From Myxococcales bacterium (GTDB taxonomy: Bacteria; Myxococcota; B64-G9), in NCBI GenBank assembly GCA_012798435.1, contig JAAZNF010000002.1:1-50654 (forward strand): DNA of 50,654 nucleotides, read 5' to 3'. A program made the position numbers and the translations under genes. The notes beneath the pieces are model-generated. The model did not search any database, was not told the DNA's origin, and saw only the letters and a program-made list of their open reading frames with translations. How positions within the stretch are numbered: the first letter of the stretch is position 1; each line of letters starts with the position of its first letter. Positions 1 through 50,654 of the stretch are shown here, one piece after another.

Positions 1-1
1 G

Positions 2-250
2 GCCCGCCTCACCCCCAAGCCCTGGCGCTGCGGGCAGGAGCGCATCAAGATCTCCTTTCCGTTTTCGAACGCCGGACAGGCGGAGCGCTGCGCCCGCTGG
101 GTATCGAGCTACCAGAAACGCCACGCGGCGTTCGCCACCTGCGAACTCGTCGCCACGGTGGGCAACCCGGCCGTCCACCCCGAAATTGCGGCCATGGTCT
201 CCCTCCACGACCAGCGCACCCGTGTGGGGAGCGGCTTGCCGCTGGCTTGA
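2..250 (+). CDS. C-terminal fragment of an unidentified protein (cut by window edge)
   Basis: An open frame enters from the left edge and ends at TGA 248-250, giving 82 residues with no start codon in the window. The fragment is rich in Arg, Ala and His and has three Cys residues. It begins with a Pro-Lys-Pro-Trp-Arg-Cys segment and ends in a short Leu/Pro/Ala tail. I do not recognise a family. Codon choice (mostly G or C in third position) fits a real gene like its neighbours. The 201 bp to the next start hold nothing I could assign beyond the expected upstream region of that gene. Confidence 0.5.
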   Translation, partial: ARLTPKPWRCGQERIKISFPFSNAGQAERCARWVSSYQKRHAAFATCELVATVGNPAVHPEIAAMVSLHDQRTRVGSGLPLA

Positions 251-451
251 ACCCGGCCGTCGAGCGCTCCGCTGCCCTCCTTGACAGCGCGATAGCGGGA
301 CCTGTCCCGACAAATTCCAATCGGTTCCACCCCCCCGATTTCCCCCCAAAACCTCCCGGCGCCTGAATTGACTTTCCCGCTCCTCCGCGCATAGCCTGGG
401 CCCTCTGGCACTTATGGATGTAGAAAAGAACCTGGGTCTTGGAGGCTGCCC

Positions 452-1297
452 ATGAAAATGATCCCGATGGCACCGGTTTTCTGCGGTCTGCTGCTCAATC
501 TGGCCGGGCCCGCCGCGGCCCAGGAGCGCACCTTGGAGTTCCACCCGCTGGGTCTTGCCGACATCAGCCCGCAGTCCGCCCTCTCGCTCGACGCGAACCT
601 GGGCTTCGGCGAAAATTTCCTGGCCTTCGTGCCCAACCTGCGCGTTGGGTACGCCTTCTCGCAGAACTTCTCGGCGGGGTTCGATTGGGGGGCCTCCATC
701 GTGGACCCCGACAGGGGCGACACGGCGTCCTTCGTCAGCGGGTTCCTGCTCAACTTCAAGGGGCGGCACTGCCAGCAGGGCGCCTTCTCCATCTGCATCG
801 GCGTCGATGCCGACATCGGCATCAACCCGTACAACGTCGAAGATCTCGACGCCGAGGAGCTGGCCGCTACCGTGGTCGGCACCGCCATCCCCATGTATCG
901 CTGGAACCTCTACATGCCGGAGAGCCTGGTCATCGATCCCGTGATCGCCCTCTCGGCATCCTCGGACACGTTCTTCGGCCAGGTGGCCCTCGGGCCCTCT
1001 CTCCTCTTCCCGCTGGCGCACACCGAGGGCGATACCGGACGGGACGTGGAGGCCGGGCTGCTGTGGGGCTTCGACGTCGGCCTGCGCCCGATGCCCATGC
1101 TCGATGCGATCTTCGGCGTGATGGGGTTCTCCAGCCTGACGTTTCGCGACAACGACACACTGGTCGCGCTCCAGCTCTGCGCGCGCCTCAACCTGAGATT
1201 CACCCGGCCGTACTTTCGCCTCGTCATCCCCATCGACGACAACTACACCGACCTGCTCAACGTCATCATGACGCTGGGGATCGACATCACGTACTAG
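452..1297 (+). CDS. Exported barrel-like protein, probably outer membrane
   Basis: This 281-residue protein starts with a Sec signal peptide of about 23 residues, with the cleavage site near Ala-Ala-Ala-Gln-Glu. The mature part has alternating hydrophobic and polar stretches, many Gly and aromatic residues (for example NLRVGYAFSQNFSAGFDWG) and a C-terminal strand ending in Thr-Tyr. This is typical of a small outer-membrane beta-barrel whose last residue is aromatic. Two Cys lie close together near residues 108-115. I cannot name a family. It appears to be a single-gene unit: the next gene starts about 145 bp later behind its own ribosome-binding site. A periplasmic beta-sandwich protein would be the main alternative. 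Confidence 0.7.
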   Translation: MKMIPMAPVFCGLLLNLAGPAAAQERTLEFHPLGLADISPQSALSLDANLGFGENFLAFVPNLRVGYAFSQNFSAGFDWGASIVDPDRGDTASFVSGFLLNFKGRHCQQGAFSICIGVDADIGINPYNVEDLDAEELAATVVGTAIPMYRWNLYMPESLVIDPVIALSASSDTFFGQVALGPSLLFPLAHTEGDTGRDVEAGLLWGFDVGLRPMPMLDAIFGVMGFSSLTFRDNDTLVALQLCARLNLRFTRPYFRLVIPIDDNYTDLLNVIMTLGIDITY

Positions 1298-1442
1298 CGG
1301 CCGTTTGCGGACCGTCAGTTCCAGCGCAACCGGGCGCGCGAACTCGCGCACGATCGAGCCGCGGGGGGTGTTCCTCGCCCGTTGAGCCCCGGCCGCGCCG
1401 ATGGTAGGTTGTCCGGCATGGGCCCATGAAAGGAGCGATGAT

Positions 1443-2552
1443 ATGAGAAATGTGTATTGCAGGATGGCGCCGGCTCTGGTGGCGGCCCTCTTCGTCGCGG
1501 GTTGCGGCGGCGGCGGGCAAAAGACCGATGCCGGGACGGACGCGACCACCGACGCCGGGGACGACGCGGGCCATGATGCGGGCACTGATGCCGGCACTGA
1601 CGCCGGCACCGACGCCGGCGGCGACGACGGCGGGACCTCGACGGACGTGGACCTGGGGCGCGACTTCGGCCTGCTCGTCCCGGACGGAACCCAGGTGTGC
1701 GCCATCTCCGGCGCCGGCGACGTCATGCAGGCCTACCGCAACCTGTGCCGCGTCTCGCTCCGGCCGGGCCTGGTGCGCCTGCCCAGGGACGCAAACTCGC
1801 TCGACGTCGACCTGGTCCAGGCGATCGAACTCGGCCCGGCGCGCACCGCGGCCGCTGCCCAGGGCCCCGGGCGCTTCACCCGCTCGCTCCAGGGCACGGA
1901 GCAGAACGGCACCTACTCCTACGAGTACGCCCAGACCTTCACGGCCGGAGGCCGGACGCTGGCGCTCGCCTTCCGCTTCTCCTTCGAGATGCAAGGCGGC
2001 GTGGCGCTCGATCCGCTCATGGCCCTCGATGCGGCGACGCTGGCGTACGATCCGTGGAACCAGGTGCCGTTCGAAAAAGACCGGCTTTTGCTCCGCGCCC
2101 CGCTCACCGATCCGCAGGATCCTTATGCCCGCGAGCTGCGCTTCGCCGGGTGCGACAGCAGCGGCTTCGCCCGCACCCGCGTGGTGGCCGACATCGCCGG
2201 CGGGGACAAGCTCGAACTCTCCTACCGCTGCCCGGAGCACCAGGCGGTCGTCATCAACCTGACGACGGTGTGCCCGTGCGCCATGGAGTCGGCGAAATTC
2301 ACGCGCGGGGACGGCGCGCGCACCGTGACCGACTACTTCCGCCTGGCCATGGTTTCGTACAACCACTGCAACCTGAACCAGGACACGCTGGTCGTGCTGG
2401 ATGACCCCCTGGACGGCGTCTCGGCCGTCCATGTCCCCGGCGGCCCCGACTCGCAGGCCATGGGCAGCTCACCCGCCGAGCTCTACTACCTGGACGCCGA
2501 CCTCCAACGCATCGACACCAAGGCCGTCACCAACTGGACGGTGGACCCGTAG
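1443..2552 (+). CDS. Lipoprotein with DAG-rich linker, paralogue of the gene at 18237-19391
   Basis: ATG 1443 is preferred over the upstream in-frame ATG 1401 because AAAGGAG (about 1428-1434) lies at good spacing and because the protein then begins with a proper lipoprotein signal ending LFVAGC (Cys21). Residues 22-60 are a low-complexity Asp-Ala-Gly/Thr linker. The remaining 300 or so residues are a predicted beta-rich surface domain. This domain shares a pattern with the protein at 18237-19391: SLRPG, then a Gly-Phe/Tyr-rich strand set, then an FRF-x2-E segment and a LDAA-x-L motif. The two are therefore paralogues, but I recognise no known family. It stands alone and is followed by a terminator-like hairpin at 2776-2811. 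Function unknown; probably exposed on the cell surface. Confidence 0.75.
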   Translation: MRNVYCRMAPALVAALFVAGCGGGGQKTDAGTDATTDAGDDAGHDAGTDAGTDAGTDAGGDDGGTSTDVDLGRDFGLLVPDGTQVCAISGAGDVMQAYRNLCRVSLRPGLVRLPRDANSLDVDLVQAIELGPARTAAAAQGPGRFTRSLQGTEQNGTYSYEYAQTFTAGGRTLALAFRFSFEMQGGVALDPLMALDAATLAYDPWNQVPFEKDRLLLRAPLTDPQDPYARELRFAGCDSSGFARTRVVADIAGGDKLELSYRCPEHQAVVINLTTVCPCAMESAKFTRGDGARTVTDYFRLAMVSYNHCNLNQDTLVVLDDPLDGVSAVHVPGGPDSQAMGSSPAELYYLDADLQRIDTKAVTNWTVDP

Positions 2553-2657
2553 CGGCAGGCGCCGCCCCGAAAACCGCCAGGGAAAGAACTCGGAAAAACC
2601 TGCAAACAAGAGACAAACAAGGAAAACCTGGAAGAATCGCTGCCAGCGAAGGATACC

Positions 2658-2714
2658 CGCTTCGATGAAGCGACGCTGGAAAGTAAATGTCTTCTGGTGG
2701 TCCTTCATCGAAGG
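2658..2714. repeat. Two self-complementary hairpins sharing one core
   Basis: In the AT-richer gap after the lipoprotein gene, CGCTTC-GAT-GAAGCG (2658-2672) and CCTTC-ATC-GAAGG (2702-2714) each form a short hairpin. The TTCGATGAAG arm (2661-2670) is also the exact complement of CTTCATCGAA (2703-2712), so the two sites could pair with each other instead. No T-run follows either one. They may be a mutually exclusive RNA fold or a protein-binding pair; nothing more can be said. Confidence 0.3.
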
Positions 2715-2775
2715 TAAAAGATGTGGGGGTGGTTTTCCCTTATCAGCAAGGTTCTTTTTCGGACTATCATGCACG

Positions 2776-2811
2776 GTGAGAGGCGACTCCTGACCGCACC
2801 TCACTTTTTTT
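2776..2811 (+). terminator. Possible intrinsic terminator
   Basis: GTGAG (2776-2780) pairs with CTCAC (2800-2804), with a further GG/CC pair inside the loop, and seven T residues follow (2805-2811). This has the shape of a weak rho-independent terminator. It would end transcription from the lipoprotein gene at 1443-2552, although it is about 220 bp past that stop codon. It lies just before the dispersed element at 2828-2960 and would separate the two transcription units. Confidence 0.4.
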
Positions 2812-2827
2812 CCACATTATTCTCTCT

Positions 2828-2960
2828 GGCACGGCTGTTTAACGGCGGGTCATCCTACGTCGCCCAGCCGGCTCCGCTGCATGGAGGACCCGCCTGGCGC
2901 GCCGCGCCACTGAAAGATCCACAATGGCTCAATCGAGTTGCATATTCGTAAGGTTCGGTC
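2828..2960 (+). repeat. Dispersed structured element, copy 1 (sense +)
   Basis: This 133-nt element has a second copy in opposite orientation at 19441-19580. Positions 2866-2910 match 19491-19535 (reverse complement) at 44 of 45 bases. A long stem can form between GGCGGGTCATCC (2844-2855) and GGAGGACCCGCC (2883-2894), 11 of 12 pairs. Inside it is a smaller CTCC/GGAG hairpin around a GCTGCAT loop that competes with part of the long stem. A second conserved block (about 2923-2960, around TCAATCGA, TTGCA and CGGTC) follows. The element ends 59 nt before the start codon of the lipoprotein gene at 3020. It could be a structured mRNA leader, a promoter/operator module or a small mobile repeat. Confidence 0.65.
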
Positions 2961-3019
2961 AGAGGCGTCTCGGATTGACTACGCGCCGCGAGTGGGTCAA
3001 TGTCGTCATGGAGCCGAAA

Positions 3020-4180
3020 ATGAAGCGAATCTTGTGGACCCTGGTTCTTGCGGGCTTGGGCGTCGTGGGCTGCACCGGAAAGATCACGACCAGCGACGCT
3101 GGGGATGATGCGAGTTCGGCGGACGGCGCCGACTCGGGACCGATCGCCGACGGTGACGGAGCGCCGGCGGACGGCAGGGGCGACGCTGGACTCGATGCGG
3201 GCGACCCGGGTGCTCCGGACGGCGGCGACCGGTCCGCCGACGCGGGCGACGGGAGCGACGCCGGGGGAGACGACGGGCCGCAAGACACGCTCTCCGCGCG
3301 CCACCCCAACGACGTGGGCATGGGCGACGACCCGGCGGTGGTGTGGTTCGAGGACTTCGAGGAGGGCTCGCTCGCGGCCATCGCCGGGCGCTACGACCAG
3401 GTGCGCGACAACGGGCGCTTCACCCTCACCAGCGATACCCCCTCCGGCGCGGGCTTCGCGCTCGCCATGCGTGCCGGCGAGGGGCAGGAGGCGGTGGACC
3501 TCTACAAGATGCTGCCCAGCGGCGAGGAGTGGTACGTGCGCTGGTACGCCAAATACCAGCGCGACATCACCTGGCACCACTCGGGGATGTGGTTCGGCGG
3601 TTACAACCCGCCCTCGCGCTGGCCCAGCCCCGGCGCCGGCACCCGCCCGCGCGGCGACGACCGCTTCTCCATCTCGGTGGAGCCGGTGTTCGGCTCCCCT
3701 GCCCTGCGCTTCGACTTCTACAACTACTGGATGACCATGCACTCCTGGATGGCGAACCCGGTGGACGACGGCACTGCTTACTACGGCAACGCCCTGGTCC
3801 ACCGCAACGACTTCACCGTGGACGAGGAGCACTGGGTGTGCCTGGAGGTCCACGTCCGGCTGAACACGGACCTGGGCAGCGGGCAGGGCGCCATCCTCGA
3901 GGTGTGGAAGAACGACGTCCTCGTGCAGCGCTTCGACGACACCGGCCCGCTCGGCTACTGGATCCGCGACAAGTTCTGCACCGCGGCGGCGGACGGCGCC
4001 GAGTGCACCGACTACCCCGCGCCCTTCGACCAGGTCCTCGACCTGCAATTCCGCTCCACCGCCGATCTCGCGCTCAACGCCTTCTGGCCGCAGAACTACA
4101 TCACCGAGGGCCCGGCCGGCACGCTGACCTTCGACCAGATGGTGGTGGCCACCCGGCGGGTGGGGTGCATGCACCGCTGA
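3020..4180 (+). CDS. Lipoprotein with polysaccharide-lyase-like (concanavalin-fold) domain
   Basis: ATG 3020 is chosen over ATG 3008 and 2924 because GGAG (3010-3013) lies six bases before it and the product then starts MKRILW with lipobox VVGC (Cys18). Residues 19-95 are an Asp/Ala/Gly/Ser linker. The rest begins with a VVWFEDFEEGSL strand and has repeated aromatic strands (EWYVRWYAKY, WHHSGMWFGGYNP, RFDFYNYW, HWVCLEVHVRLN, LDLQFRS). This pattern is typical of the beta-jelly-roll of polysaccharide lyases and LamG-like carbohydrate-binding proteins. I cannot assign a catalytic family or substrate. The dispersed structured element lies just upstream. A role in binding or cutting extracellular polysaccharide is inferred from fold only. 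Confidence 0.7.
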   Translation: MKRILWTLVLAGLGVVGCTGKITTSDAGDDASSADGADSGPIADGDGAPADGRGDAGLDAGDPGAPDGGDRSADAGDGSDAGGDDGPQDTLSARHPNDVGMGDDPAVVWFEDFEEGSLAAIAGRYDQVRDNGRFTLTSDTPSGAGFALAMRAGEGQEAVDLYKMLPSGEEWYVRWYAKYQRDITWHHSGMWFGGYNPPSRWPSPGAGTRPRGDDRFSISVEPVFGSPALRFDFYNYWMTMHSWMANPVDDGTAYYGNALVHRNDFTVDEEHWVCLEVHVRLNTDLGSGQGAILEVWKNDVLVQRFDDTGPLGYWIRDKFCTAAADGAECTDYPAPFDQVLDLQFRSTADLALNAFWPQNYITEGPAGTLTFDQMVVATRRVGCMHR

Positions 4181-4255
4181 AAGACCGCGCCGCGGCCCTG
4201 GACAATACCCGCCCTTGCCGTCCATGATAGGGATAGCTTCCCCGGAGGTGGCCGC

Positions 4256-6343
4256 ATGAGCCGGTATTCCGTCGCCACGATGCTCGGGTTCCTGTGGACC
4301 ATGGCCCTCACAGCCTGCGAGCCCGGCCTCATCGGTGCTCCCGACGGTGGCCCGCTGTGCCGCACGGCCTCCGACTGCGACGACCACGACATCTGCACCG
4401 ACGACTCCTGCGACCCCGAGCGGGGCTGCCAACATGCCTTCAACAGCGCCCCGTGCGACGATGGCCAGGCCTGCTCGCAGAACGACCACTGCCAGGAGGG
4501 CCGGTGCGTCGGTGCCCCCGTCGAAAACTGTGACGACGGCAACGCCTGCACCACCGACACCTGCCAGGACGGCGTGGGCTGCGTCCACCTTCCGAACACC
4601 GCCGCCTGCGACGACGGCGACGCCTGCACCACGAGCGACGCCTGCACCCAAGGGGCGTGCCGGGGAGGCCCGGCGCTGTCCTGCGACGATGGCAACGGCT
4701 GCACCGACGACGCCTGCGACCCGGCCTCGGGCTGCACGCACGCCTTCAACACCGCCCCTTGCGACGACGGCGACGCCTGCACCGGAAGCGATGCCTGCGC
4801 CCAGGGCTCCTGCCGGGGCGGCCCCGCGCTCGCCTGCGACGACGGCAACGCCTGCACCGACGACGCCTGCGACCCGGCCTCGGGCTGCACGCACGCCTTC
4901 AACACCGCCCCTTGCGACGACGGCGACGCCTGCACCGGAAGCGACGCCTGCGCCCAGGGCTCCTGCCGAGGCGGCCCGGCGCCATCCTGCGACGACGGCA
5001 ACGGCTGCACCCATGACGCCTGCGACCCGGCCTCGGGCTGCCTGCACACCAACGCCTGCGACCCGCACGCGACCTGCCAGGCCGGCACCTGCGTTTGTCT
5101 GCCGGGATACAGCGGCGACGGCTTCACCTGCGTCTCCCCCTGCGGCGACGGGGAGTGCGGCGCCGGCGAGACGCTGGCGAGCTGCCCGCAGGACTGCGAC
5201 TTCACCTTGGTGGTGGTGTTGGAATCTTCGCTCGAAAGTGGGCTCGCCTCCCAGTTCGAGCAGTACCGGCAGGACGTCTCGGCCGCGGGCCGGCGGGTGT
5301 ACGCCGTGACCTTCCCGGGGGGCACGGCCGCCGACCTGCGCACCTTCCTGGCCCAGCAGGTCACCGAGCGCGGCGTCGAGGGCGCCTGGCTGGTGGGCAA
5401 CCTGCCGGCGGCCTGGTACGAGCAGACGGCCTTCTCCACCGCCGAGCAGTTCCCGTGCGACGTGTACCTCCTCGATCACACCGCGACATGGACCGACGCC
5501 GACGCCGACGGCCGCTTCGACGCCCACACCCAGATCAGCGCCACCTTCTTCGTCTCGCGGCTGCTGGGCACGCTCTCCCAGCTCCAGGGTTACTTCGCCA
5601 AGCTGCACGCCTACCGCACCGCAGGGTCGCTCGTCGCACCCAGCGCCTTCATCTTCAAGGACGACGACTGGGCCACCTACATCCCCGGCTACGACTGGGG
5701 GCTGGATGCCCTCTACCTCACCCGCCACAAGATCGAGGACACCGCCCAGACCACGCGGGCCAACTACATCGCGCGCATGGAGGGCGACGGCGCCGAGTTC
5801 GTGTACCAGTGGATCCACTCCAGCCCGACGACCCTGTACATCGCCGGCACCGGCTCCGGCACGGTGAACACCGACCAGATCGTCGCTGGCGACCACCGCG
5901 CCTCGTTCTACAACCTGTTCGACTGCTCGGCCTCACGCTTCACCGAGACCAACCTGGGCATGACTTACGTGGTGCGCACCAGCCGCGGGCTGGCCACCAT
6001 CGGCTCCACCAAGACCGGCGGCATCTACTCGCCCGCGACCTTCCACGCGCGTCTCGCGGCCGGGGACACCTGGGGCGAGGCCTTCCGGCAGTGGTACGAC
6101 AGCACCGGGCGCTGGGACGACGAGTGGTACCTGGGCATCGTGATCCTGGGCGATCCGCTGCTCACCATCGACGGCGACACGCGCGGCCTGATCGCTGATA
6201 TCCAAGTGCCCGAGCCGACCGAGGAGCAGCGCCAGGCGCTATGGGAGAGCATGCGCCGGCGGGCGGCGGATGTCCGGCTGGGCACCTTCGAGGAGTACCG
6301 CGCTGCGCACCCGGAGTTCTTTGACGCCAAGTATCCCCGGTGA
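4256..6343 (+). CDS. Lipoprotein with Cys-rich repeats and a C25 (gingipain)-like domain
   Basis: GGAGG lies about eight bases before ATG 4256, and the signal peptide ends LTAC (Cys21). Residues 36-290 are Cys-rich repeats of the CDDGNACTDDACDP type, then an EGF-like turn and a CGDGEC-x10-CPQDC segment. From residue about 318 a new domain starts with FTLVVVLESS. It has a caspase/gingipain-type layout: YQWIHSSP with His521, then FDCSAS with Cys557, then an ATIGSTKTG strand and a VILGDPLLT end. In peptidase family C25 the catalytic His and Cys sit about 33 residues apart on equivalent strands; here they are 36 apart. The His is followed by Ser rather than Gly, so activity is not certain. Probably a surface Cys peptidase. 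Confidence 0.75.
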   Translation: MSRYSVATMLGFLWTMALTACEPGLIGAPDGGPLCRTASDCDDHDICTDDSCDPERGCQHAFNSAPCDDGQACSQNDHCQEGRCVGAPVENCDDGNACTTDTCQDGVGCVHLPNTAACDDGDACTTSDACTQGACRGGPALSCDDGNGCTDDACDPASGCTHAFNTAPCDDGDACTGSDACAQGSCRGGPALACDDGNACTDDACDPASGCTHAFNTAPCDDGDACTGSDACAQGSCRGGPAPSCDDGNGCTHDACDPASGCLHTNACDPHATCQAGTCVCLPGYSGDGFTCVSPCGDGECGAGETLASCPQDCDFTLVVVLESSLESGLASQFEQYRQDVSAAGRRVYAVTFPGGTAADLRTFLAQQVTERGVEGAWLVGNLPAAWYEQTAFSTAEQFPCDVYLLDHTATWTDADADGRFDAHTQISATFFVSRLLGTLSQLQGYFAKLHAYRTAGSLVAPSAFIFKDDDWATYIPGYDWGLDALYLTRHKIEDTAQTTRANYIARMEGDGAEFVYQWIHSSPTTLYIAGTGSGTVNTDQIVAGDHRASFYNLFDCSASRFTETNLGMTYVVRTSRGLATIGSTKTGGIYSPATFHARLAAGDTWGEAFRQWYDSTGRWDDEWYLGIVILGDPLLTIDGDTRGLIADIQVPEPTEEQRQALWESMRRRAADVRLGTFEEYRAAHPEFFDAKYPR
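4607..5065 (+). repeat. Three in-frame 153-bp tandem repeats encoding Cys-rich modules
   Basis: Units begin at 4607, 4760 and 4913, exactly 153 bp (51 codons) apart, each starting at the first Cys codon of CDDGDACT. The second and third are nearly identical in DNA sequence, while the first and the end of the third have diverged. Each unit carries ten Cys residues. The identity suggests recent duplication or gene conversion and makes this stretch prone to copy-number change and assembly collapse. Confidence 0.85.
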
Positions 6344-6370
6344 GCGACTCCCGCGACTCCTTTCCCCAGG

Positions 6371-8110
6371 TCACTCGCCCAGCGAGAGCACGAGCCTCGA
6401 TGTTCCGTCGAGGTAGAGCGTCTCGGTGACCGCGACCGACGAGGCGGCGTCGGCGTAGAAGTGTTCGCCGTTGTTTGGGTTCCGCTCGAAGCGGGGGTAG
6501 TTGCTGCCGGTCACGATCAGCCCCACCCGGTGGCCGGCCGCGAACCGGTAGCCGAGGTCGTTCACCATGTCGACGGTGAGGGCGTACCGTTCGCCGGAGA
6601 CGACCGGCGAGGTCTGCGAAAAATCCTCGCGCAATTTCAGCCGTCGGATGCCGTCGGCGATGAGAAGGTGCTTGCCGTCCGGCCCGACATCCGTGAGCCG
6701 AACGGCGAAGTCGGTGTCCGCGCCGGTGGTGGAGACCGCGAGTTCGACCGTCATCCGCCCCCGCACGGTCAGCGGCGCCGAAAGCTCGGGGCCGACAAAG
6801 GAGAGCGCGTCCGCCCGCGCCAGCACCTCGTCTTGGAGCCGCGGGCCATGCCGAAGCGTCGGCAGCAGGGTCTGTCCCCCCACCGTCGGGGACGGATCGT
6901 CGGGGTCGAAGGGGAAACTTACGCTCGCCGCCTGCGGCGCGGACTCGGAGAGCGATCCGCCGGAAACGAGGTAATAGACGCGCTCGAGCCCCGCCGGCGG
7001 CCAGGTGCCGGACTCTTCGCCACCTGCTCCTCCGAGCGTCCAGCGCGCCTCGGGCCATGCGGCGGCCTGGTTCTGGATACCGCGCAAATGAAAATCGAAG
7101 AAGAGCAGGCTATCGCGCTGTATGGTCTTATCGGCATCGACAAAGAGCTTCTCTTGGGCGTCGAGTTCGCGACCCGCGCCGGAGCTCTCGCCGCCCACCG
7201 CGAAGTGAATCCAGGGGCCGACGAGCAGCCGGTGTTTCTCCCGGATCGCCGCGTTGGAGGTCGTCCGCACGGCCTCGAAATCGCGCAGCGTGCCGGCGTT
7301 GTAGAGGTCATACCAGCCGGCCACCACCAGCGCTGGCGCGCTGACCTTGCCAAGGTCGATCAGCGTCTCGGCAAGCCTCCACAGATTGTCTCGCAGCGGA
7401 TGGTCCTTCAAGATGTCGATGCCGAAATAGGCGGAGATGAAGTCGAAGTACTCCTTTCGCAGCACGCCGCCCGGGTAGTACTGCGTGTAGGTCTGGTTGG
7501 CCTGACAGAAGATGGGGACCAGGGCACTGAGGTGCGGCGGCCGCTGCACGGCGGTCCGCCACTGTTGCTGGCACAGCGCCGACACCCCCCAGGTGCCGAC
7601 CTTCCCATCCGACCATGCCTGCGAGGCGATCCATTCCACCACGTCGTAGCCATCCTGGGCGTACGGCTGCGTCCCCGAGACCGCGGCGTCCTTGGAACCG
7701 AAGAACCCCCGCCAGTCCACCACCACGAAGGCGTAGTCGCGGCTGCCAAAGAGCGGCTCGTTTTCGGGATGGGCAAACCACATGCTGCGGGCGTTCTCCT
7801 TGTTGTAGGGGGTCTGGATCAGGATCGCCGGCAGGCGACAGGCGCTGTTTGCCGGCCGGCGCACGAAGGCGGCCAGGGCCTTCCCGTCGCGCGTCGGGAT
7901 GGAGACGTCCTCGAAGAGGTAGGCGGCGCAGTCGATCGCCTCATCTCCACCGTCCTCTCCACCGTCGCCCTGGTCCGTCCCGAAAAGATCCCCGCCATCG
8001 GCCGCTTCGCCGTCGCCATCCGGGCCGGCGTCTCTCGGCGTCTGCGAGGAACCACAGGCCGCAAGCGCCAGCGAAAGGAACAGCGCAAAGGCTTTACCCG
8101 ACGTTTTCAT
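6371..8110 (-). CDS. CocE/NonD-type alpha/beta-hydrolase lipoprotein
   Basis: The ATG at 8110 has AAGGAG upstream. A lipoprotein signal ends LAAC (Cys19) and an Asp/Gly linker follows to about residue 60. The body matches the CocE/X-Pro dipeptidyl-peptidase (S15) family: VSIPTRDG at the start, IQTPYNKE, VVDWRGFFGS, then the nucleophile region GVSALC with Ser177, GWYDLYN with Asp268 and GPWIHF with His302, followed by a C-terminal jelly-roll. In most relatives the nucleophile elbow reads GxSYxG; here the last Gly is Cys180, so substrate range may differ. Family members hydrolyse acyl or peptidyl bonds (cocaine esterase, glutaryl-7-ACA acylase). It faces the gene at 4256 tail to tail. Confidence 0.85.
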   Translation of the reverse strand: MKTSGKAFALFLSLALAACGSSQTPRDAGPDGDGEAADGGDLFGTDQGDGGEDGGDEAIDCAAYLFEDVSIPTRDGKALAAFVRRPANSACRLPAILIQTPYNKENARSMWFAHPENEPLFGSRDYAFVVVDWRGFFGSKDAAVSGTQPYAQDGYDVVEWIASQAWSDGKVGTWGVSALCQQQWRTAVQRPPHLSALVPIFCQANQTYTQYYPGGVLRKEYFDFISAYFGIDILKDHPLRDNLWRLAETLIDLGKVSAPALVVAGWYDLYNAGTLRDFEAVRTTSNAAIREKHRLLVGPWIHFAVGGESSGAGRELDAQEKLFVDADKTIQRDSLLFFDFHLRGIQNQAAAWPEARWTLGGAGGEESGTWPPAGLERVYYLVSGGSLSESAPQAASVSFPFDPDDPSPTVGGQTLLPTLRHGPRLQDEVLARADALSFVGPELSAPLTVRGRMTVELAVSTTGADTDFAVRLTDVGPDGKHLLIADGIRRLKLREDFSQTSPVVSGERYALTVDMVNDLGYRFAAGHRVGLIVTGSNYPRFERNPNNGEHFYADAASSVAVTETLYLDGTSRLVLSLGE

Positions 8111-8254
8111 GCGACTATCTCCTTCTCGCTCAGCCCGGCTCGCTCGCCACCCTGGCGCGCGTCCTGCCCGGGTTGTATCTCAAGACCAGTCAAGCTCTTT
8201 TTCGCCGGGGCGCAAGGCCATGATACCAGAACGTTCACCGGCTGCACTTCTTCC

Positions 8255-9883
8255 TCACGGGATGTAATGCAGGCTGTCATCCGTCTTCGGGTCGTCGAAG
8301 ACCATGTCCGGGGGCAAGGCCCCGCCTCGCCCGGCTCCCACCGCGACGAGGCCGATGGGGTGGCGCCCGTGCCGAAAGTACTGGCGTGTGGCGAAACGCA
8401 GGCTGGGAAGCATCCCGGCGGGATCCAGGACCGCCAGGGCCAGGATGTAGGTGCCATCGGCAAGCGAAACCGAGAAGGTCTCGTCGAGCGTGTGGGTCGC
8501 CGGCGGCGTGCCCCAGCGCAGTGGAGACCTGGACCACCCGGCGATGACCTTGGCGTCGCCCGAGGTCGTCCACTCCGGCTCCGTCCAGTCCTGTCCGGGC
8601 AACCAGCTCCTGATGTCCGCGTCTTGGAACGTGGCGGACCACACCGGCTCGCGGGTCTCGAGGTCGAGCAACGAGACCTCGACGGGCCAACGGTAATAGA
8701 ACGGCGCCGAGCCTTCGTTCTTGACAGACAGCGACACCCGCAGACGGCCGGCCGTCACCGACGGGGTGAACCCGACGTCCTCGACCACGAAACGGTACCC
8801 CAATGCTCGCTGGATCTCCTCCGCCCCGGCCTGGGAACTCGGGTTCTGTTGATCGTAATCATCGATCCACCTGAGCTGCGTGCAGTGCAACCAACGAATG
8901 GTGTTGATCATGAACTCCCGGTGTTCCGGGTCCTGCACGGTGTCATCGGGGTCGTCGCCTGGCTGGATGCTGGAGTGTCCCCAGTCGTAGGCCACCTCCC
9001 CGCCGATGTAGTGTGTCTGGTGGATCTTCTCGGACTCGATGACGCTCCGGATCCCGACCCCATGACTCTTGATCTGGTCGTTGTGGGCCCAGGAGTCCCA
9101 ATACTCTCCAAAGCTGTGGTCGGGAAACTGGTCCCAGATGTGACGCACCGAGACGATCTTGTCAGGGAAGGCGTTGGTGAACTCGTCCCCCGCGGTCTGC
9201 TCCATGTCCGTTCCGTATTGCGCATCGACCTCCTGGGCCGACGGGCTCTCCTGTTCGCCCCACTTGCCGAAGATCCCCATCTCGACAAAGGCCACGCGGG
9301 GATCGTGATTCCAGACCTCGCCGAGCCTCCGGATCAATCGGACGAGTCGTTGTTTGAAACGCTCGGACGAATAATCGCCAGTCGTCAGGTCGGCAGGCCA
9401 GTAGGTGGAGCTCCCGTCCCAGTGCAGGTAGACGCGCGGGATCACCTTGACGTTCCGCTCGGCCACGCCGCTAAACTTCTGATTGCAGACACTGATGATC
9501 TTGTCGATGCCGTCGGATTCGTCGTCCTCGATCTCGTTCCAACGAATGTACACATGAGCCAACGTGGCCCACTCGTGCGCGTACACTCCCCGGGTGGTAA
9601 TTCCTTTCAGCGGATTTCGGAGCGCGCCATCGTAGTACTCGGGGGTGACGTGAAACATCTCTTCCACGGGCCCGACATCCGCATCCACGGTGGCATCCGA
9701 GCCGTCAGAGGCGTCCCGGCCATCCCAGGCATCCGCGGCGTCGGAGGGATCCGAACCGTCACAGCCATCCGGACGGACCCCGGCATCCGGGGAGCCAGAG
9801 ATCGAACCCGAACAGGCTCCCGTCAACACCACCGCCAGACCGCACAGGATCGCCGCGAACTTGATTAGCCGCACGTTCCTCAA
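8255..9883 (-). CDS. DUF4874/DUF4832-like lipoprotein, TTG start
   Basis: The start is TTG at 9883 with AAGGA six bases upstream; no better ATG is near. The signal ends LTGAC (Cys24) and an Asp-rich linker follows. The body opens with NPLKGITTRGVYAHEW, then IRWNEIEDD, PRVYLHWDG, FVEMGIFGKWGE and SVRHIWDQF. This is the layout of secreted (beta/alpha)8-barrel proteins annotated as DUF4874, in which Glu residues at strand ends resemble glycosidase sites. The C-terminal third (VKNEGSAPFYYRWPVEV to SVSLADGTYILALAV) matches the beta-sandwich DUF4832 that usually follows. A carbohydrate-active role is likely but the substrate is unknown. It is divergent from the gene at 10066. Confidence 0.75.
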   Translation of the reverse strand: MRNVRLIKFAAILCGLAVVLTGACSGSISGSPDAGVRPDGCDGSDPSDAADAWDGRDASDGSDATVDADVGPVEEMFHVTPEYYDGALRNPLKGITTRGVYAHEWATLAHVYIRWNEIEDDESDGIDKIISVCNQKFSGVAERNVKVIPRVYLHWDGSSTYWPADLTTGDYSSERFKQRLVRLIRRLGEVWNHDPRVAFVEMGIFGKWGEQESPSAQEVDAQYGTDMEQTAGDEFTNAFPDKIVSVRHIWDQFPDHSFGEYWDSWAHNDQIKSHGVGIRSVIESEKIHQTHYIGGEVAYDWGHSSIQPGDDPDDTVQDPEHREFMINTIRWLHCTQLRWIDDYDQQNPSSQAGAEEIQRALGYRFVVEDVGFTPSVTAGRLRVSLSVKNEGSAPFYYRWPVEVSLLDLETREPVWSATFQDADIRSWLPGQDWTEPEWTTSGDAKVIAGWSRSPLRWGTPPATHTLDETFSVSLADGTYILALAVLDPAGMLPSLRFATRQYFRHGRHPIGLVAVGAGRGGALPPDMVFDDPKTDDSLHYIP

Positions 9884-10065
9884 GGCTTTTCCTTCATCGG
9901 CCGTCCCCCGCCCGGCAACCGAGCAGCGCCGCCGCCAACGGGTACGCCGTTCAAGTTCTTTTATACTACAATCGTGCTGAATACGCCGCAGAAGTTTCCT
10001 GAAACTCGCCCGGGTGGCAGACTCGGAGTGGCCGGACGAACTGGCGATGACGCGGAGGTGTTCTG

Positions 10066-10488
10066 ATGTTCCTGGGTCTTTTTGGGCAAAGCCGTCCGCA
10101 GGCGATCCTCAAGCGGCACACCACCTACGGGCTGGGCGGGGTGGAGATCGTCGTCTCGGCGGATGGCAAGGTGTCGATCGTTCACGAGGGTTTCGGTGAG
10201 AAACAGCGCACCGAGCGGCACACGTTCGCCCTCGATGCCGAGGCCACCCGGGAGCTGTTCGCCGCCTTCGAGGAGGCGAAGTTCTCGCAGATGGTCATCC
10301 CGCAGCACTGCGGCGTCCCGGACGAGATGTACTTCTCCCTGGAGTTCACCGACGAGCAGGGCAAGACCAAGAAGCTCGGGAAGTTCGTCCACACCCCGCT
10401 TGCCGCCTTCGACGGGCTGGTCGAGCGCTTCCGCAAGATCATCGCGGACCACCTCGATAAGAAGACCCGGGAGCGGCTCACCCTGTAG
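10066..10488 (+). CDS. Small cytoplasmic protein of unknown function
   Basis: This 140-residue protein has no signal peptide or membrane segment. It begins MFLGLFGQSRPQ and is an alternating beta and helix protein with many charged residues, ending KKTRERLTL. GGAGG lies six bases before ATG 10066. The strand pattern (VEIVVSADGKVSIVHEGF, then a helix ELFAAFEEAKF, then MYFSLEFTDEQGKTKKL) resembles small single-domain proteins that bind a partner or ligand, but I cannot name the family. It is alone on its strand. The upstream 180 bp is a bidirectional promoter region shared with the gene at 8255-9883; TATACT at 9962-9967 could be a minus-10 box. Confidence 0.65.
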   Translation: MFLGLFGQSRPQAILKRHTTYGLGGVEIVVSADGKVSIVHEGFGEKQRTERHTFALDAEATRELFAAFEEAKFSQMVIPQHCGVPDEMYFSLEFTDEQGKTKKLGKFVHTPLAAFDGLVERFRKIIADHLDKKTRERLTL

Positions 10489-10606
10489 CCGACGCTACTC
10501 GCCCTCGAAAAAGAAGGAACGTTCCGGGCCAAAGCTCTCGAGCTCAACCACATCGCCGGGTTTCCGCATCTTGCGGATGAACCCCTGTTCTCGAAAAGCT
10601 GCACAC

Positions 10607-11410
10607 CTAGATGGGTGCGCCCTTCGCCAAGGTTGACAGGTGGGCGTGCAGATCGCTGAAGGAATGCAGCCGCGCACCGAAGGGCGGCGGCTCGGGCCAC
10701 GCCCCGTTGCCTCCGAGCACCAGATCTATCTGGTGGCGCTGGCACGCCGCGCCGATCTGCGAAGCGATTTCCAGCATACGCTGCGGCTGGTTGGAGATGG
10801 CGGATGCCGACAAGGCCACCAGGCGCACAGGCGAGCGGTCGAGGAGGGAGGCGACCTCAGAGGCCGGCGTGGACGCCCCCAACCAGAGCGTCTGATAGCC
10901 GCCCTCGACCAGGCACAGCTCGGCCAACGAAAGCCCCAGCGTGTGTGTGTCGCCCTCGACGCTGGCGAGGGCCGCCAGGGGCGGATGGCTGGGGAGCGGG
11001 ATCGATTGCGTCATGCGGCCGATCGCTCGCGAAAACCCGTCCGAGAGCAGGTGCTCCTGGGCGATGCTCAGGTCGCCGGAACTCCAGCGGTCGCCGGTCT
11101 CGGTCAGCAGGCTCCCGACCTCGTCGGCGACGCGGAACCAGGCCCCCAGGCGCGATCGGCTCGACAGAAGGAAGGCATCGACTTCTTGCCGTCGGCCGGT
11201 CAGGAGCCAATCGAGCAAGGACTGAAGCGAAACACCTGCTGATGCCGGTCGGGTCTGCCGGGCAGCGAAGAGGAGCACATCCTGCCGGTCGAAACGGCGG
11301 TGTCCGCCCGGGGTACGCAACGAGCGCAGCAGTCCTTGATCCGACCAGCGCTTGATGGTCGATGGCTTTACTCCTAAAAGTTCTGCTGCTTTTACCGTGC
11401 TCAGAAGCAT
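10607..11410 (-). CDS. CarH/LitR-type B12-dependent MerR-family regulator
   Basis: The start is ATG 11410, with AGGAGG four bases upstream, not the longer frame. Residues 1-45 are a MerR-type winged helix (VKAAELLGVKPSTIKRWSDQG, then TPGGHRRF). Next is the helical cap with Trp109 and Glu119-His120, the W-x9-EH signature of adenosylcobalamin photoreceptors. The Rossmann cobalamin-binding domain follows with DTHTLG (His156 as lower axial ligand), SAS at 201-203 and LGGNG at 232-236. All signatures of a functional B12-binding, light-responsive repressor are present, and its 267 residues are close to the family norm. In known systems the dark AdoCbl tetramer binds DNA and light releases it. It is divergent from the DUF4397 lipoprotein gene, the likely target. 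Confidence 0.85.
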   Translation of the reverse strand: MLLSTVKAAELLGVKPSTIKRWSDQGLLRSLRTPGGHRRFDRQDVLLFAARQTRPASAGVSLQSLLDWLLTGRRQEVDAFLLSSRSRLGAWFRVADEVGSLLTETGDRWSSGDLSIAQEHLLSDGFSRAIGRMTQSIPLPSHPPLAALASVEGDTHTLGLSLAELCLVEGGYQTLWLGASTPASEVASLLDRSPVRLVALSASAISNQPQRMLEIASQIGAACQRHQIDLVLGGNGAWPEPPPFGARLHSFSDLHAHLSTLAKGAPI

Positions 11411-11433
11411 TTCGCCTCCTAAAAACAAAAATA

Positions 11434-11482
11434 TGTCAATTTGGTCGATTTGTCCACTTGACATCGACCAAATCGTGACAAA
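11434..11482. promoter_or_regulatory. Candidate CarH operator/promoter in divergent intergenic region
   Basis: A perfect inverted repeat ATTTGGTCGA (11439-11448) / TCGACCAAAT (11464-11473) is centred between the regulator and the DUF4397 gene. Further half-sites are TGTCAA (11434-11439), TTTGTC (11449-11454), TTGACA (11458-11463) and GACAAA (11477-11482). TTGACA could be the minus-35 box of the rightward promoter. The surrounding 130 bp is strikingly AT-rich against its GC-rich neighbours. This is the expected place for an autoregulated operator; binding is inferred. Confidence 0.55.
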
Positions 11483-11542
11483 ACTAACTACATGACAATA
11501 AATTATCAACAAAAAAAACCGCTAGTAAAAAGGAGAAAAATC

Positions 11543-12889
11543 ATGAAAACCGCAACGTTTTTGAGCGTTATCGTGGCTTCCGCCCTCATGCTCTCCTCCT
11601 GTGGCAGTGATGACGGGGTACCGCAGTTCGGAAAGGCCAGTGTAAGGGCGTTACACCTGTCACCGGATGCACCCGCCGTGGACGTCTTCCTCGGCGAGAC
11701 TGCGGGCGCAGAAGACCTGACCTTCGGAAACGGCTCATCTTATGTAGAAGTGTCTGCCGGGAGCTACGATGTATCCATCTCCCCGGCCGGTCAAGGTAAA
11801 GGGGCGAGTGTCCTGACTGTGAAAGGCATTCCGTTCGCGGAGGGCAAGAGCTACACGGCCTTCGCATTCGACAGGCTCTCCATGCTCAAGGCCGGAGTGA
11901 TCGAAGACCGCGAGGATGGAATGAATTCGGGTTCGATCCGGGTGAGGGCCATTCACGCTGCTGCGGGGGTCGGCCAGGTGGACATCTGGAACATCCCATC
12001 CACAGGCTCGCCCAGCGCCTTGATTGAGGATTTCGAATTCGGCGCGGTCGGCCCCGATCTCGACTTGCCGGCGGGCGCTTACACCTTGGGCTTCGACGTC
12101 GACAACGACGCGAAACCCGACCTGATTTTCGAATTGCCTGAACTCCCGTCCGGCACACGGGCCAATGTCTTCGCGGTGTCTGACAGCCAGGGAAATGTCG
12201 CTCTTCTCGCGCAGTCCCAGGACGGAAGCGTTGCCAAGATCGCTCCTCGAGCAAAGCCGGACCCCAGCTCCATCCGAGTCCTGCACCTGGGGCGAGACGT
12301 CGGCGGTGTGGACATCTGGGCCAACGGCGCCGGCCCGGCGGTCGAAGGACTGGTGTTCTCAAAATCGACCGACTACCTGACGCTCGACAGCGGCACCTAC
12401 ACCTTCGACGTGGTGCCCGCGGGCGGCGTCATCGCAGACAGCGCCCTGAAGATCGCCGGTCTCCTGCTCGGTCCCGGGGTCTCCTATACCGCGGTGGCCT
12501 ATGGCGACGCCAGATCGGGTAAGCTGTCCGCCGTCTTGCTGGAGGAGGATCTCTCCAGCGTTCCCGGCGGGCAGATTCGCGTGCGGCCGATTCACGCCGC
12601 CTACGGCGTTGGCCAGGTCGACATCTGGAAGGTGAACGGCACACCGGCCGAGCTATACAGCGAAGTCGACTACGGCGCGGTCGGCGCCTACGCGTTGCTG
12701 CCGGCCGACAGCCCGATCGTGCTCGGCCTGGACGTCAACGACGATGCCACTCCCGACGTGACCTTCGACATCCCCGGCCTGCCTGCCGGCACGATCGCCA
12801 ACTTGTTCGCGGTCACCGACAAAGACGGCAACCCGTGGATCCTGGCCCAGCTCGGCAGGAACTCTACCACCCTCATTCCCGCCAACTGA
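11543..12889 (+). CDS. Lipoprotein with four DUF4397-like repeats
   Basis: ATG 11543 has AAGGAG at good spacing; the in-frame ATG at 11492 lacks one. The signal ends LSSC (Cys20). The protein is built from four repeats of about 100 residues, each opening with a strand like VRALHLSPDAPAVDVF, IRVRAIHAAAGVGQVDIW, IRVLHLGRDVGGVDIW or IRVRPIHAAYGVGQVDIW, followed by a Gly-x-Tyr strand and an FAVSD or AYGDA-type strand. This is the DUF4397 beta-sandwich repeat of secreted and surface proteins. Repeats 2 and 4 are closest to each other (both carry a VDNDAKPDLIF or VNDDATPDVTF calcium-like Asp run), so the pair probably arose by duplication. Divergent from the CarH-type regulator and likely under its control. 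Confidence 0.85.
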   Translation: MKTATFLSVIVASALMLSSCGSDDGVPQFGKASVRALHLSPDAPAVDVFLGETAGAEDLTFGNGSSYVEVSAGSYDVSISPAGQGKGASVLTVKGIPFAEGKSYTAFAFDRLSMLKAGVIEDREDGMNSGSIRVRAIHAAAGVGQVDIWNIPSTGSPSALIEDFEFGAVGPDLDLPAGAYTLGFDVDNDAKPDLIFELPELPSGTRANVFAVSDSQGNVALLAQSQDGSVAKIAPRAKPDPSSIRVLHLGRDVGGVDIWANGAGPAVEGLVFSKSTDYLTLDSGTYTFDVVPAGGVIADSALKIAGLLLGPGVSYTAVAYGDARSGKLSAVLLEEDLSSVPGGQIRVRPIHAAYGVGQVDIWKVNGTPAELYSEVDYGAVGAYALLPADSPIVLGLDVNDDATPDVTFDIPGLPAGTIANLFAVTDKDGNPWILAQLGRNSTTLIPAN

Positions 12890-12957
12890 GGATCTACTGC
12901 GTCCGCCAGCTCCTTCCCCCCCGACAGCTGCACTTGCCCCCTTCCTTCGCTACCCGG

Positions 12958-13758
12958 CTAGACCTTGCCGATCCCCATTTTGCCGAGCGCGCGCAGGATG
13001 GCGCCGTCCACGTCCCGGGCCAGCCGGGCATAGGCCTCCTCCTGCAACTCGCCGGTGTGCTCGTCCATGAAGATCTTCTTGAGCTCGATGGAGGGGCACA
13101 CCACCTTGTCCGGGTGACGGGCCTGGAGCCGCTTGTGGACGTAGCCGCCCTTGAAGATTACGTTCTCGCCGACGGTGACGGGCCGGCCCGCGAACTCGAT
13201 CTTGCGAAACTCCTCCAGCATGTCGTCCAACAGCGGGCGGAAGCGGGGATGGGACTCGATGGTGCCCAGGTTGATGCAGGGTTTCGACAGGTCCTCCCAC
13301 CAGGCCGGCACCGGCTTCTCGCGCTGGTAGTTGTAGGAGTGGAAGTCAAGGACCACGGCCCGGCCATGCTGCGCCACTGCCTCGTCGACGAGCTGGTCCA
13401 AAAACGCCATCGCCTCGCGGTGCCGCGCCCGGGAGCGCTCGACGATGTCTGGCGGAAGCGGGGCGCGCCACGGCACGATACCCCAACACATGTCCGCGCT
13501 GAGGTACACGCAGGTCTCCTCCGGCCGGTTCAGGTCGACCTCGAAGCGACTGGTCTCGGTCCACACGGCGATCGAAAACGGCGCGAGCAGCCGCTCCGTG
13601 TAGGGGTCTTCCTCGTACCGCCGGATGGCCTCGGTGGGAGCCGACAGCGGGCGCACCTCCTCCCGCAGCTCGTGCCCAGCGTGGATGGCCAGCGCGATCA
13701 CTGGTGAGGCGGCGTCCTTGCGAAAGTGGAGAATGCCGGTGGGGCTCGTGTGTCCCAT
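12958..13758 (-). CDS. N-formylglutamate amidohydrolase-like protein
   Basis: The start is ATG 13758 with GGAGG upstream; the open frame continues further but only as the shadow of the divergent gene. The 266-residue cytoplasmic protein has the features of the FGase (HutG2-type) zinc amidohydrolases: AIHAGHELREE near the N-terminus, VVLDFHSYNYQ in the middle, a NLGTIESHPRFRP segment, and VGENVIFKGGYVHKR near the end. Known members cleave N-formyl-glutamate, but FGase homologues also occur in operons with ATP-grasp ligases, where they are thought to trim or release amide-linked products. Here it is divergent from such an operon, 123 bp away, so that role is more likely than histidine degradation; no hut genes are nearby. 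Confidence 0.8.
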   Translation of the reverse strand: MGHTSPTGILHFRKDAASPVIALAIHAGHELREEVRPLSAPTEAIRRYEEDPYTERLLAPFSIAVWTETSRFEVDLNRPEETCVYLSADMCWGIVPWRAPLPPDIVERSRARHREAMAFLDQLVDEAVAQHGRAVVLDFHSYNYQREKPVPAWWEDLSKPCINLGTIESHPRFRPLLDDMLEEFRKIEFAGRPVTVGENVIFKGGYVHKRLQARHPDKVVCPSIELKKIFMDEHTGELQEEAYARLARDVDGAILRALGKMGIGKV

Positions 13759-13809
13759 GGGTGGGGCCTCCTTCGCCCGGGAGTGTGCCACCGTCTTTTC
13801 GCGAAGAAA

Positions 13810-13843
13810 ACCCAAATCAGTGGCGAACCGGTGCGGTTTGGGT
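13810..13843. promoter_or_regulatory. Inverted repeats in the divergent amidoligase promoter region
   Basis: ACCCAAA (13810-13816) and TTTGGGT (13837-13843) are inverted around a second inverted repeat, AACCG (13826-13830) / CGGTT (13834-13838). They lie between the divergent FGase-like and ATP-grasp genes, a natural place for one operator controlling both. No known regulator can be named. Confidence 0.3.
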
Positions 13844-13881
13844 GTAAAAGCGGTCTTTATCCGGACGACGAGGTCAAGCGC

Positions 13882-14955
13882 ATGAATCCCAAGAGAAGCG
13901 AGCCCAAGGTCCTCGGCATCCTGCGCGGGCGCGAGAGCGGTTTTCCCGAGGATCTGATCCGGGCGGTCGAGTCCCAGGGCCGGGGGATGATCCGGGCGGA
14001 GATGGCCTCCATCGGCGCGGAGCCGGCCGAGCGGCCCCTCCCCTACGATCTGATCTACGATCGCATCTCCCACGACTACCCGATGTACCACGTGCTGCTG
14101 AGGGCGGCCGCGGCGCACGGCACCTACGTGGTGCCCAACCCCTTCCTCACCGCGGCGGACGACAAGTTCCTCGGCGCGGCCGTCGCTCACCGGCTGGGGA
14201 TCCCCTCGCCGCGGACCGTGGTGCTGCCGCTGTCGGGGAGCCTCATGCTCCACGACATCACGGCGCATTCCTTGCGCAACCTGCGCTGGCTCGACGACAA
14301 GGCGTGGGGGGCGGTGTTCGACTACGTCGGCTTCCCGGCCTGGCTGAAGCCGTGCTCGGCCGGCGGCTGGCTGGGCGTGTTCAAGGTACACTCTCCCGAG
14401 GAGTTCTTCCGCATTTACAACCAGGCCATCTTCCACGGCGAGATGATCAAGAACGACCCGGCCGCGGACCAGGCGGTGAGGAACTGGCTCGGCCGCACCA
14501 CGGTGATGATCCTCCAGCAGGACATCCCCTGGGAGCGCTTCGCCCGCTGCTGGTACATCGGCGGCGAGGTGCTGGTGGCGCGCTACACCCCGCCGCGCAA
14601 GAAGGACGGCGAGGTCTATGGCAAGTACCAGGACGACCCGGGGTTCTTCGGGCCAGCGCTCTACGAGCGGTTGCGCCGGTACGTCCAGCAGGTGAACTCG
14701 GTCATGGGCTACGAGATCAACACGGCCGAGTTCGCCATCCGGGGCGACGAACCGTACCTCATCGACTTTTTGAACTTCACCTGCGACTTCAACCCCAAGT
14801 CGATCGCGCCTTTCTACGAGCGCTGCCTGGAGCTGGTGGCCCGCTACCTGACCCGTTGTCTGACCGACCCCGCGGCGCGCTTGCAGGCGCAAAACCGCGA
14901 CCGCGCCTGGGGGCTGCTCGCCACCGGGCAAGCCGCGCCGAGCGCCCGACCCTGA
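13882..14955 (+). CDS. ATP-grasp ligase (RimK/D-Ala ligase-like)
   Basis: ATG 13882 follows GAGGT at acceptable spacing. The 357-residue protein has a pre-ATP-grasp region (DLIYDRISHDYPMYHVLL, then NPFLTAADDK) and then ATP-grasp signatures: Lys156 in FPAWLKPCSAGGWLGVFKV, the nucleotide-binding strand VMILQQDIPWERF, the GEVLVARY strand, and a metal-binding end YEINTAEFAIRG, YLIDFLNF, CDFNP. Such enzymes activate a carboxylate as acyl phosphate and join it to an amine. It is the first gene of a three-gene operon with a second, permuted ATP-grasp enzyme 23 bp downstream and an S51-like hydrolase. The substrate cannot be read from sequence; an amino-acid or peptide ligase is the best guess. Confidence 0.8.
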   Translation: MNPKRSEPKVLGILRGRESGFPEDLIRAVESQGRGMIRAEMASIGAEPAERPLPYDLIYDRISHDYPMYHVLLRAAAAHGTYVVPNPFLTAADDKFLGAAVAHRLGIPSPRTVVLPLSGSLMLHDITAHSLRNLRWLDDKAWGAVFDYVGFPAWLKPCSAGGWLGVFKVHSPEEFFRIYNQAIFHGEMIKNDPAADQAVRNWLGRTTVMILQQDIPWERFARCWYIGGEVLVARYTPPRKKDGEVYGKYQDDPGFFGPALYERLRRYVQQVNSVMGYEINTAEFAIRGDEPYLIDFLNFTCDFNPKSIAPFYERCLELVARYLTRCLTDPAARLQAQNRDRAWGLLATGQAAPSARP

Positions 14956-14978
14956 GCACGGACCGGAGGAACACGACC

Positions 14979-16319
14979 ATGGCAATCGAACAGGTGATCC
15001 AGGAGTACCGCGCCTATATGCAGGCCCGCCCCCGGGAGATGGTGTCCGAGCACGCGGACCTGCGGCGCCGGCTGACCGAACGCAACTGCCTCTACAAGGG
15101 ACAGCCCTTCCCCATGTTCATGATGCCGCACTTCATCTCGCGCGAGCAGCACCGGCTGCTCCAGCGCGCCTGCCAGAACCTCGTCTCGGCGGTCGAGAAG
15201 GTGACGGACCTCTACTTCGGCGATCCCGCCTTCGCCGCCTCCTTCGGCCTGAGCGAGGGCGAGCGAGTGCTGATGGAGATCCCGCCGCGGCTTTCGCGTA
15301 AGATCGTGCTGTGCCGGCCGGACGGCTTTCTGGCCGGCGACGGGCTGTCCTTCATCGAGATCAACGCCGACAGCCCGGCGGGCATGGTCGACGGCGACAT
15401 CCTGTCCGAAGAGTTCTTCAAGCTCTCGCCGGTCGAGGACATCCGCCGCCGCCACACCGTCGAGCCCGAGCGCATGAAGGAGCGCTACCTTACGGTGCTG
15501 CTTGCCAAGTGGCGCGAGTTCGGCGGCACGGCCGCCCCGCACATCGGCATCGTCGACTGGGACGAGGTGCAGCCGCGCACCGAGTTCTACCTCTTGGCCG
15601 AGTTCTTCGAAGCGCACGGCTACCCCGCCCGGGTGGGCGACCCCCGCGCCCTGGAGTTCCGGGGTGGCAAGCTGTGGCTCGGCGACTTTCGCATCGATCT
15701 CATGGTGCGGCGGGTGATCACGCGGGAGCTCGCCGAGAAGCTCGACCAGGTGAAGGGCCTGCTGGCCGCCGCCCGGGAAGGCGCGGTGTGCATCGTCAAC
15801 CCGTTCCGCTCGAAGCTGGCCTCCTTCAAGGGCATCTTCAAGGTGCTGACCGACCCCGAGCACCGTCACCTGTTCGATCGCGAGGAGCAGGAGGTCATCG
15901 ACCGGCACATCCCCTGGACCCGGCAGGTCTCGCCCGGGAGAGTGGACTTCCACGGCGAGCGATTGGAGATGGAGCAACTGCTCTCGCGGCACAAGACCCG
16001 CCTGGTGCTGAAGCCCACGCACGGCTACGCCGGTAAGGACGTGTTCGTCGGCGCGGACGCCTCCGACGCCGAGTGGTCCGACGTCATCGCCAGATCGCTC
16101 TCGGGTCAGGCCAACTACATCGTGCAGGAGTTCGTGCCCATCCCCGAGGCCGAGTTCCCGGCCTTCGATCCCGAGCTGGTCTTCGTCCCCAAGAAGGTCA
16201 ACATCAACCCCTTCGTGCTCGACGGCGCCTACGCGGGGTGCATGTCGCGCGTGTCGGACTCCTCCATCATCAACCTGGCCCGCGGCGGCGGCCAACAACC
16301 GACCTTCGTGTGCGCATGA
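14979..16319 (+). CDS. Circularly permuted ATP-grasp enzyme (glutathionylspermidine-synthase-like)
   Basis: ATG 14979 follows GGAGGA (14965-14970). The 446-residue protein has the permuted order: the metal-binding FIEINADSPAG segment (Glu127, Asn129, Asp131) comes first, then a central region with FYLLAEFFEAHGYPARVGDP, then the nucleotide-binding LVLKPTHGYAGKDVFVG and NYIVQEFVP, ending LARGGGQQPTFV, a hallmark of this superfamily. Relatives ligate amines or amino acids to carboxylates, as in glutathionylspermidine synthesis. Its gene overlaps the next by four bases (ATGA), so the two are translated together. With the ATP-grasp gene before it, it may catalyse a second condensation step. Confidence 0.8.
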   Translation: MAIEQVIQEYRAYMQARPREMVSEHADLRRRLTERNCLYKGQPFPMFMMPHFISREQHRLLQRACQNLVSAVEKVTDLYFGDPAFAASFGLSEGERVLMEIPPRLSRKIVLCRPDGFLAGDGLSFIEINADSPAGMVDGDILSEEFFKLSPVEDIRRRHTVEPERMKERYLTVLLAKWREFGGTAAPHIGIVDWDEVQPRTEFYLLAEFFEAHGYPARVGDPRALEFRGGKLWLGDFRIDLMVRRVITRELAEKLDQVKGLLAAAREGAVCIVNPFRSKLASFKGIFKVLTDPEHRHLFDREEQEVIDRHIPWTRQVSPGRVDFHGERLEMEQLLSRHKTRLVLKPTHGYAGKDVFVGADASDAEWSDVIARSLSGQANYIVQEFVPIPEAEFPAFDPELVFVPKKVNINPFVLDGAYAGCMSRVSDSSIINLARGGGQQPTFVCA

Positions 16320-17227
16320 AACCGACCGAACTGGTGTACAGCTCGCACGACCGCTGCGAGTACCTGCACCGCGAGTGGCTGGTGCAGCGCGCGCTGGAGA
16401 GCCCCGACAACAAGACCTTGCTGTACCTCCCCTGCTCGTCGCGCTCGCGCGGCGACCAGGAGTTCAGCTGGGGAACCTTCGCCTGGTATCTCGAGCGCTT
16501 CCGGCAGTACGGCCTCGAGCCGCGGCACTTCTTCTGGGACGAGAACCTGCGGCGCGAGGACGTGCAGCTACTCTTCGACTGGCTGCGCTACTCCCGCGTT
16601 GTCATCCTGGGCGGCGGACGCATCCAGCTCGGCCTCGAGCGCTACCGCGCCCTGGGCGGGCGGTACTTCGGCAACCCTGACGCCTTCGTGCAGACGCTGC
16701 TGGCCCGCCAGGCCGACGGCCTGCTCACGGCGGGGTTCTCGGCCGGGGCGGCGCAACTGTGCGAGCACAGCTGCGACGAGGACGTGCCCACCTTCGGGCT
16801 CATCGCCAAGACCGTGGTCACGCTGCACCACGAGCCGGCCGCGCGGGGACACCTGGACTACCTGGCCCACCGCCACCCCGACTGCCTGGTGTTCGGCCTG
16901 CCCAACGACTCGGGGATCGCGGTGAGCCGCGGCTTCACCGAGCGCGGGAACTACTGGCAGATCATCCAGTTCATCATCGACTGCTCCTGGGACCGGCCCG
17001 AGGACGCGCACCACATCAAGACCCGCCAGGGGGTGCCGATCGAGCACCGCTACCTGGACGGGCGGGAGTGGCGCTTCAACGGCGGCGACATCCTGCTGCG
17101 GGTCTTCTATCAAAACGACGGCTGGGAGGGCTGGATCAAGCGGCCGGAGGTGCCGGTCTTCCACGAATACGGAACCCAGCGCGAGTGCGGCTACCGCTCG
17201 GTCGAGGAGATCCTGGGGAGCCGCTGA
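16316..17227 (+). CDS. S51-family-like serine hydrolase (cyanophycinase/dipeptidase E-like)
   Basis: ATG 16316 overlaps the previous stop as ATGA. The 303-residue protein shows a VVILGGG strand at residues 95-101 and the nucleophile elbow TAGFSAGAAQLCE with Ser142. This is the GxSAGA pattern of S51 peptidases such as cyanophycinase and peptidase E. His179 lies 37 residues later, the same spacing as the Ser-His pair of peptidase E. There is no signal peptide. S51 enzymes cut aspartyl or isopeptide bonds, so with two ATP-grasp enzymes and an FGase-like protein it probably processes or recycles the pathway's amide product. A glutamine-amidotransferase-like fold without peptidase activity is the alternative. 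Confidence 0.75.
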   Translation: MKPTELVYSSHDRCEYLHREWLVQRALESPDNKTLLYLPCSSRSRGDQEFSWGTFAWYLERFRQYGLEPRHFFWDENLRREDVQLLFDWLRYSRVVILGGGRIQLGLERYRALGGRYFGNPDAFVQTLLARQADGLLTAGFSAGAAQLCEHSCDEDVPTFGLIAKTVVTLHHEPAARGHLDYLAHRHPDCLVFGLPNDSGIAVSRGFTERGNYWQIIQFIIDCSWDRPEDAHHIKTRQGVPIEHRYLDGREWRFNGGDILLRVFYQNDGWEGWIKRPEVPVFHEYGTQRECGYRSVEEILGSR

Positions 17228-17337
17228 GACGGACGCACACCGTCCCGAAAACGACGGGCGGAAGGGTCTCCCGGGCGTGGGGTGGGGCACGAGCGGCCGG
17301 ATTGTCAACGCACCCGCGGTCTGTGAAACGGATCGAA

Positions 17338-18135
17338 TCAAGGCGCCGCCGCGGACGTCGCCGCCGCCTGTGCATCTTTCAAGGCGCTGGTCGGCCGGAC
17401 CGCCGCCAGCCGCCGGGCCTTCTCCACCACCTGGGCGGAGAGGTTCTCCGAGGCGGAGCGGAGTAGCTCCGCCTTGAGAGCGCGCCGTTCCTCGGCGCGG
17501 GAGACCAGCGCCGCCTTCCGTTTGCCCTCCACGCGGGCGAACACCGAGAACAGGATGGTGCCGGTCTTCACGTCGAACAGCGTGGCCTCCAGCACCCCCG
17601 CGGCGCTGAGCGTGCTGGCGGGGGCGAACAGCAGCGGCAGCAATGCCAGATAGCTGAAGCCCCAGGCGTTGAGGGAGCTTCTGTCCACGAAGCGGTTTCT
17701 GTACAGGACCAGGTAGTCGGCGCGGTAGCGCGCCGCCAGCTCGCGCAGGCCGGAGACGCCGGCGTCGCACGGCCAGCCGGTGGACACCTCGCTGACTCCA
17801 TCAAACAGCCCCGAGCGCTCCAGTGCGCCGGCGATGGCCTCGGGGACGGCGTTGAGCGGCAGGTCGGGGTCCGGGCCGTAGCCCGTGGCCACTGGGATCA
17901 CCCCCACGCGCGCCCCCTCCTCCAGAAACACCGGGGCGGCCAGCACCCGGCGCAGGTCCTCCTCGGAGATCGAGCCGGCGGTGTCGCGCTTGAAGTGATC
18001 TCGCTCGAGCGGCGTTGCTGCCGGAGACAGCGCAAGCGGCGCCATCTCGGCGTGCATGGGCTTCATGGCGGCGCAACCCGAGGCAACGGCAACCAGCGGC
18101 AACGATACAACCAGAGACCGGATGCGGCTCGACAT
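17338..18135 (-). CDS. Lipoprotein of unknown function
   Basis: ATG 18135 has AGGAGG six bases upstream. The signal ends VASGC (Cys21). The 265-residue protein has an alpha/beta layout: a strand VGVIPVATGYG, a helix EAIAGALERSGLF, then YRADYLVLYRNRF, a hydrophobic stretch FSYLALLPLLFAPAS, and FDVKTGTILFSVFARVEG. This order (a putative signalling-like strand with a Leu/Pro-rich stretch before the LFDVKTG strand) recalls the rhombotail-type lipoproteins, but I am not confident of that. The C-terminal 60 residues are helical and Ala-rich. It is convergent with the amidoligase operon and separated from it by about 110 bp. Confidence 0.65.
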   Translation of the reverse strand: MSSRIRSLVVSLPLVAVASGCAAMKPMHAEMAPLALSPAATPLERDHFKRDTAGSISEEDLRRVLAAPVFLEEGARVGVIPVATGYGPDPDLPLNAVPEAIAGALERSGLFDGVSEVSTGWPCDAGVSGLRELAARYRADYLVLYRNRFVDRSSLNAWGFSYLALLPLLFAPASTLSAAGVLEATLFDVKTGTILFSVFARVEGKRKAALVSRAEERRALKAELLRSASENLSAQVVEKARRLAAVRPTSALKDAQAAATSAAAP

Positions 18136-18236
18136 GGCGTTCCTCCTTGGCGGGCGCGAGTCCCGCCATCATTTATCGAGTTAACGCCAGACACCGGCCG
18201 CGGCTTACACCCTGATGGAGGTTCCGGGATCCGGAT

Positions 18237-19391
18237 TCAGGGGTTCGGCGATTCGCTCATGGGCTGCTGGTCGAGGATGGTCCCGCCGGCGCCCATGTAG
18301 AGGAGCTGCTGGCCGAAGGAGAACTCGTCGATGAAGAGGTCGGTGACCTGGCCCTGCGGCGGATCGAGGTGGATCCAGTAGCCGTACGGGCCACCGTGGT
18401 GGTTGATGGCCTGGGCCAGGTCGAAGTACCCGTCGATGACGCGCGGGGTTCCCTGGTGGGTGTAGCGCGCCTCCTCCAACCCGCCCATGAAGCACGGGAA
18501 GAGCTCGGGAAAGCCAAACGGCTCGATCCAGCCGCGCGAGCGCAGCCAGAGCACGTCGCCGTTCTGCACCGAAAACTCGCGGATGCGCTCTTCCAGCGTA
18601 AAGGTGTCGCAGCTCATGAGCCCGCTCCAGCGCCAGTCCCACTGGACCGAGCCGGAGAAGCGGCTGCCGCGGGTCAGGTTGGCGGCGTCGAGGATGAGGA
18701 CCGGCTGGACCGGCTGGCCGTTCTCGACGCGGAATAAAAAGCGCAGCTCGAGGTCGATGTTCTCGGCGCCCTTGGCAAAGCGTTGCTGGAACACGAGTTC
18801 GAAATCCCCCTGCCCGGGCTGATCCTTCCACTCGCGCGTCATCTGTCCCGCCCCCGTCGCGGCCGCCAGGGCCCCGTCCGTCGCCGCCTCGAACCGCTCC
18901 ACCCAGTCGGGGGCGGAGACGTCGTCCTGGACCGAGAACTGGTAGCGGCCCGGCCGCAGCGAGAGGCGGACCTTGACCTGCCAGTTCTCCTCCACGCTGT
19001 CGCCGCGGTGGGCGTAGCTTACGCAGATGCGCGTCGGGTCGGGTACGGTGATCTGGACCTGGCCCGCGCCGATGTCCTGGCAGCCGCCGTCCCGGCAACC
19101 GGAGGGGCACTCCACCCGGCTGAAGGAGTAATGACAGCTTCCGGTAACGGGATCGCACTCGCCCGGGGCGCGGTAGGTGCGAAGGAACGTCGTGTCCTCG
19201 CACTCGTCGGCGGGAGGCTCATCGCAGGTCTTTCCCTGGCAGCGGTCCGTATCCCCCGCATCCGCACCGTCCGCGCCGTCCGCGCCGTCCGTCCCCGCGT
19301 CCGCTCCGCCGCTCCCCGAACAGGACACGACGAGCGCGCCACCCACCACCCAGACGACGGCCCAGATCAGCCTCTGATCCGAAAGACGCAT
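18237..19391 (-). CDS. Lipoprotein with Cys-rich module, paralogue of the gene at 1443-2552
   Basis: The signal ends LVVSC (Cys24), then a GADGADGAD-type linker and a Cys-rich module (eight Cys between residues 51 and 104). The main domain from residue about 110 is beta-rich with SLRPGRYQFSVQ, FELVFQQRF, LELRFLFRVENG and LILDAANL. It aligns by eye with the lipoprotein at 1443-2552 (same SLRPG start, same FRF then LDAA spacing), so these are paralogues. It ends YGYWIHLDPPQG and DLFIDEFSFG. The start at 19391 has no clear Shine-Dalgarno sequence. Copy 2 of the dispersed structured element ends 49 nt upstream. Function unknown. Confidence 0.7.
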   Translation of the reverse strand: MRLSDQRLIWAVVWVVGGALVVSCSGSGGADAGTDGADGADGADAGDTDRCQGKTCDEPPADECEDTTFLRTYRAPGECDPVTGSCHYSFSRVECPSGCRDGGCQDIGAGQVQITVPDPTRICVSYAHRGDSVEENWQVKVRLSLRPGRYQFSVQDDVSAPDWVERFEAATDGALAAATGAGQMTREWKDQPGQGDFELVFQQRFAKGAENIDLELRFLFRVENGQPVQPVLILDAANLTRGSRFSGSVQWDWRWSGLMSCDTFTLEERIREFSVQNGDVLWLRSRGWIEPFGFPELFPCFMGGLEEARYTHQGTPRVIDGYFDLAQAINHHGGPYGYWIHLDPPQGQVTDLFIDEFSFGQQLLYMGAGGTILDQQPMSESPNP

Positions 19392-19440
19392 GAAGTCATG
19401 CTACCGGATGCCCTGGTTTGAATCAACGCCCCGGCGATCC

Positions 19441-19580
19441 GACCGCACCTTGTAATACTGCAATTCGATTGATCCATTGCGAAACTTTTTGTGGCGCGGC
19501 GCGCAAGGCGGGTCCTCCATGCAGCGGAGCCGGCTTGGCGGCGAGCAGTTAGGAGGAGCCACCGTCAAGCAGCCGCGCCC
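19441..19580 (-). repeat. Dispersed structured element, copy 2 (sense -)
   Basis: This is the second copy of the element at 2828-2960, in opposite orientation. The core 19491-19535 differs from copy 1 at one of 45 bases. On the sense (minus) strand, GGTGGCTCCTCC (complement of 19552-19563) pairs with GGAGGACCCGCC (complement of 19507-19518) at 11 of 12 positions. The 5' arm differs from copy 1 (GGTGGCTCCTCC against GGCGGGTCATCC) yet still pairs, which argues for a selected RNA or hairpin structure. It ends 49 nt before the start of the lipoprotein gene at 18237-19391, the same placement as copy 1. Confidence 0.65.
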
Positions 19581-19691
19581 AAGAGAATAGTGTCGTAAAA
19601 AAGCGAAGTACGGTCCGCTTGGCGATTGAAGCCAGCGGATCTTGCGGCTAGAATGCTCTGTGTGCGTTCCGCCTCCTGCCCAGGAGCACCC

Positions 19692-20156
19692 ATGCGCCAG
19701 ATCCTGTTTCTTTTGTCGCTGTGCCTCTTTTCCGCCGCCGCGGCCGCCGGACCCGCCCCGTCGCACCTGCTGATCCAGGTCTCCTTGGAAAAAGGGTCTT
19801 TTACGCTGGTTCGCGTCACCGAGGTGGCCCAGCCCTTGCCCAAGCAACGGACCCCCAGCGAACCCGGGACCTGGAAGGCGGCGCTCCTGGACGAGAAGGG
19901 CCGGCCACTCTACTCGGTCCGCATGAACGATCCCACCGAGCTACGCGGCGAGTTCGAGGATCCTACGCAGCCCGGGCGCATCCAGGCGGTCCACACCCGG
20001 CAGCCCGAGCCGGTGCATTTTACCGTGCGTGTCCCGGCGGGCGCGGGCCGGCGGCTCGTCTTCTACGCGCTCGACGCCGAGCGGGTCCGTGAGCCCGAAC
20101 CCAAGGAAGCCGACTGGAAGACACTCGGCGATGTCCGGCTCACCGGGAAGGAGTAG
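19692..20156 (+). CDS. Small exported protein, first of a two-gene operon
   Basis: ATG 19692 has AGGAG five bases upstream, giving a signal peptide MRQILFLLSLCLFSAAAAAG; the longer frame from 19626 has no signal. The mature 135 residues form a beta-sandwich-like protein (HLLIQVSLEKGSFTLVRVTEV, PLYSVRMNDP, HFTVRVPAGAGRRLVFYAL). It ends three bases before the start of the M64 peptidase gene, so the two are co-transcribed. Myxococcal M64 peptidases are often preceded by a small exported protein of this kind, so it may act as partner, propeptide-like chaperone or inhibitor. This is inference from position only. Confidence 0.65.
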   Translation: MRQILFLLSLCLFSAAAAAGPAPSHLLIQVSLEKGSFTLVRVTEVAQPLPKQRTPSEPGTWKAALLDEKGRPLYSVRMNDPTELRGEFEDPTQPGRIQAVHTRQPEPVHFTVRVPAGAGRRLVFYALDAERVREPEPKEADWKTLGDVRLTGKE

Positions 20157-20159
20157 CCC

Positions 20160-22271
20160 ATGCGCCGTCTCCTTCCGCTCGTTTTCGCCGGCACGCTGGC
20201 GCTGCAATTATTTGCCGGCGCCGCCCGGGCCTACGACGTCGAGGTCATCGAGCAGAACGGCGATCCCGCAAACCGCGTGGACATCGCCATCCTGGGCGAC
20301 GGCTACCGGGTCGAGGACCAGACGAAGCTAACCACCGACGTGAATTCCTTCCTCACTCTCTTTTGGCAGCGCCAGCCTTTCGGCGAGTACCGGCGCTACT
20401 TCAACGTCAAACTGGTGCACGTCATCTCCAATGAGATTGGCGCCGACAACGGCACCTACGGCGTCACCCGCGACACCGCACTCGGGGCCTACTACAACTG
20501 CAACAACATCGACCGGCTCTTGTGCGTGAACACCGGCACGGTGTTCTCGGTCGCCGCCTCCCACGTCCCCGAGTACGACTACATCTTCGTCATCGTCAAC
20601 GACCCCAAGTACGGCGGCGCCGGCGGATCGATCGCGGTGTTCTCGGTGCATTCCAGCGCCCCCGAGATCGCCCTGCACGAGTTCGGTCACACCCAGGGCG
20701 CGCTCGCCGACGAGTACGAGGACGCCTACCCCGGCTACCCCGGCTGCGGCAGCGATTGCCCCGAACCCAACGTGACCAACCACAACACCCGCGAGACGGT
20801 GAAGTGGAACAGCTGGATCGACGCCGCCACTCCGGTGCCCACCCCGGAAACCTCGCAGTACGGCTCGGTGATCGGCGTGTTCGAGGGCGCCCGCTACCAG
20901 ACCAGCGGCGTGTACCGCCCCAAACAGAACTGCCAGATGCGCGCCCTGGGCCAGCAGTTCTGCTCTGTCTGCGGCGAGGCCATCATCCTGCGCATCTACA
21001 ACAAGGTCGATCCCATCGACGCCACTTCACCTCCCTCCCCGGTGAGCCTGGGGCCGTGCGACACGGCGTCCTTCACCTACACTCATCCCGAAAAGCCCAC
21101 CGACACCTTCCTGGCGACCTGGACGCTGGACGGCCAGGCCTACGCGAGCGGAGTGAACACCCTCGACATCCTGGCGTCCTCGCTCGGCCCCGGCGCGCAC
21201 ACCCTGCGCCTCGACGTCGCCGACGAGACGCCCTCGGTGCGGCGCGATCCATCCAACCTGCTGTTCGACAGCTACACCTGGACCATCAACGTAAGCTCGG
21301 CGGGCAACGTGTGCCTCATCGGCGGTCAGTGCCTCCCGGCGGGGACGGTCGACCCGTCGAATCCCTGCCGCGAGTGCATCCCGACCCAGAACCCCTCCGG
21401 CTTCAGCCCCGACGATACCAACACCTGTGACGACAACCTGTTCTGTAACGGCGCCGAGCGCTGCCTGGCCGGGAGTTGCGTGCGGGAGAACCCCCCCTGC
21501 GCCGACGACGGCCTGGCCTGCACGCAAGACTGCGACGAGGACGCCGACGCCTGTCATGTGTTGCTGGCCGGGAACTGCCTCATCGGAGGCGCTTGCTTCC
21601 CGGATGGCGCGGCGGACCCGCAGAACCCGTGCCGGGAGTGCGCGAGCGCTTCCGACCCGTCCCACTGGACCAACGACGACCAGAACTCCTGCAACGACGG
21701 GGTGTTCTGCAACGGCGAGGAGCGCTGCGCCGCGGGGGTGTGCCAGGCCGGCACCAACCCCTGCGCCGACGACGGCCTCGCCTGCACGCGAGACTGCGAC
21801 GAGGACGCCGACGCCTGTCATGTGCTGCTGGATGGGAGCTGCCTCATCGGGGGCGTTTGCTACGCGGACGGCGCAACCGACCCGCAGAACCCCTGCCGCA
21901 AGTGCTCGCCCTCCCTCGGTCCGCTGACCTGGAGCGACGCCGACGGGGCGCTCTGCGACGACGGCGATCCGTGCACGGCGAACGATCGCTGCCGCGGCGG
22001 CGCCTGCGTCGCGGGAGAAAACACCTGCGCGGACGGCGGGACGGACGCCGGACCGGACGGCTCTGACGCGGGCGCGGACGCGGGTTCGGACGCCGGGAGC
22101 GACGCCGGCGATGGCGCCCACCCGCCCATTGTTTCCGGCGGTTGCGGCTGCGCGGGAGCGGGCGCGCCGGGCGGCGATCTGGCCCCGCTCCTTGCCCTGC
22201 TGCTTATCTGGCTCAGCCCTCGGCGTCCTTCGAGGAGAACTGGTCGTCCTTGTCGCGGAACAGCACGTTGA
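20160..22271 (+). CDS. Secreted M64 (IgA peptidase-like) metallopeptidase with MYXO-CTERM tail
   Basis: A signal peptide (to about residue 24, ending ARA) leads into an M64 domain: NGDPANRVDIAILGDGY, then the zinc site HEFGHTQGALADEYED with His173, Glu174 and His177. This is a gluzincin-like peptidase related to Clostridium IgA peptidase. A beta-sandwich follows (residues 295-380), then Cys-rich repeats of 88 residues, a DAG-rich linker, and the tail GGCGCAGAGAPGG followed by a Leu-rich membrane segment and LSPRR. That tail is the MYXO-CTERM sorting signal of Myxococcota. Extra Arg-rich residues after LSPRR extend into the 3' end of the convergent gene (overlap 22213-22271). It is probably anchored or processed at the outer surface. 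Confidence 0.85.
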   Translation: MRRLLPLVFAGTLALQLFAGAARAYDVEVIEQNGDPANRVDIAILGDGYRVEDQTKLTTDVNSFLTLFWQRQPFGEYRRYFNVKLVHVISNEIGADNGTYGVTRDTALGAYYNCNNIDRLLCVNTGTVFSVAASHVPEYDYIFVIVNDPKYGGAGGSIAVFSVHSSAPEIALHEFGHTQGALADEYEDAYPGYPGCGSDCPEPNVTNHNTRETVKWNSWIDAATPVPTPETSQYGSVIGVFEGARYQTSGVYRPKQNCQMRALGQQFCSVCGEAIILRIYNKVDPIDATSPPSPVSLGPCDTASFTYTHPEKPTDTFLATWTLDGQAYASGVNTLDILASSLGPGAHTLRLDVADETPSVRRDPSNLLFDSYTWTINVSSAGNVCLIGGQCLPAGTVDPSNPCRECIPTQNPSGFSPDDTNTCDDNLFCNGAERCLAGSCVRENPPCADDGLACTQDCDEDADACHVLLAGNCLIGGACFPDGAADPQNPCRECASASDPSHWTNDDQNSCNDGVFCNGEERCAAGVCQAGTNPCADDGLACTRDCDEDADACHVLLDGSCLIGGVCYADGATDPQNPCRKCSPSLGPLTWSDADGALCDDGDPCTANDRCRGGACVAGENTCADGGTDAGPDGSDAGADAGSDAGSDAGDGAHPPIVSGGCGCAGAGAPGGDLAPLLALLLIWLSPRRPSRRTGRPCRGTAR
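21312..22025 (+). repeat. 264-bp in-frame tandem repeats in the M64 peptidase gene
   Basis: The Cys codon opening CLIGG lies at 21312 and 21576, and that opening CADDGLACT lies at 21498 and 21762. Both pairs are exactly 264 bp (88 codons) apart. About 2.7 units are present, the last one diverging into CDDGDPCTANDRC. The modules belong to the same Cys-rich class as those in the C25-like lipoprotein at 4256 but with a longer period. Confidence 0.8.
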
Positions 22272-22884
22272 AGGTGGTCAGCGTCCCGTAAATCTTGCTG
22301 ATGTAGCCCTGGAGATCGACCTTCTCCGCCTCGGAGAGTTTGTCGTTTGCGTTGATCTTCTGCTCCAGCACTCGCAGCCGATCGCGCAGCATCACGATCT
22401 TGTGAAAGAACGTCTCCAGCGGCACGTCCTTGGCCTGGAGCGCCGGATCGGCCGGCTTGAGGGTGAGCGTGCCGCCCGCCCAGCGCTTGCCGATGGCGGG
22501 ATAGCCGTAGAGCGTCTCCTCCTCGAGCAGCTCCCGCAGCACTTGTTTGAGCCCGTCGCGATCCATGGCGATCTCTCCCCGGGTATCCCCTTGTACCGGC
22601 GCCTCCAGCGTGGCCCGCGCCGGCCGCGGGGCTTCCTCCTCGGACCACCCGCTCTCTCGCCGGCGCGAGCGCGGCTCCGGCGAGGCCGCCACCACGCGGG
22701 TGCGCACCTGCCCCACCCGCTCTTGCCGAAGCTGGAGCGAGGGACAGGCGTCACGTCTACCGGAGAGCTGCCCCAGCTCGGGCCGCAGCCGGCACGTTCC
22801 GCTGCGCACCCCGCCCGCGTCCGCCTCGCCGGTGCCCCGGAATGCGGCACAGTCGGCGCAGGTGGCGAGCGGCAGATCGTTCAT
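22213..22884 (-). CDS. Small Cys-cluster protein with helical C-terminal domain
   Basis: The 223-residue protein starts at ATG 22884, 20 bp after the stop of the lipoprotein gene upstream on this strand, without a clear Shine-Dalgarno sequence. Residues 9-45 contain a Cys cluster (C-x2-C, then GTCRLRPELG, then DACPSL), as in small metal-binding or iron-sulfur-like motifs of uncharacterised bacterial proteins. After a basic, low-complexity linker, the second half (MDRDGLKQVLRELLEEE to NVLFRDKDDQF) is helical and charged. A GGGAGAG before the internal ATG of MDRDGL means this half might also be made separately. No signal peptide. It overlaps the M64 gene tail by 59 bp, convergently. Confidence 0.6.
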   Translation of the reverse strand: MNDLPLATCADCAAFRGTGEADAGGVRSGTCRLRPELGQLSGRRDACPSLQLRQERVGQVRTRVVAASPEPRSRRRESGWSEEEAPRPARATLEAPVQGDTRGEIAMDRDGLKQVLRELLEEETLYGYPAIGKRWAGGTLTLKPADPALQAKDVPLETFFHKIVMLRDRLRVLEQKINANDKLSEAEKVDLQGYISKIYGTLTTFNVLFRDKDDQFSSKDAEG

Positions 22885-22904
22885 TTTGAACCGAGAGCGG
22901 GCTT

Positions 22905-24587
22905 CTACTTGGTGATCACCAGCGCCCACTGGTTGAGCTTGCCGGTGTCCTGGGCGTAGGTGTCGACGAGCTTGAGCGTCCAGGTGCCCTGGGCCGAAAG
23001 CCCCTTGAAGGCGTCCAGGCTGAAGCTCTGCGCGATGTTCTGCCGCGAACCGCCGTCCTGGTCCCACACCGTGACGGTCTTGCCGCCGTGGCTGAGGGTG
23101 ATCCGGAGATCGCCGATGTAGGTGTGGGTGACGTCCAGCTCGAGCGACAACGAGGCGATGGTCATGCTGTCCGGCACCTCGATGGTGGAGCTCACCCCGG
23201 CGCTCGAGTTGTCGGGGATGCTGGCGCTGGTGGTGTTCTCGTAGCGCTTGGAGGTGTTCGGGTCGGGGGGCGTGCCGCACAGCGAGCCGGCGGGCGAGAA
23301 GCAGTTGTCGCGCACGCCGCTCACCCCGAAGGTGGAGTCTCCCACCTTGTTGCGCACCGCCTGCAGCAGGTCCTTCCAGGAGACCTTGTAGCCGCGGGTC
23401 AGGGTGTACTGGATCTTGGAGAGCACCGGGGCGGCGAACTCGTTGGCGTTGGCCGAGACCTCCACCACCGAGGACATGATGTCCACGTTCTGCCAGCCGC
23501 CCTTGCCGGCCAGGATCGGCCGCACGTAGTACTCGTAGCCCAGGCAGCCACCGTACAGGAAAATTTGGTAGAACGATGGGTAGGTGGGCCGCTCCCAGAA
23601 GTCGCTGGCCCCCAGCATGCTGTGGCCGTCGTACACCACGATCTCGTGCTCGGAGAGCGCACGCTGGAAGTTGGAGAAGTGGGCGAAGTCGCCCAGGCCC
23701 GAGAAGTCGCGCGGCGAGTAGAGGTCGATCTCGAACTCCACCTGGCCGAAGGTCTTCCTGAAACGCCGCCCCACCGGCGCCGGAGTGACCTCGGTGAACT
23801 TGGCGTTCTTGAGGTTCCGGGCCATGGTCTTGTAGGCGCTCATGCCGGGATCGCTATCGCTGATGGCGCCGTCGCCGATCTGGCCGAACAGCACCACCGC
23901 GGTGATGCGGCCGTCGGCGATGAGCCGGTCGTACTCGGGGTAGGTCACCTTGCCCTGCGCGAACATGCGCGAGATGGTGATCTGCATGTCCTGCGTGGCG
24001 ATGCGGCAGCCGGAGAGATCGGGGTTCCACATGTACCAGTAGATGGTGGCGTCCAGCTCCATGTGGTCGTCGGGATCGGCGCAGCTGTTGCCGGCGTCGG
24101 AGTACACCGAATAGGGCTTCAGGGGCACCTTGGCGGTGTACACCTTGCCCACGCTGGCGCCGGAGACGTAGCGCTGGAGCAGCACGGCGTTCACGCCCCG
24201 GATACGGAAGTGCCGAAGCTTGCTCACCGGGGCCGAGCGCGCCTCGGCGGCGGTCTTCCACAAGCCGTCGATCTGCCACTCCACCCGCTGGTCGGAGCTG
24301 GCGTCCTCGGCCAGCGACTCGAGGTAGAACTGCCCCTGCTTGCGCAGGTAGGTCAGCGCGAACTGCCCGAGCTGGGCCGGGGCCTCGAAGATCTGGTAGC
24401 TCGACGCCTCAACGTCGGCCTCGAGATCCACCTCCACCTCGATGCCGTCGGGGTTGTAATAGGCGGTGTCTTCCTTGCCGCCCGCGGTCCAGTCCTCCAG
24501 GAAGGCGTTGTAGTCCTCGTCCGCACCGCCACAGCCGCCGAGCAGGCCCGCGAGCAAAAGCAGAAGTCCGATCTTACAAGGCTTCAT
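22905..24587 (-). CDS. Lipoprotein with caspase-fold-like core and P-domain
   Basis: Start ATG 24587 is preferred to the ATG 12 bases upstream because GGAGG of the first ATG's own codons then serves as the ribosome-binding site. The signal ends LLGGC (Cys19). The core (residues 60-450) has VYDGHSMLG with His322 and FLYGGCLGY with Cys348, the His-then-Cys arrangement of clan CD (caspase/gingipain-like) folds. The last 110 residues (TTSASIPDN, LDVTHTYIGDLRITLSHGG, GTWTLKLVDTYAQD) are a proprotein-convertase P-domain, common at the ends of secreted bacterial peptidases. Peptidase function is likely but unproven. It precedes the Cys-cluster gene at 22213 in a two-gene unit. Confidence 0.75.
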   Translation of the reverse strand: MKPCKIGLLLLLAGLLGGCGGADEDYNAFLEDWTAGGKEDTAYYNPDGIEVEVDLEADVEASSYQIFEAPAQLGQFALTYLRKQGQFYLESLAEDASSDQRVEWQIDGLWKTAAEARSAPVSKLRHFRIRGVNAVLLQRYVSGASVGKVYTAKVPLKPYSVYSDAGNSCADPDDHMELDATIYWYMWNPDLSGCRIATQDMQITISRMFAQGKVTYPEYDRLIADGRITAVVLFGQIGDGAISDSDPGMSAYKTMARNLKNAKFTEVTPAPVGRRFRKTFGQVEFEIDLYSPRDFSGLGDFAHFSNFQRALSEHEIVVYDGHSMLGASDFWERPTYPSFYQIFLYGGCLGYEYYVRPILAGKGGWQNVDIMSSVVEVSANANEFAAPVLSKIQYTLTRGYKVSWKDLLQAVRNKVGDSTFGVSGVRDNCFSPAGSLCGTPPDPNTSKRYENTTSASIPDNSSAGVSSTIEVPDSMTIASLSLELDVTHTYIGDLRITLSHGGKTVTVWDQDGGSRQNIAQSFSLDAFKGLSAQGTWTLKLVDTYAQDTGKLNQWALVITK

Positions 24588-24793
24588 GTCATCCTCCATG
24601 GATTACCGAGTTCGGCGCACCAGTTTGACGGTTTCGTCACTGTTTTTCAAGGATATTCCGGCTCTCCAACGAGCCCACGCCAGGGCGCTGCGTCGACAGT
24701 TCAGCGGCGCCAAAAAAATTCTTGACAAGCCCGCCTCGGGCAATGCATTCGTCAAGCCCGGAGGCCGGTTTCAATTCCTCATGGGAGTGCGTC

Positions 24794-25123
24794 ATGAACC
24801 TCATCGTCGAGTGTAACCAGTGCGAGGCGGACTTCGAGCTGAGTCTGGAGGACCTGCTCAAGGAACCGCGCAAGCTCTCTTGCCCCAACTGCGGCATCAA
24901 GGCCGATCCCGACATCGTGGAGGCCATGGCCACGGCGCTCGACGAGGCAGTGGCCCAGGCGGCGCGGCTGCGGCGCCGCTTCAAGATCTCCTTTGGTGTG
25001 GAGAGCGACGAGCTGGAGTCGGAGCAGGACGACGAGGTGGCCCTGCCCGAGGTCGAGGACGACGAGGACTCGCTCTGGGGAGACGAGGGCGAGGAAGAAT
25101 CCGAAGAAGAGGAAGAGGACTGA
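24794..25123 (+). CDS. Zinc-ribbon protein with acidic tail
   Basis: ATG 24794 follows GGGAG at six bases; earlier in-frame starts have no site. The 109-residue protein opens with a C-x2-C pair (VECNQCEADFELS) and a second C-x2-C pair (LSCPNCGIK), a classic zinc ribbon like those of small transcription- or translation-associated proteins. A helix follows (VEAMATALDEAVAQAARL) and then a strongly acidic C-terminus (runs of Glu and Asp from residue about 75). Possibly an RNA-polymerase- or ribosome-associated factor; no partner can be read from the context. TTGACA at 24722-24727 could be its minus-35 box. Confidence 0.65.
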   Translation: MNLIVECNQCEADFELSLEDLLKEPRKLSCPNCGIKADPDIVEAMATALDEAVAQAARLRRRFKISFGVESDELESEQDDEVALPEVEDDEDSLWGDEGEEESEEEEED

Positions 25124-25220
25124 CCCGGCCGCGCTTTTTTTCCGTCCAATGACCGTTGCGACCCTGGTCGGCCCGGCGCCGCCGGGAGGCTGGCGCTCTG
25201 GTCTAACGCGGGAGGCTGGC

Positions 25221-25802
25221 ATGGCCCGGTGGGGTTGGTTGGCGGTGTTGTGCGGCGTCCCCTGGCTGGCGGCGCCAGCGCTGGCTCAGGCTCCCGGCGG
25301 CTGCCCGGCCGGTTACGTGGAGATGACGGTCCAGGGGGTGGTGCCCACCGAGCAGGGCATGGCGGTGGTGCTGAAACCCGACAAGGAGGAGGTGCTGCTC
25401 CCCATCTGGATCGGGGAGGCGGAGGCCTTCTCCATCCGCCTGCGCCTGGAGCGGCGGCGCTTCGAGCGCCCGCTCACCCATGACCTCCTGGACACGGTGG
25501 TGCGCGAGCTGGGAGGCAAGCTCATCAAGATCCACGTCGACGATCTCAAGGGCAACACCTTCGTAGGCATGGTTTTCATCCAGCAGGGTAAGAAGACGAT
25601 CTCGATCGATTCGCGCCCCTCTGACGCCATCGCCCTGGCGGTCGGCAACCGCCTGCCCATCTGTGTCTCGCAGAAGGTGTTCGAGCGCGCGGGGATCCGC
25701 AAGGAAGCGCCCGAGCCCGAGTCACCGCAAAAGAGCCCGAAGGACACCCCTGAGAACCTGCTCAAGGACATCATCGATCCCGCGGAAGAAAAAACGCTGT
25801 GA
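25221..25802 (+). CDS. Exported bifunctional-nuclease-domain (DUF151) protein
   Basis: ATG 25221 follows GGGAGG and gives a signal peptide ending ALAQA. The mature domain carries the BFN/DUF151 signatures: YVEMTVQGVVPTEQGMAVVLKPD, LLPIWIGEAEAFSIRLRLE, RPLTHDLLDTVVRELGGKL and SIDSRPSDAIALAVGNRLPI. The plant and bacterial BFN family is described as having DNase and RNase activity. A signal peptide on such a domain is unexpected, because the best-known members are cytoplasmic, and would put it in the periplasm or outside. The Lys-Pro-Glu-rich C-terminus (EPESPQKSPKDTPENLL) is low complexity. The stop at 25802 is followed by a gap of about 245 bp. Confidence 0.8.
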   Translation: MARWGWLAVLCGVPWLAAPALAQAPGGCPAGYVEMTVQGVVPTEQGMAVVLKPDKEEVLLPIWIGEAEAFSIRLRLERRRFERPLTHDLLDTVVRELGGKLIKIHVDDLKGNTFVGMVFIQQGKKTISIDSRPSDAIALAVGNRLPICVSQKVFERAGIRKEAPEPESPQKSPKDTPENLLKDIIDPAEEKTL

Positions 25803-26046
25803 TGTCGACAGCCCCCTACACCCCAAAGACCCGACCCCGTTGATTCATCGAGAGATCCTGCACGCGAACAGGTGACGCCGACACGTTCGCGTCGAACTAT
25901 CCTTCGGCGGAACGCCTCGCCAGAAATGCAGCAGGACTCGTTCGCGTTGTCCCAGGAGCCAGGCAACCCGACCCGACCCTCTCGAAAAAAGCAGGCTGCC
26001 GAACGAACTGGATCTTTCTACGAGACTGCTGCCGGCGGGTTTCCTG

Positions 26047-26337
26047 CTAGGTGCCGCTGCCTTCCGTCGAGGCTCCCCCACCCTCGCCTCCACTCCCCTC
26101 GCCGCTACCGCTCTTGTCGGTCGCCTGGTCCGACTTGTCGTCCGGCGTCGATACCGTGGCGCCACCCCGGGCCTCGTTGTCGTCGGACCACTCGGTGTCG
26201 TCGTCTTCGCAGCGGCACGCTCCGGAGGCGAGCGCCGCCCCCAACCCGGCCAGCCCCGCTCCGACCAGAACTCGCCGTAAAAAGAACCGGCGTGAAAATC
26301 CCTGCCCTGATTTTTCGTTTTCGTCCGGTTTTCTCAT
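26047..26337 (-). CDS. Small Tat-type exported lipoprotein-like protein
   Basis: ATG 26337 is the only ATG of the frame near a start (an upstream TTG at 26373 is possible). The 96-residue protein has a twin-arginine motif (SRRFFLRRVLVGAGLAGLG) and then LASGACRC, where the Cys of GAC could be lipidated. The rest is acidic and Gly-rich with no fold visible (DDDTEWSDDNEARGG, then GEGSGGEGGGAS). It may be a small secreted anchor or linker. It lies between the nuclease-domain gene and a periplasmic protein gene on the same strand, with 244 bp of unassigned sequence (25803-26046) on its 3' side. Confidence 0.5.
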   Translation of the reverse strand: MRKPDENEKSGQGFSRRFFLRRVLVGAGLAGLGAALASGACRCEDDDTEWSDDNEARGGATVSTPDDKSDQATDKSGSGEGSGGEGGGASTEGSGT

Positions 26338-26418
26338 GGCCTGTTCACCCTCTCTGTTATTCCAGTCGATCAAAACCGCCTCGAACGGAAAAAGTCAAGC
26401 AAATCAAACCGACAGCGC

Positions 26419-27201
26419 CTACCGCGTCGGTGCCAGCTGCTTCTTGAGCTCCTCGGGGTTCGGTAGCATCACCGCGCGGGTCTCGTCGATCCGCGAGAGC
26501 GCCCCTTTGCCAAAGCCCTCCAACTCCAGGGAGAAACCCGCCGGCGCCTCGGTCCGCACCAGGCCGAACAGCGGCACCTCGGGGCTGTACCAGGAATCCA
26601 TGCGCCCCTGTCCCTGCGGCAACTCCGCCGAGTAGTGGGTGGCATTGAGCCAACCCGCCGGCGTGTACAGGCGCTTCGACTCGAGTTTCTTCATCTTGCC
26701 GCCGCCACGCGAGCACACCTGGCAATCCCCCTGCATGCAGGAGGAGTCCTGCGTGCGGTACTTGTCCAGCAGCTCCTTCGGCAGCTCCATCGGCACCCGG
26801 TTTTGCCCCTGCAGGATCATGCGCTGGATCGAGCCCCGCAGGCGGGGATCGCCAGACACCAGGATCTTGAGGGCGACACGGGTGGCTTCCTCCGCCTGGG
26901 CATCGCCGAACTCCATCTCCAGCCAGAATTGATTCTCACCGAGCGGTTTCTGAGGGTCCGCGTGCAGCGGCAGGCTGACCCGCAGCCGCCCGCCAAAGGA
27001 GGGGAGATCCAGCCGGAGCGGGGCGCGAAAGGCGACGCGGTAGCTGACCCAGGCGCCGGGCGTGGGTTCGAACTTTTCCCCTTGGAGCGCGCCGCCGGCG
27101 GAGTCGAGCACGGTGCCGAGGTCGGCCGGGCCGGCCTGGACCGCCACACCCCAGCACAGCGGCAAGAGAAGGGCGGCTATCGGTGACGTACACCCGCGCA
27201 T
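26419..27201 (-). CDS. Exported protein of unknown function
   Basis: ATG 27201 has AGGAG six bases upstream, inside the last codons of the gene before it. The 260-residue protein has a Sec signal to about residue 23 (VAVQA). The mature part is a beta-rich domain with LRVSLPLHADP, NQFWLEMEFGDAQ, a SSCMQGDCQVCSRGGGK Cys segment (three Cys) and late strands WLNATHYSAELPQGQGRMDSWY and LFGLVRTEAPAGFSLEL. It does not look like a lipoprotein. It is the last gene of the pilin operon (gap three bases), so it may act with the pilus in the envelope; no direct evidence. Confidence 0.6.
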   Translation of the reverse strand: MRGCTSPIAALLLPLCWGVAVQAGPADLGTVLDSAGGALQGEKFEPTPGAWVSYRVAFRAPLRLDLPSFGGRLRVSLPLHADPQKPLGENQFWLEMEFGDAQAEEATRVALKILVSGDPRLRGSIQRMILQGQNRVPMELPKELLDKYRTQDSSCMQGDCQVCSRGGGKMKKLESKRLYTPAGWLNATHYSAELPQGQGRMDSWYSPEVPLFGLVRTEAPAGFSLELEGFGKGALSRIDETRAVMLPNPEELKKQLAPTR

Positions 27202-27204
27202 GAG

Positions 27205-27957
27205 TCACTCCTCTCCCCCTTCTCCATCGCCGGGCTCCAGCACCAGCGGCGCCCGGTCCTCGCCGGTGATCATCTCCGCTCGACCGCAAGGATAGTCGCT
27301 CATGCCGAGCAGCGTGATCCAGTACCGACCCCCGTCCTCGCTGACCGCGACGTACAGAGTCCCGGGGCGATCATCCGGCCGTGGCGTCAGCACGGGGCCC
27401 TCGGCGCTCGACACCAACACCACCTGGACGGGGAGACGCAACCCGTGCCCCAGAAAACCGGACGACGGCATCCGCCCCTTGTCGCGCAGCAGTTTCTCGA
27501 GCGCCTCGCGCTCGACGGGATAGGACTCGCCCTCGGCCTTGCGTTCGTCCAGGGCACGCTTCAACCGGCCGCCCGCTCTGACCAGCAGCACCGGCGGCGG
27601 CGCCTCATCGTCGCCGAGCCACTGTGTCTGCGGCACCACGGATAGGGCCTCCCAGGTCCGCATGAGAATCACAGCGGCGAACAGGAACAGCACCGCGACG
27701 TGGTGCAACAACCGCGTCGATCGGCGTGACACGAGTAACCAGAAGAAGTACCCCAGGTAGCCCGCACAGCCGGCCCCTAGCGGAAGCCATACCGGCCACA
27801 GCGGGAGCGTGGCGAAATAGCAGGCACTGGAGAAGAGCACCTGGAGCAACACCCGCCAGCGCTCGAGGCCCACGAAGAGCGCCACCAGTAGCAGCCCGAG
27901 GTAGAGGAGGTTTTTCCCGGTTCGCATAAGATCCGTCGGCGGCCCGCGAGCGATCAC
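27205..27957 (-). CDS. Membrane protein of the pilin operon
   Basis: The chosen start is GTG 27957, which overlaps the stop of the pilin gene (GTGA) and suggests coupled translation; ATG 27927 (MRTGKNLLYLG) is an alternative. The 250-residue protein has three hydrophobic segments within the first 100 residues (NLLYLGLLLVALFVGL, then FATLPLWPVWLPLGAGCAGYLGYFFWLL, then VAVLFLFAAVILM) and then a soluble domain (RLKRALDERKAEGESYPVEREALEKLL, with late beta strands VQVVLVSSA and RYWITLLGMSDY). I cannot name the family. Positions 27205-28840 look like one transcription unit with the prepilin. Confidence 0.6.
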   Translation of the reverse strand: MIARGPPTDLMRTGKNLLYLGLLLVALFVGLERWRVLLQVLFSSACYFATLPLWPVWLPLGAGCAGYLGYFFWLLVSRRSTRLLHHVAVLFLFAAVILMRTWEALSVVPQTQWLGDDEAPPPVLLVRAGGRLKRALDERKAEGESYPVEREALEKLLRDKGRMPSSGFLGHGLRLPVQVVLVSSAEGPVLTPRPDDRPGTLYVAVSEDGGRYWITLLGMSDYPCGRAEMITGEDRAPLVLEPGDGEGGEE

Positions 27958-28142
27958 GGGATGGGGAGGTTCAAGATGGCGTAGTAGCTACGGTAATAGA
28001 TGTCGTAGGCACGAATCATGGTGGGTAAAAAGATGATCGACATCGTCACCAGGCCACCGAGCAAGAACGACACGATCAGCGCGTATTCCACCATTCCCTG
28101 TCCCCGCCGCCATTGGCGGCGCCTGCATTTTCGTGTCTTCAT
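27954..28142 (-). CDS. Flp-type prepilin
   Basis: ATG 28142 has GGAGG seven bases upstream and overlaps the stop of the gene before it by four bases (ATGA). The 62-residue product has a short basic leader (MKTRKCRRRQWRRGQG) and then MVEYALIVSFLLGGLV, the VEYALI-type hydrophobic helix of Flp/Fap pilins. The Glu at position 5 of the mature N-terminus is in place. Tad-system prepilin peptidase cleaves before such segments. The rest is a short Tyr-rich tail (YDIYYRSYYAIL). Probable structural pilin of a Tad/Flp-type pilus, encoded with the TadE/TadG-like pseudopilins 28850-32650. Confidence 0.75.
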   Translation of the reverse strand: MKTRKCRRRQWRRGQGMVEYALIVSFLLGGLVTMSIIFLPTMIRAYDIYYRSYYAILNLPIP

Positions 28143-28840
28143 GGAGATCCCTCCGCGGGTTGTGGGGCCTGGAAGTTGGCCACCAGGAACACCGCGCTGC
28201 TCGCTCCCCCGTCCGGGCTGGAGATGGTGACGTTGATGGTCTTCGGCCCTCGGGCGAACTCCAGCATCACCCCCTCGAACTCCTTGGCCTGGGCGCGGCG
28301 GGACGAGAGGTCGAACCCGCGGCGCCCCATCTCTCGCAGATAGAAGACCTCTACCGCTGCCGGCGGCTGGCGCACCGCGCAGCTCAGGGTGCGAAAGCGC
28401 CCTCCCCGCTCGTGGCTCTCGTACCGTGTCACCCCCTCGGCCTCGGACGGCACGGGCAGGTCGCCGGAGGAGGTCACCAGCGCCGCCGGCTGGTCGGCAT
28501 TGGCCATGACGGCCGGAAAGCCGAACAGCGTCTTCCCCTCTTGGACCAGCACCAGGTTGACCGCCGCCATACTGGCCAGATCGAGGTACCCGATGGCCGC
28601 GCCGGTCTCGCCCACCCGCACCACGGAGACGACGTGTCCCTCTCGGGTCCATGCCTCCCGGTAGAAGGCCAGCACCGTGTCCAGGTCCTCCTCGATGCTG
28701 AAGTAGTACAGGCTGAGCGGCCGGCCGTTGACCGCCGCGTCCGTCCCCATCGGGAACAGCTCCGCCCCCGGGTAGGCGGCGATGGGCCAGCCTGGCGAGG
28801 GCGCCTGGAGCAGGAGCGAGATGACCGCGGCGACGAGCAC
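28139..28840 (-). CDS. Exported protein in the pilin operon
   Basis: The start is GTG 28840 with AGGAGG nearby; the stop of the upstream gene lies within the same ribosome-binding stretch. The first 13 residues (MLVAAVISLLLQA) are hydrophobic like a short signal peptide. The 233-residue product has two similar halves: PLSLYYFSIEEDLDTVLAFYREAWTREG and AAVEVFYLREMGRRGFDL, which may be an internal duplication of an alpha/beta unit. The ATGA overlap with the pilin gene ties it to pilus assembly. I recognise no family. Confidence 0.6.
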   Translation of the reverse strand: MLVAAVISLLLQAPSPGWPIAAYPGAELFPMGTDAAVNGRPLSLYYFSIEEDLDTVLAFYREAWTREGHVVSVVRVGETGAAIGYLDLASMAAVNLVLVQEGKTLFGFPAVMANADQPAALVTSSGDLPVPSEAEGVTRYESHERGGRFRTLSCAVRQPPAAVEVFYLREMGRRGFDLSSRRAQAKEFEGVMLEFARGPKTINVTISSPDGGASSAVFLVANFQAPQPAEGSP

Positions 28841-28849
28841 GCTTCCTCC

Positions 28850-29953
28850 TCACGGGTTCTGCTGGTTGCCCGAGAAGCAGTCGTCCGCCTGCGGCGTCTT
28901 GCAACCCATGTAGAACGGCCCGCGGGCCAGGTAGGTGTTCACGTACTCGCTGTCGTAGCTGGGCTGACACTTGTCCTGGTGTGGGGTGGTGTGCATGCCC
29001 TTGCTGCCGCTCTCCTCCAGACCCTCGCCACAGTCCACGTCGATGGGGATCTTGTTGATGTCGTTCTTGTTGTCGCCGCGCGAGGCGATGGAAGCGAGCC
29101 GCGTGCCGAAGGGGTTGGGATCGATGAGGTCGCCGAAAATGGGGATCTTGCTGATGGCCGAGAGCAGCTGGTCCAGCTTGTCCAGCCCGGGGATGTTCTC
29201 GACCAGCATACCCCACACCGTGACGCGGTTGAGCTGCTTGAAGAACAGCGCGTCCCGGTCCTTGGGCTGGTAGCCGCCCCAGGGGTAGACGTCCTCGCCG
29301 TCCAACAGCGTCCAGGCGTCCGCGACCAGCGTGAGGTGATCCTTCAGCGCCAGGTCCTTGAGGTACTCGGGCGCCAGGTCCTGGGAGTAGAACTCCGGGG
29401 CGAAGGTCTTGGGGATGAACTCGTTGGCGTAGTGGATGGTCACGTCCACCCGGATCTGGCCCTTGGTGTTGAACTTCATGAAGCCCAGCACCTTGTTGAC
29501 GCCCTGGTTGATCTTCTCCAGCACCTTGTCCACCATCTCGTTCCCGGTGGAGCCGATGTTGTCTTGGGGGCCAGGGAGGAAGTTGGCCTCCTGGTTTTCA
29601 ATCACCACCTCGCCCTCGCCCATGGAGAAACTGCCCGTCATGAATCGGTTGCGGTTGGCCGCGTCCAGGGTGTCCGAGCGCAGGTCGTCGGCATAGCGCG
29701 AGATGACGTCGCGGCGGATGTTCTCGAGCGCGAGGTCGAAGTACCCCTCGTGCTCGCCGGTCTCGTAGTTCGACAGTGGATAGGAGGTGAACTCCCAGGC
29801 GGTGTAGCGGGCTACCTCGGCGGTCTTGATGCGCACCTTGCCGAGGTCGACGAAGTACATGGCGTACATGATGATGGGCACCATCAAGGTGGAGATGATG
29901 GCGAACTCCACCATGGCCGCGCCGCGGGAACGTCGGAGGCATCGTGTGCGCAT
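28850..29953 (-). CDS. TadE-like pseudopilin
   Basis: ATG 29953 has GAGGAGG upstream. The first 40 residues are a type-III prepilin-like start (MRTRCLRRSRGAAMVEFAII then STLMVPIIMYAMYFVDLGK), where Glu follows the hydrophobic helix as in TadE/TadF pseudopilins. The remaining 320 residues are extracytoplasmic with two Cys pairs near the C-terminus (DVDCGEG, DKCQPSY, MGCKTPQADDCF), which could form disulfides. It is longer than typical TadE (about 200 residues). Second of three TadE/TadG-like genes in the run 28850-32650, all read in the same direction with gaps of 10-20 bases. Confidence 0.75.
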   Translation of the reverse strand: MRTRCLRRSRGAAMVEFAIISTLMVPIIMYAMYFVDLGKVRIKTAEVARYTAWEFTSYPLSNYETGEHEGYFDLALENIRRDVISRYADDLRSDTLDAANRNRFMTGSFSMGEGEVVIENQEANFLPGPQDNIGSTGNEMVDKVLEKINQGVNKVLGFMKFNTKGQIRVDVTIHYANEFIPKTFAPEFYSQDLAPEYLKDLALKDHLTLVADAWTLLDGEDVYPWGGYQPKDRDALFFKQLNRVTVWGMLVENIPGLDKLDQLLSAISKIPIFGDLIDPNPFGTRLASIASRGDNKNDINKIPIDVDCGEGLEESGSKGMHTTPHQDKCQPSYDSEYVNTYLARGPFYMGCKTPQADDCFSGNQQNP

Positions 29954-29971
29954 GGCGTCCTCCTCGGCCCC

Positions 29972-31741
29972 TCAATGGGTGATCAGTTCGCGGGCGAAGA
30001 CATCGGCGAAGTTGCTGGGAATGCCGATGCTCTCCACGATGCGGCTGATCTGTTGGCCCAGCGGCGCCAGCTTGGCCCGCCAAAACGGGTTGAAGAAGTT
30101 GGGATACTCGCGCCAGTTGCTATTTCCCGCCGCCCAGGCCCGGCTCTCGCCCCCGCCGTAGGGCGGCTTGAACGACGGCCGGTGGTAGTAGGCCATGGCC
30201 CGCGACCAGGCGTTGAGCCCGGTGAAACCGGAGACGTTCACCAAGGGGCGCGAGCCCACGGTCGGATCCACCTTCTCGTCGTGCTCCCCGACGATGATTT
30301 CCATTTTTTGGGCGTACCGCTGGCCGCCGAGGGCCTCGGGCGTCTTGTTGAGGAACACGTACACCGAGGGCTGGTTGAAGTCTTCCGTGCCGTCCGAGTT
30401 GGGGCGGAACTTGACGTAGGGAGCGATGCCGTCCCACTTGTGGTTGTCGTGATCGCCCTTGCACTCGCCGCCCGGCACGATGTCCCAGGTGCCGCAGTTG
30501 TTGGGGATCTGCATGATGTCGCGGTGGGTGCAGTGCTCGCCGTCGCTGTAGGCCGCCCACACGCTGGCATACTTGTCGCCCAGGTTGAGCCATTTGTTGA
30601 GCTTGTCCACCACCTTTTTGATCTTCTTGCCGATGATCGGGATCTTGCAAACCCAGCCGCAGTTGAACTTGAAGGTGAGCACCTGATCCGCCCCGATCAC
30701 CGTCCCGCGCGCCAGGCGCGAGTGGTCGCAGGCGGCACCGAAGCGCTTCCCGCAGCGGGTGCTCTCCTTGGTGTGCGACATGAGCTTGGTCTGGCCGGTG
30801 ATGTCGATCGGCGGGGCGAGCCCGATCTTGTCGAGGATTTCGATGAGCTTGCCCAGCAGCGGGATGCGCTCGAGGAAGTCGTGCAACGAGCGGTTGGTGA
30901 TGAACACCGGGAAGCGGGTGGCGTTGGAGACCTCGGTCATCACCCGCTGGGCCATCTTCTGTTCCTCGGGTACGTTGTTGGGATCGCCGCCGCCGAGCTT
31001 CTCGGCGTTCACGTCGATGGCATCGCAGTAGCCGGTGAAACCCGGCACCTTGAGGTTGTCTCCCAGGCAGCCCCCCAGGTTGAGCGCCGCCCCCGCCAGG
31101 CCGGTCGGGAGGAACCAGTTGACCTCGGGGTCGTTTTGCAAGGTGATCACCGGCGGGGTGATGCCGCTCACGGTCAGGTTGGCGATGACCATGTACTTCA
31201 TGGCCTTCTCCACCTGCCCGTAGACCCAGTTGATCTTCCCCATGGCCCAGACCATCTTCCCCAGCGCCGGATCGAGGACGTTCTCCGCCAATTCGTGGAA
31301 GGCCTTGTGGGCGGCCTTCAGCCCCTGGTAGATGGCCTCGGTGAAAGGCAAGATCTCGCAGCACACCACGCACCCGATCACCGTCTCGGCGCAGGTGCAC
31401 ACGATCCAGTTGACGATGCTGGCCACCATGGTCAGCACCGCCAGCATGATGTCCACGAACCACATGACCGCCAGGTAGGATTGCAGGCTCATGGCGGTCA
31501 CGTACTGCGACACCTGGGCCCGGTTGACGAAGGCGAAGAAGTTGAACGAACGCGCCTCCAGCGCGGCCAGCGAGTAGGCGGTGGCGTCGGCGTTGTCCTG
31601 CAGGCGCATGCGCTCGTGGATGGCGTGGCTCAGGTTGACGGTGGCCAGCACCCCCACCGCCAGCACCAGCATGCCGACCGCGGCCAGCACCATGGCCTGG
31701 CCGTCCCGGTCATTCTTCAAATGATGCAGTCGCCGCAGCAT
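29972..31741 (-). CDS. TadG-like pseudopilin
   Basis: The N-terminus (GQAMVLAAVGMLVLAVGV) and the following helix (HAIHERMRLQDNADATAYSLA then ALEARSFN) are the hallmark of the putative Flp pilus-assembly TadG/TadE-like domain. The 589-residue protein has a large extracytoplasmic part with many Cys residues (WIVCTCAETVIGCVVCC, NCGWVCKIPIIGKK, DVNAEK) that could make disulfide-stabilised modules. The start ATG 31741 lies 12 bases after the stop of the TadE-like gene upstream. Neither it nor its neighbours includes a TadA/CpaF ATPase, so the assembly machinery must be elsewhere in the genome. Confidence 0.75.
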   Translation of the reverse strand: MLRRLHHLKNDRDGQAMVLAAVGMLVLAVGVLATVNLSHAIHERMRLQDNADATAYSLAALEARSFNFFAFVNRAQVSQYVTAMSLQSYLAVMWFVDIMLAVLTMVASIVNWIVCTCAETVIGCVVCCEILPFTEAIYQGLKAAHKAFHELAENVLDPALGKMVWAMGKINWVYGQVEKAMKYMVIANLTVSGITPPVITLQNDPEVNWFLPTGLAGAALNLGGCLGDNLKVPGFTGYCDAIDVNAEKLGGGDPNNVPEEQKMAQRVMTEVSNATRFPVFITNRSLHDFLERIPLLGKLIEILDKIGLAPPIDITGQTKLMSHTKESTRCGKRFGAACDHSRLARGTVIGADQVLTFKFNCGWVCKIPIIGKKIKKVVDKLNKWLNLGDKYASVWAAYSDGEHCTHRDIMQIPNNCGTWDIVPGGECKGDHDNHKWDGIAPYVKFRPNSDGTEDFNQPSVYVFLNKTPEALGGQRYAQKMEIIVGEHDEKVDPTVGSRPLVNVSGFTGLNAWSRAMAYYHRPSFKPPYGGGESRAWAAGNSNWREYPNFFNPFWRAKLAPLGQQISRIVESIGIPSNFADVFARELITH

Positions 31742-31753
31742 GGCGCACCTCCG

Positions 31754-32650
31754 TCAAGGGAGATTCTTGATGTACGGGTTGGATTGCATGCGCATGGTGT
31801 GCGTGGCATAGAGCGGGATGAAGTACTTGTGCGCGCCGACGTGCAGGGCCCACAGCGCGCGGAAGAGATCCCCGCGATCCTCCTCGTCGAACGGCTTGCC
31901 GGAGTCCTCGAGCTGGCCCAGGATCATGGCGTCCCGGCCCATGCCGCCAACCTCCCCGGAGATGGGGCCGAACCCGATCCGGGCCTTGGGCTGATCGATG
32001 GGGCCGGTGAGCTGGACCCCGGCCTCGTTCGCCATCCAGGCCATGTGGATGATCCAGTTGGCGAAGGGGATCCGCATCCAGTACAGGTAGCGCACCCGGA
32101 TGGTGAGGCGGGTCGCCTCGCGCACCCGCCGGTTGTGGGAAGAGAACTCCATTCCCGCCCCCGTATTGTCGGCGTGGTAGTCGTCGAAGTCGATCTCCTC
32201 GTGGTTCTGGAACATCTCACGGGTGGGGTTCAAGATGCGCACGTCGATGAAGTCGATGTTGGCGTTCACCCCGAGGTTCCCAAGGATCTGGGAAAGGTAG
32301 TGGGTGGCTCCGGTGGCGAGTTTCATCTTGGCCCAGGTCTCCAGGATGCCCGGGCGTCTCCCCAGCTCGGGGTCGGTCTCTCCCAGGATGGTGTCGGTGG
32401 CCGCGAAGGTCGGCATGAGGGTGATGAGCGCGGCGTTCACCATCTTGTCGCGGTTCATGTTCCAGACAATGCCGGTGCGGCAGGCGTTGTAGGCCGCGTA
32501 CTCCACCATCAGGCGGGCCTGCTGCATCATGGTGAGCTGCACGATGCCGAGCAGGAGGAAGACCATCAAGGGGAGCACGATGGCCGTCTCGACAGCCGCC
32601 TGGCCGCGGCGCCGGCTCAACCTTCTTTCCAGTGGGCGGATTCGTGACAT
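31754..32650 (-). CDS. TadE-like pseudopilin, first gene of the run
   Basis: ATG 32650 has GGGAG six bases upstream, giving MSRIRPLERRLSRRRGQAAV then ETAIVLPLMVFLLLGIVQ. The longer frame to 32713 has no site. The start matches the TadE-type pilin-like signal with Glu after RGQAAV. The rest (298 residues in all) is an extracytoplasmic beta/alpha domain (ATRLTIRVRYLYWMRIPFAN, ALHVGAHKYFIPLYATHT) and contains only one Cys near its middle (NACRTG). The promoter of the whole pilus run is expected upstream, between 32650 and the zinc-ribbon gene at 32759. Confidence 0.7.
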   Translation of the reverse strand: MSRIRPLERRLSRRRGQAAVETAIVLPLMVFLLLGIVQLTMMQQARLMVEYAAYNACRTGIVWNMNRDKMVNAALITLMPTFAATDTILGETDPELGRRPGILETWAKMKLATGATHYLSQILGNLGVNANIDFIDVRILNPTREMFQNHEEIDFDDYHADNTGAGMEFSSHNRRVREATRLTIRVRYLYWMRIPFANWIIHMAWMANEAGVQLTGPIDQPKARIGFGPISGEVGGMGRDAMILGQLEDSGKPFDEEDRGDLFRALWALHVGAHKYFIPLYATHTMRMQSNPYIKNLP

Positions 32651-32758
32651 GACCGACTCCCTTGTTCTCAAAGCCAAAAATACCCCAACCCGCCAAATGC
32701 CGCAATCGGTCATTTGGCCTAATTCTGGTCATACCATCGGTCAAGTGGACGGCGGGCG

Positions 32759-33010
32759 CTACTGGAGGACATCCCTCGGGAAATAGAGCTTCAGGCCGCA
32801 ATGCGGGCAGTGGTACTGCTCCAGAAAACTACCATCCGTGAGTTCCTGCCTCACATAGTGGCGAAAATCCGCCTCCTCGCCGCACTCCGGGCAGCGGTCG
32901 GCGCCGATGAACTTCAGATACTCGACCTTTTTCAGCGCCGGCTCGAACGGGCGCAGGTGGGCCTCCAGCGCGGCGCGCAGAAACTCACGCAACAGGGCGA
33001 TTTCTTTCAA
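32759..33010 (-). CDS. Small zinc-ribbon protein
   Basis: An 83-residue protein, probably from TTG 33010 with GAGGG upstream; its start overlaps the end of the preceding gene by 26 bases. Two Cys pairs (RCPECGEE and YHCPHCGLK) form a zinc ribbon after a helical N-terminus (EIALLREFLRAALEAH). It ends YFPRDVLQ. Such proteins often act as small adaptors or RNA-binding factors. No other function can be inferred. Confidence 0.55.
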   Translation of the reverse strand: MKEIALLREFLRAALEAHLRPFEPALKKVEYLKFIGADRCPECGEEADFRHYVRQELTDGSFLEQYHCPHCGLKLYFPRDVLQ

Positions 33011-33536
33011 CGAATTCCCTCTTTCGTTTCCAAAATGCGCCGATCTCGACGGCTACCACCACCCCCAGCAAGATGGCCAGTTGCCACACGACCATGGCCT
33101 GCATCGGATCGCGCATGTTGAGTTCCGCGGTCCTTCCCAGGGAAATCCCCAACAGGACGCCGGTGATGGTTCGGCGCGCGTTCGTCCCGGCCGACCAGCC
33201 AAGCCGCGCTGCGCCCCAATCCACAACGGCCGGGATGGGGAGGACGAACAGCCAGACCATGTCGAAGACGCCCGGTTGGATCTCGACGGCGAGCAGCAAC
33301 CCGAGCGTCGCCAGCAGGGCCGGATACACGCCCAAGCAGCGCGCGCAGATCCACACGGGCCGGCGGCCGGCGAAGAACCGATAGCAGCGCTCCAGCTCGC
33401 CCGGGCCGTGATGCGCGAGCCAGAACCCCCAGAATCCCGGGCCTCGCCGCAGCGCACGTTCCCTGGCCTGTTCACTGACCACCACGACTCCTAGCACGGC
33501 CTCCAGCCGCGGCAGGCGCCCATCTGCCTGCGCCAT
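32985..33536 (-). CDS. DUF2085-like membrane protein
   Basis: The stretch upstream of residue 48 of the long frame has no credible start. ATG 33536 is used here, although GTG at 33485 behind GGAG is also plausible. The motif WICARCLGVYPALL is typical of DUF2085 (a Cys-x2-Cys then Gly-Val-Tyr), followed by four hydrophobic segments (LLATLGLLLAVEI, MVWLFVLPIPAVVDWGAA, TITGVLLGISLG, MVVWQLAILLGVVVAVEIGAF). These small integral membrane proteins are uncharacterised; the Cys pair may bind metal or heme. The 160 bp before the next gene (33537-33703) hold nothing I could assign. Confidence 0.55.
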   Translation of the reverse strand: MAQADGRLPRLEAVLGVVVVSEQARERALRRGPGFWGFWLAHHGPGELERCYRFFAGRRPVWICARCLGVYPALLATLGLLLAVEIQPGVFDMVWLFVLPIPAVVDWGAARLGWSAGTNARRTITGVLLGISLGRTAELNMRDPMQAMVVWQLAILLGVVVAVEIGAFWKRKREFVERNRPVA

Positions 33537-33703
33537 TGAAAGACAGTCGTGAACGTCGCGCCTGACCGCGCATGCTCTGCTGGCATCGCGGCCAGGTGAT
33601 CCAACATCACAAGAGCACCTTACCGGGCTCGCACAGAGGGCCCCGCAATCGGTCGCGCCAACTCCCATCCACGTCAAGGGGGTACATCATGCGTCCAGGA
33701 AAC

Positions 33704-35095
33704 TCAGGACTTCGGCTTGAGGGCGTCCAGGAGATCCTTCTCGCTCAGAAGCCGTTTTTTTAGCAGCATGCGCAGCAAGGCGCTGATCACGCGCGGGGCG
33801 CCCCCGGCCTTCTCCAGCGCCTCGGGCGCGCCCGCGAGGAGCGACTCCAGCCATGGATCCGTTCCAGAGACTGGCTTTGCCGCCGCGGCGGTCTTGTCCG
33901 CCGGAGCCGCCGGTTTTACCGCAGGGACCTCGGCGGGCGCCGTCAGCCCGACACGGGAGAGGAGATCGCCTATCCCCTTGGGAGCGGCGCCGGACTTGTC
34001 GGAGGCCGGTTGGACCGGCTGCGGCGGCACCGGTGCGATCGGTTTCGGGGGGGCAGGCGGTACGGGAACTCTGGCGGTGGGAGCGACTGGCGCCGGTGGG
34101 GCCTGAACTGCCGGAGCGGGTACGGGCCCTGGCGCGGGCACGGCGGCGGGCTTGCGCGCCACGGGAATCACGGCCGGAGAGGGCGCGGCCTGCGCCGGCG
34201 CGGGCGGTTCGTCCAGCGGCGAGATCTCCTCGTCCAGTTCGATGTCCACCGCCTCGAGCACGGTCTCGGGGACCGGAGGCGGAGCCGGCGCTGCCTCGGC
34301 CGGCGGAACGGCCGCCGGTTCCGGTGGCGCCTCGACGTTGGAAAAGATGTCCTCGATCTCCTCCATGGTGGCGTACGCCGGGTCGCCGGCGGGCGGCGGA
34401 ACACCCTCGGGCGCGGGCAAGGCCGGCGCGCCGGCCGGGCCATCCAGGGCGTCGAGCAACGCGAAGGGGTCGTCGGGGCCGGGCGCCGACTGAGGAACCG
34501 GCGGCGTGGTCGCCGGGGCGGGGGCCGCTGCCGCGGGAAAACCCGCCGCTTCCCCGGCCATGGCGGCCTGCTCCAGCGTCCCCTGGACGATGACCATGTC
34601 GTCGTCCCGTCCGGAGTCACGGCTGGACGTGTCCAGGTCCAGTCCATCGGTTTCACCGAAGTACAACATGCGAATCGCTCGGGAAAGCGCGATCTCGCCG
34701 GCCAGCACCGGCTTCACCTTCTTGCCGGTCTTGAACTGGATCTCGTCCAGGGCCTTGAGGTTGGTCGGATCGGACATGGCCACGACAAGCGTCTCCGCCT
34801 TGCCGGGATCGCCTTCCAGCCGGATCGGTAGCAGGTGGTTCTTCTCGGCCAGTTCTTTGGGGATGAGCTTGAGCACGTACTCCGGGATCTGGAGCGTCTT
34901 CAGGTTGACCGCTGCGATACCGGTCTGACGCTGCAAGGCCGAGAGCAGGGTCTCCTCGGTGATGAAGTGGTTGTCCACCAGCACCTTCCCCAGGCGCCCG
35001 CCCCACTTTTTCTGAAACCCCAGCGCCGAGCGGAGCTGGTACTCGTCGATGGCGTTCGCCTCGAGCAGGATCTCTCCCAGTCTCTTCTTGAGCAA
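33704..35095 (-). CDS. Stand-alone MshEN/GspE-N c-di-GMP effector, Pro-rich
   Basis: TTG 35095 is chosen because GAGGAGG lies five bases upstream; ATG 35113 is the alternative. Residues 5-28 and 34-57 are two copies of the 24-residue MshEN motif RLG-x2-L-x10-L-x3-L-x2-Q, separated by five residues, exactly as in the c-di-GMP-binding N-domains of MshE-type ATPases. A GspE-N domain follows (LKLIPKELAEKN, VVAMSDPTNLKALDEIQF). The ATPase domain (Walker A) that should come next is absent: residues 190-400 are Pro/Ala-rich low complexity. The protein ends in a short helical segment (LLRMLLKKRLLSEKDLLDAL). Probably a soluble c-di-GMP receptor; overlaps the upstream paralogue gene. Confidence 0.8.
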   Translation of the reverse strand: MLKKRLGEILLEANAIDEYQLRSALGFQKKWGGRLGKVLVDNHFITEETLLSALQRQTGIAAVNLKTLQIPEYVLKLIPKELAEKNHLLPIRLEGDPGKAETLVVAMSDPTNLKALDEIQFKTGKKVKPVLAGEIALSRAIRMLYFGETDGLDLDTSSRDSGRDDDMVIVQGTLEQAAMAGEAAGFPAAAAPAPATTPPVPQSAPGPDDPFALLDALDGPAGAPALPAPEGVPPPAGDPAYATMEEIEDIFSNVEAPPEPAAVPPAEAAPAPPPVPETVLEAVDIELDEEISPLDEPPAPAQAAPSPAVIPVARKPAAVPAPGPVPAPAVQAPPAPVAPTARVPVPPAPPKPIAPVPPQPVQPASDKSGAAPKGIGDLLSRVGLTAPAEVPAVKPAAPADKTAAAAKPVSGTDPWLESLLAGAPEALEKAGGAPRVISALLRMLLKKRLLSEKDLLDALKPKS

Positions 35096-35105
35096 CCCGA
35101 CCTCC

Positions 35106-35852
35106 TCAGGCATCGATCTTCTGCCGGTACTCCTCACGGGTGAGCACACCCTTCTCGATCAGCGTGTCCACCACCGCCTTGAGCACCCGGAGTTCGCGGC
35201 GCTGCAACGCCTCGAGGCGCGCCAGTCGATCCTCGATACTGGCACCGCCGGCGGGCTCCCCGGCCGGAAGCGGCGGCGGCGCGCCGGGCGGCTCGATCGG
35301 ACCTCCCTCGGGCGGGCGAATGGAGTCCAACTTGCGCACCAGGGTGTTACCCAGCGGGTTGATGAGCTTCATGGAGCCCTCGTCCTCGCCAGGGCTCTCC
35401 GAGAGGTCTTGGCCCAGGTACAGGCGGCGGATGGCGGCGGCCAGCGCCTTCTCCCCGGCGATGGCCACCCGCACCCGGCAACCGGTGCGAAAGGAGATCT
35501 CGTCCACGATGGAGATCTTCTCGGGATCGGACATGGCCAGCACCAGCTGCTTCTTCATGGCGTCGTAGGCCACCGGCAGCACCTGGTTCTTCTCGGCGAA
35601 CGCGGCGTCGATCTTCTGTAGCGCCTCGGGAGGAATGGTGAGCCCGTTGAAGTCCACTCGGGGGAGGTTGAGCTGCTTGCTGAGCGCCTTGACCAACATC
35701 TCCTCTGAGAGAAATTTCATTTCCACCAGGGTGGCCCCCAGCCTGCCGCCCCACTTCTTTTGCTCGGCCAGCGCGGCGCGAAGCTGCGATTCCGTGATCA
35801 CCTTGGCGGAGAGCAGCAACTCTCCCAGGCGAATGCGTCGGTTCTCAGCCAT
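35106..35852 (-). CDS. Stand-alone MshEN/GspE-N c-di-GMP effector, short paralogue
   Basis: From ATG 35852 the 248-residue protein carries MshEN motifs at residues 8-31 and 37-60, both fully matching RLG-x2-L-x10-L-x3-L-x2-Q with a five-residue KKWGG spacer. A GspE-N domain follows (IPPEALQKIDAAFAEKNQ, VLAMSDPEKISIVDEI, GEKALAAAIRRLYLGQDL). No Walker motif follows. The C-terminus ends in a helical segment (VLKAVVDTLIEKGVLTREEY) related to that of the downstream paralogue. The pair are tandem duplicates sharing a short (8-base) overlap region. They sit just upstream of the pilin run, so regulation of pilus or secretion by c-di-GMP is an attractive inference. Confidence 0.8.
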   Translation of the reverse strand: MAENRRIRLGELLLSAKVITESQLRAALAEQKKWGGRLGATLVEMKFLSEEMLVKALSKQLNLPRVDFNGLTIPPEALQKIDAAFAEKNQVLPVAYDAMKKQLVLAMSDPEKISIVDEISFRTGCRVRVAIAGEKALAAAIRRLYLGQDLSESPGEDEGSMKLINPLGNTLVRKLDSIRPPEGGPIEPPGAPPPLPAGEPAGGASIEDRLARLEALQRRELRVLKAVVDTLIEKGVLTREEYRQKIDA

Positions 35853-36006
35853 CGTGCCCAATGGTAGCAGAGGGCGCGCGAGCGAACAAGAAAACGGGCG
35901 CCGCCGGCCCAAGATCCAACCCGGTGCCGACGGCTTCCCGTGGTCGTGGGCGTTTCCTGCCAGCACCACCATCCGCAACGGTGCGTGGAGCGTAGGCCAG
36001 GCTACG

Positions 36007-37347
36007 TCAACGGGGGGGGTTGACGGTGAGGATCACGTTCCCTGAAGGCGACGTACCGCCGGAACCCGCCAGCAGCACCGCGGTGAGTACGGTCCCCGCC
36101 ACCACAGCGCCGGTGGCGGTCCAGAACCACCAGGTGCGATACCATGGCGTGGCCGCGGCTTCGCCGTCTTTTTTCTTCTTCTGCGTCGCGCCGCCCTTGC
36201 CCTTCTGCGTCTGCTCGGCGCCGCCGGAGAGGGCCGCCAGCACCCCGGGGCTCCCGGCCTGGGCGGCGAGCTTGGCCAGGCCGCCCGCCAGCCCGCCGTC
36301 TGCGGTCCCCTCCTCCGAAATCGCCGTCTCGACCGCGGCGCCCACCGGGCCCTTCCCCGGCACGTAGAGCTGCAAGCGCACCTGGGCACCGTTCGCATCC
36401 GGCTCCGCCAGCATCAGCATCTCCGCCCCGGCGGCCACCGCCAGCCCATCCAGTGCCGCGCGCCCCTCGGGCGAGAGCGACAAGATGCTCTGGCGCGAAA
36501 GCTTTCCGTACTGCTCCGCCAGGCGCCGCCCGTCGCCCGGCTGGCCGGCCCATACGATGAGGCTCGCGTCTCCCTTCGCCGGGTAGCGGAATCGTCCATG
36601 GAAGCTGCCGCCATCGATGTTCGCCGCCAGCCAGAACTCGTCACCGGCTGGCCCCTCCAACACCACCTCGCCCGCGGCCCGCTCCACGCAGTCCACGAAC
36701 AGCGATCCCGCGCCCGGTCCCAGGTGCAGGCTCACCCGCGAGCGGGGCAACGACTTGCGCTCGTCGAGCGCCACGTCCCAGGTCGCCACCAGGTTGGGGG
36801 GCATCGTGGCCGGATCTGGTATGGCCTTCTCGTCGAAGCGGTCCACCTGCCGCAACAACTGTCCGGCGGTCCGCTCGTCCCCGTCGTCGAGGGCAGCACG
36901 CGCCCAGTATAAAAAGAGCTCGCTCACCACCTTGCGCTCGCAGCGCGCCGGCGGGGAATCCTGGAGCAGCCGGTGCGCCTCGGCGAACACCGCGCGGGCC
37001 TCGGGGAGCTTGAGAAAACGGTACGCTTGCCGCCCCTCGTCGACCTTGCGCTTCACTTCGGCGATCGTCTCCCCTTCCCCCCGCGGCGGAGAGAGCGGGT
37101 TGAGCGCGAGCAAGATCCAGGCCTTGCCGCCACCGCTGTGCTCGAGCGCCGCTGCCTGGACAGCCCGCCACACGGCCTGCTGCTGCTCGACCGAACGGCC
37201 CTCGGTGGGCAACACCACCGCCGCGAGACGGACGGCCTTGGCCTTCGGTTTGGCCCCGGCACCCGGGGCGTCCGGCGTCTGCGCGGTTGCCAACCCGCAG
37301 AAGAGCACAAGCTGCAAGAAAACAACCAACACATGAACCATCGGCAT
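36007..37347 (-). CDS. Exported protein anchored by a C-terminal membrane segment
   Basis: ATG 37347 has GGGAGG upstream and gives a signal peptide (MPMVHVLVVFLQLVLFCGLA, cut near TAQ). The 446-residue protein has a periplasmic helical part (EGRQAYRFLKLPEARAVFAE, a possible TPR-like pair), a beta-rich middle (VSLHLGPGAGSLFVD, EVVLEGPAGDEFWLAANI) and a Lys-rich linker (GKGGATQKKKKDGEAA). It ends in one membrane segment (WYRTWWFWTATGAVVAGTVL) and a short NVILTVNPPR tail. This membrane-and-NPPR ending recurs in myxobacterial envelope proteins. No function can be assigned. Confidence 0.55.
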   Translation of the reverse strand: MPMVHVLVVFLQLVLFCGLATAQTPDAPGAGAKPKAKAVRLAAVVLPTEGRSVEQQQAVWRAVQAAALEHSGGGKAWILLALNPLSPPRGEGETIAEVKRKVDEGRQAYRFLKLPEARAVFAEAHRLLQDSPPARCERKVVSELFLYWARAALDDGDERTAGQLLRQVDRFDEKAIPDPATMPPNLVATWDVALDERKSLPRSRVSLHLGPGAGSLFVDCVERAAGEVVLEGPAGDEFWLAANIDGGSFHGRFRYPAKGDASLIVWAGQPGDGRRLAEQYGKLSRQSILSLSPEGRAALDGLAVAAGAEMLMLAEPDANGAQVRLQLYVPGKGPVGAAVETAISEEGTADGGLAGGLAKLAAQAGSPGVLAALSGGAEQTQKGKGGATQKKKKDGEAAATPWYRTWWFWTATGAVVAGTVLTAVLLAGSGGTSPSGNVILTVNPPR

Positions 37348-37772
37348 GTCTGCCTCCCTGGCGAGCGGAGCCAGTCTATTTCGGACAACGCACAGTGTCA
37401 ACGAGAGCCGGATTCGACCGAGCCACACAAATCAGGAAATTCGGTGCGGTCAGGTGCAGGATCTCATTCACGTCGATCTGACTGGCGATCACCGGATAAA
37501 ACCTTCTTCCAAGGAACTCCAAAAAAAATGATGCTGAGAAAACCTGCTGAAGACGATGAGTTCACAGTCCAAGGTATGTTCCTGGCAGGCTTTTCTTGTC
37601 CCCGCTCTTTTTCTAGCTGCCATTTTTCGGTTTTTTCCTGTCAGCGATTTTCCGCGGGGGTCCAAGGGGGCGTGCCCCCCTTGCCATGTTCGCCTCTTGG
37701 TTGATTTCTGCTAGCAGCACCTGTTGCTGGCGCCGCTTTACATCCTCGCGCCAATCGGGTATCAACCGGGGC
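37348..37772. other. 425-bp intergenic region with a perfect hairpin, no gene seen
   Basis: The gap between divergent genes is AT-richer than its surroundings and holds no believable reading frame. The arms CAAGGGGG (37663-37670) and CCCCCTTG (37676-37683) make a perfect 8-bp hairpin, but no T-run follows on either strand, so it is not a normal terminator. An imperfect inverted pair (GAAAACCTGC near 37538 and GCAGGCTTTTC near 37588) lies upstream. Promoters for both flanking genes should be here. Confidence 0.4.
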
Positions 37773-39290
37773 ATGAACCATCGCCGATTCTCGAGGGCCG
37801 TCTGGGCGGTCGTTCTCGTCGCGGCCGGTTGCACGGAGGAGCGAAACACTCTGCGGGCGGGTGCCGAGACCGTCGTGCTGCCGGTGCTGATCGAGCCCTT
37901 CGTGGACGGCAACGCAAACGGCGTCTACGACCCCGGCGAGACGTTCGACGACATCGACCAGGATGGCGCCTGGACGCCGGTGTGGATCGCCGGGTTCGGG
38001 AGCGGCCGCTGTGCGCTCGAGGTCCACGACCAACCCGAGGCCCGTATCCTCTACCTGGAGGACCTCGAGACACGCCTCGCCATCGTCAGCGTGGACTGGG
38101 TGGGCATTCTCAACGACGACTACCTGGCGATCTCCCAGGCCGTGTGGGAAGCCAACATTTCGCTCGACGGCCTGATCGTGACCTCCACTCACAACCACGA
38201 GGGTCCGGACACGGTGGGTATCTGGGGCCAGCCCGAAAAAGCAAAGAGCGGCGTGGACCCGAGATACATGGCTCGCTCCCGGGAGGCCATCGTCGCGGGG
38301 ATCAAAGCGGCCCGAGAGAGCGCGGCCGAGGTTCGCATCCACGCCGGGCTCGCACGTACGGAAGGTTTGATCAGCGACAGCCGGCTGCCGGAGGTGATCG
38401 ACGAGACGGTACAGGCGTTCCGCTTCGATCGCGCCGACGGCTCCGGTTCCGTCGCTGTCGTCGCCCACTGGCCCAACCACCCCGAGTGCCTGGGCGGGCA
38501 CAACCGCAAGGTCAGCGCGGATTTCCCCTACTACCTTCGCAGAACACTGGAGGCGGCCAACCCCGGCGCGGTCGGGATCTACTGGCAGGGCCCGATCGGC
38601 GGGCTGATGAACCCGTTGGGTGTGACCGTACGCGATGAACAGGGCAACCCGTTGCCGAAGGACTCCTTCGAAAAAACCGAACGCCTCGGCATTCTCGCAG
38701 GCGAGACGGCACTGCGGGCGCTCGCTGAAGCACAAGACGCCACCGGCGACAGCCGCATCCGTTTTCGCCGGCGTACCTTCCTTGCGCCCTTTCGCAACGC
38801 CGACCTCACCCTGGCCCTCATAGGGGGACTGCTTCACCGCTCCATCTACGACGAGGCGGGCAACCCCATGTCGGCCACCGAGCTGCCCTCCGATCGGGTC
38901 CATATCCAGACCGAGGTATCGGTCCTGGACATCGGCGACATCCAGATGGCAACCATCCCCGGTGAGCTCTACCCAGAGCTATCGTTGGTCGCACCGGGGG
39001 GTGGTACGTTCTTTCCCGAGCCGCAGGACCCCAACGCGGACTTCCCTGGCGCACCCTGCGGCACCCCCGTCCGCGCCGCCATGCGGGACACGCCGTTCCA
39101 GGTGGTGCTCGGGCTCGCCAACGACGAGCTGGGCTACATCATCCCCAAGTGCCAGTGGGACGAACAACCGCCCTGGACCTTCGGCGAGACCGAGGCGCCC
39201 TACGGTGAGGGGCTCTCGGTGGGCCCGGACATGGCGCCCCTGCTGCTCACCGTCCTGTCCGAGGAATTATCCGCGCTGAGAAAGCGCTAG
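37773..39290 (+). CDS. Neutral-ceramidase-like lipoprotein
   Basis: ATG 37773 gives a signal ending VLVAAGC (Cys20). The 505-residue protein resembles neutral/alkaline ceramidase-type proteins: RLAIVSVDWVGI, then SLDGLIVTSTHNHEGPDT with a His-x-His zinc site, VVAHWPNHPECLGGHN, YYLRRTLEAANPGAVGIYWQG, and late IQMATIPGELYPEL with AMRDTPFQVVLGLANDELGYIIP. These enzymes hydrolyse the amide bond of ceramides. Myxobacteria contain sphingolipids, so a role in lipid remodelling is reasonable, but the insertion FVDGNANGVYDPGETF early in the protein and the lack of a clear PDGS-type nucleophile segment leave activity unsure. Single gene; convergent with the glt-like run. Confidence 0.7.
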   Translation: MNHRRFSRAVWAVVLVAAGCTEERNTLRAGAETVVLPVLIEPFVDGNANGVYDPGETFDDIDQDGAWTPVWIAGFGSGRCALEVHDQPEARILYLEDLETRLAIVSVDWVGILNDDYLAISQAVWEANISLDGLIVTSTHNHEGPDTVGIWGQPEKAKSGVDPRYMARSREAIVAGIKAARESAAEVRIHAGLARTEGLISDSRLPEVIDETVQAFRFDRADGSGSVAVVAHWPNHPECLGGHNRKVSADFPYYLRRTLEAANPGAVGIYWQGPIGGLMNPLGVTVRDEQGNPLPKDSFEKTERLGILAGETALRALAEAQDATGDSRIRFRRRTFLAPFRNADLTLALIGGLLHRSIYDEAGNPMSATELPSDRVHIQTEVSVLDIGDIQMATIPGELYPELSLVAPGGGTFFPEPQDPNADFPGAPCGTPVRAAMRDTPFQVVLGLANDELGYIIPKCQWDEQPPWTFGETEAPYGEGLSVGPDMAPLLLTVLSEELSALRKR

Positions 39291-39297
39291 GCCTGGC

Positions 39298-40680
39298 TCA
39301 CATCCCGGGCGCGGTGAAGATGAAGGGGTAGTTCACGATCACCACCCCACCCCGCGGGGCGGGGAACTTCCAGGCGCCGATCTTGCGCACCAGGCATTCC
39401 TCCAGCGCGGCATCGCCGACGGTGGATTGGGCGATGGCAGCCCGGCTCACGTACCCGCCTTCTCCGATGGTGAAGCGCACCGAGATCTTTCCCGCCAGTC
39501 TCGGTTTGCGGTTCAACTCCTGCGAGTAGCAGTAGCGGATCTGGTCCCGGTGCGAGGCGATCACCTGGCGGATGACCTCCATGGATAGTGGCCCAATGAT
39601 CACGGGTTTTCCGACGTTGATGCTGATTGTACGCTCCTCGGGAGCGCGCAAGGCGACCTTCGGGCCACCGGGCTCGCCTCGCGGCCTGACGCGCCCTCCC
39701 AGGTTCAGCTCGTCGGACCCGATGATATCAGGCGGTCCGCCGCCGCCCGTGCCCGTGCCGCGCGGGGCCATGCCGCCGAACCCGCCGCTGTCGCCCGGCA
39801 GCGCGCCGTCGACGTTCCCGATGGCGGCCTCCATCTCGCCACCCAGGCCGGTGCCACCCAGGATAGTGGAGGCGGTCTGGGTGTCGCCTGTACCCCAAAG
39901 GTATATCAAGCCCTTCTGTCCGACGACTACCTTGTCATCAAGCTTGATGGCCTTGGCCGCCGTCCGCCGTCCGGTGTCCGGGCGGCCCGGCAGGCCGGCC
40001 TTGCCCGCGACTCCGGGGGCGCGCGGAGCCGCCGGGCGCTCGTCGATGTCGATCCGGAGTCGCGGCACGAACACGAAGTCCTGGTGCTCGGGTTGCGCCC
40101 GGGAGAGCATGAAACGCACCACCCGATCAGGGATGCGCGACAGTTCCTCCTCCGCGGCCGCCACGGCCCGCGGTCGCAGGTGCAAGGTGGCGAACACCCC
40201 GGCCATCACGAAGAGCATGAGCAGCAACGAGTTCAGCATGAGAAAGTCGACCCGTTCGGCAAGGCCTGAGACGATTCCCGCCGGGCGCAGAACATGGCAC
40301 AGGCGAAACCCGACCGGCCCGAACCAGACCGTGGCCACGGCCCCCACAGGAAGAACGAAGCCCTCGGCGACGCCTCCGCGTAGCACCTGACGCTTTCCAT
40401 CGGGCCCGCTGACTTCGGCGGCGGTCGCCGCCTCGCCAATGATGCGAACCTCGTCATTGAAGATGTGGGCGAGACACACACCGGGAGCGCCTACGAAATC
40501 GCTCGGAAGGAAAAAGTCCGCGCCCGCCTCGCCCGCCGTGATCTGCCGCCGCTGGTGGGAGAAGGCCCGGGCTTCGAGCACGGTGTCGTCCTTCCATAGC
40601 TGCCGCACTAGCAGCCGCCAACCCGGATCCCCTGGTCCCGACGGCACACGATCGATATCTCTTGAGCGCTCGATAGACAT
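39298..40680 (-). CDS. GltG/AgmX-like envelope protein without FHA domain
   Basis: ATG 40680 has GGAGG five bases upstream. The 460-residue protein aligns with the C-terminal three-quarters of the GltG-like protein at 41498-43423: the same beta region (WRLLVRQLWKDDTVLEARAF), one membrane segment (LNSLLLMLFVMAGVFATLHL), the GLGGEMEAAIGN Gly-rich linker and the C-terminal AgmX/TonB-like domain (QVIASHRDQIRYCYSQELNR, then VIVNYPFIF). The N-terminal FHA domain is missing, which suggests duplication and domain loss. In Glt complexes such proteins span the inner membrane and reach the outer-membrane parts. Likely the last gene of the operon. Confidence 0.75.
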   Translation of the reverse strand: MSIERSRDIDRVPSGPGDPGWRLLVRQLWKDDTVLEARAFSHQRRQITAGEAGADFFLPSDFVGAPGVCLAHIFNDEVRIIGEAATAAEVSGPDGKRQVLRGGVAEGFVLPVGAVATVWFGPVGFRLCHVLRPAGIVSGLAERVDFLMLNSLLLMLFVMAGVFATLHLRPRAVAAAEEELSRIPDRVVRFMLSRAQPEHQDFVFVPRLRIDIDERPAAPRAPGVAGKAGLPGRPDTGRRTAAKAIKLDDKVVVGQKGLIYLWGTGDTQTASTILGGTGLGGEMEAAIGNVDGALPGDSGGFGGMAPRGTGTGGGGPPDIIGSDELNLGGRVRPRGEPGGPKVALRAPEERTISINVGKPVIIGPLSMEVIRQVIASHRDQIRYCYSQELNRKPRLAGKISVRFTIGEGGYVSRAAIAQSTVGDAALEECLVRKIGAWKFPAPRGGVVIVNYPFIFTAPGM

Positions 40681-40835
40681 GACGACCTCCTTGAGCACGC
40701 ACGTTCCCGTGCCCGGCGACGAATGTTGGCTGTCCCGGAGGATGGGCCGAACCTCGACGGGTTCACCCTTGGGAAATCAGCCGGTTCGACATCCGCTGCC
40801 TGTCGGAGTTCCGTCGGAGGGGGGTGATGACGTGA

Positions 40836-41462
40836 TCAGAAGGTATACTTCACCGTCGGGGAAAGGACGACCATCACGCTCTTTGGCCCCAGCAAGAACT
40901 GCCCCACCGCCTCCAGGCCGATGGAAAAATGTCGGAGCGCCGTGGCGTACTCGAGCCCGGTGCCACCAAAAAACGCCACGCTCGAGTCGAGGCCGGACGA
41001 GTCCGGGAAGGCCAGCACATACCCGGCGCCGGCCTTGATGAACCAGGCCAGGCGCTTGGTGGTCATGAGAGCGAACCTGCCGCCGGCCGACAATAGCAGC
41101 CCGGTGGCGTCGTTGCTGACGGTCTCGGTCTTGTCGCCCCGGATCACGTCCCGGGTGCCGGCGATCTCGAAGCCCTGAGCCGAAAGGTGCAGGGAGGCGA
41201 TGGTCCCGAGGTCGACCCCCATCTCGATGCCCAGCGCCGGCCCCGGCGGGAACACCGGCGCCGAGGGAGCGCCGCTCTCCGATCCGAAGACATCGCCGAT
41301 CACCACGGCCGCACCGAGCGTGGAGCGCAACCAGAAGCCGTACTCCACCTCGTTGATCTTGGCCTCGCGCGAGCCGACCTTCTCTTCCCCCTCTTTCCCT
41401 TGGGCCCATGCCGCGTTGCTGGCCCCCAGGATGACCAACAGGATCACCGTAGCCTGGCGCAT
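40836..41462 (-). CDS. gltH: Outer-membrane barrel, GltH/CglE-like
   Basis: ATG 41462 has GGAGG four bases upstream; the signal ends AWAQG. The 208-residue protein is a short barrel-like membrane protein: alternating strands (WLRSTLGAAVVIGDVFG, GIEMGVDLGTIASLHLSAQG, GLLLSAGGRFALM) and a terminal aromatic strand (MVVLSPTVKYTF, last residue Phe). In Myxococcus the gliding complex contains small outer-membrane barrels, one of them CglE/GltH, next to GltG and GltF. Position, size and strand pattern fit, but pairwise identity was not tested, so the symbol is tentative. Confidence 0.6.
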   Translation of the reverse strand: MRQATVILLVILGASNAAWAQGKEGEEKVGSREAKINEVEYGFWLRSTLGAAVVIGDVFGSESGAPSAPVFPPGPALGIEMGVDLGTIASLHLSAQGFEIAGTRDVIRGDKTETVSNDATGLLLSAGGRFALMTTKRLAWFIKAGAGYVLAFPDSSGLDSSVAFFGGTGLEYATALRHFSIGLEAVGQFLLGPKSVMVVLSPTVKYTF

Positions 41463-41497
41463 GAATCCTCCGTCGTCGCCCGCGTCTTGTCGCCGGC

Positions 41498-43423
41498 TCA
41501 GCCGCCGGACGGGTTGAGGATGAAGGGGTAGTTCACGATCACGATGCCGCCGCCCTTGGGCTCGGGGAATTTCCAGGTGCGGATCTTCTGGGTGATGCAG
41601 TTCTCCACCGCCGCGTTGTTCAACGTGGTCTGGGCCACCGAGGCCTGGGTCACGTAGCCCTTGGGGCTGATGGTGAACTTCACCGCCACCTTGCCGGCCA
41701 GGTTGGGGTTGCGGTTGAGCTCCTGGCTGTAGCAGTACTTGATCTGGTCGCGGTGGGAAGCGATGACTTGGCGGATGATCTCCATGGACAGCGATCCCAT
41801 GACGATCGGCGTGCCCACGCTGATGTTGACGTTGCGTTCACCACGGTCGCGGATACGCGCCACACCGGTGCCGTAGCCGTACTGCCCGCCGCCGCGACCC
41901 CGGGTGCCCAGACCTCCCACCCCGATGGTGTTGCCCATGCCTCCGCCGCCCGAGCCGGTACCGCGTAGACCCAGGCCGCCGAAGCCGCCGCTCTCGCCCA
42001 CCTGGCTTCCGAACATGTTGCCGATGGCGCCCTCCATCTCACCGCCCAGACCGGTGCCACCCATCACGGTGGACAAACCTTGCGGCCCTCCCGCTCCCAG
42101 TACCGCGAGCAACCCGCGGTTGCCGACGATCTCCTTGTCGTCCGGTTTGATGGCCTTGACCGCCGAGCGCCGCCCCGTGTCCGGGGCACCGGGCTTGCCC
42201 ATCTTTCCCTCAGCACCCTTGTAGCGCGGGGCCGACTGCTGTTTGTCGTTGATGTCGGACTTGAGTTTCTCGAGGAAGGTCAGGTCCTGTTTTTCCGGCT
42301 TGGGCCGGGTCAAGATGAACTGCACGAAGCGATCCGGGATCTTGTAGAGCTCCTCCTCTGTGGTGTCGATGGCTCGCGGCCGCAACTGGATGGTTGCGAT
42401 CATGCCCGCGTACACGAAGAGCAGGAGCAACACGGTGTTGATCATGGTGTAGTCGATGCGCTCGCCCATCCGCGAGAGGTAACCCAGCGGCCGGGAGGTG
42501 TAGCGGAAGCGGAACCCCATCTGCCCGAATCGCACCGTGGCTGTCGCCTCTGGCGGCAGCGAGAACGAGCCCTTGCCGAACTCGGAGAGTTTTTTAGTGC
42601 CCTGTGCCGTAGTCACCTCGCCGGTGCAGCTCGGCAGAAAGGAAATCATGGCCTCGTTGCCGGAGATGTGGGCGATGGTGAAGTTGGGTGAGCCCAGTAG
42701 GTCGGCCGGGGCGAAGAAGTCCGCTCCCTCCTCGCCGACCACCACCTGCTTCTTCTCGCGGTTGAAAGTGCGGACCTCGAGCACGGTGTTGGTGCCCCAC
42801 AGGTGTCGCACCTCGAGCCGCCAATGCTGACCCTCAGGATGTGGATCCTCGGGGAGTTCTCCCAGGTGTCGCGGCGGAGGCAGGGCCACTCTCCTCACCT
42901 CCGGCTCCATGGGCGTCTCGACCGCGGCCGGGGCAGACACCACGGGGACCGATTCCTGAGTCACCGGTTCTGCATCCCTTTCCGGTGTCGGCGGTGCCAC
43001 CTGGGTGGGTATCTCGGGTACAGGTGCGGGGACGGGCGCGGACGTGGCCACTGCGGTCGGCTCCTCGGCCGGTGCTGGGGTCTCGGCCACGGCCCCGACC
43101 GAAGCGCCGTCGGCACCATCGCCCTGGACCACCAGGCGCGTATCCCCCAGCCGGATCTCGTCCCCGGCCTTGAGCGTCGCCTTGTTGATCTTCTGGCTGT
43201 TGACGAAAGTCCCCTCGGCGCTGCCCATGTCGATGACGTTGAACTCGCCGTTCTGGGCTACCTCGATGACCGCGTGGATGCGCGATACCTTCTCGTCGTC
43301 CAGGTGGAGGTGGGCCGAGGCCAGGCGGCCGATCTTGACCACCCCTCCTGGTTCGCGCTCGAAGCTCTCGCTGCCGACGAGCTCGCCGTTGCGGTAGACC
43401 TTCAATGAAATCAAGCGGGCCAT
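41498..43423 (-). CDS. gltG: GltG-like FHA-TM-TonB/AgmX protein
   Basis: ATG 43423 has GGAGG six bases upstream. Residues 1-100 are an FHA phosphothreonine-binding domain (KIGRLASAHLHLDDEKVSRI, HAVIEV, GTFVNSQK). A Pro/Ala linker follows, then an alpha/beta region (WRLEVRHLWGTNTVLEVRTF), a single membrane helix (INTVLLLLFVYAGMIATIQL), a periplasmic Gly-rich part and the C-terminal AgmX/TonB-like domain (QVIASHRDQIKYCYSQELNR). This exactly matches GltG of Myxococcus xanthus, a component that links the inner-membrane motor to the periplasmic and outer-membrane complex. Length (641) is close to family norm. Confidence 0.8.
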   Translation of the reverse strand: MARLISLKVYRNGELVGSESFEREPGGVVKIGRLASAHLHLDDEKVSRIHAVIEVAQNGEFNVIDMGSAEGTFVNSQKINKATLKAGDEIRLGDTRLVVQGDGADGASVGAVAETPAPAEEPTAVATSAPVPAPVPEIPTQVAPPTPERDAEPVTQESVPVVSAPAAVETPMEPEVRRVALPPPRHLGELPEDPHPEGQHWRLEVRHLWGTNTVLEVRTFNREKKQVVVGEEGADFFAPADLLGSPNFTIAHISGNEAMISFLPSCTGEVTTAQGTKKLSEFGKGSFSLPPEATATVRFGQMGFRFRYTSRPLGYLSRMGERIDYTMINTVLLLLFVYAGMIATIQLRPRAIDTTEEELYKIPDRFVQFILTRPKPEKQDLTFLEKLKSDINDKQQSAPRYKGAEGKMGKPGAPDTGRRSAVKAIKPDDKEIVGNRGLLAVLGAGGPQGLSTVMGGTGLGGEMEGAIGNMFGSQVGESGGFGGLGLRGTGSGGGGMGNTIGVGGLGTRGRGGGQYGYGTGVARIRDRGERNVNISVGTPIVMGSLSMEIIRQVIASHRDQIKYCYSQELNRNPNLAGKVAVKFTISPKGYVTQASVAQTTLNNAAVENCITQKIRTWKFPEPKGGGIVIVNYPFILNPSGG

Positions 43424-43442
43424 GACGGCCTCCTTGGGCGAT

Positions 43443-43742
43443 TTAGAGATCGCCTACCGATTGCAGCACCTTGTCCCGGAAATCCTCGCGCACCTTGATC
43501 AGGCTCTTGTGCTGGGCCTTGATCCGCCCAGACAAAAACTCCTGGTCGGGCCGGGTGAGGTCGCCGGTGATGGTGTCGTCCTCGAAGTTGTACACGGTCT
43601 TCTTCTTGTAGATCACCCCGTCCTCGGCCTTGGCGGTGCCGACTTCCTCGTCCTCGGCCAGGACCGGGAGGCTCCACAGCGCGGCCAGCAGCGCGGCCAG
43701 CAGCGCGGCCAGCCAGAGGATCCAACGTGATTTTTGCAACAT
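43443..43742 (-). CDS. gltF: GltF/CglF-like small periplasmic protein
   Basis: ATG 43742 has GAGGAG six bases upstream; the longer start at 43769 lacks one. The 99-residue product has a signal peptide (cut near LPVLA) and then a charged domain: GVIYKKKTVYNFEDDTITGD, then LTRPDQEFLSGRIKAQ and SLIKVREDFRDKVLQSV. The KKKTVYNFEDD segment and size match CglF/GltF of the Myxococcus gliding complex, which sits between GltE and GltG in gene order, as here. It lies 19 bases before the GltG-like gene. Confidence 0.65.
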   Translation of the reverse strand: MLQKSRWILWLAALLAALLAALWSLPVLAEDEEVGTAKAEDGVIYKKKTVYNFEDDTITGDLTRPDQEFLSGRIKAQHKSLIKVREDFRDKVLQSVGDL

Positions 43743-43770
43743 GTCTAGCTCCTCCACGTCACCCGGCACC

Positions 43771-45921
43771 TCAAGGCGCCGCGGGTTCTGCCGGCTCGGC
43801 CGGCTCGCTCGGCTCGGATCCGCCCGACGGCGGAGCGGGAGCCGGAGACTTTTCCGGATTCTTGGGAGCCTCCGGCGCCGCCTGCTCCTTTCCGACAGCA
43901 GGCGCGGGCTTTTGTTCCGGGGGAGGGGTCTTCCCCTTCTCCACGATCACCAGACCATTGGGGAAGACCAAGGGCTTGAGGTTCTTGTCGACGTAGCTCA
44001 CCTTGATGTCGTAGTTCCCCGGCTTGGTGCCCTTGGGGACGTCGAACTCCAGGGTGTTCTCGTCCGGAATGAGGTGTTTGACCTTGAACTTGCCGAAGTC
44101 CACCCGGGCGACGCAGCGGAACAGCGCGCCCTTGAGCCGCACCCGCACGGGCTTGTCGGAGACGAAGGCCAGCGGCACCGGCACGAAGGGGATGTCGGCC
44201 GCGGCGTACTTTGTCGCGGGCAACGGCTCCCCCGCCTCCTCCGCGGCCTTCCAGGCCTTGTCCAGGATTTCGGCGCGCTCCTGGTCGATGCGCGCCTTGT
44301 GCTTCTCCCGCGGCTGGCATGGCGGGTACTCCACCCACAACCCGCCCTGGAATAGCAACGGGTCCTTGTTCTTGTCCTTCCAGGTGATCATCACGTCCCA
44401 CGGACCCGGCTCGCGCCCGCGGGTGATGTCGAACTCCATGGTGGTCTCGTCAAGCAGGACGTGTTTCACCTTGAGGGTGCCGATCTCCACTTTTGCCACG
44501 TCCGAGAAAAGCGCGCCCATGAGACGGATGCGGTAGTCCTTGTCCGGATCGACCGCCAGCGGTATGACCACGAAGGGGACCTCCGCCCCGGTGGCCTTCT
44601 TGGGTGGCAGTGGGCCACTGGCCTCCTCGGCCTTGGCCCATTCTTTCTCGATGGCCTCGGTGCGGGCCTTCTCCAAATCTGCCAGACGCTTCTCCAGTGC
44701 CGCCTGCTCGGCCTGCATGCGTTTTTCTTCTTCTTTGATCTTCTCGTCCATCTGGATGTTCTGCATCGCCTCATCGATGGTCTTCTTGGCGATCTCCACC
44801 TGATTCGCCGGGCAGCGGCCCGTCGAGCGGCACACCTCGAGGTAGCCCTTGCATTCCTTCTGCGTGGCGGCGTTGTCGTTGAAGTTGCGCAGTGCCATCT
44901 GGCAAAGCCAGAAGCGCGGCAGCGCATCATCCTTGTACTTCTCGGCCAGCTGGAGGAAGTGCTGGCGGGCGGCCTCGTGGTCGCCGTTCCCGCGCATGGC
45001 CAATCCCAGCCCGATCTCGGCCTTCTTGTTGTCGGGCTCGTACTCCAGGATCTTCTTGAACTGCTCCCGCGCCACCTTGAAGTCCCGGTAGTCCAGGGCG
45101 ATCTTGGCGACGTTGAACAGGGTGGGGATCATGTCCGGCGCCTGCTGCAACGCCATGCGGAACTGCGCCAGCGCCTCGGAGGCCTTCTTGTTCTGGAGCA
45201 AGATGAGGCCCATCGTGTTGAGCAAGCGCGGATCCTTCTCGCGCAGAGCCAGACCGCGCAGGCAGATCAGCTTGGCCATGTCCAGGTCGCCCTTATCGAG
45301 GTACAGCGAGGCCATCAGCCGGTAGGCCCCGATGTTGGTCGGGTCGCGCACCAGTACCTGGGCGGCCAGCTTCAGCGCCTCGTCGAACTGCTTCTGGGTC
45401 TGCAGGATGGCCGCCATGTTGAGCAACACAGCCGAGTTCTTGGCGTCCTCGGACAGGGCCCGCCGGTACACCGACAGCGCCTCGTCGAGCTTACCCTGGC
45501 GCGCCAACAGCGCGCCCCAGTTGGCCGCCGCCAGCGTCAGTTTGGGGAAGATCTCCAAGGCCTTCTTGTAGTGGCCCTCGGCCTTGGCGTCGTCGTGCAA
45601 GGCCTCCCAGATGCAACCGAGGTTGTAGTGGGCCTCGGCCATCTTGGCGTCGATGGAGAGAACCCGCTCGAACTTCTCCACCAGGCCGCGGTAGTCGATG
45701 GCGCCGGACTTCTTCTGATCCTGGTAGGCCGTCACCGCCTCGGCGTAGGCAGCACGAGCCTCCGCGGACACGTCGGGAGGCTTGGCCGCGGTCGGAGCCG
45801 CCGCCGCGCCCGCTCCTCCTGCGGTGGTATCCAACTTCTGGTCGGGCTTCTCGGGGGTCGAGGAGCAGGCCGCCAGGACCAAGGCCAGAAACAGGGTGAC
45901 GAGTCTTCTGTTTTTATGCAT
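43771..45921 (-). CDS. gltE: GltE/AglT-like TPR lipoprotein with duplicated C-terminal domain
   Basis: The signal ends VLAAC (Cys19). Residues 55-400 are TPR-type helix pairs (AEAHYNLGCIWEALHDDAK, AALEKRLADLEKA and others). The C-terminus carries two copies of a beta domain: first near residue 440-530 (VPFVVIPLAVDPDKDYRIRL, KVKHVLLDETTMEFDI) and second near 550-650 (IPFVPVPLAFVSDKPVRVRL, KVKHLIPDENTLEFDV). They are similar in order and spacing and look like an immunoglobulin-type or IPT-like duplication. AglT/GltE is a TPR lipoprotein needed for gliding in Myxococcus. Long, charged coiled-coil-like linkers join the parts. It starts 40 bp downstream of the GltD-like gene. Confidence 0.7.
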   Translation of the reverse strand: MHKNRRLVTLFLALVLAACSSTPEKPDQKLDTTAGGAGAAAAPTAAKPPDVSAEARAAYAEAVTAYQDQKKSGAIDYRGLVEKFERVLSIDAKMAEAHYNLGCIWEALHDDAKAEGHYKKALEIFPKLTLAAANWGALLARQGKLDEALSVYRRALSEDAKNSAVLLNMAAILQTQKQFDEALKLAAQVLVRDPTNIGAYRLMASLYLDKGDLDMAKLICLRGLALREKDPRLLNTMGLILLQNKKASEALAQFRMALQQAPDMIPTLFNVAKIALDYRDFKVAREQFKKILEYEPDNKKAEIGLGLAMRGNGDHEAARQHFLQLAEKYKDDALPRFWLCQMALRNFNDNAATQKECKGYLEVCRSTGRCPANQVEIAKKTIDEAMQNIQMDEKIKEEEKRMQAEQAALEKRLADLEKARTEAIEKEWAKAEEASGPLPPKKATGAEVPFVVIPLAVDPDKDYRIRLMGALFSDVAKVEIGTLKVKHVLLDETTMEFDITRGREPGPWDVMITWKDKNKDPLLFQGGLWVEYPPCQPREKHKARIDQERAEILDKAWKAAEEAGEPLPATKYAAADIPFVPVPLAFVSDKPVRVRLKGALFRCVARVDFGKFKVKHLIPDENTLEFDVPKGTKPGNYDIKVSYVDKNLKPLVFPNGLVIVEKGKTPPPEQKPAPAVGKEQAAPEAPKNPEKSPAPAPPSGGSEPSEPAEPAEPAAP

Positions 45922-45960
45922 GACCGTTCTCTCGCTCGGGCGCGCTGCTCGCCGCCCTCC

Positions 45961-48900
45961 TCATAGGTCCTCTTTGGGTTCCTCGCCGAACTCGTCGGGC
46001 TCCGCGGGCGGCGGCGAGGAATCCTTGGCGGGCGTCCCCGTCTTGGTCGCGCCCTCGGCTGGCTGCCCTGCCTCTTCCTTGCCGGGTTCGGTGGCCGGCG
46101 ACGCCTCACCCTCCGGGGCCTTGGGCTCCTCCGGCGCCGCGCGGGTCTCCGGCCGCTCCTTGCGCTCGGTCTGCAAGGGGGCCTCGTCCAGCAGCGCCGG
46201 GTTCTTCATCACCTCTTCCCATGTGGCCACCAGCAGCGGGCTGCGCGAGGCGGTGTCCGCCACCACGCTGAGGTTGAACCCCAGGTCTTCGCGCGGGTAC
46301 TTGTCGGGACGGTACTGTTGCAGCTTCTCCAGGGCCCGCTGGGTGAACTGGCTGTAGAAGCCGAGGTCGGAGCCCTTGACCACCGCCGCCTCGAAGTGCG
46401 CCACCGCCTTGTCCTCCCAGGGCTGACCCATCTGCCGCAGGCCGTCCTGGTACAGACTCTTCTGCTCCGGAGTCAGCCCCGCCGGCAGCGGCGCCTTGTA
46501 GTAGGTCTCGGCGAAGTCCTCATAGGCCCGGCCCAGCTTGTACAACGAGGCGATGGCCCACTCGGCCTGGCCCAGCTTGACGATCTCCTCGTAGGCCTTC
46601 TTGACCTTCTCCAGTCGCCGGGTCTTCTCGTCGAGCTGAGGCTTGACCTTCTTGGGATCCGAGGTGTTGAACTTGTACTTGACGTATTCGGTGTACAACG
46701 GCTCCGACTGGATGAATTCGGCGTGAGCCGCGGCCTCGGCGGCCTCGTACATCGTCTTGCGCTTGGCCGCGGGGATCTTGCGGTAAGCGGCCAGCACCTC
46801 CTGCATGGCCCGCTCGGCCTCGCGGAACTTCTTGAGCCGGTTGTAGAGCAGCGCGGCCTTCATGCGCGCCGCGATGGCCCGGTCCGGGAGCTTGCGACCG
46901 TACTGATCGGCGTACTTCAGGAACATCTCGATGGCCCGGGGATACTTCTTGGTCTTCTCGAACATCAGGCCCAGCGAGTACACCACCTTGGGCGTGTCGT
47001 CGGCGTCCGGGAACAGGTGGATGAACTCCTCGCGGTCCTTCACCGCCTGCGGATACTGCCGCAGCGCTTCGCGGTAGATGCCGGCGTTCAGCAAGGCCGC
47101 TTGGGCGTCCTCGACGTTCCAGGTGCGCTTGTTCCCTTCGATCTTCTTCTCCTCTTTCTTCTTCTCCTTCTTGGGCGGGGCCTTCTCGCCCTTGCCGGGC
47201 TTGGCCTTGTAGCTCACCGCCTTGCCCAGGCCGGCCATCTCCTTGTAGCGCGAGGCGTAGGTTTCGTAGAGCGAGGCGGCCTTGTCGTAGTCGGCCATGC
47301 GCTCGTAGTTCTCGGCCAGGTTGAAGATGGTGCCCGGCACCAGGTCGCTCTTGGGATACTCGTCCACCAGCTTGCGCCGGGCCTTGAGGGCGAGGTCCAG
47401 CCGCTCGGCCTTCTCGAACTCTACGCCGGCGTTGAAGAGCGCCACCGGGGCCAGCTCGTGGTTGCGGAACTTCTTCACGAACCCGATGTACTCGTAGGCC
47501 ACCTTGCGGTGGATGCGGTTGTCGGGCATGGGCGGCTGGTTGGGGGCGGGCTTGCGCAGTTTTTCTTCCAACACCTCGATGCGCTTGAAGGCGATCTTGG
47601 GGATGAGCTCCTGCAGATAGGTGCGAAGCTTCTCGTTCTTGGCCATGAGCTTCGCGTTCTGGAAGTACTTGTCGGCGTATTTGTTCAGCCCGTCCATGTC
47701 GCACTGGAACTTGTCGAGGATCTCGAGCACCAGGTTGGCCGAGTAGTCGGCGAGCTCCGAGTCCGGGCAGCGGTCCACCACCGCGTCGAAGCGCTTCATC
47801 GCTTCGTCGAAGTGGTGGTAGTCGTAGTAGGAGTTGGCGATGTCGTAGGTGATCGGGCAGTAGTCCTGGTCGCTCGGGCAGTGGTCCATGTAGATGCGCG
47901 CCGCCTCGATGAAGCGCTGCTTGCTCTTGGGCAGCGGGAGCTTCTGCTTCTGCTGGCAGCCGCTCTTCTCTTCGGCGGCCTGCGCCGCGTCGCCCTTCTC
48001 GGCCTTCTCGGCCTTCTCACGCTCCTTGCGGGCCTTCTTCTCCTTCTTGGCGTCGGCCTTGTTCACCTCGCGCAGGGCCATGATGGTCTTGTAGGAGGCG
48101 TCGCACAGGTAGGTCCCGGGCAGGGTGCGTTCGGGCGGCTTGCCGTCCTTGGGCGGCTCGGGGAACTTCTTGTGTTCCTTGAGGTAGGCGAGGTCGACCG
48201 CCACGATCTTGGAGTATTCGGTGGCTGCGCGCTCGAAGAGCTTCAGCCAATGGTACAGCATCTCGGCGTAGGCGAAGCGGATGTCGTACGCGTAGACCGA
48301 GTCCGGCGACAGCTCCAGGTAGTCGCCACACATCTCCTGGGCGTATTCGAAGGTCTCCTTCTGCTTGGTCTCGCGCGCCTCCTTGTACCAGTCGTTGCAC
48401 ATGCGGCGCAACGTGAGCTCGGCCAGCTCCCGCGCTTCCTTGATGCGGTTCTTCTGGGCATCGCTGGGTTTTTGGATGCACTCGGCGATCTTGCGGAACA
48501 GGTCCACCAGCTCGCGGACCTGCTGCACCGTGTAGCGTCGCGCCGCACTGTCCTTGCCCAGGCGCGAGGCGCACTCCACCACCCGCCCCTGGTAGAAGGG
48601 GACCTCGGGTGAGCATTTCTCCTCGCCGATGAGGTGCTTGTACAGAATGATGGACTTCTTGTCCTGGCCGGTGCCGAAGTACAGGTTGGCCAGGCTGACC
48701 AGGAGGTCGTGGGATTCCTTGGGGGCGAGCTTGCCGAAGATGCGCGGCGCGTCCTGGGCCGAGCCGCAGCCTTCGCGGCTGTAGGTGAGGGTGAAGTCCT
48801 TGAGTGCCTCCTTGCGGATCTCGAAACGGCGTTTCTTGCCCGAGCCCTCCATGTCCTCGAGGTAGATCACGGTCTGGAACTTGTCCTTGGCCTGCTCGCA

Positions 48901-49650
48901 CTCGCCCATGTTGTAGTAACACCACCCCTGCTTGTAGATGGCGTAGGGGTAGACCTCGGAATCCTCGTACTCGGCCACCTTTTTGTAGGCGATGAGCGCC
49001 TTCTCCAGCATGGCCGAACCCTTGGTGGCTTGCTCGAAGTAGTACTCGGCGAAGGCCAGGTAGGCGTCGGGCACGAACTTGGACTTGGGGTAGGTGCCGA
49101 TCAGTTCCTTGTAGATGGTGAGCGCGTCGGCCTTCTTGTCCATGTCCCATAGCGAGGACCCCAGGAAGAACAGCACCTTGTCGCGCTCGGGGTAGTCCTT
49201 GTAGGTGTTGGCCACCTCGCGGTAGGCCTCGATGGCCTTGAGACGCCACTCGTCTTCCTTCACCCGCAGGGCCTTCTTGGCGGCGTCCACCTTGGCGCGC
49301 AGCTTCTCGTTGGTGGGATCTTTGGCCAGCTCGTCGTCCTGCTCCTGGGCCTGGTTGAAGTAATCGGTGGCCTCCTCGTAGAAGTTCTCGGCCAGGCGGA
49401 ACTTGAGGGCGGCGACCTCCTTGGGATCCTGCTCGTACTTGAGGAGTTCCTGGAGTTGGGAGCGGATCTCGGCGCGCTTGGCGGCGATCTGCACGTCTAC
49501 CGAGCGGGTCTTGCGGCGGATCTCGGAGTAGTCGATGGTCGGGCGCCGCTTGGGCTCTTCTTCTTTCTTCTTCTCAGTGGTGTAGCCGAACGCCGCCACG
49601 GGCAGGCCCGCCATGAGAAACGCCAACCAGCAAACGAAGGTCCGGAGCAT
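45961..49650 (-). CDS. gltD: GltD/AgmU-like giant TPR envelope protein
   Basis: ATG 49650 has GGAGGAG upstream and gives a signal peptide (VAAFG). The 1229-residue protein is nearly all TPR-like helical repeats (AIEAYREVANTYKDYPERDK, ALIAYKKVAEYEDSEVYPY, ALKARRKLVDEYPKSDLVPG, AIEMFLKYADQY) with Lys-rich low-complexity linkers (KKEKKKEEKKIEGNKR). Myxococcus AgmU/GltD is of the same size, TPR-built, and lies beside GltE. It is proposed to form moving periplasmic decorations of the gliding machine. The C-terminal 80 residues are an acidic Pro/Glu tail (EERKERPETRAAPEEPKAPEG). Confidence 0.7.
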   Translation of the reverse strand: MLRTFVCWLAFLMAGLPVAAFGYTTEKKKEEEPKRRPTIDYSEIRRKTRSVDVQIAAKRAEIRSQLQELLKYEQDPKEVAALKFRLAENFYEEATDYFNQAQEQDDELAKDPTNEKLRAKVDAAKKALRVKEDEWRLKAIEAYREVANTYKDYPERDKVLFFLGSSLWDMDKKADALTIYKELIGTYPKSKFVPDAYLAFAEYYFEQATKGSAMLEKALIAYKKVAEYEDSEVYPYAIYKQGWCYYNMGECEQAKDKFQTVIYLEDMEGSGKKRRFEIRKEALKDFTLTYSREGCGSAQDAPRIFGKLAPKESHDLLVSLANLYFGTGQDKKSIILYKHLIGEEKCSPEVPFYQGRVVECASRLGKDSAARRYTVQQVRELVDLFRKIAECIQKPSDAQKNRIKEARELAELTLRRMCNDWYKEARETKQKETFEYAQEMCGDYLELSPDSVYAYDIRFAYAEMLYHWLKLFERAATEYSKIVAVDLAYLKEHKKFPEPPKDGKPPERTLPGTYLCDASYKTIMALREVNKADAKKEKKARKEREKAEKAEKGDAAQAAEEKSGCQQKQKLPLPKSKQRFIEAARIYMDHCPSDQDYCPITYDIANSYYDYHHFDEAMKRFDAVVDRCPDSELADYSANLVLEILDKFQCDMDGLNKYADKYFQNAKLMAKNEKLRTYLQELIPKIAFKRIEVLEEKLRKPAPNQPPMPDNRIHRKVAYEYIGFVKKFRNHELAPVALFNAGVEFEKAERLDLALKARRKLVDEYPKSDLVPGTIFNLAENYERMADYDKAASLYETYASRYKEMAGLGKAVSYKAKPGKGEKAPPKKEKKKEEKKIEGNKRTWNVEDAQAALLNAGIYREALRQYPQAVKDREEFIHLFPDADDTPKVVYSLGLMFEKTKKYPRAIEMFLKYADQYGRKLPDRAIAARMKAALLYNRLKKFREAERAMQEVLAAYRKIPAAKRKTMYEAAEAAAHAEFIQSEPLYTEYVKYKFNTSDPKKVKPQLDEKTRRLEKVKKAYEEIVKLGQAEWAIASLYKLGRAYEDFAETYYKAPLPAGLTPEQKSLYQDGLRQMGQPWEDKAVAHFEAAVVKGSDLGFYSQFTQRALEKLQQYRPDKYPREDLGFNLSVVADTASRSPLLVATWEEVMKNPALLDEAPLQTERKERPETRAAPEEPKAPEGEASPATEPGKEEAGQPAEGATKTGTPAKDSSPPPAEPDEFGEEPKEDL

Positions 49651-49668
49651 GTCTCCTCCCGGGTGCCG

Positions 49669-50654
49669 CTACTGGCCCTTGCGGCAGCCGTAGGTCAGGG
49701 TGTACTCGTAGGTCCCGAGCTCGTCGCGCCAGTACTCGCCGTCGTAGGGCCAGTACAGCTTCTCGTCGTCGGTGGCCGGAGTCCAGTCGTACTCGATGAG
49801 CGCCACGTTGCTGCGGCTGTTGGGATCGAGCCGGGTCGCCTCCAGCATGTTCTTCTCGGCGGTGGTGTTCTCCAGGGTGATGCGCGCGCCCATGGAGAGC
49901 AGCTCGGCCAGCGCCTTGCGCTCGGACTCCAGGCGCTTCTGGGTGAGGAGGCCGGCCTGCTTCATCAGGTCCTCCTTGCGCTGTTTGAGGAGCAAGGTGA
50001 GGCGCTCGGCCAACTTGCTGCGGGTGAAGGCCTCCTTGGCCTTGGCGATGCGCGAAAGCTCCCGGTCGATCTCCAGCACCGAGGCGTTGAGCACCTTGAG
50101 GTCCTTGTCCGAGAGCGCCAGGTTGAGGATGCGTTTCAGTAGCTTTCCGGACTCGCCCGAGGGCGGCGCCTGCTGGATGGCCAGGAGCTGCCGGTAGTAG
50201 GCGTCCGGGGCCTGGGCCTTCTTGAGCAGGTTGTCGATCTCCTTGAACAGGGGCTCGTAGCGCTTCTTGAAGTCGGCTACGATCTGGTTGCTCTCGGGGT
50301 AGCGGCAGTTCTCGAAGTAGGTCACCGCCTTGAGGATCAGGCTCTCGGGGAAGTACTCGTCGGCGAAGAACGGGCTGTCCAGCGTGATCAGGTTGCCCAG
50401 GGCCTTCTTGAAGTCCCCCAGGCGGAAGTTGGCCCAGCTCTTCTCGAACAGCGCCTCCAGCCAGCCCTCGCTGTCGCGCCCGATGTGATCGTAGTAGAAC
50501 AGGGCGTAGCGGAACTGCTTGTGGGCGTAGTGGGTGCGGGCCAGCTGGAAGAACGACATCTCGCGCAGCCGGTCGTCGCGGTCGGGCGCGGCCAGGACCT
50601 GGTGCAACAAGGCCTCCATGCGCGTGGCGTCGTCCGGCGCCAGGGACCGCCACA
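49669..50654 (-). CDS. gltC: GltC-like TPR envelope protein (5' end outside window)
   Basis: The frame stays open through the right edge (the first full codon is at 50652), so the ATG at 50619 is not taken as the start. The visible 327 residues are TPR-type helices (ALFYYDHIGRDSEGWLEALF, LILKAVTYFENCRYPESNQI) and a coiled-coil-like segment (RSKLAERLTLLLKQRKEDLM). The C-terminus (NVALIEYDWTPATDDEKLYW, then DELGTYEYTLTYGCRKGQ) is a beta segment. GltC of Myxococcus is a TPR protein encoded beside GltD, so the order fits; the name rests on synteny and helical repeats only. Confidence 0.55.
   Translation of the reverse strand, partial: WRSLAPDDATRMEALLHQVLAAPDRDDRLREMSFFQLARTHYAHKQFRYALFYYDHIGRDSEGWLEALFEKSWANFRLGDFKKALGNLITLDSPFFADEYFPESLILKAVTYFENCRYPESNQIVADFKKRYEPLFKEIDNLLKKAQAPDAYYRQLLAIQQAPPSGESGKLLKRILNLALSDKDLKVLNASVLEIDRELSRIAKAKEAFTRSKLAERLTLLLKQRKEDLMKQAGLLTQKRLESERKALAELLSMGARITLENTTAEKNMLEATRLDPNSRSNVALIEYDWTPATDDEKLYWPYDGEYWRDELGTYEYTLTYGCRKGQ

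Follow-up and report, generated by a model that had tools for sequence, protein, structure and literature searches.

Do two unlike ATP-grasp ligases, an FGase-family amidohydrolase and an S51-type serine hydrolase that are encoded side by side belong to one pathway, and if so what kind of molecule would it make? We addressed this question for a gene island in a 50,654-nucleotide stretch of DNA (hereafter the window). The host of the island is a deep-branching Myxococcota bacterium. The island comprises the following features:

12958-13758, minus strand: FGase-family (PF05013) zinc amidohydrolase, 266 aa
13759-13881: divergent intergenic region between FGase and AG1, 123 bp
13882-14955, plus strand: AG1, linear ATP-grasp ligase (LysX/Ddl/RimK-like), 357 aa
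14979-16319, plus strand: AG2, circularly permuted ATP-grasp ligase, 446 aa
16316-17227, plus strand: S51-family serine hydrolase with a C-terminal extension, 303 aa

Gene content of the island

The FGase gene is divergent from AG1-AG2-S51. The AG2 and S51 genes overlap by 4 bp (ATGA), and AG2 is preceded by GGAGGA. GC3 ranges from 0.91 to 0.95 in the four genes alike, which supports real coding. Together with the gene calls, Pfam and the structure models, this bears out the coordinates, arrangement and overlap given in the initial annotation. A search of the host genome returned one significant match for each of the four proteins, and a plasmid collection searched with S51 and AG1 returned no match.

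The initial annotation had also seen no adjacent precursor peptide, adenylation domain or PKS/NRPS gene. Our reading agrees: no such gene and no LysW gene adjoins the island in view, and no convincing small peptide ORF lies in its gaps. In the divergent gap (13759-13881) the only small ORFs have GTG or TTG starts that overlap the start of AG1, and a search for a sigma-70-type consensus in the same gap found none. No exporter, transporter, resistance gene or regulator was recognised next to the island. None of the four proteins passes a curated NCBIfam cut-off.

Predicted folds and catalytic residues

AG1 scores below the cut-off of the Pfam family Dala_Dala_lig_C (14.0 of 24 bits) and obtains 10.5-18 bits against named NCBIfam families whose cut-offs are 143 and above (LysX is not listed among them). 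Despite the Pfam score, profile and model comparisons predict an ATP-grasp fold. The family profile matches biotin and pyruvate carboxylases (best 1.9e-11, biotin carboxylase) and D-Ala-D-Ala ligases (Ddl, 1.3e-6) in the PDB, while the structure model (pLDDT 82.0) matches ArgX (2.3e-14), DdlB (2.5e-12) and RimK (3e-11), with E values ranging from 2e-14 to 4e-11. ArgX is the closest solved fold and graspetide ligases are matched as well, so that we describe AG1 as LysX/Ddl/RimK-type with no specific assignment. Across 22 homologues, K95, E283, D295 and N298 are invariant and K156 and G160-W163 are at least 90% conserved; judging by the family, we take these residues to be the two ATP-binding lysines, the Gly-rich loop and the Mg-binding acidic and Asn ligands.

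AG2 is predicted to be a circularly permuted ATP-grasp enzyme: it exceeds the cut-offs of CP_ATPgrasp_2 (PF14403; 36.5 bits, cut-off 32) and PF04174 (24.2 of 23.1 bits), and falls short of the glutathionylspermidine synthetase profile GSP_synth (16.8 of 29.3 bits). In the homologue alignment K345, R424 and N432 are invariant. Its profile matches in the PDB are a putative glutathionylspermidine synthase (3n6x) and, weakly, the ligases Cp1B (9cjn, 2.5e-4) and YjfC (7uk6, 1.5e-3). Cp1B, from the E-64 pathway, has been characterised as an ATP-grasp enzyme that forms amide bonds, and it acts there before a second amide-forming enzyme that is an ANL amide bond synthetase and not an ATP-grasp; the same study names YgiC and YjfC peptidylpolyamine synthetases (PMC12568646).

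The S51 protein remains below the cut-off of Pfam Peptidase_S51 (PF03575; 14.9 of 23.9 bits). The best ten PDB matches of its model (pLDDT 83.6) are all of the peptidase E/cyanophycinase type (E 1.9e-8 to 7.6e-6), and the model has the same fold as peptidase E, cyanophycinase and MccG (MEROPS S51). Identity to the solved PepE/cyanophycinase-type members amounts to 13-16%. Among 11 homologues S142, H171 and D198 are invariant. The initial annotation had named Ser142 and His179 as catalytic residues; the serine stands, whereas His179 is variable and gives way to a predicted triad Ser142-His171-Asp198. His171 aligns with a cyanophycinase histidine, which by our count is His174 once tag residues are discounted. 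We regard the window protein as a divergent subfamily and file it as S51 by its fold and triad, not by its Pfam score.

Unlike the solved S51 members, it carries a C-terminal extension with an HIKTRQG motif and lacks the arginine-rich stretch of cyanophycinase. In an alignment to CphB and homologues, the window protein reads TLHHEPAARGHL where cyanophycinase has this DQHF-R-R-R stretch, which serves cyanophycin binding. The MccG triad, Ser133-His168-Asp196 (PMC9239234), shows the same residue order as the window triad.

The FGase lies above the cut-off of PF05013 (81.5 bits, cut-off 28.9, E 1.3e-22) and obtains 28 of the 278.75 bits of the HutG equivalog TIGR02017 (N-formylglutamate deformylase). 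By these profile scores it is a member of the PF05013 family and not HutG. H26, H29, E73, D75, H140 and E225 are invariant among three homologues.

The ligases and the S51 hydrolase recur in other phyla

A scan of genome contigs for S51 gave 11 loci. The closest S51 relatives come from Elusimicrobia (L087, 77% identity) and Riflebacteria (L088, 68%), and in both loci the hydrolase is found with an AG1 homologue, a permuted-type ligase and an M20 metallohydrolase. A phylum search added two Elusimicrobiota loci, one (L126) with the same content and one (L127) in which the contig breaks off within the ligase that follows S51. The S51 gene lies directly behind the permuted ligase, with the 4 bp overlap in the window, a gap of 3 bp in L087 and one of 18 bp in L126. 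Thus the recurring unit is an AG1-family ligase, a permuted-type ligase and an S51 hydrolase, with a metallo-amidohydrolase nearby (M20, or FGase in the window). The M20 hydrolase beside the ligases is, as we see it, reminiscent of LysK.

Phylogeny follows this linkage. In the S51 tree the window protein and the linked Elusimicrobiota and Riflebacteria proteins form one clade (97/96, 100/100), in which five of six members have ligases near S51; the exception, L089, is on a 6.1 kb contig. For the rows outside the clade, the stretches read around S51 contain none of the searched ligases, nor do these stand alongside the further S51 relatives found in the phyla to which the Riflebacteria and Armatimonadetes loci belong. 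A rough calculation puts the chance of S51 having an AG1 gene no more than 5 kb away at about 0.0024 per genome, and at 6e-6 for both. Recurrence of the trio in two further phyla shows that the arrangement of the island is more than chance. The same classes being linked in Elusimicrobiota and Riflebacteria, the proposal of two ATP-grasp ligases and an S51 hydrolase as a recurring unit holds.

The ligases themselves are less uniform than their hydrolase partner. The permuted-type ligases of Elusimicrobiota and Riflebacteria (532-539 aa) match no Pfam family. Phmmer relates permuted-type ligases of other phyla to AG2 at 3e-5, and in a profile comparison the probability is 88% only when myxobacterial relatives are added and 11.5% without them. 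They belong to another subfamily than AG2, with which kinship is moderately supported by these comparisons. The linked AG1 proteins of Elusimicrobiota and Riflebacteria group together in the tree (99/97), and those of L087 and L088 score below the R2K-clade cut-off, whereas the AG1 of the window has a long branch whose position in the tree is uncertain. As its S51 partner is nevertheless 77% identical to that of Elusimicrobiota, the ligases may have been swapped or may have acquired another function.

What could the hydrolase do behind the ligases? One possibility is self-protection or detoxification: the two ligases would produce a toxic aspartyl- or isoaspartyl-amide, and S51 would destroy this product instead of maturing it. 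MccG-type S51 peptidases indeed give immunity by cutting an isoaspartyl-nucleotide, and some are found in biosynthetic clusters while most stand alone (PMC9239234), as do most S51 relatives here, which lack the ligases. We nonetheless consider this role unlikely: the surroundings of the island show no recognisable exporter or resistance gene, and a pathway step would explain just as well why S51 directly follows the permuted ligase in Myxococcota and in Elusimicrobiota.

It is also very improbable that the island belongs to a known pathway, namely cyanophycin turnover, LysW-dependent lysine or arginine synthesis, graspetide RiPP formation or glutathionylspermidine metabolism. Each finds an echo in one of the proteins, in that cyanophycinase belongs to S51, the AG1 model comes closest to ArgX with graspetide ligases also matched, and AG2 has a putative glutathionylspermidine synthase among its relatives. 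Against this, all four proteins fall short of the NCBIfam cut-offs, the window S51 is missing the cyanophycinase DQHF-R-R-R stretch, and neither a convincing peptide ORF nor a LysW-like ORF accompanies the trio: a small ORF with Cys pairs or a zinc finger was sought next to it in the window, L087, L088 and L126, and none was found. For the amino-group carrier pathway of LysX and ArgX in particular, the fold of AG1 is the point of likeness, whereas no LysW carrier was found and the curated LysX cut-off is not reached.

Membership of the FGase and occurrence of the parts elsewhere

No FGase homologue stands beside the trio in Elusimicrobiota or Riflebacteria, and the four-gene set was seen only in the genome of the window. 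The expected co-occurrence of all four genes is therefore confirmed for the trio, which recurs in two phyla, and not for the FGase. The unit may accordingly be AG1-AG2-S51 only, the FGase being an unrelated neighbour that acts elsewhere. No promoter consensus was found in the divergent gap, in line with this reading, while the head-to-head layout, with 123 bp between the starts, and the presence of a metallo-amidohydrolase (M20) with the trio in other phyla speak for a functional connection. Weighing both sides, we see an unrelated FGase as a possibility to be taken seriously, though a tentative one. The divergent layout is the one observation that would place the FGase in the unit. M20 and FGase belong to one broad zinc-hydrolase group (Pfam clan), and for this reason the FGase, although never met with the trio elsewhere, may replace M20 by function.

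The FGase has other company in other genomes. Relatives adjoin MATCAP/QEGLA (TIGR02421) genes in G190 (L073) and in Sinorhizobium (L155), the latter also with a GSH-synthetase-like ATP-grasp nearby. The MATCAP/QEGLA operon combines FGase, MATCAP and an ATP-grasp, and an AG2 relative in G003 adjoins MATCAP; the closest AG2 relative (34% identity, from the same family as the host) is found with MATCAP, and with Sir2 (L031). Hence the island could be a rearranged relative of this operon that inherited FGase and AG2, lost MATCAP and later gained AG1 and S51. A search of the window's genome for a MATCAP gene found none, however, and an AG1-type ligase and S51, which the operon does not have, are part of a trio that in other phyla is accompanied by neither FGase nor MATCAP. 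We rate such an origin as improbable.

AG1 relatives are present in 40 of 195 Myxococcota genomes. In 10 of the 13 close Myxococcota loci read, a GCS2 ligase and/or a GATase-like gene adjoins the AG1 relative. Three loci (L082-L084) combine AG1-like ligases with a remote S51 protein, an esterase and other ATP-grasps, and two of these three also contain GCS2 and an AstE-like gene, both named by eye and not by profile scan. AG2 relatives are equally diverse in their surroundings and are found near condensation and adenylation proteins (L034), next to a LanB-like protein (L042) and next to a GCS2-family ligase (L156). Homologues occurring apart, which would have counted against a common pathway, are thus seen for many Myxococcota relatives, and this is offset by the trio in two other phyla. 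Overall, the earlier interpretation is supported in part.

Ligases beside peptidases are in themselves a known kind of arrangement. In a comparative genomic survey of 2009, Iyer, Abhiman, Burroughs and Aravind (Mol Biosyst 5:1636) reportedly described neighbourhoods in which ligases of the ATP-grasp and GCS2/glutamine-synthetase-like types are paired with peptidases that have unrelated folds. The trio shares with those operons the conserved linkage of two amide ligases with a peptidase, and AG1 and AG2 relatives occur in such neighbourhoods; GCS2, known there, is absent from the window island. The trio is best read as a variant of these operons and not as a separate category. A literature search on the pairing of S51 with permuted ATP-grasp enzymes returned nothing on it.

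A proposed amide-forming pathway

With these alternatives weighed, we consider it fairly probable that the island encodes a non-ribosomal amide pathway, in which two ATP-driven condensations are coupled to hydrolysis by S51 and a metallo-amidohydrolase. As the ligases and the serine hydrolase recur jointly in two other phyla, the island probably makes and trims a small peptide-like molecule. AG1 and AG2 would each spend ATP on converting a carboxylate to an acyl-phosphate, which is then coupled to an amine, and we infer that the two steps are sequential, giving a small peptide or peptidyl-amine. In trimming, release or turnover, S51 would cleave the intermediate or product at the amide of an acidic or isopeptide-linked residue, and the metallo-amidohydrolase (FGase here, M20 in other phyla) might take off an N-acyl or terminal group.

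Our best reading is also the simplest mechanism, in which S51 cleavage either follows the two ligations or balances them. The initial annotation had assigned the hydrolysis to the removal of a protecting or leaving group; this becomes one of several candidate roles, as maturation by trimming, turnover and immunity would look alike in sequence.

A more specific version is conceivable, in which a pathway spread over at least three phyla uses two unlike ATP-grasp ligases to assemble a peptide-like molecule, from which a dedicated S51 hydrolase takes off an acidic residue that had served for a time as carrier or protecting group. This would amount to the logic of the amino-group carrier without the carrier protein, and we regard this joint reading as quite doubtful. 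If S51 does remove a temporary group, the island would represent protecting-group chemistry performed with simple, portable amide-forming enzymes. In any case, it provides a small testable unit of three core genes in three phyla, whose product cannot be predicted from any curated family or neighbouring gene. The lineages that carry the trio are known mainly from metagenomes.

Genomic neighbourhoods of AG1 and AG2 relatives

The closest relative of AG2, the circularly permuted ATP-grasp ligase of the island, lies in a same-family genome, in a run of PTA/acetate-kinase-like, Sir2, permuted ATP-grasp and MATCAP (TIGR02421 operon peptidase) genes (L031:3849-9603). At locus L154, in another genome of the same class, a Sir2-like gene adjoins MATCAP.

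A recurrent arrangement places a condensation/adenylation (NRPS-like) protein and two proteins of 607-645 aa a few genes away from AG2-type ligases (L034:4402-13000), and layouts resembling it are found at L035, L037, L039, L044 and L045. Of the two 607-645 aa proteins, the one that was scanned had no Pfam match. In G064, a large genome from the same phylum as the window, a LanB-like gene (lantibiotic dehydratase N-terminal) sits between two AG2-type ligases (L042:6085-11437).

For AG1, the linear ATP-grasp ligase, several genera carry gene sets resembling the following Myxococcota locus:

L075:3601-14309, S8-like peptidase, GATase-like gene, AG1-type ligase, GCS2 amide ligase, uncharacterised gene (c8), ATP-grasp, M61-like peptidase, esterase-like gene

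Genes flanking the island

10607-11413, minus strand, possible light or B12 sensor: a MerR-type regulator that matches B12-binding domains and lies 1.5 kb away from the island
11492-12889, DUF4397 protein with four matched stretches, immediately preceding the island
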